NCBI GenBank assembly: GCA_003223555.1
Contig: QHVM01000026.1
Location: 1-53,322, forward strand
DNA length: 53,322 bases
DNA from: Acidobacteriota bacterium
GTDB taxonomy: Bacteria; Acidobacteriota; Vicinamibacteria; Fen-336
Direction of reading: 5' to 3'
Below the pieces are notes generated by a model that saw nothing but the letters and a program-made list of their open reading frames with translations, did no database searches and was not told the DNA's origin. Shown here in pieces: positions 1 through 53,322 of the stretch; within the stretch, counting starts at the first letter, position 1; each line of letters opens with the position of its first letter. The position numbers and the translations under genes are program-made.

Positions 1-2
1 AG

Positions 3-1226
3 CTCCTGGTCGAGTCCACGGTGCCGTTGTCGAGGATCGCCGGCGTGCGCGTGATCCCCCAGACACCGGCCCCCCTGCCGGGGGCGGGAGACTTCCCGGT
101 GGATTTCGTGATCGCCTCCACCGAGGAGCCCGAGCGGCTGGTCGGGTTCGCGAACCAGCTCGTGGAGAAGGCCTTCACCAGCGGCCTGTTCATCTTCGCC
201 GACGCCGACCTGAAGTTCGACCAGCCGCAGGCGGAGGTCGTCTTCAACCGCGACAAGGTCCGCTCCCAGGGCGTCGACCTGAGCCAGGCCGGCCGCGACC
301 TCTCGACGCTGCTCGGCGGCGACTACGTGAACCGGTTCAGCATCCAGGGCCGCAGCTACAAGGTGATCCCGCAGGTGAAGCGCAGCGAGCGGCTGACGGC
401 CGACCAGCTCTCCCGGATCTACGTCACCGGCCCCGGCCACCGCATGGTGCCGCTCTCCACCTTCGCCACCCTGCGGACCTCCACCGAGCCGCGGGAGCTG
501 AAGCGCTTCCAGCAGCTCAACGCCGTGCGCATCCAGGGCGTGATCCCCCCCCCGGTGTCGCTCGACCGCGCGCTGCGCTTCCTGGAGGACGAGGCCCGGC
601 GCATGCTGCCCTCGGGATACACCGTGGACTACGCCGGCGAGTCGCGACAGCTCCGCACCGAAGGCAGCAAGTTCCTCGGCACGTTCCTGCTCTCGGCGGT
701 CCTCATCTACCTGGTGCTGGCCGCGCAGTTCGAGAGCTTCCGCGACCCGTTCATCATCCTGGCCGGCTCGGTGCCCCTGGCCATCTCCGGGGCCCTGCTG
801 TTCTCGTTCCTGGGGCTCACCACGCTCAACATCTACAGCCAGGTCGGGCTGATCACGCTGGTCGGCCTGGTGTCCAAGAACGGCATCCTGATCGTCGAGT
901 TCGCCAACCACCTCCAGGAGGCGGGGCGGGACAAGCTGCGGGCGGTCGTCGAGGCGGCCAGCACGCGCCTGCGCCCGATCCTCATGACCACCGCCGCCAC
1001 GGTGGTCGGACACTTCCCGCTCATCCTGGCCCGGGGTCCCGGGGCGGGAGCGCGCAACAGCATCGGCATCATGCTCGTGAGCGGCATGATCATCGGCACG
1101 GTCTTCACCCTGTTCGTGGTGCCGTCGATCTACGTGCTGGTGGCGCGGACGCACACCGCCGAGGCCTCGGTCGAGGCGACGGAGGAGGAGTCCCGCGCGC
1201 CGGAGCTGGCCGAAGCGGCAGTCTAG
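3..1226 (+). CDS. RND efflux pump inner-membrane subunit, C-terminal part
   Basis: This is the C-terminal ~400 residues of an AcrB/MexB-like RND (HAE) transporter, a proton-driven inner-membrane pump. The reading frame is already open at the window edge, so the N-terminal half lies upstream. Visible parts are the second periplasmic porter region, followed by the last block of membrane helices. The TM10 motif GLVSKNGILIVEFAN keeps the lysine equivalent to AcrB Lys940, a proton-relay residue, and the conserved RLRPILMT segment follows. The C-terminus is a short charged tail. The next gene, an SDR enzyme, starts 21 bases downstream with a good AAAGGAG site, so cotranscription is likely. Its adaptor and outer-membrane partners must lie upstream. 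Confidence in the family is high; the substrate is unknown. Confidence 0.93.
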   Translation, partial: LLVESTVPLSRIAGVRVIPQTPAPLPGAGDFPVDFVIASTEEPERLVGFANQLVEKAFTSGLFIFADADLKFDQPQAEVVFNRDKVRSQGVDLSQAGRDLSTLLGGDYVNRFSIQGRSYKVIPQVKRSERLTADQLSRIYVTGPGHRMVPLSTFATLRTSTEPRELKRFQQLNAVRIQGVIPPPVSLDRALRFLEDEARRMLPSGYTVDYAGESRQLRTEGSKFLGTFLLSAVLIYLVLAAQFESFRDPFIILAGSVPLAISGALLFSFLGLTTLNIYSQVGLITLVGLVSKNGILIVEFANHLQEAGRDKLRAVVEAASTRLRPILMTTAATVVGHFPLILARGPGAGARNSIGIMLVSGMIIGTVFTLFVVPSIYVLVARTHTAEASVEATEEESRAPELAEAAV

Positions 1227-1247
1227 ACGCAAACGAAAGGAGCTTTC

Positions 1248-1982
1248 ATGTCCCGATCTTTCGAAGGGAAGACGGCGCTCGTCACCGGCAGCTCGCGCGG
1301 CATCGGCCGCGCCATCGCGGAGCGCCTCGCCGCGCAGGGCGCCGCGGTCGTCGTCAACTACAGCCGCAGCCCGCAAGCCGCGCGGGATGCCGTGGACGCG
1401 ATCCTCGCCCGGGGCGGGCGGGCCGTCGCCGTCCGGGCCGATGTGACCGAGCCGGCGGACGTCAGGCGGCTGTTCGACGAGGCCGAGAAGACGGTGGGGC
1501 GCCTGGACGTCGTCGTGGCCAACGCCGGTGTCTTCTTCGCCAAGCCTCTGGCCGAGAGCACCGAGGGCGACTACGAGCACGTGTTCAACACGAACGCCAA
1601 GGGAGTCTTCTTCACCCTGCGGGAAGCCGCCCGGCGCCTGCGCGACGGCGGCCGCATCGTCGTCGTCTCCACCGGTGGCACCCGGATGCACTTCGCCAAC
1701 GCCTCGCTCTACCTGGGGAGCAAGGGAGCGATCGAGCAGTTCGCCCGCTCCCTCTCCCGCGAGCTGGGCTCGCGGAACATCACGGTGAACGTGCTCTCGC
1801 CGGGCTTCACCGACACCGACATGCTCGACAGCGAGGAGTTCCGCGTCCGGGGCGCGTCGCTCTCGCCGTTCAACCGCATCGGCGCGCCCGAGGAGGTGGC
1901 CGACGTGGCGGCGTTCCTGGCCAGCGACTCCGCCCGGTGGGTGACCGGTCAGACCGTGCAGGCCGGCGGGGGGGTCGTGTGA
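1248..1982 (+). CDS. SDR family NAD(P)-dependent oxidoreductase
   Basis: This 244-residue protein is a classical short-chain dehydrogenase/reductase, a cytosolic Rossmann-fold enzyme. The cofactor motif TGSSRGIG is at 13-20, NAG at 92-94, the catalytic Ser near 141 and YxxxK at Tyr155/Lys159. The C-terminal part has the usual substrate-loop and tetramer-contact pattern (PGFTDTDM, then FLASDSARWVTGQ). Length is typical for the FabG-like branch. The ATG at 1248 follows AAAGGAG at 1238-1244. It lies just after an RND pump gene and may be cotranscribed with it. Its stop overlaps the GTG start of a 60-residue ORF (GTGTGA arrangement). FabG-like sequence does not fix the substrate, so no gene symbol is given. 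Confidence 0.93.
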   Translation: MSRSFEGKTALVTGSSRGIGRAIAERLAAQGAAVVVNYSRSPQAARDAVDAILARGGRAVAVRADVTEPADVRRLFDEAEKTVGRLDVVVANAGVFFAKPLAESTEGDYEHVFNTNAKGVFFTLREAARRLRDGGRIVVVSTGGTRMHFANASLYLGSKGAIEQFARSLSRELGSRNITVNVLSPGFTDTDMLDSEEFRVRGASLSPFNRIGAPEEVADVAAFLASDSARWVTGQTVQAGGGVV

Positions 1983-2161
1983 CGGCGCGGGGACGGGCCG
2001 GGGCGGGCTTCCTGTCGTTCTTGAAGCGGAAAGAGCCGTCCGACCTCCGCTTCTACCTCAGGGCGCTGCAGGAGGCGGACCCGGACTTCGGCGAGGAGAG
2101 CGAGGACGAGCCGGACGCCGATTCGATGAGCCGGGAATGGCTCACCCGGAGCATGCGTTGA
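1979..2161 (+). CDS. Small acidic hypothetical protein, translationally coupled to the SDR
   Basis: A 60-residue ORF starts at GTG 1979, overlapping the SDR stop codon by four bases (GTGA), an arrangement typical of translational coupling. The predicted product has a basic, glycine-rich N-terminus (FLSFLKRKEPSD) and then a strongly acidic middle (EADPDFGEESEDEPDAD). I recognise no domain, signal peptide or membrane segment. An upstream in-frame GTG near 1937 would make a longer form lying inside the SDR gene; the overlap start is more plausible. The coding assignment rests on the overlap geometry and the non-random acidic composition only. Confidence 0.4.
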   Translation: MTARGRAGAGFLSFLKRKEPSDLRFYLRALQEADPDFGEESEDEPDADSMSREWLTRSMR

Positions 2162-2188
2162 CGGCGATCGCACCCCGGTAGGCCGGCG

Positions 2189-2770
2189 CTACAGGACCTT
2201 CACCGCCAGGCGAGCGCTGAAGCCGGAGAGCTGGACGCCATCGATTCGCGGCAGCGCGTCGTAGCGCCCCGAGATCACCAGGTGCCGGAGCACCGAGGCG
2301 CCCAGCTCGATGTTGGCCCCCGGCTTCGTCCGCCAGGCTGCGCCACGATCGAGCCGCGCGACGAAGACGTCGCCGCGGACCGTGACGTAGGGCGCCACGT
2401 CCGCGCGGCCGTCGGCGAACAGGAAGCGTGGGCCCACGCCGGCCCGGGCGAGATCGGCCCGGGGCCCGTCCTGCCGAATCCGCTGGGCGCCGAAATCCCA
2501 GGCCAGGCCCAGCCCACTGGCCGTGTTGAAGCTCCAGAGCGCCACGACCGGGGCGAACGTCCGCTCCCCGTAGATCGACCGCGTCGCCGCCTCCCGCGGC
2601 ACGAACATGGAGGCACCCGCGATGAGCGAGTAGTGATGGCCGAAGATGCCGATCCGGCCGTCCTCGTCGGCCCCCGCCGGCACCACGATCGACGACAGCA
2701 GCAGACTCGCCGCCGCGGCGACCGCCGCCCCACGTGCACGATGTACAAGGGGCGAGCAAGAAGGTGACAT
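2189..2770 (-). CDS. Secreted, probable outer-membrane beta-barrel-like protein
   Basis: This 193-residue protein has a signal peptide: a hydrophobic run GAAVAAAASLLLSSIVV at 14-30 followed by PAGADED, a likely cleavage region. The mature part alternates short hydrophobic and polar stretches (YVTVRGDVFVARL, NIELGASVLRHLVISGRY) and ends in FSARLAVKVL. That fits a small beta-barrel or porin-like envelope protein, but no named family is clear. The ATG at 2770 is used here. A GTG at 2746 (before HRARG) would give a tidier signal peptide, and neither has a strong ribosome site. The frame is open further upstream, but that part has no protein-like character. Confidence 0.55.
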   Translation of the reverse strand: MSPSCSPLVHRARGAAVAAAASLLLSSIVVPAGADEDGRIGIFGHHYSLIAGASMFVPREAATRSIYGERTFAPVVALWSFNTASGLGLAWDFGAQRIRQDGPRADLARAGVGPRFLFADGRADVAPYVTVRGDVFVARLDRGAAWRTKPGANIELGASVLRHLVISGRYDALPRIDGVQLSGFSARLAVKVL

Positions 2771-2805
2771 CGTTACAAGAATGCTACGGGGCCATCCCCG
2801 GAACG

Positions 2806-3003
2806 TCATCGGGCGCCGAACACCCTGAGGCCGATGGGGATCGTGCTGGCCGCTCCCAACGCGAACAAGACGATTCCGACCGCGCGGCGCCGCTTCGGGT
2901 CGATCTTCGGAGCCAGCAACAGGCCGGCGCCCACTCCGAGCATGCCGCGCGTCGCGGCCAGGGAAACGAGCGTGGGCATCGAAAGCTTGACGTTTCGCTT
3001 CAT
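2806..3003 (-). CDS. Small two-helix membrane protein
   Basis: A 65-residue protein with two probable transmembrane helices: residues ~10-30 (LVSLAATRGMLGVGAGLLLA) and ~41-60 (AVGIVLFALGAASTIPIGLR), separated by a basic loop KIDPKRRR. The ATG at 3003 is preceded by GGGAGGG at a good distance, which fixes this start over longer in-frame alternatives. It is encoded just upstream of, and on the same strand as, the beta-barrel-like gene at 2189-2770, so the two may share a transcript. No function can be assigned; the layout resembles small conserved membrane proteins found in many proteobacterial and acidobacterial genomes. Confidence 0.6.
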   Translation of the reverse strand: MKRNVKLSMPTLVSLAATRGMLGVGAGLLLAPKIDPKRRRAVGIVLFALGAASTIPIGLRVFGAR

Positions 3004-3131
3004 CCATCCCTCCCGTGGCCAAGTCTGCAAGCTCCGGGCCACCAGGGCCGTCCGTGCGCGCCCTCGCATTCGTGCTCGTCCACGAATGGGAAAGCGAGGT
3101 AGGATTCGAAGGGGGTCCCGAGGAGGGGTCA

Positions 3132-4223
3132 ATGGAGCGTCGGAGATTCTTGAGCTCGTTGGGAGCGTCGGCCGCGGCGGCGCTCGCGGGTCTCTCGAGA
3201 GCCCGCCCGGGAGAGGCCGCCGAGCCGGCGGCCGGCTGGCGGACCTTCGAGGTGACGACCCGCCTCGAGATCATCGAGCCATCGGGGATCACCCGGGCCT
3301 GGGTGCCGCTGCCTCTCGTGTCCGACACGGATTACCAGAAGCGCCTGGGCGACACGTGGAAGGGCAACGCGGTGGACCTGCGTGAATGGCGTGACGCGAG
3401 ATACGGCGTGGGAGCGCTATGCGCGCGGTGGCCCGACGCCGAGAAGGCCCCGGTCGTGGAAGTCGTCAGCCGCGTTTCCACCCGCGACCGCGCGGTGGAC
3501 GTGTCGGAATCGGCGGCGCGGCCGGCGGCCGAGGATCCCCGGACGCTGAAGGCCTGTCTCGAGCCCACGAAGCTGCTGCCGGTGGACGGGATCGTGCTCC
3601 AGACCTCGCGGGAGATCACCCGCGGCCGCCGCACCGACGGCGAGAAGGCCCGCGCCATCTACGAGTGGATCGTCGAGAACACCTTCCGCGATCCCAAGGT
3701 GCGGGGGTGCGGGCTCGGGGACATCAAGACGATGCTCGAGACACGGAACCTGGGCGGCAAGTGCGCCGACCTCAACGCCCTCTTCGTCGGCCTGGCGAGG
3801 GCGGCGGGCGTCCCGGCGCGCGAGGTCTTCGGCCTCCGGGTCGCCGAGTCGAAGGAGTTCAAGAGCCTCGGTCGAGCCGGGGACGTGAGCAAGGCCCAGC
3901 ATTGCCGGGCCGAGTTCCATGACCAGGGCCGCGGGTGGGTACCCGTCGATCCGGCGGACGTCCGCAAGGTCGTGCTGGAGGAGCCGCCCACGGGGCGGGC
4001 CCTCGACGATCCGGTCGTCCAGAAGGCGCGGAGCAAGCTCTTCGGCGCCTGGGAGATGAACTACGTCGTCTACAACTACGCGCACGACCTGAGCCTACCC
4101 GGCGCCTCCGCCGGGCCGATTCCCTTCCTGATGTACCCGCAGTGCGAGACGGGGGGCGGCCGCAAGGACAGCCTGGAGCCGGCGACCTTCAAGTACCAGA
4201 TCACCGCGCGCGAGGTGATCTGA
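3132..4223 (+). CDS. Tat-exported transglutaminase-like cysteine protease/amidase family protein
   Basis: This 363-residue protein starts with a twin-arginine type leader (MERRRFLSSLG then an alanine-rich core), so folded export to the periplasm is likely. The C-terminal half is a transglutaminase-like (TGc) fold. It has the catalytic Cys in GGKCADLNALFVGLARAAG (Cys211), His257 in AQHCRAEF and Asp273 in WVPVDPADV, the full papain-like triad in family order. The N-terminal ~150 residues form the beta-rich domain usual in this family. Bacterial members are generally proteases or amide hydrolases rather than protein cross-linkers. The ATG at 3132 follows AGGAGGGG. It converges with the degraded permease gene at 4227, only three bases away. 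Confidence 0.85.
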   Translation: MERRRFLSSLGASAAAALAGLSRARPGEAAEPAAGWRTFEVTTRLEIIEPSGITRAWVPLPLVSDTDYQKRLGDTWKGNAVDLREWRDARYGVGALCARWPDAEKAPVVEVVSRVSTRDRAVDVSESAARPAAEDPRTLKACLEPTKLLPVDGIVLQTSREITRGRRTDGEKARAIYEWIVENTFRDPKVRGCGLGDIKTMLETRNLGGKCADLNALFVGLARAAGVPAREVFGLRVAESKEFKSLGRAGDVSKAQHCRAEFHDQGRGWVPVDPADVRKVVLEEPPTGRALDDPVVQKARSKLFGAWEMNYVVYNYAHDLSLPGASAGPIPFLMYPQCETGGGRKDSLEPATFKYQITAREVI

Positions 4224-4226
4224 CAT

Positions 4227-5174
4227 TCACTCTGCTCTCAGCGCTGCCACCGGGTCGAGCCGGGCGGCCCGGCGCGCGAGAACCCAGCAGGCTCCGAGAG
4301 CAGCCGCCGTGACCACGACGGCGGCTCCCGCGTAGAGGACGCCATCCCCCGAGGTGGCGCCGTAGAGGAGGTGACGGACCAGGCGGCTGGCGCCCCCGGC
4401 CAGCGTGAGGCCGCCGGTCACGCCGGCCAGCACCACGATCATTTCCTCCCTGATGATCAGGCCGATCGCTTTCAACTCGTCTCCCGCGGCGAGCGCGGTC
4501 GTCAGCGGCATCGTTTCCGTCACCGGGACCTGGGGGTCGATCCGGTTCACGGCCCGCACGAGCATGGGCAGCGCGGCGGCGGGATCACCCACGACCGCGC
4601 CCAGGGCGGCCGGGGTGGCGCCCCATCCCTCGCGCCAGAGCCGATGGCTCAGGACGGCGACGCTGTCGCGGCCCGGCACGCGGTCCTCGTCCGCGCTGAA
4701 GAAGCGGCCGAGCACCGGTTTGACTCCCAGCAGGGAGAAGAAGCCCGCCGAGACGATGGCGGCGCTCCGCTTCTTCGTCGTGCCGCCGTAGGTCAGGAAG
4801 AAGAGGCCGCCGGAGCCGTGGGCAGCCAGGTCCCGGAGCGTGCGGGTGTGATCCCGGACGTGCGCATAATCTGCATACGACACCCTTTGCGACGACGGCG
4901 CATTCCGGCCGACGGCCGCGACGACGACGAGCTCTTCCGGCCGGCTCGCGGCGATCGGGCGCAGCACGAACGCATTCGCGAGCGAGAGCACCGTCGAGAC
5001 CGCGCCCATGGTCAGGGCCAGCGTGAGCAGCGCGGTGAGCGTGAACCCGGGGCTGCGCCGCAGCGCGCGAAGGCCGTATCGCAGGTCTTGGATCGTGGTT
5101 TCGACGAAGGGCAGGAGCGCTCTCCGGTGAGGCTTCAATCGTAGGCGGTCTCCCACTGGAAAACAATGGAACAT
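4227..5174 (-). pseudogene. ADOP-type ABC permease (MacB/FtsX-like) with two large in-frame internal deletions
   Basis: The N-terminus matches an ADOP permease: QDLRYGLRALRRSPGFTLTA, the first membrane helix, then the MacB periplasmic core to HRLWREGWGATPAALG. The frame then jumps directly to a segment that in full-length relatives lies several hundred residues later (VGDPAAALPMLVRAVNRIDP). It jumps again from MPLTTAL to GDELKAIGLIIREEM, skipping the helix and the usual REIGIRMALGA motif. It ends with the normal last helices and ARRAARLDPVAALRAE. At 315 residues it is well under half the usual ~800. The full-length copy at 34941-37382 shows what is missing. The expected ATG before ETTIQDLRY is absent (GTC there), so the 5' end is also altered. 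It is probably a pseudogene, although the open frame leaves a miniature protein possible. Confidence 0.8.
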
Positions 5175-5246
5175 GGGCTCGGCTCCCGGCCTGGCCGGGC
5201 GACCGCGGCAGAGCTAACATCGGCCCTCGGGGGTAACGCACCGGGG

Positions 5247-6566
5247 ATGACGATTTCGGGCCCGGCCTCGCCCCGCCTCGGCCTCGCCGCCAACTGGCGC
5301 CAGTTCTCGGTGCTGGTGGTCGTCAACGCGTTCGTCGGCGCGATGGTCGGCCTCGAGCGGAGCATCCTGCCCGCCCTGGCCGAGCGCGAGTTCCACCTGG
5401 CCGCTCGGGCCGCCATCTTGTCCTTCATCGCCGTCTTCGGCGTCGTGAAGGGCCTCACCAACTACTTCGCGGGGCGGCTCTCGGACCGGTGGGGACGGAA
5501 GCCGATACTCGTCATCGGCTGGGTGATCGCCGCGCCGGTGCCGTTCCTTCTCATGTGGGCGCCGTCCTGGAGCTGGGTCCTCTTCGCGAACGTCCTGCTG
5601 GGGGCGAGCCAGGGCCTGACGTGGTCGACCACGGTCATCATGAAGATCGACCTGGCCGGCCCCGAGCGCCGCGGGCTCGCCATGGGTCTGAACGAGTTCG
5701 CGGGCTACGTCGCCGTCTCCCTGGCTGCGCTCGCCACCGGTTACGTGGCCGCGTCCCACGGCCTGCGGCCGTGGCCTTTCGCGCTCGGCGTCGGTTTCGC
5801 TGCGGCCGGGCTCCTGCTCTCGGTCTTCCTCGTCCGCGAGACCCACGGTCATGCGCGCCACGAGGCGCGTGACGCGCCCCCCAGCCAGGCCGCCGGCCTG
5901 TCGCCGGCTCAGGTCTTCGCGCGGACTTCGCTTCTCGACCGGGACCTGTCCGCCATCAGCCAGGCCGGCCTCGTGAACAACCTGAACGACGGCATGGCCT
6001 GGGGGCTCTTCCCGCTGGTGTTCGCCGCCGCCGGCCTGAGCCTGCGCCAGATCGGCACCGTCGCCGCGGTCTATCCGGCCATCTGGGGCCTGGGCCAGCT
6101 CGTCACGGGCGGCCTCTCCGACCGCATCGGGCGCAAGTGGCTCATCGTGTCCGGCCTATGGGTGCAGGCGGCGGGGATCGCCGTGACCGCGCGGTCGGCA
6201 GGCTATCCGGCGTTCATCGCCGGCAGCGCGCTTCTCGGCGCGGGCACGGCCATGGTCTACCCGACCCTTCTCGCCTCCATCGGCGACGTGGCCCATCCGT
6301 CGTGGCGAGCCTCGGCCACGGGCGTCTATCGTCTCTGGCGCGACCTGGGCTACGCGGTCGGCGCGATCGTGTCCGGCGTGACCGCGGACCTGCTGGGCTC
6401 GAGACCGGCCGTCGGTATGGTGGCCGCGTTGACCTTCGCCTCGGGCGTGGTCGTCGCCCTGCGGCTGCGGGAAACGCGGCGGCCAGCGGCCGAGCGCACC
6501 CTCCGCTCGGCCACGGGTGCCGATCAGCCGAGGGTCCCGACACCCAGCACGAGCGGACGGCGGTAA
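5247..6566 (+). CDS. MFS transporter
   Basis: This 439-residue, 12-helix major facilitator superfamily protein has both halves of the family marked by the motif-A loop: GRLSDRWGRKP at ~76-86 and GGLSDRIGRKW at ~288-298. These cytoplasmic loops gate the transporter. The sequence resembles drug/organic-solute exporters of the YfkF/MFS_1 type, but the substrate cannot be read. The ATG at 5247 is preferred because the residues before it have no helix character; its ribosome site is weak (GGGG). It is divergent from the degraded permease and converges with the methyltransferase gene at 6524, overlapping it tail to tail by 43 bases. The last ~20 residues of the protein therefore lie in that overlap. 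Confidence 0.88.
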   Translation: MTISGPASPRLGLAANWRQFSVLVVVNAFVGAMVGLERSILPALAEREFHLAARAAILSFIAVFGVVKGLTNYFAGRLSDRWGRKPILVIGWVIAAPVPFLLMWAPSWSWVLFANVLLGASQGLTWSTTVIMKIDLAGPERRGLAMGLNEFAGYVAVSLAALATGYVAASHGLRPWPFALGVGFAAAGLLLSVFLVRETHGHARHEARDAPPSQAAGLSPAQVFARTSLLDRDLSAISQAGLVNNLNDGMAWGLFPLVFAAAGLSLRQIGTVAAVYPAIWGLGQLVTGGLSDRIGRKWLIVSGLWVQAAGIAVTARSAGYPAFIAGSALLGAGTAMVYPTLLASIGDVAHPSWRASATGVYRLWRDLGYAVGAIVSGVTADLLGSRPAVGMVAALTFASGVVVALRLRETRRPAAERTLRSATGADQPRVPTPSTSGRR

Positions 6567-7324
6567 GCGAGCCTCTCACCGAACCTGCGCGTGAGCTCGG
6601 CCTCGGCGCCGGAAAGGAATCCTCGCCAGCCGTCTTCACCCAGAACGTGGCGGCCCAGGCGTCCGCCCGAGCTCAACTCCCGGTCTTCGAGGTACTCGCC
6701 GACCGAGTAGTCGTGAGGCAGCTCGATCACCTCGACCCGAACGTTGCGGAAGCCCGCATCGAACAGCGCCGCCCGGACGTTGTCGGCCGACGAGAAGTGG
6801 CCTTCCGACGGCGCGACGGCTTCCACACTGCGCTGCGTGGTGCCATCCCCGACCGCGCCGTCCAGCAGTTGCCTCCACGCGGCGGCATACGGGTCCGAGG
6901 CCGGCCCCCAGCTCGACGTCGCGAAGGCGCAGGGCCTGGCCAGCACGCGAAGGACCTCGGCGAGAGCCCGGCGATGGTCCGGAAGGTGGGAGAGCACGCA
7001 GTTCGCGGTCGCCATGTCGAAGCATGCATCCCGGAACGGAAGCCGGGCGGCGTCCGTCTGCAGGACGCGAAGGTCGGGCAGCCGGCGCCGGGCTCGGACG
7101 AGCATGGAGCGGGACAGATCGCAGCCGACGATGGTGCGTAGCGTCGCCCGCTCGTCGCCGAGAGCGGCGGCGACCGCGCCAGTTCCAGTGCCCACGTCGA
7201 GCAGCCGCATGCCCGGGACCGGTGGCGCCAGCGCGAGCAGGTGGCGGGCGACGATTTCGAAGCGAGGGGCCCAGACCTGCTCGTAGGCTTCGGCAATCGC
7301 GTCGTACGAACGCCAATCGTTCAT
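6524..7324 (-). CDS. Class I SAM-dependent methyltransferase
   Basis: This 266-residue protein has the class I methyltransferase Rossmann fold. Motif I LLDVGTGTGAVAAAL starts at ~41 and the acidic end of strand 2 lies in IVGCDLSRSML. Motif II/III follows in LQTDAARLPFRDACFDMA, and the post-motif pattern VLSHLPDHRRALAEVLRVL resembles UbiE/Methyltransf_11 proteins. The substrate is unknown. It lies 13 bases downstream of a second methyltransferase gene on the same strand, so the two are probably one operon. Its 3' end overlaps the convergent MFS gene by 43 bases, a layout that could give antisense effects between them. Confidence 0.88.
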   Translation of the reverse strand: MNDWRSYDAIAEAYEQVWAPRFEIVARHLLALAPPVPGMRLLDVGTGTGAVAAALGDERATLRTIVGCDLSRSMLVRARRRLPDLRVLQTDAARLPFRDACFDMATANCVLSHLPDHRRALAEVLRVLARPCAFATSSWGPASDPYAAAWRQLLDGAVGDGTTQRSVEAVAPSEGHFSSADNVRAALFDAGFRNVRVEVIELPHDYSVGEYLEDRELSSGGRLGRHVLGEDGWRGFLSGAEAELTRRFGERLAYRRPLVLGVGTLG

Positions 7325-7337
7325 CGGATGCCAAGCC

Positions 7338-7985
7338 TCAGCTTGCTTGCGGGGACCGTGGATCCGGCTGGGGAACCGCGCTGCCCCACCAGCAGTGCGT
7401 CCACGCCTTCGGGAACCGGGCGAGGTACGCCGTCTCCATCCGTTCGATCCGGAAGCCGGCCTGCTCGATGAGGGACGGCACGTCCCGCGTCACGTGACAG
7501 CCTTCGAACAGCCAGTGGGGGATCGGCTCCGTCCACTCCTGCCACCGCCGCACCCGAGGATCGGGCGACCGGCCGTGCTCGAAGAAGATGAGCGTCCCCC
7601 CCGGCCTCAGGACTCGTCTCACGCCCCGCAGCGCGTCCGCCACGCCGGAAATCGTGCACAGCGTGAAAGTGCTGACGACGGTATCGACGCTGCCGTCCCC
7701 GAGGGGGATGCCCTCCCCGGGAAGGTCCAGGAATGCGATGTCCAGCTCCGTTCGCCGCCGTTGCCGCTCGGCCAGCCGGATCATGCCCGCATTGGGCTCG
7801 AGCGCATGCACCTTGCTCACCCTGGCGGGGTCGTAGTAGGCGAAGTTGACGCCCGGGCCCACGCCGATCTTCAGGACTTCCCCCCGAGCCAGCGGCACGA
7901 TCCGCTTCCGGATCTCCCGGACCGGCTCCGGATCTCCCAGCAGCCTGACCAGCCGGGGATAGACATGATCCCGGTAGAAGGGCAT
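7338..7985 (-). CDS. METTL7-like SAM-dependent methyltransferase
   Basis: A 215-residue methyltransferase that resembles the METTL7/TMT1 branch more than ordinary UbiE proteins. Motif I is LKIGVGPGVNFAYYDP, followed by ALEPNAGM, then GSVDTVVSTFTLCTI, RRVLRPGGTLIFFEH, WLFEGCHVTRD and a C-terminal FPKAWTHCWWGSAV. Human METTL7A/B share this order, including the FxGCxxTR-like segment; the animal enzymes methylate alkyl thiols. A thiol substrate here is therefore an inference. Unlike the animal proteins there is no N-terminal membrane anchor. The gene is the first of a two-methyltransferase run (13-base gap to 7324). Confidence 0.85.
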   Translation of the reverse strand: MPFYRDHVYPRLVRLLGDPEPVREIRKRIVPLARGEVLKIGVGPGVNFAYYDPARVSKVHALEPNAGMIRLAERQRRRTELDIAFLDLPGEGIPLGDGSVDTVVSTFTLCTISGVADALRGVRRVLRPGGTLIFFEHGRSPDPRVRRWQEWTEPIPHWLFEGCHVTRDVPSLIEQAGFRIERMETAYLARFPKAWTHCWWGSAVPQPDPRSPQAS

Positions 7986-8106
7986 GGCCGAGATTCACTC
8001 CGGCAGGGCCGTGCGGCGCATGAGATCGCGGAAGCGAGGATCGTCGCAGTCGAGGCACTTCAGCCTAGACGGCCCGGCCAGACGGGTCAAATACCGCCGG
8101 CGGTGA

Positions 8107-8280
8107 GCCGTTCCGCGTCCGGTTTGCGCCTCATGGAGTAGCGGAGGCCGGAGTGTTGTGCTTCCGGCCTCTTCTACCCAAGCCGCGGCCACCCGCGCCT
8201 TCGGCATCAACCCCCAGGGCGACATCGTCGGAGTGTACATCGATGCCACCGGGACGCATGGGTTCCTGCTGAGGAGGTGA
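8107..8280 (+). pseudogene. C-terminal remnant of a HAF-repeat (extracellular) protein
   Basis: An open stretch without a normal start ends at TGA 8278-8280. Its last ~25 codons read AFGINPQGDIVGVYIDATG followed by HGFLLRR. That is a good match to the end of HAF-repeat proteins, which carry repeated GIND..G.IVG.Y.D..G..HGFL units. Nothing upstream (7986-8106) continues the repeats, and a stop lies at 8104-8106 in the same frame, so only the final repeat survives. The rest of the 7986-8422 gap holds no convincing gene. A TTGACT at 8311-8316 with a weak TAACTG 17 bases further on could be the promoter of the gene at 8423. Confidence 0.5.
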
Positions 8281-8422
8281 GAGACACGGCCGGCCTTCCG
8301 CCGGGAGCCATTGACTCCGCAGCCGCATGGGGATAACTGTGGACAGAGACGGCGGGCGATGACCGCGCCGATGCCGGGTTGCCGGAGCCCGCCGCCCGGA
8401 AACGATCCTGCGGAGGTTTCTC

Positions 8423-9400
8423 GTGACCCTCATTCGGATTCTTCCAGTCGCAATCGCCGCCGCCGTCACCGCCGCCGCCCCGACCATCTCGATCAAGGAG
8501 TGGGACGTCCCGACGCCGCACTCGCGGCCCCACGACCCGGCCGTCGCTCCCGACGGCTCGCTCTGGTACACGGGGCAGATGGCGAACAAGCTGGGGCGGC
8601 TCGACCCGCGGACCGGCCAGTTCAAGGAATTCCCCCTCAACACGCCCGGCTCCGGACCGCACGGCCTGGCCGCCGACCGCGACGGGAACATCTGGTTCAC
8701 CGCGATCTCGAAGGCCTACATCGGCGAGCTGGATCCCCGCACCGGAACGGTCAAGGAGTTCCCCATGCCGGACCCGCGGGCCGACCCGCACACGCCGGCC
8801 ATCGACCGCGACGGCATCCTCTGGTTCACGACCCAGCAGGCGAATTTCGTGGGCCGCCTCGACCCGCGGACGGGTGAGATCCGGCTGAAGGAGGTGCCGA
8901 CGCCGGCCGCGGTGCCCTACGGGATCGTCATCGGGAGCGACGGCGTCCCCTACTTCTGCGAGTTCGGCTCCAACAAGCTGGCCAGCATCGACCCCCGCAC
9001 GCTGGCCATCACGGAGTACCCGCTGGTGAACGCGGGCGCGCGCCCGCGGCGGCTCGCCCTGGCTCCGGACGGGACGATCTACTTCAGCGACTACGCCCGC
9101 GGGTACCTCGGGCACTTCGATCCCCGGACGAGGAAAGCCGAAGAGTGGGCGTCTCCGGGGGGAGCGCAGTCGAAGCCCTACGGCATCACCGTCACCCCGG
9201 ACGGCATCGTCTGGTACAGCGAGTCGGGCGTCAGCCCGAACACGCTCGTGCGGTTCGATCCCCGCTCGAAAGCCTTCTCGTCGACGGTCATCCCGTCCGG
9301 GGGCGGCGTGGTGCGCAACATGGCGGCGACGCCGGACGGAAGGCTCTACCTGGCCTGCAGCGGAGTGAACAAGGTCGCGGTCGCGGAGGTCGGCCGCTGA
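8423..9400 (+). CDS. Vgb-family (virginiamycin B lyase-like) beta-propeller protein
   Basis: This 325-residue secreted protein has an N-terminal signal-like stretch (LPVAIAAAVTAAAPT) and then about six or seven repeats of the form DG.LWFT....N.(I/V)GRLDPRTG..KEF. This is the seven-bladed propeller pattern of streptogramin B lyase Vgb and its many homologues. Most environmental members have no proven lyase activity, so 'Vgb-like' describes fold only. The GTG start at 8423 is chosen because GGAGG lies at 8412-8416. The stop overlaps the probable CTG start of the FGE gene, so the two are translationally coupled. Coupling to a sulfatase-maturing enzyme suggests a periplasmic binding or structural role in the same process. 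Confidence 0.85.
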   Translation: MTLIRILPVAIAAAVTAAAPTISIKEWDVPTPHSRPHDPAVAPDGSLWYTGQMANKLGRLDPRTGQFKEFPLNTPGSGPHGLAADRDGNIWFTAISKAYIGELDPRTGTVKEFPMPDPRADPHTPAIDRDGILWFTTQQANFVGRLDPRTGEIRLKEVPTPAAVPYGIVIGSDGVPYFCEFGSNKLASIDPRTLAITEYPLVNAGARPRRLALAPDGTIYFSDYARGYLGHFDPRTRKAEEWASPGGAQSKPYGITVTPDGIVWYSESGVSPNTLVRFDPRSKAFSSTVIPSGGGVVRNMAATPDGRLYLACSGVNKVAVAEVGR

Positions 9401-10326
9401 GACCGGCGCCCCTCCTGCTGCTGCTCGCCCTCGCGGCGTGCCAGCGGCAATCTCGCACCGCCTACGACAAGGTCTCTCGTGCCCGACCGAGAGCCCCCGC
9501 CGCCGCGAAGGACCGCCGGACCGGCGATACGAGGCCGGAGGGAATGGTCTGGATCAACGGTGGAAGCTTCCGGATGGGCGCGACGGACGGCATGCCGTCC
9601 GAGGCGCCCGTCCACGAGGTCAGCGTCAGGCCCTTCTGGATGGACGCGCACGAGGTCACCGTCGGCGACTACGCGGAGTTCGTGGCGGCGAGCGGCTACC
9701 GGACCGAGGCCGAGCGCTTCGGCTGGTCCGGCGTCTTCGACCTTCGGACGCGCGAATGGGAGAAGGCGGACGGCGCCGACTGGCGTCACCCCGACGGCCC
9801 GGGCTCGTCGGCCCCGCCGAGCGAGCCGGTCACCCAGGTCTCGTGGAACGACGCCGTGGCCTACGCCGGGTGGGCGGGCAAGCGCCTGCCGACCGAGGCC
9901 GAATGGGAGTATGCCTCGCGCGGGGGCCTGACCGGCAAGCGGTACCCCTGGGGCGACGAGCTGCGACCCGGACGCAAGCCGGTCGCCAACTGGTGGCAAG
10001 GCCATTTCCCCGACCGCAACACGGGCGAGGACGGCTACCTCGGCCGCGCTCCGGTCGGCAGCTTTCCGCCCAACGGATACGGGCTCTACGACATGGTCGG
10101 CAACGTCTGGGAGTGGTGCGAGGACTGGTTCGACGAGAGCTACTACCGCACGAGTCCCGCCGACGATCCCCGCGGCCCCGCGACGGGGACCGAGCGCGTG
10201 CTTCGCGGCGGGTCGTGGATGTGCAGCGAGAACTACTGCATGAACTACCGAAATGCCGCGCGCAGCCACGCCACGCCCGACAGCGGGCTCAACAACCTCG
10301 GCTTCCGTTGCGTCAAAGATCGATGA
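9397..10326 (+). CDS. Formylglycine-generating enzyme (FGE/SUMF1 type), lipoprotein, probable CTG start
   Basis: This 309-residue protein has a lipoprotein leader (MRPAPLLLLLALAAC, lipobox LAAC with Cys15) and one FGE-sulfatase domain from about residue 47 (EGMVWINGGSFRMG). The C-terminus GGSWMCSENYCMNYRNAARS with TPDSGLNNLGFRC matches the copper-binding active site of true FGEs. Cys276 and Cys281 correspond to human FGE Cys336 and Cys341. It should therefore oxidise the Cys of a CxPxR motif to formylglycine, and a CAPSR sulfatase is encoded at 17550. No ATG, GTG or TTG gives a sensible N-terminus. CTG 9397 sits seven bases after GGAGG (9385-9389), overlaps the upstream TGA and yields a perfect lipoprotein leader. 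Confidence 0.88.
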   Translation: MRPAPLLLLLALAACQRQSRTAYDKVSRARPRAPAAAKDRRTGDTRPEGMVWINGGSFRMGATDGMPSEAPVHEVSVRPFWMDAHEVTVGDYAEFVAASGYRTEAERFGWSGVFDLRTREWEKADGADWRHPDGPGSSAPPSEPVTQVSWNDAVAYAGWAGKRLPTEAEWEYASRGGLTGKRYPWGDELRPGRKPVANWWQGHFPDRNTGEDGYLGRAPVGSFPPNGYGLYDMVGNVWEWCEDWFDESYYRTSPADDPRGPATGTERVLRGGSWMCSENYCMNYRNAARSHATPDSGLNNLGFRCVKDR

Positions 10327-10408
10327 CCGGGCTGGCGAGTCCCAGGGACGAGCGGTGCGACGCGGTCAAGCTCGCGTCGCCCGTGCTAGCATCGGCCGAT
10401 CGAAGTCC

Positions 10409-13393
10409 ATGTCTATTCCGAGCGCCGGTCTGGTCCGCCGCGTCTTCTGGGTTTCACTGCTCTGCCTCGGCCCGCGCACGGGGCAGGCGCTCGAGGCCGG
10501 CCGGCCGATCGGACGTTATCTCCACGACGTCTGGCAATCCGACTCCCCGCTTCCATTTGGAGACGTCCAGACGATCGTGCAGGAACGGCGCGGATACATC
10601 TGGCTCGGCAGCTCGCGCGGCCTGATCCGCTTCGACGGCGCCCGCTTCACCGTCTTCGACTCGGCCAGCGTCCCCGAGCTCGAGGAGCGGAACGTCCGGG
10701 CGCTCCTCGAGGGCGCGGACGGGTCGCTGTGGATCGGCACGCACGGCGGCGGCCTCGTCCGCTTCAAGGAGGGACGATGGCGTGCCTGGTCGGTCCGCGA
10801 TGGGCTCGCCGATGGCCACGTGCTCGCTCTGGCGGAGACGCGCGACGGCAGCCTCTGGATCGGCACGCGCGCCGGGCTCAGCCGGTTCAAGGACGGGGCC
10901 TTCACGACCTATGGGATCCGCGACGGGCTGTCCGACCCCGTGATCCGGGCGCTGCGAGAGGACCGCCAGGGACGCCTCTGGATCGGCAGCTACGGCGGCG
11001 GCCTGAGCTGCTTCGACGGGGGGCGATTCCAGACCTACACGCTCCGCGACTGGGGCGGCCCGCCGTACACGACGACCCACGGTGGATCGGGGGGGGCGGT
11101 CCTCTCGATCGGCGAGGACCGCGATGGAGCGATCTGGTTCGGGACCGAAAGCGGCGGCGTCAGCCGCTTCAAGGACGGCCGCTTCGCCTTCTACGATCGC
11201 GGGCAGGGGCTCCCCGGCCGCACGGTGAGGGCGATACGGCAGGATCGGGACGGGAACCTCTGGATCGGGACGGATGGAGGCCTCGCCCGCTTCGAAGGGG
11301 ACCGGTTCGCCGTGTACGGGCCGGGGGACGGGCTCTCCGCCGAGCTGGTCAAGTCCCTCTACGAGGACCGCGAGGGCAGCCTGTGGGTGGGCACGCGCGA
11401 CGGCCTCGACCGGTTCAAGGACAGCAAGTTCGCCGTCTACGCGATGGCGGAGGGGCTGCCCACCGACTTCGTCGAATCGGTATCGGGAGACGGGCGGGAC
11501 GTCTGGATCGGGACGCGGCGCGGCCTGACCCGCTGGCGCGACGGCCGCATGGCGACGTTCACGATGCGCGACGGCCTGCCCAGCGACGTCGTGCACGCGC
11601 TGGGCCACGGCGCGGATCGCAAGCTCTGGGTCGGCACCGCGGGCGGCCTGGCGTCTTTCGACGGACGTCGCTTCCGCCGCTATGGGCCGCGCGACGGCCT
11701 GGCCGGCGAATCGGTCTTCGCGATCCTGGCCGACCCGGACGGAACGCTCTGGATCGGCACCAGCGCGGGGCTCAGCCGGCTCCGCAACGGCTCGTTCACC
11801 GTCTACACCGCGCGCGACGGCATGTCGTCACCCGACGTGCGCGCGCTCCACCGTGACCGCGGCGGGACGCTGTGGATCGGGTCCTACGCCGGCGGGTTGA
11901 TGCGTTTCGACGGAAAGCACTTTCGCGCGTTGACGGCGCGCGACGGCCTCTCGAACGAGAACGTATTCAGCATCCTCGAAGACGCCGAGGGGACGATCTG
12001 GGCCGGCACCGACCAGGGTCTCAACCGGATCCGAGACGGAAGGATCACCGCCTATCAGGTCCGCGACGGCCTGCCCGACGACACCATCTATCAGGTCCTC
12101 CAGGATGCCTCCCTCGACCGCTGGATCAGCTGCCCGAAGGGAGTCCTCCGCGTACGTCACCGGGACCTCGAGGATTTCGCACGCGGCCGCTCCGCCGCGC
12201 TGCCGGTGACGTCCTTCGGCAAGGCCGACGGCATGAGGAGCAGCGAATGCACGGGCCGCACGCAGCCCGCGGGCTGGAAGGGGGGCGACGGACGGCTCTG
12301 GTTCCCCACGACGAAGGGAGTCGTCGTGATCGATCCGGCCCGGATTGCCGTGAACCGCCAGCCGCCGTCGGTGGTCGTGGAGCAGGTCGGGATAGACGGC
12401 GCGGCGGCGGACGCGGTCGACGGCCTCACGCTCCCGCCGGGCAGCGAGCGGCTGGAGTTCCAGTACACGGGGCTGAGCCTGCTGGCGCCGGAAAAGGTGC
12501 GCTTCCGGTATCGGCTCGAAGGGTTCGATTCGGACTGGGTCGATGCGGGCACCCGTCGCACCGCCTACTACACGAACCTCTTTCCCGGCCGCTACACCTT
12601 CCGGGTCATCGCCTGCAACAACGACGGGATCTGGAGCGAGCAGGGTGCGTCGCTCGGGCTTCGCCTGCGCCCGCACTTCTATCAGACGCGCTCCTTCTAC
12701 GCGCTCGGCGCCGGCCTCGTCGCCCTGGCGGGCTGGGGCGTGCATCGGCTGCGCATCCGGCAGGTCCACGCGCGGTTCGCCGCCGTCCTCGCCGAGCGGA
12801 CGCGCATGGCCCGCGAGCTGCACGACACGCTCGAGCAGGGCCTCATGGCCGTGCGCCTCCAGCTCGAAGCGACCGGGATGAGGGTGACCGAGGGTCGACG
12901 CGTGATCGAGCGCCATCTGCGGCTGGCGCGGGACATCGTGGACGGCGTGCTCGCGGAGGCGCGAAGGTCGGTCTGGGGGCTGCGGTCCCCGGCCCTGGAA
13001 GACGCCGACCTGCCCACCGCGCTTTCGAGCGCCGCGCGCCGGCTCACGGAAGGGACGCCCGTGGAGGCGCGCGTGCAGCTCCGCGGCACCCCTCGCCGCT
13101 TGCCCGGCATCGTGGAGCTGAACCTGCTCCGGATCGGGCAGGAGGCCATCACCAACGCCTTGAAGCATGCTCACGCCCGCCAGATCCAACTGGAGCTGGC
13201 ATTCGACCGGGGCCGGGTGCGGCTGTGCGCCCGTGACGATGGGCGTGGATTCGACCCCCAGGCCGCCCCGCCGCAGGGGCACTTCGGCCTGAAGGGAATG
13301 CGAGAGCGGGTCCAGGAGCTGGGCGGAGAGATGTCGCTGCACAGCACGCCGAGCGGGGGCACCCGGATCGTGGTCGAGGTGCCGGTGGGCTGA
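10409..13393 (+). CDS. Sensor histidine kinase with two periplasmic Reg_prop beta-propellers
   Basis: A 994-residue membrane sensor. After a signal peptide (to about residue 28) come about 14 repeats of the LWIGT..GL.RF.DG type, enough for two seven-bladed propellers, and then a Y_Y_Y domain near 695-757 (RYRLEGFDSDWVDAG). One membrane helix follows near 763-783. The cytosolic part has a HisKA_3 dimerisation domain with phospho-acceptor His805 in MARELHDTLEQG and a HATPase domain (N box NALKHAHA, G box DDGRGFDP, GLKGMRERV). This is NarX/DesK-type kinase wiring on a PUL-style sensor. It is followed seven bases later by its NarL-type regulator. Start ATG 10409 has no strong ribosome site but gives the signal peptide directly. 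Confidence 0.93.
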   Translation: MSIPSAGLVRRVFWVSLLCLGPRTGQALEAGRPIGRYLHDVWQSDSPLPFGDVQTIVQERRGYIWLGSSRGLIRFDGARFTVFDSASVPELEERNVRALLEGADGSLWIGTHGGGLVRFKEGRWRAWSVRDGLADGHVLALAETRDGSLWIGTRAGLSRFKDGAFTTYGIRDGLSDPVIRALREDRQGRLWIGSYGGGLSCFDGGRFQTYTLRDWGGPPYTTTHGGSGGAVLSIGEDRDGAIWFGTESGGVSRFKDGRFAFYDRGQGLPGRTVRAIRQDRDGNLWIGTDGGLARFEGDRFAVYGPGDGLSAELVKSLYEDREGSLWVGTRDGLDRFKDSKFAVYAMAEGLPTDFVESVSGDGRDVWIGTRRGLTRWRDGRMATFTMRDGLPSDVVHALGHGADRKLWVGTAGGLASFDGRRFRRYGPRDGLAGESVFAILADPDGTLWIGTSAGLSRLRNGSFTVYTARDGMSSPDVRALHRDRGGTLWIGSYAGGLMRFDGKHFRALTARDGLSNENVFSILEDAEGTIWAGTDQGLNRIRDGRITAYQVRDGLPDDTIYQVLQDASLDRWISCPKGVLRVRHRDLEDFARGRSAALPVTSFGKADGMRSSECTGRTQPAGWKGGDGRLWFPTTKGVVVIDPARIAVNRQPPSVVVEQVGIDGAAADAVDGLTLPPGSERLEFQYTGLSLLAPEKVRFRYRLEGFDSDWVDAGTRRTAYYTNLFPGRYTFRVIACNNDGIWSEQGASLGLRLRPHFYQTRSFYALGAGLVALAGWGVHRLRIRQVHARFAAVLAERTRMARELHDTLEQGLMAVRLQLEATGMRVTEGRRVIERHLRLARDIVDGVLAEARRSVWGLRSPALEDADLPTALSSAARRLTEGTPVEARVQLRGTPRRLPGIVELNLLRIGQEAITNALKHAHARQIQLELAFDRGRVRLCARDDGRGFDPQAAPPQGHFGLKGMRERVQELGGEMSLHSTPSGGTRIVVEVPVG

Positions 13394-13400
13394 TTCGACG

Positions 13401-14081
13401 ATGGATACGCGAACCGTCAGGATCATGATCGTGGACGACCACTTCGTCCTTCGCATGGGGCTGAGGGGCGTCCTGGCCGCCGAGACCGGCTTCACGGTCG
13501 TGGCGGAGGCCTCCACCGGTCCCGAGGCCATCGCGCGTTATCGAGAGCACCGCCCGGACGTGACGCTCATGGACCTGCGCCTGCCGGGCATGAGCGGCCT
13601 CGAGGTCATGGCCGCGATCCGCGCGGAGTTCCCCGGGGCCCGGTTCATTGTCCTCACCACGTCCGAAGGGGACGAGGACATCTATCGGGCGTTCCAGGCG
13701 GGGGCGCGCAGCTACCTCCTCAAGAGCGTCGGCGGCCGCGAGCTGATCGACGCCATTCGCGCCGTACACGGCGGAGGGCGCCGCGTCCCGCCCCTCATCG
13801 CCAGCCGGCTGGCGGAGAGGGTTGAAGGCAGCGAGCTGACGGCCCGGGAGATGGACGTGCTCCGGCTGGTGGTGAAGGGCCTCGGCAACAAGGCGATCGC
13901 CACCGCCCTCGACATCGGCGAGGGGACGGCGAAGAACCACGTCAAGCAGATCCTCGGCAAGCTCGGGGTGAGCGCGCGCACGCAGGCCGCCACCACCGCC
14001 ATCGAGCGCGGGCTCGTGCACCTCGACTCGGCCTCCGACGACCCCGGCGCCGACCAGCAGCCGGGGCGAAGGCGTCAGTAA
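13401..14081 (+). CDS. NarL/FixJ-family response regulator
   Basis: This 226-residue regulator has an N-terminal receiver domain with acidic pair Asp12/Asp13 (IVDDH), phospho-acceptor Asp58 (LMDLRLPG), switch Thr86/87 and Lys108 (YLLKSV). A C-terminal LuxR-type helix-turn-helix follows: SELTAREMDVLRLVVKGLGN, then IATALDIGEGTAKNHVKQIL. The cognate kinase gene is immediately upstream. The last seven bases overlap tail-to-tail with the TonB receptor gene on the other strand. It probably controls the neighbouring receptor, sulfatase or Vgb/FGE genes, but no operator was identified. Confidence 0.94.
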   Translation: MDTRTVRIMIVDDHFVLRMGLRGVLAAETGFTVVAEASTGPEAIARYREHRPDVTLMDLRLPGMSGLEVMAAIRAEFPGARFIVLTTSEGDEDIYRAFQAGARSYLLKSVGGRELIDAIRAVHGGGRRVPPLIASRLAERVEGSELTAREMDVLRLVVKGLGNKAIATALDIGEGTAKNHVKQILGKLGVSARTQAATTAIERGLVHLDSASDDPGADQQPGRRRQ

Positions 14082-17000
14082 GACAGCTTCAGCCCGAGCT
14101 GCACGCGGCGGCTGTCCCTCCGGCTGAGGAGGCGGCCGAAATCCGGGTTGGTGAAGGCGAGGATGAGCGAGCCGTCGCCGTCGTCGAGGTTGTGATGGTT
14201 GAAGAGGTCGTAGGCCTCGAAGCGCACCTGGACCGAGCGGCGGCCACCGATGCGGAAGTCCTTGAGCAGGGCGAGGTCGACGAGCCAGTCGCCGGGACCG
14301 AACACGGCGTTGCGCGGCACGGTCCCGAACGTGTTGTGATCGATGCCGCGTCCGGGAAGGGCGAAGGCGGATTTGTCGAACCATCGCACGCCGCCGTCCG
14401 GCTCGACCGTCCTGGGATAGCCGATCGGTGAGACGAGGTCGGGCCGATCGCCGCTCACACCGTCGAAATTCCAGTCCTGGTTGAGGACGACGTTGAGGGG
14501 ACGTCCGGTGCGCACGCGGGCCGATCCCGAGAGGCGCCATCCGCCGGCCAGCCGGCCGAGCAGGTTCGTGCGGTCGCGCAGGAGCGGCAGCTCATAGGTG
14601 AAGAACGCGCGCAGCGTGTGCCGCCGCTGGTTCTCCGCGCGCTCGCCGTCGAGGTCGAGGGGGTTGGCGGTCTGCGCGCCCTGGCTGGTCGGGTCGCTGC
14701 TCGCAGTGTCGAAGCCCTTGGCCAGGACGTAGGTGAGCCGCGCGGTCAGGCGGCGGCGGCGGACGGTGGCCGCGGCCTGGAGGGAGTCGTACCAGAGCTT
14801 GGCCGTGGAGTCGACGACGAGCACGTCGCGGTAGTTCTTGATGGGCCGCCGCGCGTCGCGGCTGGCCGCAGTGTCCTGCGCGCCGTCCTGCCAGCGCGCG
14901 AAGTTGATGGGAAGGATCTGCGTGAAGTGGCGCCCGCGGTTGCCCACGTATCCCGCGCTCAGGCTGACCCCCCGGGCCAGCTCGCGCTCCACCGCGACGT
15001 TCCATTGCACGCTGCGCGGAGTCTCGAATCCCTTCGAGAAACCGAGCGCGTTGAAGGGCGGCGTCCACCGGAAGTTGGCGACGTCACGGCCGCTCAGCGG
15101 CGTGGGCGGGCTCGAGTAGCGCGGGGTGGTGCTGGTCAGCCAGGGATCGGCCAGGCGCGCCTCGCCGGCCAGGACCTGGGGCCGCCAGGGATTGTTCTCG
15201 GCCAGCCAGATGTAGATCTGGCTCGGGTTGTACGAGTAGTAGATGCCGGCGCCGGCGCGGATGGCCGTGCGGCCGTCGCCGAAGACGTCATAGGCGAGGC
15301 CGAGGCGGGGAGCGAAGTTGTCCTTGTCCGGCTTGAAGAACCGGTCGCCGATCCCCGTGTCCCCGGCGAAGGCCAGCCCCACCGGCGCCGCCGGGAACCG
15401 ATCGGACTGATGTCCGCTCACGAAGGCCACGAGCTTGTCGTCCTTCGCCTCGTGGGGCGGCGAGTAGAACTCGTAGCGCAGCCCGGGCGTGAGGGTCAGG
15501 CGCGGGTGGACTCGCCACTGGTCCTGCACGTAGAAGAAGGTGTTCCAGTTGTGGACGTCGTAGTCCAGGATCCCCGACATCGAGAAGCCGACCGTCCGCC
15601 CCATCAGGAAGTCCGCGAAGGCGTAGCCGAACTGCTCCGCGGTGGGTGCGCTCGTCCGGCCCGAGGAGTAGCGCCCGTCGAACATGAAGACCGTCTTGTC
15701 GGTGTCGTCGTACTGGCGCACGTCGTCGCGCTGGACTTCCGCGCCGAGCTTGACGTTGTGCGCGCGCGTCGTCCAGGTCAGGCTGGAGCCGGCCTGGTAG
15801 CTTCCCTGGTCGAACCGGCTGAGGTTGCCGTAGCGCGCCACCGGACCGCTGGCGATCTGGACCTGGGGCAGGTATTTCCGCGCGCCGTCCTGGTTGATGG
15901 GCCAGTTCCGGGCGCCGAAATCGGCGAGGCTCTTCTCGGGCGTGTCCGTCCGCCGGTTGGCATCGAGGCGCGACATGTTGACCCGCGTCTCCAGCAGGGC
16001 GTGGCTGCTCACGATCCAGTTGTGGCGGAGGGACAACGCGTTCTGCTGGGCGTCGTTGAGGTTCGAGCCGTAGGCGGGGATGGTGTTGGTGGCGAAGGGC
16101 GGCCCACCCTGGGCGTCCGGCCGGGTGAAGCGGCCCCAGGTGGTGAAGTAGCTGGCCTGGAGCGAGTGGCCGCGCGCGAGCTGGTGATCGATCTTGAGCA
16201 GCGCCTCGTTGTTCCGCGTGGGCCGTTCGAACGACCAGAGGTAGCGGTCGTTGTAGCTCGCCACGTCCGGCAGGAGGCTCAGCAGGCTGACCGCGACGGG
16301 ATCGAGGAGCCGGGACGGGACCTGGTTGCCCGCCAGTGGCTGCCGGGTGTCGGGGTCCAGGAGCTGCACCGGCACCGACGAGAAATCGCCGCGCTTCATG
16401 GCCTCGGTGGGAAAGCGGACCGTGGCCTGGCTCGCGGCGTCGTTGTCGCGGAAGGCCATGAACGAGGCGAAGAAGAAGGTCCGGTCGCGCCGGATCGGCC
16501 CTCCCACCGTGGCCGCGAACGTCTTTCTCTCGTCGTCGAGGGGCGGCTGGCCGGCCCGGTTGCGTATCCACGTATTGGCGTTGAGCGCCTTGTCCCGGAA
16601 GAAGTAGGCCACCGTGCCCTTGACCTCGTTGGTCCCGGACTTCGTGACTACGTTGAAGCTCCCGCCAGGCTGGCGTCCGAACTCGGCGGAGGTGTTGCTG
16701 GTGGCGACCTGCAGCTCCTCGACGGCGTCGGGGTTCGGGAAGTTGAGGCCCTGGTTCCGGAAGGCGCCGGAGTTGTCCGCGCCGTCCAGGTAGAAGCCGT
16801 TGCGGCCGCTCCGGTTGCCGTTCACCTGGGCGTTCGTGCCCTCGATGTTCAGCACCTGGCCGCTTCCGCCGGCGGTGGGACCGAAGTCCACGTCGACGCC
16901 GGGAGCCAGCGCGGCCAGCTCGAGGACGGAGCGATTCAGCGCCGGAAGCTCCTCGATGAGCCTGCGCTCCACGTTCGTGCCGATCTGGGCGGAGAGGGTG

Positions 17001-17395
17001 TCGACGAGGGCGGCGGGCGCGGTGACCTCGACCGTCTCGACCACGGCGCCGATGTCCAGCCGCACGTCGATCACGGCGCTGCGGCCGACCTCGGCCCGGA
17101 TGCCCTTGACGGAGCTGGGCCGGAAGCCGGACAGCGCCGCGCGCAGCGTGTAGCGGCCGGGGGCGACCGAATTGAAGACGTAGCCGCCGTCGGCGGCGCT
17201 GAGGCCGACGAGACGCACGTTGGTCGCTTCGTTGGTCAGGTCCAGCTCGACGCCGGCCAGCGCACCGCCCTGGCTGTCCCGCACCGTCCCCTGAACGGTG
17301 CCGGTCGTCTGCTGGGCAGACGCCATGCGGGTGGAGAGAGCGAGAACGGCGAGGGCCGCGAGACCCGGGTGGGCGCGCATCGGGGTCGATCTCAT
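14075..17395 (-). CDS. Oar-like TonB-dependent outer-membrane receptor
   Basis: This 1106-residue protein has a signal peptide (LAALAVLALSTRMASAQ), then a carboxypeptidase-regulatory-like beta-sandwich (GTVQGTVRDSQGGALAGVE, about 30-110). A short TonB-box-like VETVEVTAP near 125, a plug domain (LIEELPALNRSVLELAALAP, DGADNSGAFRN) and a long 22-strand type barrel ending VQLGLKLSY follow. Length and order are those of Oar-type receptors common in Acidobacteria and Bacteroidetes, which import bulky ligands such as glycans or peptides using TonB energy. ATG 17395 has GAGGAGG upstream. It diverges from the sulfatase gene over a 154-base region and converges with the response regulator. The neighbours suggest a sulfated ligand, but that is inference. 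Confidence 0.93.
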   Translation of the reverse strand: MRSTPMRAHPGLAALAVLALSTRMASAQQTTGTVQGTVRDSQGGALAGVELDLTNEATNVRLVGLSAADGGYVFNSVAPGRYTLRAALSGFRPSSVKGIRAEVGRSAVIDVRLDIGAVVETVEVTAPAALVDTLSAQIGTNVERRLIEELPALNRSVLELAALAPGVDVDFGPTAGGSGQVLNIEGTNAQVNGNRSGRNGFYLDGADNSGAFRNQGLNFPNPDAVEELQVATSNTSAEFGRQPGGSFNVVTKSGTNEVKGTVAYFFRDKALNANTWIRNRAGQPPLDDERKTFAATVGGPIRRDRTFFFASFMAFRDNDAASQATVRFPTEAMKRGDFSSVPVQLLDPDTRQPLAGNQVPSRLLDPVAVSLLSLLPDVASYNDRYLWSFERPTRNNEALLKIDHQLARGHSLQASYFTTWGRFTRPDAQGGPPFATNTIPAYGSNLNDAQQNALSLRHNWIVSSHALLETRVNMSRLDANRRTDTPEKSLADFGARNWPINQDGARKYLPQVQIASGPVARYGNLSRFDQGSYQAGSSLTWTTRAHNVKLGAEVQRDDVRQYDDTDKTVFMFDGRYSSGRTSAPTAEQFGYAFADFLMGRTVGFSMSGILDYDVHNWNTFFYVQDQWRVHPRLTLTPGLRYEFYSPPHEAKDDKLVAFVSGHQSDRFPAAPVGLAFAGDTGIGDRFFKPDKDNFAPRLGLAYDVFGDGRTAIRAGAGIYYSYNPSQIYIWLAENNPWRPQVLAGEARLADPWLTSTTPRYSSPPTPLSGRDVANFRWTPPFNALGFSKGFETPRSVQWNVAVERELARGVSLSAGYVGNRGRHFTQILPINFARWQDGAQDTAASRDARRPIKNYRDVLVVDSTAKLWYDSLQAAATVRRRRLTARLTYVLAKGFDTASSDPTSQGAQTANPLDLDGERAENQRRHTLRAFFTYELPLLRDRTNLLGRLAGGWRLSGSARVRTGRPLNVVLNQDWNFDGVSGDRPDLVSPIGYPRTVEPDGGVRWFDKSAFALPGRGIDHNTFGTVPRNAVFGPGDWLVDLALLKDFRIGGRRSVQVRFEAYDLFNHHNLDDGDGSLILAFTNPDFGRLLSRRDSRRVQLGLKLSY

Positions 17396-17469
17396 ACGAT
17401 CCTCCTCGTCGGCCCGAGCCTGCGCGCAGGAGGCGGCGCGCGCAAATCGCGGAAGGGACGGCGCGGACC

Positions 17470-17525
17470 ATCCCGAAAGGGATAGAGGCCGCCCCTCCCT
17501 CCGGGGGGCGACAGCCCGGGGCGGC
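17470..17525 (+). other. Structured leader upstream of the sulfatase gene
   Basis: Two perfect inverted repeats lie in tandem before the sulfatase ATG (17550). The first has arms ATCCC/GGGAT (17470-17474, 17479-17483) closing a GAAA tetraloop. The second has arms GCCGCCCC/GGGGCGGC (17488-17495, 17518-17525) with a GC-rich 22-base loop. A separate 12-base palindrome CCTGCGCGCAGG is at 17419-17430. They may form a 5' leader structure or be chance in GC-rich DNA. Confidence 0.3.
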
Positions 17526-17549
17526 AACGTCTATCCTCGGGGCAGATCG

Positions 17550-18935
17550 ATGAGCCAGTCGCGATCGACGCCAGGATGGTGGGCCGCGGCCGGGATCGGG
17601 GTCGTGCTGCTTGCGGCCAGGGGCGGCGACCCGGTCGCCGCCCACAAGCGTGGCGCCCTGCGTCCCAACATCGTCCTCATCCTGGCCGACGACCTCGGCT
17701 ATGGCGACCTCGGGTGTTACGGCCAGAAGCTCACGCGCACGCCCTCCCTCGACCGTCTGGCCGCGGAAGGGATTCGCTTCACGGATTTCTACGCGGGCAG
17801 CACCGTCTGTGCCCCGTCCCGGGCCAGCCTCATGACGGGCCAGCACCAGGGCCACGCCTACATCAGGGGAAACAGCCGGCCGGGTGGAGACTGGAGGGTC
17901 CAGGTCCCCCTGCGGCCGCGCGACCTCACCGTGGCGGAGGCCTTGAAGGCCGCCTCGTACCGCACGGCCCTGATCGGCAAGTGGGGTCTCGGTGACGCGG
18001 GGACGCCTGGAGTCCCCAACCACAAGGGCTTCGATTCCTTCTTCGGCTACCTCGACCAGGTCCATGCGCACGACTACTACCCGAGCTTCCTGTGGCGGGA
18101 CGAAGAGAAGGTCGCGCTGCCCCCGGGCACGTACTCCTCGGACCTGTTCACGCGGGAGGCGCTCGCTTTCCTCCGCCAGCCCCAGGACCAGCCCTTCTTC
18201 CTCTACCTCGCCTACACGACGCCGCACTCGAACAACGCGATCCCGAACGGCGGCGGCATGCAGGTCCCCTCGGACGAGCCCTACACGCGCGAGCCGTGGC
18301 CACAGCCGGTGAAGAACCGGGCGGCAATGATCACACGCATGGATCGCGACATCGGAGAGATCGTGGCCGCCATCGACGCGCAGGCGGGGCGTGACACCGT
18401 GATCTTCTTCAGCAGCGACAACGGTCCCGCCCGGGAGGGCGGCTCCGATCCCGCCTATTTCGACAGCGGGGGGCCGCTCAGAGGGATCAAGCGCGACCTC
18501 TACGAGGGAGGGATACGGGTCCCCTTCATCGCCCGCTGGAAGGGACGAGTCCGCAAAGGGCAGGTCAGCAGGGAATGCCTCGCCCTGTGGGACGTCTTCC
18601 CCACCGCAGCCGAGCTGGCCGGCCTCGCGCCGCCCACGGGCCTCGACGGGATCTCCTTCGTGCCGACGCTGCTCGGCCTTGCCCAGAGGCCACACGACTA
18701 CCTCTACTGGGAATTCCACGAGCGGGGGTTCGCGCGCGCCGTGCGCCAGGGCCGCTTCAAGCTCCTGGCCAACGGCTCCGGCTCCCCGCTCGAGCTCTAC
18801 GATCTGGACACGGATGTCGGCGAGCGCGACGACCTCGCGGCGCTATTTCCCGACCGCGTCCGGCGGCTCGAAGCCATCATGGACAAGGCGCGCGTCGAAT
18901 CCGCGATCTGGACCGTCGCGAACCCCGGGCCGTAG
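17550..18935 (+). CDS. Formylglycine-dependent sulfatase (arylsulfatase family)
   Basis: This 461-residue sulfatase has the signature STVCAPSRASLMTG. Cys87 of the CxPSR motif is the residue an FGE converts to formylglycine. Metal ligands are visible in ILADDLGYGDLGCYG (Asp47/Asp48) and SSDNGP. The family pattern of GKWGLGD, FFLYLAYTTPHSNN and a C-terminal LYDLDTDVGERDDLA completes the fold. The N-terminus WWAAAGIGVVLLAARGG is hydrophobic and followed by small residues, so export to the periplasm is likely. The start at ATG 17550 gives this leader. A true FGE is encoded 7.2 kb upstream on the same strand and should mature this enzyme. The sulfate ester it cleaves is unknown; this branch contains both aryl- and glycan sulfatases. 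Confidence 0.93.
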   Translation: MSQSRSTPGWWAAAGIGVVLLAARGGDPVAAHKRGALRPNIVLILADDLGYGDLGCYGQKLTRTPSLDRLAAEGIRFTDFYAGSTVCAPSRASLMTGQHQGHAYIRGNSRPGGDWRVQVPLRPRDLTVAEALKAASYRTALIGKWGLGDAGTPGVPNHKGFDSFFGYLDQVHAHDYYPSFLWRDEEKVALPPGTYSSDLFTREALAFLRQPQDQPFFLYLAYTTPHSNNAIPNGGGMQVPSDEPYTREPWPQPVKNRAAMITRMDRDIGEIVAAIDAQAGRDTVIFFSSDNGPAREGGSDPAYFDSGGPLRGIKRDLYEGGIRVPFIARWKGRVRKGQVSRECLALWDVFPTAAELAGLAPPTGLDGISFVPTLLGLAQRPHDYLYWEFHERGFARAVRQGRFKLLANGSGSPLELYDLDTDVGERDDLAALFPDRVRRLEAIMDKARVESAIWTVANPGP

Positions 18936-18952
18936 AAGCGAAGGCGCCGACC

Positions 18953-20173
18953 TCAACGCCGGCCGACGAGCCGCCAGAACTGCGCCTCGTTGAGCAGCCG
19001 GATCCGGTGTCCCTTCTCGCGCAGCCGCTTCATCTCCAGGAGCTTCCGGCCCCCCTCCCGTCCGGCCGCCTGCAGCGGGTTGGGCCGGCCGCGGACGACG
19101 ACGGTGGTCCGCACCGAGGGCCCGCCGTGGACGATGGCGCCCGCCCGCCGCGCGGCGCGGACGGCGTCGCGGCGGCGCCGGCTCAGGATGCCGGTGAAGG
19201 CGAGGTGCACGCCCTTCAGCGTCCGCAGCACGCCGGCCTTCAAGGGAGCGGGCGGATTGCGGAGGGCGTCGATCAGCTCGTCGGCGGTCTCGTACCTCTT
19301 CCGCCGCTCCCCGATGCAGCGGTAGACGATCTCCTTCAGGTGGTCGCTGCAGGGGAGGCGCCGGACCTCGTGGGTGCGGATCCGCTCCTGCGCGTCGCCC
19401 TTCACCAGCATGCCCAGGAGCTGGCCCACCTGGTACACGTCGTCGCGCGCCTGCCACTTGGGCGCGGCGCCGGCCAGGATGTCGCTGGGGGCCGTGAAGG
19501 GGTTCATGGTGCCGGCGGCGATGCCCCGCCGGTCGCTCTGGTGCCGGACGATCCCGAAGTCCCCGAGCTTCAGGCACCGGCCGTCGCAGACGAACACGTT
19601 CAGCGGGGTCAGGTCGCGGTGGAGCATCTGGCCGCGATGCAGCTTTCCGAGCACCTGGAGGATGCCCGCGATCTCGCGGCGCGCGGTGGCTTCGGGCCAC
19701 CTCCTGGCGCTGCGGTGCAGGAAGGCCCGGAGGTCGCCGTGGGGCGCGTACTCGAGGGCGAGGCAGTAGAGGACGTGGCCGTCCGGTTTGATCAGCGGGA
19801 ACGTGTCGAAGACGCGGATGGCGCGCGGATGGCCGTCCAGCAGCAGCCCGAAGTACGCCTCGCGCACCCACCCGTCGATGCGCTCGCTGGCCTTGATGCA
19901 GACGATCTCCGGCACGACCGGCGAGCGCCCCAGCCGGGTGGCGAGATAGGCCTGGCCGAACCCGCCCTCGCCGAGCAGCCGCTCCACGCGGTAGCGGAGC
20001 CGGGTCTCGGGGCTCGTGACGACCTGCGCGGGCGCGAGCAGCGGCGGCGCCTGCCGGACGGGGGCGCGGGCGGACCTCGTGCGGGTCGTGGCGGCGGACG
20101 AGTCGCTCGGCGGGCCAGGGGAATCCGGCATGGGCGGCAGGCGCCCCAGCATAGCTGAAACGCGCCGGTCCAT
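18953..20173 (-). CDS. Cytosolic Ser/Thr protein kinase fused to a C-terminal BRCT domain
   Basis: A 406-residue protein with no membrane segment. After a ~55-residue proline/serine-rich tail comes a Hanks-type kinase: glycine loop LGEGGFGQAYLA (68-79), Lys94 in VCIK, catalytic HRDLTPLNV with Asp187, and DFG at 205-207. The lysine usual in HRDLKPxN is threonine (Thr189), and the APE motif reads FTAPSD. Residues ~319-404 fit a BRCT domain: LKGVHLAFTGILSRRRRDAV, AGAIVHGG, SVRTTVVVRG, KLLEMKRLREKG, then a terminal FWRLVG. The pattern is like the BRCT domain of bacterial DNA ligase LigA. BRCT domains bind phosphoproteins or DNA ends, so a DNA-linked role is possible. ATG 20173 is the longest of three possible starts; none has a clear ribosome site. 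Confidence 0.85.
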   Translation of the reverse strand: MDRRVSAMLGRLPPMPDSPGPPSDSSAATTRTRSARAPVRQAPPLLAPAQVVTSPETRLRYRVERLLGEGGFGQAYLATRLGRSPVVPEIVCIKASERIDGWVREAYFGLLLDGHPRAIRVFDTFPLIKPDGHVLYCLALEYAPHGDLRAFLHRSARRWPEATARREIAGILQVLGKLHRGQMLHRDLTPLNVFVCDGRCLKLGDFGIVRHQSDRRGIAAGTMNPFTAPSDILAGAAPKWQARDDVYQVGQLLGMLVKGDAQERIRTHEVRRLPCSDHLKEIVYRCIGERRKRYETADELIDALRNPPAPLKAGVLRTLKGVHLAFTGILSRRRRDAVRAARRAGAIVHGGPSVRTTVVVRGRPNPLQAAGREGGRKLLEMKRLREKGHRIRLLNEAQFWRLVGRR

Positions 20174-20244
20174 TCATGGGGAATCGCTCGCCATCGGAAA
20201 GACCCTGCTCCTGATCTGATCCGAGCCCGCCGGGACGGGCCGCG

Positions 20245-20775
20245 CTACCCGCCGTCGGGCGTGCGGGCCTCGAGGCGCGGGTCGGGGGGCAGGTTCAGGA
20301 TCCGCTTGGGCATGCGGGAGACGATGAAGGCCACGACGTCCCGCTGCGAAAGCATGGCCACCGGCTCGCCCTCGTCGTCCACGATCGGGATGTGCCGGAA
20401 GCCGCCGACGATCATCCGGTTGAGGGCGAAGGCGACGCCGTCGTCGGGGCCGAGGCTGTCGGGGTCCGGGGTCATGACCTCGGACACGGGCTGGTCCTGG
20501 GCGACCGCGCAGCTCACCACGCGCCGGAGCACGTCGCGCTCGGTGAAGATCCCGACCGTGCGGCCGTCGCGCTGGACGAGCACCGCCCCCAGGCCCCGCT
20601 CCAGCATCAAGCGGATGACCGACTCGATGGTGGCCGACTCCGGGACCCGAACCGCGGCGGGCGGCTCCAGGTCCCGGATCGGGGCGGCGAGGATCACTTC
20701 GCCGAGCTGCTGCTCTTCGCGCTCGCGCGATGCGAGGTCGTCGTCCCAGGCCTCGTCGAACTCGCTCGCATGCAT
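20245..20775 (-). CDS. CBS-domain pair protein
   Basis: This 176-residue cytosolic protein contains two CBS motifs forming one Bateman module. CBS1 lies near 42-90 (ATIESVIRLMLERGLGAVLV then GIFTERDVL) and CBS2 near 97-155 (VSEVMTPDPDSLGPDD, GFRHIPIVDDEGEPVAMLSQ). Such modules bind adenosine nucleotides and report energy state. The N-terminal ~30 residues are acidic and unstructured-looking. Start ATG 20775 follows GGGAGGAAG. It is 71 bases upstream of the kinase-BRCT gene on the same strand and may be cotranscribed, which would put a nucleotide sensor and a kinase together; this link is inference. Confidence 0.9.
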   Translation of the reverse strand: MHASEFDEAWDDDLASREREEQQLGEVILAAPIRDLEPPAAVRVPESATIESVIRLMLERGLGAVLVQRDGRTVGIFTERDVLRRVVSCAVAQDQPVSEVMTPDPDSLGPDDGVAFALNRMIVGGFRHIPIVDDEGEPVAMLSQRDVVAFIVSRMPKRILNLPPDPRLEARTPDGG

Positions 20776-20819
20776 GCTTCCTCCCGATGGCTCGGAGGGT
20801 CGGGTCGATGAAACAAACC

Positions 20820-20848
20820 GCTTTATCGAAGGATACGCTTCCCGTCAA
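20820..20848 (-). promoter_or_regulatory. Possible promoter of the CBS-protein gene
   Basis: On the minus strand TTGACG (20843-20848) is followed, after 17 bases, by TAAAGC (20820-20825), about 45 bases before the CBS-protein ATG. The -35 is good and the -10 weak. Confidence 0.3.
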
Positions 20849-20931
20849 TCGCCGGCTAGGCTTTCGGGAGGTCCAGAGCGCGGCGGCATCCTTTTCCGAG
20901 GAAAGAACTTACAGCTAGGGAGATTTTGTAC

Positions 20932-20960
20932 TTGACATTGACTAGATAGTCAACTATATT
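20932..20960 (+). promoter_or_regulatory. Sigma70-type promoter of the tetR gene
   Basis: A perfect -35 TTGACA (20932-20937), 17-base spacer and a near-perfect -10 TATATT (20955-20960) lie just before the TetR ATG at 20968. The predicted start of transcription is within a few bases of the ATG, so the mRNA would be leaderless or nearly so. The spacer is occupied by a perfect palindrome, which fits autorepression. Confidence 0.8.
20938..20953. promoter_or_regulatory. Probable TetR operator O1
   Basis: Perfect inverted repeat TTGACTA-GA-TAGTCAA filling the spacer between the -35 and -10 of the tetR promoter. A bound repressor would block polymerase directly. A degenerate copy sharing the TTGACTAGA half lies before the RND gene at 21599. 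Confidence 0.7.
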
Positions 20961-20967
20961 CCGACCC

Positions 20968-21573
20968 ATGGGACGGGTGAGCGATGCCCGGGAGAGGCTG
21001 CTGAAGGCGACCGTCGAGCTGATCTGGCGGGAGAGCTACGGCGCCGTCACCGTGGATGCGATCTGCGAGCGGGCCGGTGTCTATATGGTGTGCTTCTACT
21101 ACTTCTTCGACTCGAAGTCGCAGCTCACCGCGGAAGCCTTGAAGCATCACTGGGAGTCGCTCCGGCCCATGTACGACCCGATCTTCTCGCCGGCCGTTCC
21201 GCCCCTGGAGCGCTTCCGGCGCTATTTCGACTTCCTCTACCAGCGCCACGCGGATCTGAAGAGCAAGGCCGGCCGCGTGCTGGGCTGTCCGTTCTTCTCC
21301 GTGGGCTGCGAGGTCACCAAGCAGGACCCGCTCATCGGCGACGCGGTGAGGGCAATCATCAAGAGCAAGACGAAGTACTTCGAGTCGGCGCTGCGGGATG
21401 CGCAGGCGGAGGGACTCGTCGACGTCGCCGACGTCCCTGCCCAGGCCCAGGCCCTGTTCGCGTACGTCGACGGCGTCCTGGGGCAGGCCCGCATCCAGAA
21501 CGACCTGGAGCTCATCCGTACGCTCCCCGAGGGCGTCCGCCGCTTCCTGGCCCTGGAGCCGGCCGCCGTGTAG
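20968..21573 (+). CDS. TetR/AcrR-family transcriptional repressor
   Basis: This 201-residue regulator has an N-terminal HTH (RERLLKATVELIWRESYGAV, then VDAICERAGVYMVCFYYFFD, ~8-50). A helical ligand-binding domain with the TetR_C_6-like pattern LGCPFFSVGCEV (Cys102-type) follows. It is the first gene of the tetR-RND-adaptor set and should repress it, sensing a pump substrate. The operator in its own promoter spacer and a related site 26 bases after its stop support control of both transcripts. GC content is slightly lower in the flanking intergenic DNA than in the genes, as usual for regulatory regions. Confidence 0.92.
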   Translation: MGRVSDARERLLKATVELIWRESYGAVTVDAICERAGVYMVCFYYFFDSKSQLTAEALKHHWESLRPMYDPIFSPAVPPLERFRRYFDFLYQRHADLKSKAGRVLGCPFFSVGCEVTKQDPLIGDAVRAIIKSKTKYFESALRDAQAEGLVDVADVPAQAQALFAYVDGVLGQARIQNDLELIRTLPEGVRRFLALEPAAV

Positions 21574-21598
21574 CCGCCCGTTTCTTTTATCCAATTTG

Positions 21599-21617
21599 TT
21601 GACTAGACGGTAGGCTA
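21599..21617. promoter_or_regulatory. Probable second TetR site before the RND gene
   Basis: TTGACTA-GACGG-TAGGCTA. The left half is identical to the operator at 20938; the right half differs from a perfect repeat at two positions and the spacer is five rather than two bases. It lies between the tetR stop and the ribosome site (GGAGG, 21625-21629) of the RND gene. Confidence 0.5.
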
Positions 21618-21642
21618 TTCATCTGGAGGTTCATCCTCTTCT

Positions 21643-24600
21643 ATGTGGATCGTCAAGCTCGCGCTGCGCCGGCCGTACACGTTCGTGGTCGCGTCCCTCC
21701 TCGTGTTGATCCTCGGCGCTCTCACGATACGGCAGACGCCCAAGGACATCTTCCCCGACATCGACATCCCGGTCGTGAGCGTCGTCTGGACGTACACCGG
21801 GCTGTCCACCCAGGACATGGAGAAGCAGATCACCACGTTCAGCGAGTTCTCCACGTCCTTCGCCGTGAACAACATCAAGAGCATCGAATCCCAGACGCTC
21901 AGCGGCGTGGCCGTGGTGAAGATCTACTTCCAGCCCGGGGTCGACGTCGCGGCGGCGGTGGCGCAGGTGACCGCGGTATCGCAGACCATCCTGCGCCGGA
22001 TGCCTCCCGGCACGACACCGCCGAGCGTCATCCGCTACAGCGCGTCGAGCGTGCCGATCCTCCAGCTCGCCTTGAGCAGCGACACGATGTCGGAGTCCGA
22101 GCTGTACGACTATGGGATCTACCGCGTCCGGCAGCAGCTCGCGGTGGTGCAGGGGACGACCCTGCCCCTGCCCTATGGCGGCGCGCCGCGGCAGATCATG
22201 GTGGACCTCGACCCGCAGGCGCTGCTGGCCAAGGGGCTCTCGGCCCAGGACGTCAACGCCGCCATCAACGCCCAGAACCTCACGCTCCCGACGGGCACGG
22301 CCAAGATCGGGCCGCGCGAGTACACGGTGAGCCTCAACAGCAGCCCGGACGCCGTCGACGCCCTCAACAACATCCCCATCCGCCGGGTAGGGGACAGCAT
22401 GGTCTTCGTGCGGGACGTCGCCCACGTCCACGACGGCTTCGCGGTGCAGACGAGCGTCGTGCGGCGCGACGGCCGGCGCTCCGTGCTGCTGACGGTCCTC
22501 AAGAACGGCGACGCGTCGACCCTGGACGTGGCGAACCGCATCAAGGCGCTGCTGCCGATGCTGCGCGCTTCGGCCCCCCCGGGGCTGCAGATCGAGCTGC
22601 TTACCGACCAGTCGACCTTCGTCTCGCGGGCGGTGAGCGGGGTGGTGGTGGAGGGGATCGTGGCCGCCGCCCTGACCGCCCTGATGATCCTGCTCTTCCT
22701 CGGCTCCTGGCGCAGCACGCTGATCGTGACGGTGTCGATCCCCCTGTCGATCCTGATCTCGCTCCTGGTCCTGCGCGCGCTGGGCCACACGCTCAACATC
22801 ATGACGCTCGGCGGCTTTGCCCTCGCGGTCGGCATCCTGGTCGACGACGCCACCGTGGAGATCGAGAACATCCACCGGAACCTGGCCATGGGGAAGCGGC
22901 TCCGGCAAGCCATCCTCGACGGCGCCCAGCAGATCGCGGTTCCCGCCTTCGTGGCGACGCTGTCCATCAGCATCGTGTTCGTCTCCGTGCTGTTCCTGGA
23001 CGGCGCCCCCCGGTATCTCTTCACCCCGATGGCGCTCGCGGTGGGGTTCTCGGTGATGGCCTCCTATTTCCTCTCGCGCACGGTCGTCCCCACCATGGTC
23101 CAGTACCTGCTCCCGGCGGAGATCGAGGCGGGCCATGCGGGCCCGAGCGGCGCTCTCGGCCGGTTCCACGAGGCGTTCAACCGCGGCTTCGAGCGCGCCC
23201 GCGGACGCTACGTCGAAGCGCTCGGCTGGACGCTCGGCCACCGGCGGGCCGTGTTCGCCGTCTTCGGCGTGACGGTGGCGTCGGCCGCGATCCTGCTGCC
23301 CTTCGTGGGCCGCGACTTCTTCCCGAAGGTGGACGCCGGCCAGATCCGGCTCCACGTGACCGCCCCGGCGGGAACGCGCATCGAGGAGACCGAGCGCTAC
23401 TTCACGGACGTGGAAGATGCGATCCGGCGGATCGTTCCCGAGCCCGAGCGCGCCGTCATTCTCGACAACATCGGCGTCCCCCAGGGGATCAACCTGGCCG
23501 TGACGGAGACCTCCACGATCAGCTCCGCCGACGGCGAGGTCCTGGTGAACCTGCGCCCGGACAAGCGGCGCGGCACCGCCAGCTACGTGCGCGAGATGCG
23601 CCGCCGGCTGCCGCGGGAGTTCCCCGAGCTGAGCTTCTATTTCCAGCCCGCCGACATCGTCAGCCAGATCCTGAACTTCGGCCTCCCCGCGCCCATCGAC
23701 ATCCAGGTCGCGGGGCTGAACCGCGAGGAGACGTACCGGGCCGCCCGGGCCATCGAGGCGCGGGTCAGGCGGGTGCCGGGCGCGGTCGACGTCCACTTGC
23801 ACCAGGTCGTGGACGCGCCGCGGCTGCACGTCGCCGTGGACCGCACCCGCGCCGCCGAAGTGGGCCTCACCCAGCGCGACGTGGCCAACGACGTGCTGGT
23901 CTCCCTGGCCTCCAGCATCCTCGTGACGCCCAACTTCTGGACCGACGGCCGCAACGGCATTGCCTACCCGGTGGCCGTCCAGGTGCCGCCGCGCCTGGTG
24001 GAGTCGGTGGACGACCTCCGGACGACTGCCCTCGGGGCGCCCGGGGCCGCCGCGCCGCAGCTCCTGGGGGACCTGGCTTCCATCGAGCGCCGCACGGCGC
24101 CCGTGGTCGCCAACCACTCCAACATCCAGCCCACCTTCAACGTCCGGGCCGACGTGCAGGACACCGACCTGGGCGCCGTCAGCGGGGCGATCCGTCGGAT
24201 CGTGCACGAGTACGAGACCAGGCTTCCCGCCGGGAGCAGCATCACGCTGCGCGGCCAGGTGGAGAGCATGGATGCGTCCTTCGGGCGGCTGGGCCTCGGC
24301 CTCGTCTTCGCGGCCCTCCTCGTCTACGGCGTGATGGTCGTGAACTTCCAGTCGTGGACGGATCCCTTCATCATCATCACCGCCCTGCCCGGCGCCCTGG
24401 TGGGGATCGTGTGGATGCTCTTCGCGACCCAGACCACCTTCAGCGTCCCCTCGCTGATGGGCGCCATCATGACGGTCGGCGTGGCCACCGCGAACTCCAT
24501 CCTCCTGGTCACCTTCGCCAACGATCAGCGCCGCGAGGGCCTGGACGCGCCCGCGGCGGCGCTCGCCGCCGGGCGCACCCGGCTGCGCCCGGTGCTCATG

Positions 24601-24810
24601 ACCGCGGCCGCGATGATCATCGGCATGCTCCCCATGTCCCTGGGCCTCGGCGAGGGCGGGGAGCAGAACGCCCCCCTCGGCCGCGCGGTCATCGGGGGAC
24701 TGCTCGTGGCCACGGCGGCCACGCTCTTCTTCGTTCCCACCGTCTACACCTTCCTCCGCCGCCGGCCGCCGCAGGGCGAAGCTGACGTTTCGGACGGAGT
24801 TGCTTCTTGA
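21643..24810 (+). CDS. RND efflux transporter, inner-membrane subunit
   Basis: This 1055-residue protein has the full RND plan: two repeats of six helices with two large periplasmic porter/docking regions. The TM4 proton-relay pair is present in GILVDDATVEIENIHRN. In TM10 the sequence VGVATANSILLVTFAND has Ala where AcrB has Lys940, so the proton relay differs from classical AcrB and from the partial pump at the window start. RTRLRPVLMT follows as expected. It belongs to the large HAE/NFE-like group often found in Acidobacteria; the substrate is unknown. ATG 21643 has GGAGG 13 bases upstream, a long spacing. It precedes its adaptor gene, the reverse of the common order, and no outer-membrane factor gene is nearby. 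Confidence 0.93.
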   Translation: MWIVKLALRRPYTFVVASLLVLILGALTIRQTPKDIFPDIDIPVVSVVWTYTGLSTQDMEKQITTFSEFSTSFAVNNIKSIESQTLSGVAVVKIYFQPGVDVAAAVAQVTAVSQTILRRMPPGTTPPSVIRYSASSVPILQLALSSDTMSESELYDYGIYRVRQQLAVVQGTTLPLPYGGAPRQIMVDLDPQALLAKGLSAQDVNAAINAQNLTLPTGTAKIGPREYTVSLNSSPDAVDALNNIPIRRVGDSMVFVRDVAHVHDGFAVQTSVVRRDGRRSVLLTVLKNGDASTLDVANRIKALLPMLRASAPPGLQIELLTDQSTFVSRAVSGVVVEGIVAAALTALMILLFLGSWRSTLIVTVSIPLSILISLLVLRALGHTLNIMTLGGFALAVGILVDDATVEIENIHRNLAMGKRLRQAILDGAQQIAVPAFVATLSISIVFVSVLFLDGAPRYLFTPMALAVGFSVMASYFLSRTVVPTMVQYLLPAEIEAGHAGPSGALGRFHEAFNRGFERARGRYVEALGWTLGHRRAVFAVFGVTVASAAILLPFVGRDFFPKVDAGQIRLHVTAPAGTRIEETERYFTDVEDAIRRIVPEPERAVILDNIGVPQGINLAVTETSTISSADGEVLVNLRPDKRRGTASYVREMRRRLPREFPELSFYFQPADIVSQILNFGLPAPIDIQVAGLNREETYRAARAIEARVRRVPGAVDVHLHQVVDAPRLHVAVDRTRAAEVGLTQRDVANDVLVSLASSILVTPNFWTDGRNGIAYPVAVQVPPRLVESVDDLRTTALGAPGAAAPQLLGDLASIERRTAPVVANHSNIQPTFNVRADVQDTDLGAVSGAIRRIVHEYETRLPAGSSITLRGQVESMDASFGRLGLGLVFAALLVYGVMVVNFQSWTDPFIIITALPGALVGIVWMLFATQTTFSVPSLMGAIMTVGVATANSILLVTFANDQRREGLDAPAAALAAGRTRLRPVLMTAAAMIIGMLPMSLGLGEGGEQNAPLGRAVIGGLLVATAATLFFVPTVYTFLRRRPPQGEADVSDGVAS

Positions 24811-24826
24811 GAAAGGCACAGGTGTC

Positions 24827-26041
24827 ATGGACAGCGTGAACCAGATCGATCCCAACGACGTGCCGTACCTTCCGGAAGCTCGCGGCGGGCGCCTCGTCCG
24901 ATCCCGCCCGGGGGCGATGCGTGTCCTGGCCGGCCTCGGCCTCGGCGCCGTGGTGGTGCTGAGCCTGGGCGTGGCCGGCAAGCTCGGCCAGCGGGCGGCG
25001 CTGGCCGAGACGGCGAGCGCGCAGGACCAGGCGCCCGTCGTCACGGTAGTCCGCCCCCACCGGCCCACGACGGTGCCGGCCGTGGTCCTGCCGGCGACCG
25101 TGGAGCCGATGCAGGAGACGACGGTCTACGCGCGGACGAGCGGCTACCTCAAGAGCGTGCGCGTGGACATCGGCGATCGGGTCGCCGCGGGTCAGCTCCT
25201 GGCCGAGGTCGAGTCGCCGGAGACCGATCAGGCCCTCCGCGAAGCCCGGGCGCAGCTCAACCGGGAGCGCGCGAGCCTTCTCCTCGCCCAGGCGACCCTG
25301 GAGCGGACGCGGCAGCTCCACGCGGAGCAGCTCGTGAGCCGGCAGCAGCTCGACGAGCAGGAAGCGGCCTTCGACACCGGGCAGGCCGCGGTCGAGGCGG
25401 CGGAGGCCACGGTCCAGCGGCTCGCCACCCAGAAGGACTACGAGCGGGTCGTCGCTCCCTTCAGCGGCACCGTGACGACACGGGGCGTCGACCGGGGCGC
25501 CCTCATCACCGCCGGCAGCGGCAGCACCGTGACGAGCCTGTTCACGATCGGCCAGACCGACGCCCTCCGCGTCTTCGTCGACGTGCCCCAGTCCGCCGCC
25601 GCGGGCGTCCGCCCCGGCCAGCCCGTCGGGGTCGGGCTGCGCGAGCAGCCTGGCCGCACGATCGAGGGGCGGGTGGTCCGTACGGCCGGGGCCCTCGACC
25701 CCCGTTCCCGGACGCTGCGCACGGAGGTGCACCTGCCGAACGACGACCATGTCCTGCTGCCGGGGATGTATGTGGAGGTCGCGTTCCGGGCGCCCTCGGG
25801 CGCCCCGCCCCTCGTCGTGCCGGCCAACGCCCTCGTCATCGGAGCCGACGGAGCGCGGGTGGCCGCGGTCGAGGACGGGGCGGTGCGCTACCGGAAGGTC
25901 GTCCTCGGACGCGACTTCGGCCACGAGGTCGAGGTGGTGAGCGGCTTGACTGGCGGGGAGTCGCTGGTGGTGAGCCCCGGCGACCGGCTGATGGACGGCC
26001 AGGCCGTGCAGGTGGCGGCCGCGGCCACCAAGGCGGACTGA
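24827..26041 (+). CDS. RND periplasmic adaptor (membrane-fusion protein)
   Basis: This 404-residue adaptor has an N-terminal membrane anchor (VLAGLGLGAVVVLSLGVAG). A barrel-sandwich lipoyl half TTVYARTSGYLKSVRVDIGD and a helical hairpin (ALREARAQLNRERASLLLAQ, QQLDEQEAAFDTGQAAVEAA) follow. The second lipoyl half (YERVVAPFSGTVTTRGVDRG), a beta-barrel and a membrane-proximal domain come last. This is the HlyD/AcrA order. It links the pump at 21643 to an outer-membrane channel that is not encoded here. ATG 24827 with AAAGG upstream is preferred over a TTG at 24800 that overlaps the pump gene. Five bases after the stop a GGDEF gene begins. Confidence 0.92.
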   Translation: MDSVNQIDPNDVPYLPEARGGRLVRSRPGAMRVLAGLGLGAVVVLSLGVAGKLGQRAALAETASAQDQAPVVTVVRPHRPTTVPAVVLPATVEPMQETTVYARTSGYLKSVRVDIGDRVAAGQLLAEVESPETDQALREARAQLNRERASLLLAQATLERTRQLHAEQLVSRQQLDEQEAAFDTGQAAVEAAEATVQRLATQKDYERVVAPFSGTVTTRGVDRGALITAGSGSTVTSLFTIGQTDALRVFVDVPQSAAAGVRPGQPVGVGLREQPGRTIEGRVVRTAGALDPRSRTLRTEVHLPNDDHVLLPGMYVEVAFRAPSGAPPLVVPANALVIGADGARVAAVEDGAVRYRKVVLGRDFGHEVEVVSGLTGGESLVVSPGDRLMDGQAVQVAAAATKAD

Positions 26042-26046
26042 CCGCC

Positions 26047-27246
26047 ATGCTCGACGATGAGCTGGAGCGCCGCCGCGCCGAAGGCGCTTCCCGCCGCAAG
26101 CGGGTGGAGCAGATGACGGAAGAGGAGAAGACGCGCGCGCTGCTCACCGACGAGCTGACGGGACTGGGCAACCGCCGCGCCTGGGAGGAAGGCGCGCGGC
26201 GGCCGATCCAGGCGATGCTCGACGTCGAGGGCCTGAAGTGGGTCAACGACAACCTCGGGTGGGCGGCCGGGGACGAGCTGCTGCGGGCGGTCGCGACCGC
26301 GATCCGCGAAGAAGGAGTGCTCGCCTACCGCCTGGGCGGGGACGAGTTCGTGCTGGAGGGCGAGGATCCGGTGTCCATCCAGGACGCCGTCGATCGGATC
26401 AGGGAGCGCCTGGGCGCGGCCGCGATCGAGGCGGCCCGCCCGGACGGCTCGGCGCGGCGATTGACGGGAGCGCGGATCCATGCGGGGCTCGGAGGCTCCC
26501 TGGACGAAGCCGACGCCGCCCTCAACTCCGCGAAGAGGGCCGGTGTCGCCGCCGGGGAGCGGGCCGCGCGCGGGGACCGGCCCCGCGGGCTCTCCGAGGT
26601 CGGCGTCTCGTCCCTCTCGAAACGGAAGGAGCCACCCGGGTCGGGCGCCCCGCGGGCGGTTCTACGCCACCCGGAGGACGATCTTTCCGTGCGAGCGGCC
26701 GTTCTCGTTCATGTCCAGGGCGCGCCGCACCTGCCCGAGGGGGAATACCCGGGCGACATGGGGCCGGACCAGCCCCCGCTCGATGAGAGCCACGATCCGT
26801 CTCAGATCGTCGGTGTCGTACCTCATGCCGAACTCGACACCGCGGACGCCGGCCCGGGCGGCGGCGGCGCGGTCGATCTCGCCGATCAGGTTGATGAGCA
26901 TGCCGCCCTTCTTGAGGACGCCCCAGGAGCGCTTCTGGGTGTCGCCGCCTATCGGATCGATGACCACGTCCACGCCGGTGACCTTCTTCTCGAACCGCTC
27001 CTTCTTGTAGTCGATGATCACGTCCACGCCGATCCGCTCGAGATGCCGGAAGCCCGGGCGGCTCGCGGTGGCGATGACGTGCGCCCCCTTCCACTTCGCG
27101 AACTGGGCCGCGAAGGAGCCCACGCCGCCGCTCGCGCCGTGGATGAGGAAGGTCTTCTGCGGCGAAGCCTTCGCGGTGTCGATCACCATCTGCCACGCCG
27201 TGAGGGCGGGCATGGGAATAGAGGCGGCGACCACGAAGCCGAGTGA
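26047..27246 (+). CDS. GGDEF-domain protein, frame running on antisense to the next gene
   Basis: Residues ~34-185 form a compact GGDEF domain. It starts DELTGLGNRRAWEEG, has the metal-site region MLDVEGLKWVNDNLGWAAGD (the second usual Asp is Glu) and an intact YRLGGDEF motif at 95-101, so diguanylate cyclase activity is possible. The short form and start resemble GGDEF modules I associate with plasmid/phage-borne polyproteins. There is no membrane or sensor part beyond a charged 30-residue helix. Homology ends near 26600. The same frame then stays open for ~585 bases over the oppositely oriented oxidoreductase gene, giving Gly/Pro/His-rich sequence without domain character. The natural stop was probably lost or a frameshift lies near 26600-26660. 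Confidence 0.6.
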   Translation: MLDDELERRRAEGASRRKRVEQMTEEEKTRALLTDELTGLGNRRAWEEGARRPIQAMLDVEGLKWVNDNLGWAAGDELLRAVATAIREEGVLAYRLGGDEFVLEGEDPVSIQDAVDRIRERLGAAAIEAARPDGSARRLTGARIHAGLGGSLDEADAALNSAKRAGVAAGERAARGDRPRGLSEVGVSSLSKRKEPPGSGAPRAVLRHPEDDLSVRAAVLVHVQGAPHLPEGEYPGDMGPDQPPLDESHDPSQIVGVVPHAELDTADAGPGGGGAVDLADQVDEHAALLEDAPGALLGVAAYRIDDHVHAGDLLLEPLLLVVDDHVHADPLEMPEARAARGGDDVRPLPLRELGREGAHAAARAVDEEGLLRRSLRGVDHHLPRREGGHGNRGGDHEAE

Positions 27247-27582
27247 CCGCGGCTTTCGCACGAGGTCCTTGAGCGGGGCGACGGCAAAATCCGCGAAGCT
27301 TCCCCAGGTCTCGCCGAGGACCTCGTCGCCCTTTCGCAGGGACGTGGCCGAGCCGGACGCGACCTGCACGATGACGCCCGCGAAGTCCTGACCGAGGGTC
27401 AACGGAAGCTTGTCGGCCCCCCGAGGGTTGTAGATCCTCTCCCGGACCATCCAGTCCACCGGGTTCACGGCGGCGGCGCGGATCCGGATCAGCGCGGCGT
27501 TCTTCTTGATCCTGGGGACGGCGATCGTCTCGACCTTCACCTTCTCCGAGCCGCCGAATGCGTGAATCCGCGCCGCTCTCAT
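26662..27582 (-). CDS. Zinc-independent quinone oxidoreductase-like MDR enzyme
   Basis: This 306-residue NADP-dependent medium-chain reductase has a GroES-like N-terminal domain (IRIRAAAVNPVDWMVRE, LTLGQDFAGVIVQV). A Rossmann domain with HGASGGVGSFAAQFAKWKGA and ATASRPGFRHLERIGVDVII follows. The cysteine ligands of zinc alcohol dehydrogenases are absent, so it belongs with QOR/zeta-crystallin-like reductases acting on quinones or enones. ATG 27582 follows GGAGGGG. It is the last gene of a minus-strand run that begins with the ECF42 sigma factor, and its 3' end faces the GGDEF gene. Confidence 0.9.
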   Translation of the reverse strand: MRAARIHAFGGSEKVKVETIAVPRIKKNAALIRIRAAAVNPVDWMVRERIYNPRGADKLPLTLGQDFAGVIVQVASGSATSLRKGDEVLGETWGSFADFAVAPLKDLVRKPRSLGFVVAASIPMPALTAWQMVIDTAKASPQKTFLIHGASGGVGSFAAQFAKWKGAHVIATASRPGFRHLERIGVDVIIDYKKERFEKKVTGVDVVIDPIGGDTQKRSWGVLKKGGMLINLIGEIDRAAAARAGVRGVEFGMRYDTDDLRRIVALIERGLVRPHVARVFPLGQVRRALDMNENGRSHGKIVLRVA

Positions 27583-27638
27583 GCGCCCCTCCAGGCGTGG
27601 CCATCCGGACGGCGGCGGCCGTCCGCGCGCGCCGCCGG

Positions 27639-27956
27639 CTATTTCCCTCGCGCGACGGTCGGCTCGGGGCGTGGGCGAGCCGGGTCCAGGCTGCCGTAGG
27701 CGCCGTGGACGTAGCACCATGTCCAGGTGTCGCCCGGCGTGACCGACCTCATGACCGGATGTCGGGTGTCCTGGAAATGCGCGGTCGCGTGTTTTCGCGG
27801 CGACGAATCGCAGCAGCCGACGTGGCCACAGGTCCGGCATTCGCGAAGCTGCACCCACTTCGTGCCCTCGGACAGGCAGTCTTCGCAGGCGTCGGGCGTC
27901 CGGGCCGGCGGGAAGTCGCTCGGGCTCAGGTTCTCGAGGTCCTCACAGGATTTCAT
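27639..27956 (-). CDS. UBP-type zinc-finger protein
   Basis: This 105-residue protein consists almost wholly of a ZnF-UBP domain. Cysteines and histidines are spaced as in that family: CEDCLSEGTKWVQLRECRTC, then GHVGCCDSS, KHATAHFQDTRHPVMRS and WTWCYVHG. In eukaryotes the fold binds the ubiquitin C-terminus; the bacterial stand-alone proteins have no known partner. ATG 27956 has GGAGGAG upstream, which excludes the longer frame. It lies between the sigma-factor gene (108 bases away) and the oxidoreductase gene on the same strand. Confidence 0.85.
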   Translation of the reverse strand: MKSCEDLENLSPSDFPPARTPDACEDCLSEGTKWVQLRECRTCGHVGCCDSSPRKHATAHFQDTRHPVMRSVTPGDTWTWCYVHGAYGSLDPARPRPEPTVARGK

Positions 27957-28064
27957 TGAACTCCTCCGTCTTCGACCGTTCATGCAGCACTCGTGCCAGG
28001 ATGCGCCGGCCGAACGGGCCGGCACCTGATCTCTCCGCGAAGGGCGGCCGACGCGCCGCTCTCG

Positions 28065-29351
28065 TCACCGCGGCTCGGGCGCCCCCGGTCCGCGTGCGCA
28101 CGCGGCCGCGCGGCCGAGCAGCAGCTCGCGCTCGCGGGCGTTTCGAGTCAGCGTGGCCGCGCGCTCGAACTCCGTGCGGGCCTCCTCGAAGCGCCCGAGC
28201 CGGGACAGGAGGTCGCCCCGCACGCTCGGCAGGAGGTGGTAGCCCTTGAGCGACGGCTCCGAGGTCAGCGCATCGACCCGCTCGAGGCCGGCGGCGGGCC
28301 CGAACGCCATCGCGATCGCGACCGCATGGTTCAGCTCCACGACCGGTGAGGGTGTGAGCTGGGCGAGCGCCCCGTAGAGTCCCGCGATGCGCGCCCAGTC
28401 GGTCTCGGCCGCGATACGCGCCCGGGCATGACAGGCGGCGATCGCGGCCTGGAGCGCGTACGGGCCGAGCGTGCCGCCGAGCTTCTCGGCCCGCTCGAGC
28501 GCCGCGAGACCACGATGGATGAGCAGCTCGTCCCAGCGCGCGCGGTCTTGATCGAGGAGCAGGACGGGCTCTCCCGACGGACCGGTCCGCGCGCCCAGGC
28601 GCGACGCCTGGATCTCCATCAGCGCGACGAGCCCATGGACCTCCGGCTCCTTCGGAGCGAGCTCGCCCAGGATGCGGCCCAGCCGGAGGGCATCCTCGCA
28701 CAGCGCCGGCCTCATCCAGTCGTCGCCGGCGGTCGCCGCGTAGCCCTCGTTGAACACGAGGTAGAGGACCTCGAGCACCGACGACAGGCGGGCGGCGCGC
28801 TCGGCCCCCCGGGGGACCTCGAAGGGGACGTGCGCCTCGGCCAGGGTCCGCTTGGCCCGCACGATGCGCTGGGCGACGGTGGGCTCCGGGACGAGGAACG
28901 CGCGCGCGATCTCGCCGGTGGTCAGGCCTCCCACCAGGCGCAGCGTGAGCGCAACGCGCGCCTCGGTCGACAGGACGGGATGACAGGCCGTGAACATGAG
29001 TCGCAGGAGGTCGTCGCCGATGTCGTCGTCGATCGCGGCCTCGAAGTCGGCCGCCGCCAGCTCCTGCCTGGCCTCGAGCTGGCGACCCAGCTCTTCGTGC
29101 TTGCGTTCGAGCCGCTTGCTGCGGCGCAGCCGGTCGATCGCGCGGTGCTTCGCAGTGGCCATGAGCCACGCGCCCGGGTTGTCCGGGACGCCCGACTCCG
29201 GCCACCGCTCCAGCGCCGCGACGAGGGCGTCCTGCGCCAGCTCCTCGGCGAGACCGACGTCGTGCACGATCCGCGCCAGACCGGCGATGAGCCGGGCCGA
29301 CTCGATCCTCCAGACCGCGTCGATCGCCCGATGTACGTCGGCAGCCGTCAC
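28065..29351 (-). CDS. ECF sigma factor of the ECF42 (SigJ-like, DUF6596) type
   Basis: This 428-residue sigma factor has region 2 (LAEELAQDALVAALERWPES, then GAWLMATAKHRAIDRLRR) and region 4 (ALTLRLVGGLTTGEIARAFL, TVAQRIVRAKRTL). A long C-terminal extension (YLVFNEGYAATAGDDWMRP, then repeats ending FERAATLTRNARERELLLG) resembles tetratricopeptide helices. This plan defines ECF42-type sigma factors, which work without a classical anti-sigma factor and usually sit beside YCII/DGPF-domain genes they control. Here the YCII gene (30146-30367) is present but truncated. The start is a GTG (29351); the ribosome site is weak. Its direct target promoter could not be identified. Confidence 0.92.
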   Translation of the reverse strand: MTAADVHRAIDAVWRIESARLIAGLARIVHDVGLAEELAQDALVAALERWPESGVPDNPGAWLMATAKHRAIDRLRRSKRLERKHEELGRQLEARQELAAADFEAAIDDDIGDDLLRLMFTACHPVLSTEARVALTLRLVGGLTTGEIARAFLVPEPTVAQRIVRAKRTLAEAHVPFEVPRGAERAARLSSVLEVLYLVFNEGYAATAGDDWMRPALCEDALRLGRILGELAPKEPEVHGLVALMEIQASRLGARTGPSGEPVLLLDQDRARWDELLIHRGLAALERAEKLGGTLGPYALQAAIAACHARARIAAETDWARIAGLYGALAQLTPSPVVELNHAVAIAMAFGPAAGLERVDALTSEPSLKGYHLLPSVRGDLLSRLGRFEEARTEFERAATLTRNARERELLLGRAAACARGPGAPEPR

Positions 29352-29440
29352 GGCTACCGATCACACCATCTTCACTCCGTCACTGCAAGACGACGCGGCC
29401 CGCGAGCGGGGATCGGCCAGGCTTCCTTCGCCGCGAGCCG

Positions 29441-29914
29441 CTAGGCCACCGCCGGGCGCCGGGCCACCCGCTTCGTGATCAGCAGGACCAGGGACGCCAC
29501 GCCCCACCCCAGGAGCACCGGGGCGACGATGCCGATCGTCAGGTGGGCGAGGGCATGGTTCCACTGGTTGGGGCTCCGGGCGAAAGGCGGCCCGCTGTAC
29601 TCGGGAGCCGCGTAGATGTTCGGGAAGCCGGCGATCGCGAGCAGGATCCCGGTCACCGCGATCGCCTGCACGAGCACCACCTGGAAGAGCATGAGGGGAA
29701 GGAGCTGCTTGTAGCTGCCGAAGCCCTTGGCGTGCACCGCGGCGCCGTAATAGAGGATCGCGGCCCAGCCCACCACGGTCATCGACAGGAACGTGACGGT
29801 GCGGTCCGGCAGGCCCGCCAGGGAGAGGCCCAGCCGGGCCAGGCCGACGGCGGCGATGAGCGCGAGCCACACCTTCTGGAAACCGAGGTACTCCGAAACC
29901 CGCTTGCCGAACAT
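29441..29914 (-). CDS. Four-helix hypothetical membrane protein
   Basis: A 157-residue integral membrane protein with four likely helices: ~14-31 (VWLALIAAVGLARLGLSL), ~40-58, ~74-97 (LPLMLFQVVLVQAIAVTGIL) and ~127-149. It ends in a basic tail KRVARRPAVA. A periplasmic-type loop FPNIYAAPEYSGPPFARSPN lies between helices 3 and 4. No named family is recognised. The ATG at 29914 is preceded by AAAGGAGG, a near-ideal ribosome site. It sits between the broken VOC gene and the ECF42 gene on the same strand, so it is the only intact member of that upstream gene run. Confidence 0.8.
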   Translation of the reverse strand: MFGKRVSEYLGFQKVWLALIAAVGLARLGLSLAGLPDRTVTFLSMTVVGWAAILYYGAAVHAKGFGSYKQLLPLMLFQVVLVQAIAVTGILLAIAGFPNIYAAPEYSGPPFARSPNQWNHALAHLTIGIVAPVLLGWGVASLVLLITKRVARRPAVA

Positions 29915-29955
29915 CCAGTCCTCCTTTGTTGGTGAGCGTCTGCTGGACGAAGGAA

Positions 29956-30149
29956 TCAGGCCGCCTGTTCGCAATTGATCATCCATGGTATGGCGAACCG
30001 ATCGACGAGCAGTCCGGAGGCACTCCGTCCGCCATCGGCGAGTCCCCGTGCTTCTGCATGAAGGTTGTCTTGCCGCCGAAGCACTTCTCGTAGAACTTGA
30101 ACGCGGCCTCGCATCGACCATCGAAGCTCAGGTACGCATTGACTCTCAT
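29956..30149 (-). pseudogene. VOC/PhnB-like protein with the middle deleted
   Basis: ATG 30147-30149 has a good ribosome site (GAGGTGA) and reads MRVNAYLSFDGRCEAAFKFY and MADGVPP, the start of a PhnB-like VOC protein (normally ~140 residues). The frame then shifts, and the last 20 residues (GLLVDRFAIPWMINCEQAA, TGA at 29956-29958) are those of the family's C-terminus. About half the gene is missing and the join near CCTCCGGACTG is out of frame, so the ATG frame stops at 29979. Its ATG overlaps the TGA of the YCII remnant (ATGA), showing both were once a coupled operon. Confidence 0.8.
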
Positions 30150-30367
30150 CGCTCACCTCGCGCGGGAGAGGGCGGCTCATCGAAGAACGGGCGCATCTCG
30201 ATCTCGGCCTCCGCACCCGGCTTGAGGTCGACGGCGAAGGGGGCGCGCTTGGCCCATTCGATCGCCTCTTCCTTCGACTTCACCTGGATCAGCCAGTACC
30301 CGGCGACCAGCTCCTGTGTACACGACGAAGGACGAGTGGCCGGATCGACAGGTTCCGCTTTCTTCAT
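30146..30367 (-). pseudogene. Truncated YCII/DGPF-domain gene
   Basis: The 73-residue frame contains ELVAGYWLIQVKSKEEAIEW and EAEIEMRPFFDE, the second half of the YCII-related (DGPF) family, whose members have about 120-145 residues. The N-terminal half, including the DGPF motif itself, is replaced by unrelated sequence (KAEPVDPATRPSSCT). YCII genes are the classical partners and targets of ECF42 sigma factors such as the one at 28065. Its stop overlaps the start of the VOC remnant. An expressed short protein cannot be excluded. Confidence 0.75.
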
Positions 30368-30400
30368 CGGAAATGCATAACCCGCCCCATCGGCGGGACC

Positions 30401-30755
30401 TCAATCGGGTCCCCCTCGCCGTGTCTCCTTCGGCGCCGGAGCAGTCCTGATCGGGATCAGCGCCCTCAGCCGAGGCTCGCGGAGGTAGAGGCCCAGCCAG
30501 ACGATGATCCCCAGCCCGATCTGGAGGAAGGACGGATCGCCGACCCGCCAGGCCGTGCAGATCGTGCCGCCGACGTATCCGGCCAGGAGGATGGCGCCCA
30601 GGACCGACGGACTCCGGCAGTCCCAGATGGGCCATCCCTTGCGTCAGCTCGGGTCCGCCCTTGAGCTTGATGAACACGCTCAACAGGAAGACGAGTGACA
30701 CCAGGACCGAGATCGCCCGACCGACCCACACCACTCTTCCGCTCGCAGCCATCAT
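30401..30755 (-). pseudogene. DoxX-like membrane protein with internal deletion and frameshift
   Basis: After GAGGAGG the frame starts at ATG 30755 (MMAASGRVVWVGRAISVLVS, LLSVFIKLKGGPELTQ, HLGLPES), typical of a DoxX-like protein. It then jumps to another frame reading SVLGAILLAGYVGGTICTAW, IGLGIIVWLGLYLREPRLRA, ending TGA 30401-30403. The part between, including the second membrane helix (~30 residues), is missing. Both remaining ends keep normal spacing to the family, so this is a deletion rather than a read error alone. Confidence 0.75.
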
Positions 30756-30773
30756 CCAACCTCCTCGAGAATG

Positions 30774-31112
30774 AATCGGCATGTCCGCGACGCCGACCTG
30801 GAACCGGTCCAGCAGCTCCTGCACCTCGGGGTCGCGATCGAGATCGATGTAGGTGTGGGGGTGGCCGTTGCGGGTCAGGAACTCCTTGGCGCGGAGCGTC
30901 CCCGCCGAGTGCGCCGACCCGATCAGCACGACGTCGCCGATGCCTTGCGTGACGAGCTCGACCCGCCGGAGGATGAAGGCGCGCATGAGGATCTCGCTCA
31001 GCTCGGCGTCGGTCTGGACGAGCGCGAGCAGCTTGTCGCGATCCACCTCGATGACTTCGCCCGGCTCGCTCGCGCGTATATGCCGAGAGTCTCCCCCGGA
31101 TGCCGTGGCCAT
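30774..31112 (-). pseudogene. Fragment of a Crp-domain/thioredoxin-reductase-like protein
   Basis: The frame reads SEPGEVIEVDRDKLLALVQT, DAELSEILMRAFILRRVEL, GDVVLIGSAHSAGTLRAKEF and NGHPHTYIDLDRDPEV. This corresponds to the junction between the cyclic-nucleotide-binding domain and the short linker/thioredoxin-like part of large cNMP-binding thioredoxin-reductase fusions. Both the beginning of the cNMP domain and the whole flavin domain are absent; the fragment runs directly into the leader of the DoxX gene. About 113 codons remain of what is normally over 500. Confidence 0.65.
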
Positions 31113-31172
31113 GATGGGCGAGTCTCCGTGATCGTGCGTCCGCGGCACATCACGGCATCGGGCGCTTCTACG

Positions 31173-31213
31173 CTACCACCGGTAGGGCCGCCGCGCGTAC
31201 CACGATCGTGGTA
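31173..31213. promoter_or_regulatory. Pair of palindromic sites upstream of the ABC exporter
   Basis: A perfect 16-base palindrome TACCACGATCGTGGTA (31198-31213) and an inverted repeat CTACC-ACC-GGTAG (31173-31185) share the TACCAC/GGTAG core, 120-160 bases before the ABC exporter ATG. They look like two operators for one dimeric regulator, which is not encoded adjacent. Confidence 0.45.
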
Positions 31214-31332
31214 GGCCTCTGCGCGCGAACGCGGACGGCGGTCTCAACCCCGCATGCCGGGTTCCCCGAGCGAAGTGGACGGTGCGATCCGCGTTATCAT
31301 TGGCTCCCGGCCGACGGGAGGCATTGAAATCG

Positions 31333-33132
31333 ATGCGCGAGCGCCTGCGCGCGCGTAACGAGTGGACGCTCGCCGACGCGCTGCGGCGCGCTGACGGCCG
31401 GCTGGCCGCCGCGTGGTGGGCCATCCTCGTCCTGCGCGGGCTCCTGCCGGCGCTCTTCGCCGTGGCCATGGGCGCGCTGATCGGCGCCGCGCAGCGGGGC
31501 GCCGGCCTGACCGCGCCGCTGGGACTGGTCGGCGTCGTCTTCGTGCTGCTGCAGGTGCTGCCGCCCGTCCACAAGGCCGTGGGCGCGAATCTCGGCAGCC
31601 GGACGGCGGCCTGGCTCTACGACCAGCTCACCCGCGCCTGCGTCCGGCCTCCCGGGATGGGTCACCTGGAGGACCCGAAGCTCACCAGCGATCTCACGAT
31701 GGCCCGTGACTTCGACCTCGGCATCACCGGGCCGCCGATGTCGATCTCCATGGACTTCATCGCCGGGGGTCTGGTGGAGATGGTGGGCGGCCTCGCGTCG
31801 GCCGTGGTGCTGGCCGCTTACGCCTGGTGGGCGTCGCCGCTGCTGGTCGGGGCCTGGCTGGCCACGCACTGGCTGCTGCGCGAGAGCGCGGTGTGGCGCG
31901 ACCGGAACACGGAGGAGGTGCGCCAGGCCCAGCGGCACGCGGACTACGCCTACCGGCTCGCGGTCGAGGCGCCAGCGGCGAAGGAGCTGCGGCTCTTCGG
32001 CCTGGGGACCTGGACGGTCGAGCGCTTCCGCACCCAGCGGCGGCGGCTGTTCGAGCTGCAGTGGAAGGCCACGCGCCTGCGGGAACGGCCCGTGCTGGGG
32101 AGCCTGCTGCTGGTGCTCGCCGCGAACGTCGTCGTGTTCTGGTCGCTGGGCGCCGCCGCCGCCGACGGCCGGCTCCCGCTCGACCGGCTGGTCACCTTCG
32201 CGAGCGCCGCCCTGAGCACGAGCATGATCGCGTTCGGCGGCCTGTCGTGGGCCCTCGACGGCGCCGCGGCGCCGGCCGCCGCGGTCCTGCGGCTGCAGGC
32301 GGCCATGGATCCGGCCGGGGCGCTGGTCCGGGGGCACGTCACGCCGGCGCGAATGCCGGCGCGGGAGATCCGTTTCCGCGAGGTGTCGTTCTCCTATCCC
32401 ACGTCCGGCGGGCCCGTGCTGGCGGGCTTCGATCTCACGATCCCGGCCGGCTCGTCTCTCGCCATCGTCGGCCAGAACGGCGCGGGGAAGACGACGATCG
32501 CGAAGCTGCTGTGCCGGCTCTACGACCCGCAAGCGGGCTCGATCGAGGCCGACGGCGTGGACCTCCGGGCGCTCGACATCGACGGCTGGCGCTCGCGCGT
32601 GGCCGCCGTGTTCCAGGACTTCATCCGCTTCGAGCTGCCCCTCCGCGACAACGTCGCTCCGGCCGGCGCTCCGGACGACGTGGTCCGGGCCGCGCTCGCC
32701 GAGGCCGGCGCCGCGGGCCTGGCGGAGCTGGGCACCGTCCTCGCGCGGGCCTACCCCGGCGGGACCGAGCTGTCGGGGGGACAGTGGCAGCGCATCGCGC
32801 TGGCCCGGGCGCTCTGCGCCGTGCGGCTGGGCGCGGGGGTCGTCCTGCTCGACGAGCCCACCGCCCAGCTCGACGTGCGCGGAGAGGCCGAGATCTTCGA
32901 CCGCGTCCTCGCCGCCACCCGGCACACCACCACGATCCTGATCTCGCACCGCTTCTCGACGGTGCGCCACGCGGACCGCATCTGCGTGCTCGAGCGGGGC
33001 AAGGTGGTCGAGCTGGGCACCCACGAGGAGCTGATCGCCGCCGGCGGCCGCTATCGGACGATGTTCGAGCTGCAGGCGTCTCGCTTCAGCGAGGACGCCG
33101 AGGCGGGAGCGACCCTCGATGTCCTCGACTGA
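31333..33132 (+). CDS. ABC exporter half-transporter A (permease-ATPase)
   Basis: A 599-residue protein with an N-terminal six-helix transmembrane domain (~1-310) fused to an ATPase domain. Walker A is GQNGAGKTT near 380, the Q-loop lies in VFQDFIRF, the signature LSGGQWQRIALARAL starts near 480, Walker B is VVLLDEPTAQLD near 505 and the H-loop is SHRFSTVRHAD. All ATPase motifs are intact. ATG 31333 follows GGGAGG by 11 bases. Its last 14 bases overlap the start of a second half-transporter, so the two are translationally coupled and should form a heterodimer. The GQWQ signature variant recurs in peptide/lantibiotic-type exporters, but no peptide gene is nearby; the substrate is unknown. Confidence 0.92.
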   Translation: MRERLRARNEWTLADALRRADGRLAAAWWAILVLRGLLPALFAVAMGALIGAAQRGAGLTAPLGLVGVVFVLLQVLPPVHKAVGANLGSRTAAWLYDQLTRACVRPPGMGHLEDPKLTSDLTMARDFDLGITGPPMSISMDFIAGGLVEMVGGLASAVVLAAYAWWASPLLVGAWLATHWLLRESAVWRDRNTEEVRQAQRHADYAYRLAVEAPAAKELRLFGLGTWTVERFRTQRRRLFELQWKATRLRERPVLGSLLLVLAANVVVFWSLGAAAADGRLPLDRLVTFASAALSTSMIAFGGLSWALDGAAAPAAAVLRLQAAMDPAGALVRGHVTPARMPAREIRFREVSFSYPTSGGPVLAGFDLTIPAGSSLAIVGQNGAGKTTIAKLLCRLYDPQAGSIEADGVDLRALDIDGWRSRVAAVFQDFIRFELPLRDNVAPAGAPDDVVRAALAEAGAAGLAELGTVLARAYPGGTELSGGQWQRIALARALCAVRLGAGVVLLDEPTAQLDVRGEAEIFDRVLAATRHTTTILISHRFSTVRHADRICVLERGKVVELGTHEELIAAGGRYRTMFELQASRFSEDAEAGATLDVLD

Positions 33133-34930
33133 CGGCCTCCCGCCCGCATGGCCGGCGATGTGGCGCGCCGTCAAGCGCGGCTACGAAGCCGAGCCGAGGC
33201 TGCTCAGCGTGTCGTTCTCGATGTCGTTGCTGGCGGCGCTCCCCGATGCGCTGCTCGCGCTGTGGCTGAAGCTGCTGGCCGACGGCCTCTCGGGGGACCG
33301 CCGCGGGCTGGTGCTGACCGCCGCCGCGGGCCTGGGCGTCTCGGCGGCGGGGACCTGGTTCCTGAGGGTGATCAGCGATCGCGTCCAGCGCCGCTTCCGG
33401 GACCGGGTGACGATCGCGCTCGAGGCGCACGTGGCGCAGCTCCAGGCGTCGATCGCGACCCTCGAGCACCACGAGCGGCCGGCCTATCTCGATCGCATGG
33501 CGATGCTGCGCAGCCAGGTCTTCGTGCTCGATCACATGTACTGGTCGCTCTTCACCACCTGCGGATGGATCCTGCGCCTCGGGGTCACGCTCGCGCTGCT
33601 GGTGTCCATCCATCCTGCGCTGGCGCTCCTGGCCGTGTTCGCGCTGCCGACGGTGCTGGCGTCGACCTGGAGGCCCGGGGTGGAGCGGGCCGCCGACGAG
33701 CGGGGCGCGTCGGCCAATCGCCTGGCCCGGCACCTGTTCGACGTCGCCACCACCGCGGCCCCCGGGAAAGAGGTCCGCCTGACCCGGATCGGAGACCGTC
33801 TGGTGGCGCAGCGACGCGACGCGTGGGAGCGCTGGTATGGGCCGGTCGCCACCGCCCGGCGCCAGAGCGCGGCCTGGCATGCGCTCGCCTGGGCGGTCTT
33901 CGGCGCGGCGTACGTAGGTGCGGTGGTGTTCGTGGCGTCGGGTCTCAAGGCGGGGGCAGGCAGCGTCCTGCTGGTGCTGGCCGCGGGCGCGCGGCTGTCG
34001 GCGTACATCGGCGCCACGGTGGGGGAGGTCGGCTTCCTGCGCGGTTTCTGGCTGGAGGGCTCCCGGCGGCTGGCCTGGCTGGAGGACTACGCCGCCTCGC
34101 TGGTGCGGGGCGCCGATGCGCCGGTGCCCGAGCGACTGGCCGAAGGCATCCGCTTCGAGCACGTGTCCTTCGCCTACCCCGGCACGGAGCGGCTGGTGCT
34201 CGACGACGTGAGCGTGCACCTGAAGCCCGGCTCGGTGGTCGCGATCGTGGGCGAGAACGGCGCCGGCAAGACGACCCTGGTGAAGCTCCTGTGCCGACTG
34301 TACGAGCCGACGCGGGGGCGCATCCTCGTCGACGGCATCGAGCTGGCGCGGATGCCGCCCGAAGCGTGGCGCTCGCGCCTCGCCGGCGCGTTCCAGGACT
34401 TCTTCCGGTTCGAGCTGAGTGCGCTCCACAGCGTGGGGCTGGGCGACCTGCCCCGCCTGGATGACGCGCCGGCGGTGTCGGCGGCCGTGCGCCGCGCGGG
34501 CGCGGACGACGTCGTCGAGCAGCTCGTGGCCGGCCTCCAAACGCAGCTCGGACCCACCTGGCCGGAGGGCGTGGAGATCAGCTTCGGGCAATGGCAGAAG
34601 CTCGCGCTGGCCCGGGGGTTCATGCGGGAGCGACCGCTTCTGCTCGTGCTCGACGAGCCCACGGCCGCGCTCGACGCCGAGACGGAGCACGCGCTGTTCG
34701 AGCACTACGCGGCGGCGGCCCGCGCCGGCCCGCCGGGTGCCGTGCGCGGGACGGCCGACGGCCGCATCACGATTCTGGTGTCGCACCGTTTCAGCACGGT
34801 TCGCATGGCCGACTTCATCGTGGTGCTCGACGGCGCGCGCGTCGTCGAGTCCGGCACGCACGAGGCGCTGATGGCCCGGGGCGGCCAGTACGCGGAGCTG
34901 TACGGCATCCAGGCGGCGGCGTATCGCTGA
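33119..34930 (+). CDS. ABC exporter half-transporter B (permease-ATPase)
   Basis: A 603-residue partner of the preceding gene with the same plan: membrane domain to ~325, then Walker A GENGAGKTT near 378, FQDFFRF Q-loop, Walker B LLVLDEPTAALDAE and SHRFSTVRMAD. The signature is changed from LSGGQ to ISFGQ (Ser488-Gln491), so one of the two composite ATP sites of the heterodimer is non-standard, as in many asymmetric exporters. ATG 33119 lies within the end of the upstream gene. The ADOP permease gene converges 10 bases after its stop. Confidence 0.92.
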   Translation: MSSTDGLPPAWPAMWRAVKRGYEAEPRLLSVSFSMSLLAALPDALLALWLKLLADGLSGDRRGLVLTAAAGLGVSAAGTWFLRVISDRVQRRFRDRVTIALEAHVAQLQASIATLEHHERPAYLDRMAMLRSQVFVLDHMYWSLFTTCGWILRLGVTLALLVSIHPALALLAVFALPTVLASTWRPGVERAADERGASANRLARHLFDVATTAAPGKEVRLTRIGDRLVAQRRDAWERWYGPVATARRQSAAWHALAWAVFGAAYVGAVVFVASGLKAGAGSVLLVLAAGARLSAYIGATVGEVGFLRGFWLEGSRRLAWLEDYAASLVRGADAPVPERLAEGIRFEHVSFAYPGTERLVLDDVSVHLKPGSVVAIVGENGAGKTTLVKLLCRLYEPTRGRILVDGIELARMPPEAWRSRLAGAFQDFFRFELSALHSVGLGDLPRLDDAPAVSAAVRRAGADDVVEQLVAGLQTQLGPTWPEGVEISFGQWQKLALARGFMRERPLLLVLDEPTAALDAETEHALFEHYAAAARAGPPGAVRGTADGRITILVSHRFSTVRMADFIVVLDGARVVESGTHEALMARGGQYAELYGIQAAAYR

Positions 34931-34940
34931 GTCGGCCGCG

Positions 34941-37382
34941 TCAGTTGCGCAGCACGGTCGCCGGATCCAGGCGTGACGCGCGGTAGGCGGGGACGAGGCT
35001 GGCCATCAGCGCCACCAGGGCCAGGGTCGCGGCGACCGCAGCCAGCGTCAGGGGATCGGATGCGCTGACTCCGAACACGAGCCGCTCAAGGCTCGAGGAG
35101 GCCGCCCGCGCCGCCAACGACCCCGCGGCAATCCCCAGGAGGGCGGGGGCCATGCCTTCGCCGACGACGAGTCGGAGCACGTCCCCGGTCTGGGCGCCGA
35201 GAGCGGACCGGATGCCGATCTCGCGGCGGCGGCCGCGGACGACGTAGGAGAGGACGCTGTAGATGCCGACCGTGGCCAGGGCGAGCGCCACCGACGCAAA
35301 GAACCCGAGGAGCAGCGCGCTGAGCCGCTGCGACGTCAACCGCTCGTCGCGCACCTCGTCCATCGTGCGCACGTTCTCGACGGGCTGTTCCGGATCGAGC
35401 ATGCGGATCACGCCCACGGCGGACGGCGCCAGCGCGGCCGGGGGCACCGACGTGCGGAGCGCGAACGTGAGGCCCGCCCAGGGCCGTTCCCGCGTGTAGT
35501 AGTACACGGTGGGCGGGGCCGCCTCGGAAAGGCTGTCCTGCTTCACGTCCGCGACGATGCCGACGACTTCCCGCGTGAGCGTCCTCGACATGAGCGGCAG
35601 CGTCACGCGCTGTCCGATCGGGTCGGCCTCCCCCCACAGCAGCTTCGCCGCGCCGCGGCTCACGAGCAGCACGTCCACGTCGCGAAGGGCGACGTCGCGC
35701 CCGCGTAGGACGGGGATGCTCATCGTCATCAGGTAGCCCGGCGTCATCGCGCGCACCTGGACCGTCGGCTGATCGCGGGGCAGGAGCTCCGGGCGCCCCG
35801 CGACGACGATCGGCTGCACCGATCCTCCTTCCAGCGGAAGGTCGTCGATCGCGCCCGCGGCCGCGACCCCGGGAAGCGCGCGCAGGCGCTCCAGCGCCGC
35901 GTCGAAGAAGGCCGTGCGCTGCGACGGCGTCTCGTAGCGCGTGCCCGGGAGCGCGACGTTCATCGTGAGCACGTTGTGGGGATCGAACCCGGCGTCGACC
36001 GTCTGCAGGGCCCGGAGGGTGCGCAGCATCACCGCGGCCCCCATGAGCAGGACGACCGAGAGCGCGACCTCGCACACGACGAGCAGGCGGCGTGTCCGGA
36101 GCCCGACGGCGCCGTCGCCTCGGCCGCCCTCCTTCAAGGCGTCGGTCAGTTGCGCGCGTCCGGCGCGGAAGGCGGGGACGATCCCGGCGAGTATGCCCGT
36201 GAGGATCGATGCGCCGAGCGCGAACAGCAGCACGCGGCCATCGATCGAGATCTCGTCGGCGCGGGGCACCTGGTTGGAAAGCAGGGAGGTCCCCGCATCC
36301 AGGCCGGCGTACGCAAGGAGGAGGCCGGCGGCGCCGCCGGCCAGGGCCAGCACCAGCGCTTCGATCAGCAGCTGCTGGAAGACGCGGGCGCGGCTGGCGC
36401 CAAGGGCTGCCCGGATCGCGATCTCCTTGCGGCGGCCGAGGGCACGCGTGAAGAGCAGGTTGCCTACGTTCGCGCAGGCGATGAGGAGGACGAGCCCGAC
36501 CGCCGCCAGCAGCATCATCAGCGTCGCCCTGACGTCGCGGACGATCTCGTCCCGGAGCGGTACCACGGTGGCGCCCCAGCCCGCGTTGGCCTGCGGATAC
36601 GCCTGCTCCAGGCGTTTCGCGATGACCTCGAGCTCCGATCGGGCCTGGGCGAGCTCGACCCCGGACCGGAGCCGGGCGACGGCCTGCTGGTTGTGGTTCT
36701 CGCGCACGGCGCGCTGGTCGTCGGTGAGGCCGAGCGGCACCCAGATCTCGCGGGACGTCGGGAACCAGGAGGCGACGGTGAAGTCGGGCGGCATGACGCC
36801 GACGACCGTGTAGGGCTCGTCGTTGAGCTTCAGCGTGCGCCCCAGGACGTCGGGCGCCGCGCCCATGTGCGTGTTCCAGAACCGGTGACTGAGGATCACC
36901 ACCCGGGCCGCCGGAGTGTCTTCGTCCGCGCGGAACACGCGGCCCAGCGACGGACGCGCGCGCACGATGTCGAAGAAGCCCGCGCCCACCGCCCCCGCGA
37001 CGAGGGTCCTCGGAGTGCCGCTGCCGGTGAGCGTGAAGGCGCGGCCGCGATACAGGGCCATGCTCTCGAAGGCCCGCGCGTCGCGCTGCCAGTCGTAGAA
37101 GTTGGCGGGGGACAGCGCGAACCGCGTCATCCCCGGGAACGTGGCCTGCGGCGGCACGTGGAACAGCCGCACGATCCGATCCGGATCTGGAAACGGCAGG
37201 GGACGCAGCAGCACGGCGTTGAGGATGCTGAAGATCGCCGCGTTGGCGCCGATGCCGAGAGCGAGCACGGCGACCACGGCCAGGGCGAAGGAGGGTGTCC
37301 GCCCGAGGCCCCTCAGCGCATAGCGGACATCGGCCCCGAGCGTCTGCAGCGACCGCCATCCGGCCTGCGAGCTTGGAGTCAC
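34941..37382 (-). CDS. Full-length ADOP-family ABC permease (MacB_PCD-FtsX duplicated)
   Basis: This 813-residue protein has the acidobacterial duplicated orphan permease plan. It opens with a short cytosolic segment (LGADVRYALRGLGRTPSFAL), a helix, a MacB-type periplasmic domain and three helices with KEIAIRAALGASRARVFQQL. The module then repeats (VCEVALSVVLLMGAAVMLRT, a periplasmic domain, and helices with REIGIRSALGAQTGDVLRLV), ending YRASRLDPATVLRN. No partner ATPase is encoded alongside. GTG 37382 is chosen because AAAGAGGAACCT precedes it at five bases; an ATG at 37424 is the alternative. It serves as the intact reference for the shortened copy at 4227. Confidence 0.92.
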   Translation of the reverse strand: MTPSSQAGWRSLQTLGADVRYALRGLGRTPSFALAVVAVLALGIGANAAIFSILNAVLLRPLPFPDPDRIVRLFHVPPQATFPGMTRFALSPANFYDWQRDARAFESMALYRGRAFTLTGSGTPRTLVAGAVGAGFFDIVRARPSLGRVFRADEDTPAARVVILSHRFWNTHMGAAPDVLGRTLKLNDEPYTVVGVMPPDFTVASWFPTSREIWVPLGLTDDQRAVRENHNQQAVARLRSGVELAQARSELEVIAKRLEQAYPQANAGWGATVVPLRDEIVRDVRATLMMLLAAVGLVLLIACANVGNLLFTRALGRRKEIAIRAALGASRARVFQQLLIEALVLALAGGAAGLLLAYAGLDAGTSLLSNQVPRADEISIDGRVLLFALGASILTGILAGIVPAFRAGRAQLTDALKEGGRGDGAVGLRTRRLLVVCEVALSVVLLMGAAVMLRTLRALQTVDAGFDPHNVLTMNVALPGTRYETPSQRTAFFDAALERLRALPGVAAAGAIDDLPLEGGSVQPIVVAGRPELLPRDQPTVQVRAMTPGYLMTMSIPVLRGRDVALRDVDVLLVSRGAAKLLWGEADPIGQRVTLPLMSRTLTREVVGIVADVKQDSLSEAAPPTVYYYTRERPWAGLTFALRTSVPPAALAPSAVGVIRMLDPEQPVENVRTMDEVRDERLTSQRLSALLLGFFASVALALATVGIYSVLSYVVRGRRREIGIRSALGAQTGDVLRLVVGEGMAPALLGIAAGSLAARAASSSLERLVFGVSASDPLTLAAVAATLALVALMASLVPAYRASRLDPATVLRN

Positions 37383-37587
37383 AGGTTCCTCTTTCGCGCC
37401 CTGCCGCTTCACGAGGCGTGCCATGCGATCGGGACGCTGGTATCTTCCCTGAGCGACGTCACTTAGTCGGACGGGGACAAGGAGCGACGGCTCGACATCC
37501 TTTCGCACGTGGGACGGCCCTGTCCCACGACCGGGCGCATCAGGAACTGCGGAAGCCGTCGCATCACCCCCGGCCTGAGAGCGGACC

Positions 37588-37711
37588 TCACCAGCTTCTG
37601 CGGTCGAGGCCCGGTACCACGTCGAAGTGCTCGTCGCGGCTCAGGACGGGCAAGCGATGCTGCAAGGCGAGGGCCGCGATCCAGGCGTCGTTGGCCGGGA
37701 TCGGACGTCCC
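37588..37711 (-). pseudogene. C-terminal fragment of a PIN-domain (VapC) toxin
   Basis: Forty codons ending at TGA 37588-37590 read IPANDAWIAALALQHRLPVL then SRDEHFDVVPGL. This is the end of a PIN-domain ribonuclease with two of its acidic metal ligands. The N-terminal two thirds and any antitoxin gene are missing; the upstream sequence is a transposase fragment. Confidence 0.7.
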
Positions 37712-37738
37712 GATCGCCGCGCGGCCGGCTGGAGGAGC

Positions 37739-37980
37739 GGCGGACACCCTGCTCGACGACGCGATGGAAGAACTTGCCGGCGACGTCGCTTCAGCAGGCT
37801 TTCGCGATTCTGGTGAACGTCGTCGGGTCGAAGCTCGCCGCCAATTGTCGATGTCGAGGAACCAGCGGAACAGCAGGTTGTAGTCGAGCTGCTCGCAGAA
37901 CAGGCGCTCGCTGCGCACGGAGTACAGCGCCATGAGTAGCGTCGCCTTTCAAGAACCGCTCGGGCGGAATCGAGGGCGGC
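37739..37980 (-). pseudogene. Frameshifted N-terminal fragment of an IS5-type transposase
   Basis: Three frames must be joined: SIPPERFLKGDAT, then ALYSVRSERLFCEQLDYNLL with FRWFLDID, then SFDPTTFTRIAK and a piece DVAGKFFHRVVEQ. This is the conserved N-terminal region of IS5-group DDE transposases (consensus LYSVRSER..E...YNLLFRWFL). The catalytic domain is absent and no terminal inverted repeats were found. The insertion is therefore old. It abuts the VapC fragment. Confidence 0.7.
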
Positions 37981-38025
37981 CCGTGTGGCTGATCTCGGGG
38001 CAAGGGGGCGGGTCGACCTTGCGGA

Positions 38026-38424
38026 CTAGCCGCGGGCTGAAGACTTGTTCAAGGCCACGGCGGCCCGAATGAGAGCCTTCAGAGCCTCCTCGTCCAGCTT
38101 GTCGCCTTCGTGGAAGTCGATGGCGCGCCTGGCGTTGCCTTCGAGGCTGGAATTGAAGAGGCCTGAAGGGTCCTTCAGGGAGGCTCCCTTGGCGAAGGTC
38201 ATCTTCACGACGTTCTTGTACGTCTCGCCGGTGCAGATCAGCCCGTCGTGCGACCAGACTGGAGTCCCTCTCCACTTCCACTCCTCGACCACTTCGGGGT
38301 CTGCCTTCTTGATCAGGGCGCGGAGCCGGGAGAGCATCTCGCCCCGCCAGTCGCCCAGATCCTCGATTCTTGCGTCTATTAGCTCAGATGGAGACCCGGA
38401 TTTCTTCGACCGGCTCTTCTTCAT
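38026..38424 (-). CDS. DUF1801 (YdhG-like) domain protein
   Basis: This 132-residue cytosolic protein has the DUF1801 pattern: WRGEMLSRLRALIKKADPEV, EEWKWRGTPVWSHDGLICTG, KMTFAKGASLKDPSGLFNSS and RRAIDFHEGDKLDEEALKAL. The fold resembles a small TATA-like/SRPBCC-neighbour family of unknown function. It often sits with AHSA1 and ArsR genes. ATG 38424 follows AAGGAGAGGCAGG. It is the last gene of the ArsR-AHSA1-membrane protein run on this strand, ahead of the decayed transposase/VapC region. Confidence 0.88.
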   Translation of the reverse strand: MKKSRSKKSGSPSELIDARIEDLGDWRGEMLSRLRALIKKADPEVVEEWKWRGTPVWSHDGLICTGETYKNVVKMTFAKGASLKDPSGLFNSSLEGNARRAIDFHEGDKLDEEALKALIRAAVALNKSSARG

Positions 38425-38488
38425 GTTACCTGCCTCTCCTTGGGTCACTTTTCTCCCTTGCCTTGCGACGCCCCTGAGCCCCATGAGC

Positions 38489-38713
38489 TCAGTCGGTGCG
38501 TCGCCGGCTGCGCCACTTGGTGGCATGCGGCAGCACGAACAAGTACAGACCGGTGAACAGCAGCAAGGCGAGCGGGAGCAGCGGCGAGTAGGTCACCCAG
38601 GGCGGAGGCATCCCTCTCCCCTGTGCAATGGCGACGATGTTGGCGATGACGGCCACCGTAAAGGCAATGGACAGCCAGCGGTGGGTCTGCCGAACCCATT
38701 CGTTCCACTTCAC
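38489..38713 (-). CDS. Small two-helix membrane protein
   Basis: A 74-residue protein starting at GTG 38713, five bases after GAGGAGG. It starts with an amphipathic KWNEWVRQTHRW, followed by helix 1 (LSIAFTVAVIANIVAIAQ) and helix 2 (SPLLPLALLLFTGLYLFVLP), and ends in a basic tail ATKWRSRRRTD. No named function. It lies between the AHSA1 gene and the DUF1801 gene with short gaps, so it belongs to the same operon. Confidence 0.75.
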   Translation of the reverse strand: MKWNEWVRQTHRWLSIAFTVAVIANIVAIAQGRGMPPPWVTYSPLLPLALLLFTGLYLFVLPHATKWRSRRRTD

Positions 38714-38786
38714 TGGGACCTCCTCTGAAGACGAGCCCAAAGCGGATCGGGCACACGTACCCGGTAGGCAACGAGTCTCGATCGGC

Positions 38787-39233
38787 TCATGGGATCCTCG
38801 CGAGCAGGTCGACGAGCTTCCCGCCCATCATCTTCCAGCCGTAGCGCGCGCCACCAAAGTTCTGCTTCTGGTCCGGTTTGAAGCCCGACTGCACGAGGGA
38901 CAGGCGGGTGCCCGACGCCGTGGGCGTGAGCGTGAAGGTCACGACGGTGTCGATGTCCATGTCGCCGACGACCCACGTGTAGCTGAGCCTCCTATGCGCT
39001 TCGATCTCGAGGATCCGGCCGTTCACGATGCCGTCCCACCCGGGGTACGGCTGCGTCTTGAACGTGAACGCGGCCCCCGGCTCGAGCTCGAGCCCGACGA
39101 CGGGCAGGAGCCACTCGGCGAGCAGCACGGGGTCGGTGAGCGCGCGCCACACCTTCTCCGGCGAATGATGCAAATCGAACTCGAATGAAATGGATTCGGT
39201 TTGCGATGGGGCGGTCTTGTCGATGGGGTTCAT
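38787..39233 (-). CDS. SRPBCC/AHSA1 (activator of Hsp90 ATPase homologue)-family protein
   Basis: This 148-residue protein has the START/AHSA1 helix-grip fold pattern. It opens SISFEFDLHHSPEKVWRALT, continues WLLPVVGLELEPGAAFTFKT and DTVVTFTLTPTASGTRLSLV, and ends GGKLVDLLARIP. Bacterial members bind small hydrophobic ligands; specific function is unknown. Its ATG overlaps the stop of the upstream ArsR gene (ATGA, 39230-39233). AHSA1-ArsR pairs of this kind are common, with the regulator controlling the pair. Here the regulator gene carries a deletion while this gene looks intact. Confidence 0.88.
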   Translation of the reverse strand: MNPIDKTAPSQTESISFEFDLHHSPEKVWRALTDPVLLAEWLLPVVGLELEPGAAFTFKTQPYPGWDGIVNGRILEIEAHRRLSYTWVVGDMDIDTVVTFTLTPTASGTRLSLVQSGFKPDQKQNFGGARYGWKMMGGKLVDLLARIP

Positions 39234-39536
39234 TCGTCCATTTTCTCCAGCAGTTCTTCAAGGCGATCGACGTGCTCCGTCCAGAATGCGCGGTAGTGCG
39301 AGATCCAGTCGATGAGCGGCTTCATCCCGCGCGGCTCCACCCGGTAGTAGACACAGCGCCCTTCGCGCCGGCCGTTCACGAGGCCGGCGTCTTTCAAAGT
39401 GGCGAGGTGCTGCGAGACCGCCGGCTGCGAGATGTCGAAGCGTGCCGTGAGGTCCTTCACCGCCGCTTCGGCGGCTGGGGTCCGCCAGCGCCTGGAAGAT
39501 CCTGTCTTCGACCGCGGCCGGGCGCACGCACAACAT
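39230..39536 (-). pseudogene. ArsR-family repressor gene with small frameshifting deletion
   Basis: The start (VRPAAVEDRIFQALADP) and the rest (EAAVKDLTARFDISQPAVSQ, HLATLKDAGLVNGRREGRC, VYYRVEPRGMKPLI, LEELLEKMDE) are textbook ArsR winged-helix sequence, but they lie in different frames. Between them the expected segment around TRRAIFExLTRG is reduced to about seven bases, so roughly 29 bases are lost just before the second helix. A protein could start only at a later codon. Its stop overlaps the AHSA1 start. ATG 39536 overlaps the likely -10 box, so translation of the original gene may have begun at GTG 39527. Confidence 0.75.
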
Positions 39537-39562
39537 ATAAGCTGATACTTATGGGTTGTCAA
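39534..39562 (-). promoter_or_regulatory. Promoter and probable operator of the arsR-AHSA1 operon
   Basis: On the minus strand TTGACA (39557-39562), 17-base spacer, TATATG (39534-39539). Inside the spacer is the inverted repeat ATAAG-N6-CTTAT, the kind of site an ArsR dimer binds. Predicted transcription starts near 39527, level with a GTG codon, so the message would be leaderless. Confidence 0.65.
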
Positions 39563-39619
39563 GCACGCGGATCGGGCCGCTCGGGATCGGGGGATCGATC
39601 TCGTCGCTGGCGGGTGCGA

Positions 39620-39755
39620 CCTCCACGCGGTGCGGACGTCGAGCAGGTTCACGAGCAAGTCGTTGGTCAAGGTCCGGCTGGTCGGTGAAGATGCCGTGCT
39701 TCGATTGGCTGTGGTTCACGTTCAGGACGCGCATGCCGCCCACGAGCACGGTCAT
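39620..39755 (-). pseudogene. Short KatG (catalase-peroxidase) C-terminal-domain fragment
   Basis: Reads [27 protein letters not shown] and then, in another frame, [17 protein letters not shown]. This matches the segment [20 protein letters not shown] to GTAWR of the intact KatG at 45509. About 45 codons remain, with a frameshift. Sequence divergence from the intact copy is clear at nucleotide and protein level, so it is not a recent duplicate. Confidence 0.75.
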
Positions 39756-39802
39756 CGTCGGTCTGCATGATCGAAGCGGCTGCTTCACGTCACCGCACAC
39801 CG

Positions 39803-39974
39803 TTCGGCGACCTCTACGCCACCCTCGGCGAAGGATTCGGAAGCTGCTCGGAAGTCGATCGCTTCCGGGTCGAGGCTGGGTATCGCGCGTTCGTCGAACG
39901 CTTCCCCGCGCGCGAACCGCTGCATCTCGGCTGACTTGGAAGACTATCTCGACGGCTTCTCGCCCAGCGTTCGT
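39803..39974 (+). other. Unidentified coding-like stretch and HsdM-like fragment
   Basis: 39803-39934 is open and protein-like ([37 protein letters not shown], stop 39932-39934) but I cannot name it. In another frame, 39933-39974 reads [14 protein letters not shown], which resembles the conserved LEAYLDGFSPNVQ segment of type I modification subunit HsdM. It is only 14 codons long, so it is suggestive rather than firm; an HsdR fragment lies 1 kb downstream on the same strand. Confidence 0.35.
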
Positions 39975-40001
39975 GGCTGGGTTGGTGGAGCTGACGGAAT
40001 C

Positions 40002-40421
40002 TCAGGATTTCCATGGATCCACGACGGCCACGCCGCAGCCGCCGAAGTCGGCGGTGTTGCGAGTGGCGATGGCCGCTCCCATGAAACGCGCGATTGCTGC
40101 GATCTGAGCGTCGAAATGTGAGATGGGACGGCCGGCGCGTCGCCGATCGGACGCGATCCGGGCATACGTCTGGGCCACATCGCTGCCGAATCCCAGGATC
40201 CGGCCCGCGAAGTCATCCTCGAACATGGAGGTGGCCGCGGCTTCGAGCGCGCTCCGACGTCGGCTTGGCGGAAGAAGCATCAGGCCATGGAGGATCTCCG
40301 CTTGCGTGATACTGGTCGTGTAGAGATCGGCCGCGGCTTGGGCGGCCATCCAGTCGATCACCTTCGTGGCCGGCTTTGGCTTCATGATCTCTGATAGCAC
40401 GTTCGTATCGAGGACGATCAT
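40002..40421 (-). CDS. VapC/FitB-type PIN-domain ribonuclease toxin
   Basis: This 139-residue PIN-domain protein keeps the acidic metal site: Asp5 in MIVLDTNVLSEIM, Glu43 in TQAEILHGL, Asp104 in HFDAQIAAIARFMGA and the later NTADF. Length and the LSEIMKP start fit the FitB/VapC group. It should cleave RNA (often initiator tRNA or rRNA in this family) when its antitoxin is lost. Its ATG overlaps the antitoxin stop by four bases (40418-40421), the standard coupling. The pair lies in a zone of decayed genes but both members look intact. Confidence 0.92.
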   Translation of the reverse strand: MIVLDTNVLSEIMKPKPATKVIDWMAAQAAADLYTTSITQAEILHGLMLLPPSRRRSALEAAATSMFEDDFAGRILGFGSDVAQTYARIASDRRRAGRPISHFDAQIAAIARFMGAAIATRNTADFGGCGVAVVDPWKS

Positions 40422-40666
40422 CGGCGAGGCTTCGGCGGCTCACGGATAGGCTCGCGGGCGGGCAGCCCGAGCTCGACCCCGCCGAGACGCCGAAAGCGGG
40501 CACGGATTGCGTCGGCGAGGTTACTCGCAGGGGGGGCGTCGTCCCGCAGCGCGGCCCTCAGCAGCGTGCGAGCCTCTTCCTCCATCGATCGCCCGTGCCG
40601 GGCGGCCCGAACGCGCAGTCGCGCTTTCGTCCTTTCGTCGAGCTTTCGGATCGTGATGCTTGCCAC
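40418..40666 (-). CDS. FitA/VapB-type ribbon-helix-helix antitoxin
   Basis: This 82-residue antitoxin has an N-terminal RHH DNA-binding motif (ASITIRKLDERTKARLRVRA, ARHGRSMEEEARTLL), typical of FitA-like antitoxins. A C-terminal toxin-binding tail (LGLPAREPIREPPKPRR) follows. GTG 40666 after GGGGGGAA is chosen because VASITIRK is the family's normal N-terminus; the ATG at 40684 adds six residues without support. A perfect palindrome 14 bases upstream is its probable operator. Confidence 0.9.
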   Translation of the reverse strand: MASITIRKLDERTKARLRVRAARHGRSMEEEARTLLRAALRDDAPPASNLADAIRARFRRLGGVELGLPAREPIREPPKPRR

Positions 40667-40679
40667 GGATTCCCCCCTG

Positions 40680-40696
40680 TGCAATCACTGATTGCA
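40680..40696. promoter_or_regulatory. VapBC operator palindrome
   Basis: Perfect 17-base inverted repeat TGCAATCA-C-TGATTGCA between the promoter -10 and the antitoxin start codon, the expected binding site of the antitoxin or antitoxin-toxin complex. Confidence 0.7.
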
Positions 40697-40725
40697 TTGT
40701 ATGCGATGCTGGCAGACACTGTCCG
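40696..40725 (-). promoter_or_regulatory. Promoter of the vapBC pair
   Basis: On the minus strand CGGACA (40720-40725), 18-base spacer, TACAAT (40696-40701). The -10 abuts the operator palindrome, so binding would block initiation. Confidence 0.5.
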
Positions 40726-40893
40726 GTGAGGCGGCTTCTTCTACGAAGCCTTAGGCCTCCACGAAGCCTGTGGCCTGTCGAAGGCCCACTCGCTGATCGA
40801 CTGCGGACATGGTGAGAAGCTATGGAGGATCGGTCGGCGCACTGGACCCGGAGCGCCCGGCCTCGGCCTGATGCGATAAGGGAGGTCACGACC

Positions 40894-41067
40894 ATGAACG
40901 CGAAGAACACGATCTGCCTCTGGTACGACAAGAACGCCGAGGATGCGGAAAGGTGGCGGCGTAGAAGTACAGGCGCGTCTGGAGCCCGGGCTCGAGACCG
41001 TCTCAAGTTCCTGGCCCGCCGTGCGTGGCGGTCTACCTGGATCGGCTCGGCGAGAACGGCCAGGTGA
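40894..41067 (+). pseudogene. N-terminal fragment of a VOC (3-dmu-9-type) protein
   Basis: ATG 40894 follows GGGAGG and reads MNAKNTICLWYDKNAEDAER, a clear start of the PhnB/3-demethylubiquinone-methyltransferase-like VOC family (consensus KNTICLWYD..AEEAA.FY). After about 20 codons homology stops and the frame runs out at 41067 over the start of an HsdR fragment. The 197 bases before it (40697-40893) contain only the vapBC promoter and nothing else recognisable. Confidence 0.65.
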
Positions 41068-41657
41068 ACTTCAAGGGCAAAGCCAAGGTGTTCTGCCGCA
41101 CCTACGCCTTCCTCTCGTCCGTGATCCCGTACAGCAACGCGGAGTGGGAGAAGCTGTCGATCTTCCTGGACCTGCTCACGCCGAAGCTGCCCGCGCCGAA
41201 GGAGGACGACCTCGCCAAGGGCATCCTCGAAGCCATCGACATGGACAGCTACCGCGTCGAGAAGAAGGCGGCAATGAAGATCGCACTGGCCGACGAGGAT
41301 GCGGAGATCGAGCCCGTGCCGACCGATGCGGCCGGGCGCAAGCCCGAGCCCGAGTTGGATCGCCTGAGCAACATCCTCAAGACCTTCAACGAGCAGTTCG
41401 GAACCCTGTTCGCCGACAGCGACCGGGTCGCGCAGCGGATCCGGGACGACATCGCGCCGAAGGTTGCCGCAGATACGGCCTACCAAAACGCCAGGGAGAA
41501 CACACCCCACACGGCCCGCATGGCGCACGATCAGGCGCTGGCCAAGGTGATGCAGCACCTCCTGAAGGACGACACGCAGGTCTACAAGCAGTTCGTGGAG
41601 AACGAGTCCTTCAAGCGATTCGTGGGTGACATGGTGTACGCGATCACGAGCCAGTGA
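41019..41657 (+). pseudogene. C-terminal fragment of a type I restriction subunit HsdR
   Basis: About 210 codons with excellent match to the C-terminal helical domain of type I restriction endonuclease subunit R. It reads AVYLDRLGENGQVNFKGKAK, WEKLSIFLDLLTPKLPAPKE, GILEAIDMDSYRVEKKA, DRLSNILKTFNEQFGTLFAD and RIRDDIAPKVAADTAYQNA, ending at TGA 41655-41657. The nuclease and helicase domains (several hundred residues) are absent, and the upstream sequence is a VOC gene fragment. GTG 41025 could start a short protein but no ribosome site is evident. Confidence 0.85.
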
Positions 41658-41694
41658 GGGAGTTCGCGGCGGCGGCTGTACCGGAGGTCGATAG

Positions 41695-42123
41695 ATGAAG
41701 AAGGCGAGTTGGATCGTTCTCGCCGTTGCCGGCACCGCGTTCATCGTCATCAGCTTGGTTTCCGCAATTCACGCCTACAACAAGGGCGACGATTACGGAA
41801 TCGGCGGGGTGCGAGTGAGCAAGGTTGCCGCGGGGCGCGAGGCCGTGGCCACCGCGCTGCGTGGGATCCGCGGTACCTCCGCAGCATTTGCCACCGCTTA
41901 CGGAGTGTTGTTCCTGGCCATCGTGCTCACGCCCTATCGGCGCGGCGATGTGTGGGCGTGGTGGGCGCTCTTCGCCGGCACTTCGACGGTACTGGCCATC
42001 GCGCTGCTACGCATTCCGTTCCTGAACACCACGCTCGGCGTGTCGGCGGGTGCCACCCAATTCACACTGACCATGGCGGGTCTGCTGCTCGACGCCCGCC
42101 GCCTGACGAGCCGGAACCAATGA
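41695..42123 (+). CDS. Four-helix hypothetical membrane protein
   Basis: A 142-residue integral membrane protein: helix 1 at ~5-25 (SWIVLAVAGTAFIVISLVSA), helix 2 ~63-80, helix 3 ~86-105 (WAWWALFAGTSTVLAIALL) and helix 4 ~114-131. A loop between helices 1 and 2 (YNKGDDYGIGGVRVSKVAAG) is polar. ATG 41695 follows GGAGGTCGATAG. No domain is recognised. It converges with the HemW gene, 37 bases apart. Confidence 0.75.
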   Translation: MKKASWIVLAVAGTAFIVISLVSAIHAYNKGDDYGIGGVRVSKVAAGREAVATALRGIRGTSAAFATAYGVLFLAIVLTPYRRGDVWAWWALFAGTSTVLAIALLRIPFLNTTLGVSAGATQFTLTMAGLLLDARRLTSRNQ

Positions 42124-42160
42124 GCCGGACCTAGACGCGACGGCTGGCCTGATCCGTGTC

Positions 42161-43369
42161 TCAGTTCGGCAGCGACAGGTCGAACGCCGCGGCCAGGCCG
42201 TCGGCCACGGCCAGTCCGGACAGCGTCGGCACCAACCACCGGCCGCCCTCCGCGTCGGCGCGCACGACGATGCGGCCCTCGTCGACGAGGCGGGCGACGA
42301 GGGTGTCGTTCGCGGCCAGCAGGTCGACACCGTAGCGCGCCCTCAAGCCCTCGAGATCGATCCCGGCCGTGGTGCGCAGGCCGAGAAGCAGCGCCTCCGC
42401 CGCCAGGTCCTTCGGACCCAGGAGTTCCTGCGCCTCGATCGGACGTTCACCCGCCGCGAGTCGTCTCTCCCAGCGCGGCGTGCCTCGTTCGTTCCACCAA
42501 CGCCGGGCCGGCGAAGAAGCTTCCGCGGCGGCGAGCGAGTGCGCCGACGGGCCGAGACCGAGGTACGGCGTGTGGTCCCAGTACTTGCGGTTGTGCCGCG
42601 ACTGGTGGGCCGGCCCACGCGCGAAATTGGAAACCTCGTACGCCGGCCAGCCCGCATCCGCGAGGAAGCGGTGCGTGAGCTCAAAGAGGTTCGCCTGGTC
42701 GTCCTCGGGAAGCTCCGAGAGTTGCCCGTGCTTCGCCTGCACCCCGAACCGGGTTTGCGGGTGAATGGTCAGCTGATAGCACGAGAGGTGCTGCGGCTCC
42801 AGGGAGATGGCCGTGGCCAACTCGAGCTGCCAGTCCTCCGCGGCCTGCCCGCGCAGACCGAAGATGAGATCGATCGAGACCGTGTCGAAGCCCGCGGCCA
42901 GGGCCGTCTCGACCGCGCCCCGTGCCTGTCGTCCGGTGTGACGGCGGCCGAGAAAACGCAGCGCCTCGTCCGCGAAGGACTGCACGCCGAGAGACAGCGT
43001 GCGCACGCCGAGCCCGCGCCAGGCGGCGCACGCTTCAGGTGTCACATCCTCGGGGTTCGCCTCGAGGAAGACCCACGGCGCGGGCGTTGCGAATGGGAGG
43101 TGCGTGCGGCACGCGTCGAGCACGCGCGCGAGGTCTTCAGCCGGCAGTTGAGAAGGTGTTCCGCCGCCGAAGTACACAGTGTCGAAGGGCCGCGGATCGC
43201 GCCAAGCGGACGCGGCGAGCGAAACCTCCGCCACCAGCCGGGAGGCGAAGCGCTGGCGGGCCGGAGATGCCGCGCGCATCACCGAGAAATCGCAGTACGG
43301 GCAGATCGCCGAACAGAAGGGGATATGCAGGTACAGCCCGGGAGCCGAGGATCGCGCGTCACGCATCAC
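42161..43369 (-). CDS. hemW: HemW-type radical SAM protein (coproporphyrinogen oxidase-like)
   Basis: This 402-residue radical SAM protein has the cluster motif CSAICPYCDF (Cys19, Cys23, Cys26). The family segments YFGGGTPSQLPAEDLARVL, EANPEDVT, LGVQSFADEALRFLGRRHTG, DLIFGLRGQ and YEVSNFARG follow, with the HemN C-terminal domain last. HemW binds heme and is regarded as a heme chaperone rather than the coproporphyrinogen oxidase HemN; the short N-terminus and single CxxxCxxC agree. It lies 14 bases downstream of lepA on the same strand, a pairing seen in many bacteria. ATG 43369 is used; the second Met is possible. Confidence 0.9.
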   Translation of the reverse strand: MMRDARSSAPGLYLHIPFCSAICPYCDFSVMRAASPARQRFASRLVAEVSLAASAWRDPRPFDTVYFGGGTPSQLPAEDLARVLDACRTHLPFATPAPWVFLEANPEDVTPEACAAWRGLGVRTLSLGVQSFADEALRFLGRRHTGRQARGAVETALAAGFDTVSIDLIFGLRGQAAEDWQLELATAISLEPQHLSCYQLTIHPQTRFGVQAKHGQLSELPEDDQANLFELTHRFLADAGWPAYEVSNFARGPAHQSRHNRKYWDHTPYLGLGPSAHSLAAAEASSPARRWWNERGTPRWERRLAAGERPIEAQELLGPKDLAAEALLLGLRTTAGIDLEGLRARYGVDLLAANDTLVARLVDEGRIVVRADAEGGRWLVPTLSGLAVADGLAAAFDLSLPN

Positions 43370-43383
43370 GGCTGCCCCCGTTC

Positions 43384-45189
<1,806 letters not shown>

Positions 45190-45252
45190 GGCCCCCTGAG
45201 CGTCGTCTCATCGGTGCCGACGCGTCAGTCTAGCCGGAGAATGCCGGGCGAA

Positions 45253-45293
45253 GCTCCGCGAAGCAGCTCTCGCGGAGCAGTCGGCTGCCGACT
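45253..45293. other. Two adjacent perfect stem-loops upstream of lepA
   Basis: Arms GCTCCGCGA/TCGCGGAGC (45253-45261, 45270-45278) with an eight-base loop, directly followed by AGTCGG-CTG-CCGACT (45279-45293). They lie 64-104 bases before lepA in the otherwise featureless 45190-45452 interval, where I see no gene. They could be a leader structure, a terminator-like element or a dispersed repeat unit. Confidence 0.4.
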
Positions 45294-45452
45294 GACCGGA
45301 CAACCGAGGGCACGTGCGGACACCACGAAGGCGGTACTCGACATCTGGCCCAGCTCTCGTTCACCAGGCTGCTGGCCCTATAGCGACGCTTGATGCCGGC
45401 CGGCTCCGGCGGCGGAGATCGCGCTTGTGGGCTGCGCCGGTAGAGGACTAAA

Positions 45453-45482
45453 GCGCGGGCGACCGTTGCCGGCCGCCCGCGC
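45453..45482 (-). terminator. Candidate terminator of katG
   Basis: Perfect nine-base inverted repeat GCGCGGGCG/CGCCCGCGC with a 12-base loop, 26 bases after the katG stop. On the minus strand it is followed by TTTAG, a short T run. Confidence 0.55.
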
Positions 45483-45508
45483 CTGCGACAGGCTCGCTGG
45501 TGACGAAC

Positions 45509-48884
<3,376 letters not shown>

Positions 48885-48897
48885 CGCGGCCAGGTCT

Positions 48898-50283
48898 TTA
48901 CACGTATCGGAACAGCGGCGGGAACAGCACGACGACGAGCGCGGCCCAGGTCGCATACACGGGCAGGTACGCGGTCTGCCACGCCTCCAGGGCTCGGAAC
49001 GCTCCACGCCCGCGCAGGAACGCAGCGTAGAGCCAGGCCGACCAGGCGAGGTTGACCAGCAGGATCAGGTTCTCCCCGAGAGCCGCCACCCGGTTGGGCG
49101 TGAAGCCGAACTCCGAGATGCGTGAGGCGATCGCGAAAAGCGCAACGGTGTCGACGACGAGGGCGCTCACGATCAGCAGCAGCTGCAGGCGATCGAACAG
49201 GTTCGGCGGCGCCTCGGGATCGCGCGCCGACGCGGCATAGAGCACCAGGCCGACCACCACGACCAGCAGCAGGTCGAACGCAATGAGCACGTTGCGCTGG
49301 ATGTCGATCGGGCGGCGAGTCCAGGCCATCGTCGCCAGGAACACGAGCAGAACGATGGTGAAGAGCGGCGTGAACAGGCGCGTGAGCACGGGCGCCATGT
49401 TCTCGATGACGCTCTGTTTCGCCTCCACCAGCCAGGAGCCGACGATGACCGCGCCCATGGCGCCGCAGGGGATCAGCCACTGCTGGGCCATCCACTCGGC
49501 CTTGATGCCGATGGCTTCGAACATCATGATCGTGAACGCCGTGAGCACGCCGCCGCCGAGCGCGATGAGCACGTAGTAGATGAAGAGCTCGCCCGAGAAG
49601 CGCACGAAGTTCATGCGGCCGCCCCCCTCGAACCAACGGCCGCCCACGTAGGCGATGCCGACGACCAGCCACAGCGCGATGGGCAGGTGCAGCGCACAGA
49701 GCGCCTCGGTGTAGCTGGGGCCGGTGGTGCCGCGAGCGAACGGAAAGGTGTTCACGACCACGGCGGCGGCGACGAACGCGACCGCCAGCCAGACCCAGTG
49801 GCGCGGGGCCATCCGGCGCTTCCAGACGAAGTACGCCGTGACGAACGGCAGGACGAAAAGGCTCGCGTTGCGCGCATAGAACGGCCCGTTGCGGTCGACA
49901 AGCTCCAGGCCGAAGAGCCCGGGAATCTTGATCGCGACGGCCGCGGCCGCGGCCAGGGCGAGCATGACGAGCGTTTCGATGCGGGTGGCCGTCGCGGGTG
50001 CGGCATCGCCGTCGGGAGCCATGACGAGCTGCTTCCACAGCCGCTCGGAATGCTCGCGCGCGAACTCGCGCGAGAGGGCGTCCAGGCTGCCCAGGCGCTT
50101 GACGGCGATCAGGAACGCCTCGTCCTCCGCCAGCCCCGCCTGGATGAGGGCACCGACCTGGTCGCGCAGGTGCGCTTCGAGCTCCGCCACGTCAGGCCCG
50201 GTGATGGCGCGGCGCCGGCGCAGGTAGGCGCGCCACTGGCCGATCTGCTCTTCGAGCGGCGGGTGGTCGGCGGCGGCGCTCAT
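48898..50283 (-). CDS. Polytopic membrane protein with N-terminal permease-prefix domain
   Basis: This 461-residue protein starts with a ~75-residue helical domain (EEQIGQWRAYLRRRRAI, VAELEAHLRDQVGALIQAGL, EDEAFLIAVKRLGSLDALSR) of the permease-prefix/HAAS type. About ten to twelve hydrophobic helices follow (VMLALAAAAAVAIKIPGLFG, LWLVVGIAYVGGRWFEGG, YVLIALGGGVLTAFTIMMFE). The membrane part resembles DUF4153-like proteins. Its ATG overlaps the PadR stop (ATGA), so PadR should control it. HAAS-type prefix domains typically accompany PadR regulators. Function is unknown. The tail ends 13 bases from the oxyR stop, convergent. Confidence 0.85.
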   Translation of the reverse strand: MSAAADHPPLEEQIGQWRAYLRRRRAITGPDVAELEAHLRDQVGALIQAGLAEDEAFLIAVKRLGSLDALSREFAREHSERLWKQLVMAPDGDAAPATATRIETLVMLALAAAAAVAIKIPGLFGLELVDRNGPFYARNASLFVLPFVTAYFVWKRRMAPRHWVWLAVAFVAAAVVVNTFPFARGTTGPSYTEALCALHLPIALWLVVGIAYVGGRWFEGGGRMNFVRFSGELFIYYVLIALGGGVLTAFTIMMFEAIGIKAEWMAQQWLIPCGAMGAVIVGSWLVEAKQSVIENMAPVLTRLFTPLFTIVLLVFLATMAWTRRPIDIQRNVLIAFDLLLVVVVGLVLYAASARDPEAPPNLFDRLQLLLIVSALVVDTVALFAIASRISEFGFTPNRVAALGENLILLVNLAWSAWLYAAFLRGRGAFRALEAWQTAYLPVYATWAALVVVLFPPLFRYV

Positions 50284-50618
50284 GCGGGGCAGGCCCTCAT
50301 CCAGATGCGGTTCAGCGTCGCGTCGACGGTCTGCCACCGCTTCCGCTCGGCCTCGAGCTCCGTGCGTCCTTCCTTCGTCAGGCGGTAGTACTTCCGGCGG
50401 CGGCCGGCCTCCGACGATCTCCACCGCGACGCGACGAGGCCGTGCCGCTCCAGCCGGTGCAGCACCGGGTACAGCATGCCGTCGGTCCATTGCAGATGCC
50501 CCTTCGACAGCTCGCCGACGCGCTTGATGATGGCGTAGCCGTAGCTCTCCCCCTCGGCGAGGATGGCGAGCACGAGCGGCGTCGCCGACGCGGCCACGAG
50601 ATCTTTCCCGAGGTCCAT
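50280..50618 (-). CDS. PadR-family transcriptional regulator
   Basis: This 112-residue protein is a PadR winged helix: ATPLVLAILAEGESYGYAII, VGELSKGHLQWTDGMLYPVL, HRLERHGLVASRWRSSEAGR and RRKYYRLTKEGRTELEAER, with a short C-terminal helix for dimerisation (subfamily 2 length). It is the first gene of a two-gene operon with the membrane protein at 48898 and should repress it. A consensus promoter with an ATACAT-N9-ATGTAT repeat lies just upstream. The ligand is unknown. Confidence 0.93.
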   Translation of the reverse strand: MDLGKDLVAASATPLVLAILAEGESYGYAIIKRVGELSKGHLQWTDGMLYPVLHRLERHGLVASRWRSSEAGRRRKYYRLTKEGRTELEAERKRWQTVDATLNRIWMRACPA

Positions 50619-50628
50619 ACGTAGCAGC

Positions 50629-50658
50629 TTTATACATTGGTCTTCTATGTATTGTCAA
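50629..50658 (-). promoter_or_regulatory. Promoter and PadR operator of the padR-permease operon
   Basis: Minus strand: TTGACA (50653-50658), 18-base spacer, TATAAA (50629-50634), very near to consensus. The inverted repeat ATACAT-N9-ATGTAT (50632-50637, 50647-50652) spans spacer and -10. Known PadR sites have the ATGT-N8-ACAT type, so autorepression is the natural reading. Confidence 0.75.
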
Positions 50659-50720
50659 GGCCCGACGTCTCGAGGAGCGGCCGATCACGGAAAAGGAGGG
50701 AGACCCAGCCGGTGGTCGAT

Positions 50721-53322
50721 CTAATGACGGACCGGCCCCAGATACTTGTCGAGCCAGTCGAGGCTCTCGCGGACCTCTTCCGTCCGGGGGAAGTTCCCGT
50801 GCCCGGCCTCGAAGACGACGTGCTTCTTGTCCCGGTCCGCCGTGCCCAGAAGACGAAAGAGCGGTAGCTGGGAAGAAGCCAACGGGAAATAGTCGTCGTA
50901 GCGCCCGTTCAGCATCAATGTGGGAGTGGACATCCGCGGCGCGAAGTTGAGCCGGTCGACCTCCGGCAGGTCACGCCGCAGCTGGAACCCGCCGCGCGTC
51001 AGGATGGCCGCCTTGAAGCGCCCATCGACGGCCAGGAACACCGGAGCGAGCTGCGCCCCGTGGCTGTCGCCGAGGTAGGCCAGCTTCGTGCTGTCGATGT
51101 CCTTTCGCGTCTCGAGGTAGTCGAGCGATCGGCTCACGTCCTTCGCCATCATAATCACGTTGTCGCGAAAGAAGGCCGGCGGCTTCCCGCCGGGCCTCAA
51201 GCCGTCCTGCCGTTCGAAGGTGCTCTTGTAGATCGGGAAGACCAGGGCCCGGCCGCTCTTGAGAATGAATCCCAGCTCGTCCTCGACGAGCGAGAAGGAG
51301 AACTTGTCCAGGAACATCGCATCTGCGGGTGGGAAGAACATGACGGCCTGGAACGGTGGGGGAGCGTTCCTCGGCAGGAAGATGTGGGCGTTCACGCGCT
51401 CGTTGCCGTAGGCGGCGTCGAAGCTCACCTTCTCGTGCGTCCAGCCCGGCGTCGTCTCCGTCTCATGGACTCCCGGGTGCAGCTCGCCCTTGTCGTAGGC
51501 GTACAGTCCGCGGTACGCCTCGAAGATCTCCGCCGCCACCGGCTTCTCGGCCGAGTAGTCGCGGAAGGTGACGTCGACCCTGGCCGCCGCCGCGGCGCTG
51601 GGCGGCGAATCGAGCTTCACGCACCGAACGCCGAAGTTCGGCTCGCGTTTCCAGGGCGACTGCGCGTCCGACTGGAAGAACACGTACGGCGGGTCGCCGA
51701 AGCCGCCGCCCATGATGAACCGCTTGCCGTCGCGGCCTTCGTTCCAGCACCATTCCTTGACGTTGCCGGCCATGTCCGTGGTTCCAAAGCCGCTGAGCGT
51801 GCCGGGGCCTCCCACCGGTTTGGTCTCGACCGCGTGGAAGTTGCTCGCGGGAGCCCAGAGTGAGCCGACCCCCGATTGCGAGGCATTGGTCCAGTGGTAC
51901 GCCGTGGGGAGGGTCTTGCCCGCGAACTCGGCGTAGGCCGCGGCCTCGTACCAGCTGATTCCCGCGACCGGATGCTTGTCCCGGCCCCTGGGATAGCGGC
52001 CCGCCTCCCACGTGGCGGGGCCCGGGTCTCCGGTCCGGTCGCGGAAGAACGCCACGGCGTCTTCCCAAGAGAGAGCGCGTCCGTCTTGCACGAACGGCTG
52101 CGTCCAGAAGTCACGCCGGCGATAGCCGCCGGCGTCGACGAACTCCTGGTACTCCTCGTTCGTGACTTCGTGGCGGTCGATGAGGTAGTCGCCGGTGTCG
52201 ACGCGGGGAGCCTCTCCGAGCGGATGCAGCAGGCGCGTCTCACCGCCCATGACGGCGATCATGCCGGCGGGGACGCTCCACTCTGGACGAAGGTTCACCG
52301 TCCACTCCATGGCGCCCCAGCCTCCCACCGGGGCGATGGCCAGAGAGGGAGCGAATCCGGGCCTGGCCACGCGCCATACGTAGTCGTCCTTGGGCAGGCG
52401 AACGTCCTTGAGGGGGGTCTGGCCGAGGTGCTGCCAGGCGTTCTCATCTCCCCGGTAGGAGCGGATCGAGACGTCGGCGCCGGGCGGCGCACTTTCGATC
52501 GAGGCCGCCCCCGTGGCCCGCTGCCACAGCCCTTCGAGGGCCGGATCACTTGGTAGAACCTGACGGGCCTGGCCGGTGAGCGCGGCCGCCTTGGCAAACT
52601 CCCCCGCTTCCACGAGCCGCGTGATCTCGGGCGTCGCCGTTTCCCGCGCCCATCGCTCGCGGGAGGAGCGGTGCCAGAGCCAAACGGCGGCGCCACTGGC
52701 CACGACCAGGACCGCCCCCGCGGCAAGCGCGGTGGCACGTCGGGGTGGCGCCCGGCGCCGCAGCCGGTCGATGCCGGCGATCAGTCGCCTCCGTCGGAGA
52801 CGGAGGCCGTAGGGAATCCAACGGCCATGCAAGGCCGACGCGACATCCCGCGCCGCCGGGAAGCGTTCCGCCGGGTCTTGGGCCAGGCAACGCACGATGA
52901 CCCGCTCCCAATTCCGGTCGAGCTGCGGGACATGCTTGCGTGGTGACGGAGGAGGCCCCTGGAGCCGCTTCAGGGCCGTGGCCAACGGCGAGCCGGCGGT
53001 GAACGGCCGTGCGCCGGTGACCATCTCATACATCACGACACCCAGCGCGTACACATCCGTCGCGGCGCTGACCGCCCCGCCCTCCACCTGCTCCGGGGCC
53101 ATGTAGTCCGGCGTACCGAATTCCCGTCCGGTCGCGGTGACGGGTCCCCTATCGGCGCCCGCGGTCCGCGCCAGCCCGAAATCGGTCACCACCACCCGTC
53201 GACCCTCTGCCGACGGTACGAGCATGACGTTCGCGCTCTTGAAATCGCGGTGCACGATCTCGTGTGAATGGGCAGCGTCGAGGGCGGCCGTCATCTGGGT
53301 CACCAGAGGAAGGGCTTCCTGC
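50721..53322 (-). CDS. Membrane Ser/Thr kinase-PEGA-SUMF1-hydrolase fusion, N-terminus cut by the window
   Basis: The 3' 867 codons of a large signalling fusion. First comes the C-terminal lobe of a Hanks kinase (EIVHRDFKSANVML, VVTDFGLARTAG, PDYMAPEQVEGG), then a basic linker and one membrane helix (ALAAGAVLVVASGAAVWLW). A PEGA-like segment (APPGADVSIRSYRGDENAW), a SUMF1/FGE-sulfatase fold (YLIDRHEVTNEEYQEFVDAG, GNVKEWCWNEG, NFGVRCVK) and an alpha/beta-hydrolase (nucleophile in GDSHGAQ, Asp in NGRYDDYFP, His in EAGHGNFPR) follow. The FGE copper cysteines are absent, so this SUMF1 fold is not a sulfatase activator but probably a binding or scaffold unit. The frame is open to the window end, so the ATP-binding lobe is upstream. 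Confidence 0.9.
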   Translation of the reverse strand, partial: QEALPLVTQMTAALDAAHSHEIVHRDFKSANVMLVPSAEGRRVVVTDFGLARTAGADRGPVTATGREFGTPDYMAPEQVEGGAVSAATDVYALGVVMYEMVTGARPFTAGSPLATALKRLQGPPPSPRKHVPQLDRNWERVIVRCLAQDPAERFPAARDVASALHGRWIPYGLRLRRRRLIAGIDRLRRRAPPRRATALAAGAVLVVASGAAVWLWHRSSRERWARETATPEITRLVEAGEFAKAAALTGQARQVLPSDPALEGLWQRATGAASIESAPPGADVSIRSYRGDENAWQHLGQTPLKDVRLPKDDYVWRVARPGFAPSLAIAPVGGWGAMEWTVNLRPEWSVPAGMIAVMGGETRLLHPLGEAPRVDTGDYLIDRHEVTNEEYQEFVDAGGYRRRDFWTQPFVQDGRALSWEDAVAFFRDRTGDPGPATWEAGRYPRGRDKHPVAGISWYEAAAYAEFAGKTLPTAYHWTNASQSGVGSLWAPASNFHAVETKPVGGPGTLSGFGTTDMAGNVKEWCWNEGRDGKRFIMGGGFGDPPYVFFQSDAQSPWKREPNFGVRCVKLDSPPSAAAAARVDVTFRDYSAEKPVAAEIFEAYRGLYAYDKGELHPGVHETETTPGWTHEKVSFDAAYGNERVNAHIFLPRNAPPPFQAVMFFPPADAMFLDKFSFSLVEDELGFILKSGRALVFPIYKSTFERQDGLRPGGKPPAFFRDNVIMMAKDVSRSLDYLETRKDIDSTKLAYLGDSHGAQLAPVFLAVDGRFKAAILTRGGFQLRRDLPEVDRLNFAPRMSTPTLMLNGRYDDYFPLASSQLPLFRLLGTADRDKKHVVFEAGHGNFPRTEEVRESLDWLDKYLGPVRH

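Follow-up and report, generated by a model that had tools for sequence, protein, structure and literature searches.

The window analysed here is the whole of a 53,322-nucleotide stretch from an Acidobacteriota bacterium, contig C31 of a 5.39-Mb genome in 151 contigs (98% complete). The original prediction had placed a Vgb-like propeller protein, an FGE lipoprotein, a sensor kinase with its regulator, an Oar-like TonB receptor and a CAPSR sulfatase at positions 8423-18935, and profile searches bear out the coordinates, domains and motifs of all five parts and of the regulator. The genes for the Vgb-like protein, FGE, kinase and regulator are co-directional, the first two overlapping, followed by gaps of 82 bp and then 7 bp, so that a single transcript is likely. 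The receptor gene is convergent with the regulator gene, tail to tail, and divergent from the sulfatase gene across some 150 bp. As had also been claimed, neither a glycoside hydrolase nor SusD is encoded between the parts. Within 8423-18935 no inner-membrane transporter is encoded; beyond two methyltransferase genes, at 5166-6563, there is an MFS gene. Searches for sigma-70 promoters and terminators gave nothing above chance, and an Rfam search gave no match.

The first gene (8423-9400, forward strand) has a GTG start preceded by GGAGG. Its product belongs to the virginiamycin B lyase propeller family (PF24684, E = 5.8e-57; PDB matches 2qc5 and 2z2n) and, judging from its N-terminal sequence, would be secreted. 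No close relative is present in the family genomes, a sample of 14 (13 besides the source genome), several of them fragmentary. The Mg-binding and catalytic residues of virginiamycin B lyase are His228, Glu268 and His270. In the blade pair aligned to this active site, both His residues are kept and Gly stands opposite Glu268, the blade register being ambiguous.

The FGE gene (9397-10326, forward strand) encodes a protein with an LAAC lipobox that matches PF03781 over profile positions 3-255 of 255 (E = 6.3e-85) and whose best PDB matches are the Streptomyces coelicolor and human FGEs. The catalytic CxxxxC pair common to it and the S. coelicolor enzyme (PDB 2q17, 6muj) is kept, RGGSWMCSENYC aligning with RGGSYLCHDSYC of 2q17, and the protein is therefore predicted to convert the CxPxR Cys of exported sulfatases to formylglycine. 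It differs from the S. coelicolor FGE in being an exported lipoprotein, in adjoining a vgb-like gene and in its probable start codon. The frame offers no ATG, GTG or TTG at the natural start; the start is most likely CTG 9397, which overlaps the vgb stop and lies seven bases after GGAGG. A relative's FGE gene has GTG at the position of this CTG.

Three other PF03781 proteins are encoded in the genome, all lacking the Cys pair, and no anSME match reached the cut-off. At the end of the window (50721-53321, running off its edge) lies a protein kinase fusion whose FGE-like domain has no Cys pair and which also has a weak prolyl-oligopeptidase match. Eight Cys-type sulfatases, with CAPSR, CTPSR, CSPSR or CCPSR motifs, are scattered over eight contigs. 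Since this is the only Cys-pair FGE found and no anSME reached the cut-off, the enzyme is probably a general maturase, acting in trans on all eight. An FGE dedicated to one substrate is correspondingly unlikely, since no second true FGE was found to share at least eight sulfatases with it. In the remaining PF00884 proteins of the genome, mostly TPR fusions, the nucleophile position for the most part has T-x-PSH or lacks a motif that can be recognised, and maturation by FGE should not be required. At several places in the genome (L137, L138, L139 and L145), such TPR fusions without CxPxR, again mostly with T-x-PSH, directly adjoin Oar-like receptors.

Proximity of FGE to a sulfatase is a recurrent arrangement. 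A sulfatase adjoins FGE in all four of its closest family relatives (69, 60, 56 and 56% identity), a different one each time; these sulfatases are only 27-36% identical to that of the window, and no kinase, receptor or vgb gene accompanies them. Among 43 true-FGE loci in other bacteria, 28 have a sulfatase within reach, two a kinase match, one the receptor type and none a vgb gene. FGE often adjoins other sulfatases in 396 genomes of the phylum as well. In the source genome, the chance of an FGE-sulfatase spacing within 7.2 kb is about 0.02.

Downstream of fge, the kinase gene (10409-13393, forward strand, ATG start) encodes a classical non-hybrid protein with Reg_prop repeats, Y_Y_Y, HisKA_3 and HATPase_c domains. 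It is not an HTCS, receiver and AraC domains being absent and the REC-GerE regulator, of NarL/FixJ type, being a separate protein encoded 7 bp further on (13401-14081, forward strand). The receptor gene (14075-17395, reverse strand, ATG with GGAGG) has CarboxypepD_reg, Plug and OMP_b-brl_4 domains (E = 4e-180), and there are at least 66 matches to this receptor type in the source genome (54 of 111 candidates scored). Together with a high G+C content, this abundance would suit a genome of acidobacterial type. The missing SusD had been regarded as unusual. It is found in none of the 14 family genomes, so that its absence at 8423-18935 is a trait of the lineage rather than a feature of the locus. 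SusD is likewise absent in Xanthomonas, and SusC/SusD have been suggested to be specific to Bacteroidetes (Blanvillain et al., PMC1790865); given that suggestion, its lack outside Bacteroidetes is to be expected. The SusC/SusD pair taken as the criterion for a Bacteroidetes PUL is accordingly found neither in the window nor in the family.

A sister arrangement of kinase, regulator and Oar-type receptor exists in three family genomes: G001 (C323), G002 (C221) and the source genome itself, G000 (C6 and C90). These orthologous cassettes are 77-81% identical to one another in the kinase and 72-90% in the receptor, and in all three the receptor is tail to tail with the kinase, as is the receptor with the kinase-regulator pair in the window. 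In the source genome the cassette is split between the ends of C6 and C90 (L154, L269): C6 carries the regulator, the kinase and the C-terminus of the receptor, C90 the receptor's N-terminal part (88.5% identical). The two ends seem to hold the two sides of a single receptor gene, of which the last 42 residues are on C6; the C90 part apparently changes frame near residue 790. In kinase and regulator architecture the window matches the cassettes, with identities of 43-46% for the kinase and 52-57% for the regulator, and by these comparisons its kinase and regulator are a diverged paralogue of the cassette pair, with a receptor of their own. As that receptor is just 29-31% identical to the cassette receptors, the module in the window may have been assembled independently. 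The cassettes further differ from the window in that the regulator is divergent, not co-directional, and in the absence of sulfatase and FGE; their neighbours are a zinc alcohol dehydrogenase (G002 and G000) and other sugar-type enzymes (mandelate racemase-like, GSDH).

The cassettes, unlike the window, also share a perfect palindrome, ACCTGCC-N4-GGCAGGT, which lies upstream of the receptor gene in each of the three genomes (L157:2375-2392, L159:14371-14388 and G000:C90:50498-50515). Elsewhere in the 14 family genomes it occurs once only, inside a receptor ORF of G002. Since a reversed control pattern also matches by chance, twice in G000 and never in the other genomes, it is position and not count that serves as evidence, and the palindrome is a candidate site of the cassette's NarL-type regulator. 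It does not occur in the window at up to two mismatches. A search for a regulator site shared by three transcription units had been proposed; pairwise 14-mer comparison of the regions upstream of 8423 and 10409 and of 17396-17549 gave nothing above shuffles. The gap between fge and the kinase gene holds a slightly unusual palindrome, CGACGCG-N8-CGCGTCG, matched by seven of 100 shuffles. In the intergenic region from which receptor and sulfatase diverge (17396-17549), a possible shared promoter, no palindrome was significant.

Conservation of the whole gene neighbourhood had been put forward as a check on the locus, and its lack in relatives as a refutation; for the locus as a unit, it is lacking. 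The full set occurs together in none of the 13 other family genomes, where the best matches to each protein lie on different contigs, nor in any of the 43 true-FGE loci. These searches used tblastn with queries from the window, so that very distant kinases or receptors would escape notice, and some gene calls in the relatives rest on a codon-position G+C rule. Neither was the set seen across the 396 phylum genomes, of which G246 has the closest homologues of sulfatase (59%) and FGE (67%), on different contigs. What is conserved are the two halves, FGE with sulfatase and kinase and regulator with Oar receptor, and to that extent the proposed locus finds partial support. As far as sequence comparison goes, the locus is thus two separately conserved, ordinary pieces side by side, and the suggestion of a new kind of sulfate-ester locus is not proven.

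The five parts had been proposed to act as one unit; in a strict form, a single dedicated locus, provided with an FGE of its own, would serve to sense, take up and desulfate one sulfated substrate. This would suit the tight co-orientation from vgb to the regulator gene, suggestive of one transcript, the divergence of receptor and sulfatase from one 150-bp region and an FGE-sulfatase distance that chance makes improbable. Nevertheless, the set is conserved in no relative, the FGE is the sole maturase found for eight scattered sulfatases, the relatives' cassettes lack sulfatases and no shared site was found, and we regard such a locus as rather unlikely. At the other extreme, the interval might hold chance neighbours without common function: a vgb-fge pair with a housekeeping role, an unrelated two-component system next to one of the many Oar receptors, and one of the eight sulfatases. 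The abundance of the receptor type in the genome and the unconserved gene order would fit this, as would the nearest sulfatase homologues (L187, L188 and L151), which are without receptor, kinase or FGE. The recurrence in relatives of the FGE-sulfatase linkage, with its low chance probability here, and of the tail-to-tail linkage of kinase and receptor argue against it, and mere adjacency appears distinctly unlikely.

The sulfatase gene (17550-18935, forward strand) encodes a secreted Cys-type enzyme with a CAPSR motif (PF00884, E = 3e-59). Its top PDB relatives are 7ana and 7an1 (E = 1e-92), with E-values some 24 orders of magnitude better than any other; next comes a kappa-carrageenan sulfatase of S1_16 (E = 5e-67), with steryl- and aryl-sulfatases far lower. 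The two structures are those of BT1622 and BT1636, both of them S1_20 enzymes, whose reaction is the removal of the 3-O-sulfate of Gal/GalNAc (PMC10154620). In BT1636, a His contacts the axial O4 of Gal and Glu and Arg contact O2, the latter two being lacking in BT1622 (PMC10154612). The window sulfatase keeps all three, as His 175, Glu 297 and Arg 316 (numbering of the translation from 17547), sharing the alignment columns HAHDYYP, EGG and KRDLYEGG with BT1636; BT1622 carries Asn and Cys in the Glu and Arg columns. The triad is also kept in many homologues from the phylum. To judge by these relatives and residues, the enzyme most likely acts outside the cytoplasm, where it would free a terminal galactose-type sugar of its 3-O-sulfate. 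From the lack of glycoside hydrolases and SusD in the interval it had been suggested that the substrate may be a sulfate ester other than a glycan. Such an ester, be it an alkyl, aryl or steroid sulfate, is very improbable in view of the S1_20 relatives, the kept galactose-recognition residues and the family-wide absence of SusD.

Among the 396 phylum genomes, a homologue of the sulfatase adjoins an Oar receptor in G253 (L204) and lies near one at L207, L252 and L253. The L204 protein (G253:C202), S1_20-like and divergent from its receptor as in the window, carries Ser at the position of the catalytic Cys.

Taken together, we consider it somewhat better than an even prospect that two recurrent modules lie side by side here, with FGE linked to the locus yet serving the whole genome, and form a small CUT-like unit for a 3-sulfated galactose-type glycan. 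Module A consists of the FGE lipoprotein and the Cys-type sulfatase, the S1_20-like enzyme presumably being the nearest FGE client. Module B comprises the kinase with its putatively periplasmic propeller, the NarL-type regulator and the Oar-like TonB receptor. The kinase would sense a ligand, probably an oligosaccharide, and the regulator would switch the adjacent receptor gene and perhaps, through the divergent 150-bp promoter, the sulfatase gene too. The two modules might then make up a SusD-less unit for sensing, uptake and desulfation, with further breakdown enzymes presumably encoded elsewhere. The genes, the motifs and the recurrence of each module are observed; from them we infer the substrate, the direction of regulation and the cooperation of A and B. 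Against such cooperation stands the absence of the combined modules from all other genomes examined. A bolder version, which we judge unlikely, is a self-contained SusD-less locus that would sense, import and desulfate a 3-O-sulfated galactan, its maturase co-transcribed with the sensor, which would set the overall sulfatase-activating capacity.

The nearest known arrangements are the CUT loci (TonB-dependent-receptor carbohydrate utilization) of Xanthomonas and Caulobacter (PMC1790865), which likewise combine a TonB receptor, a regulator and a carbohydrate-active enzyme without SusD. Compared with these, the interval has no inner-membrane sugar transporter, its enzyme is a sulfatase and its regulator is of the two-component NarL type. 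The sulfatase maturase of Bacteroides thetaiotaomicron is an anSME. The mucin PUL of that species, which includes BT1636 (PMC10154612), also combines a TonB receptor and a propeller-type sensor with a nearby S1_20-like sulfatase; in contrast to it, the window has neither SusD nor glycoside hydrolases, its kinase is not a hybrid HTCS and its maturase is FGE, not anSME.

If the reading of two adjacent modules with a genome-wide maturase is correct, one FGE gene would be the control point for every sulfatase of the genome. As this gene is likely to be co-transcribed with a sensor kinase of glycan type, sulfatase activation could in that way be coupled to substrate sensing. The palindrome of the sister cassettes, for its part, is a definite clue to how Reg_prop/NarL systems regulate outside Bacteroidetes.
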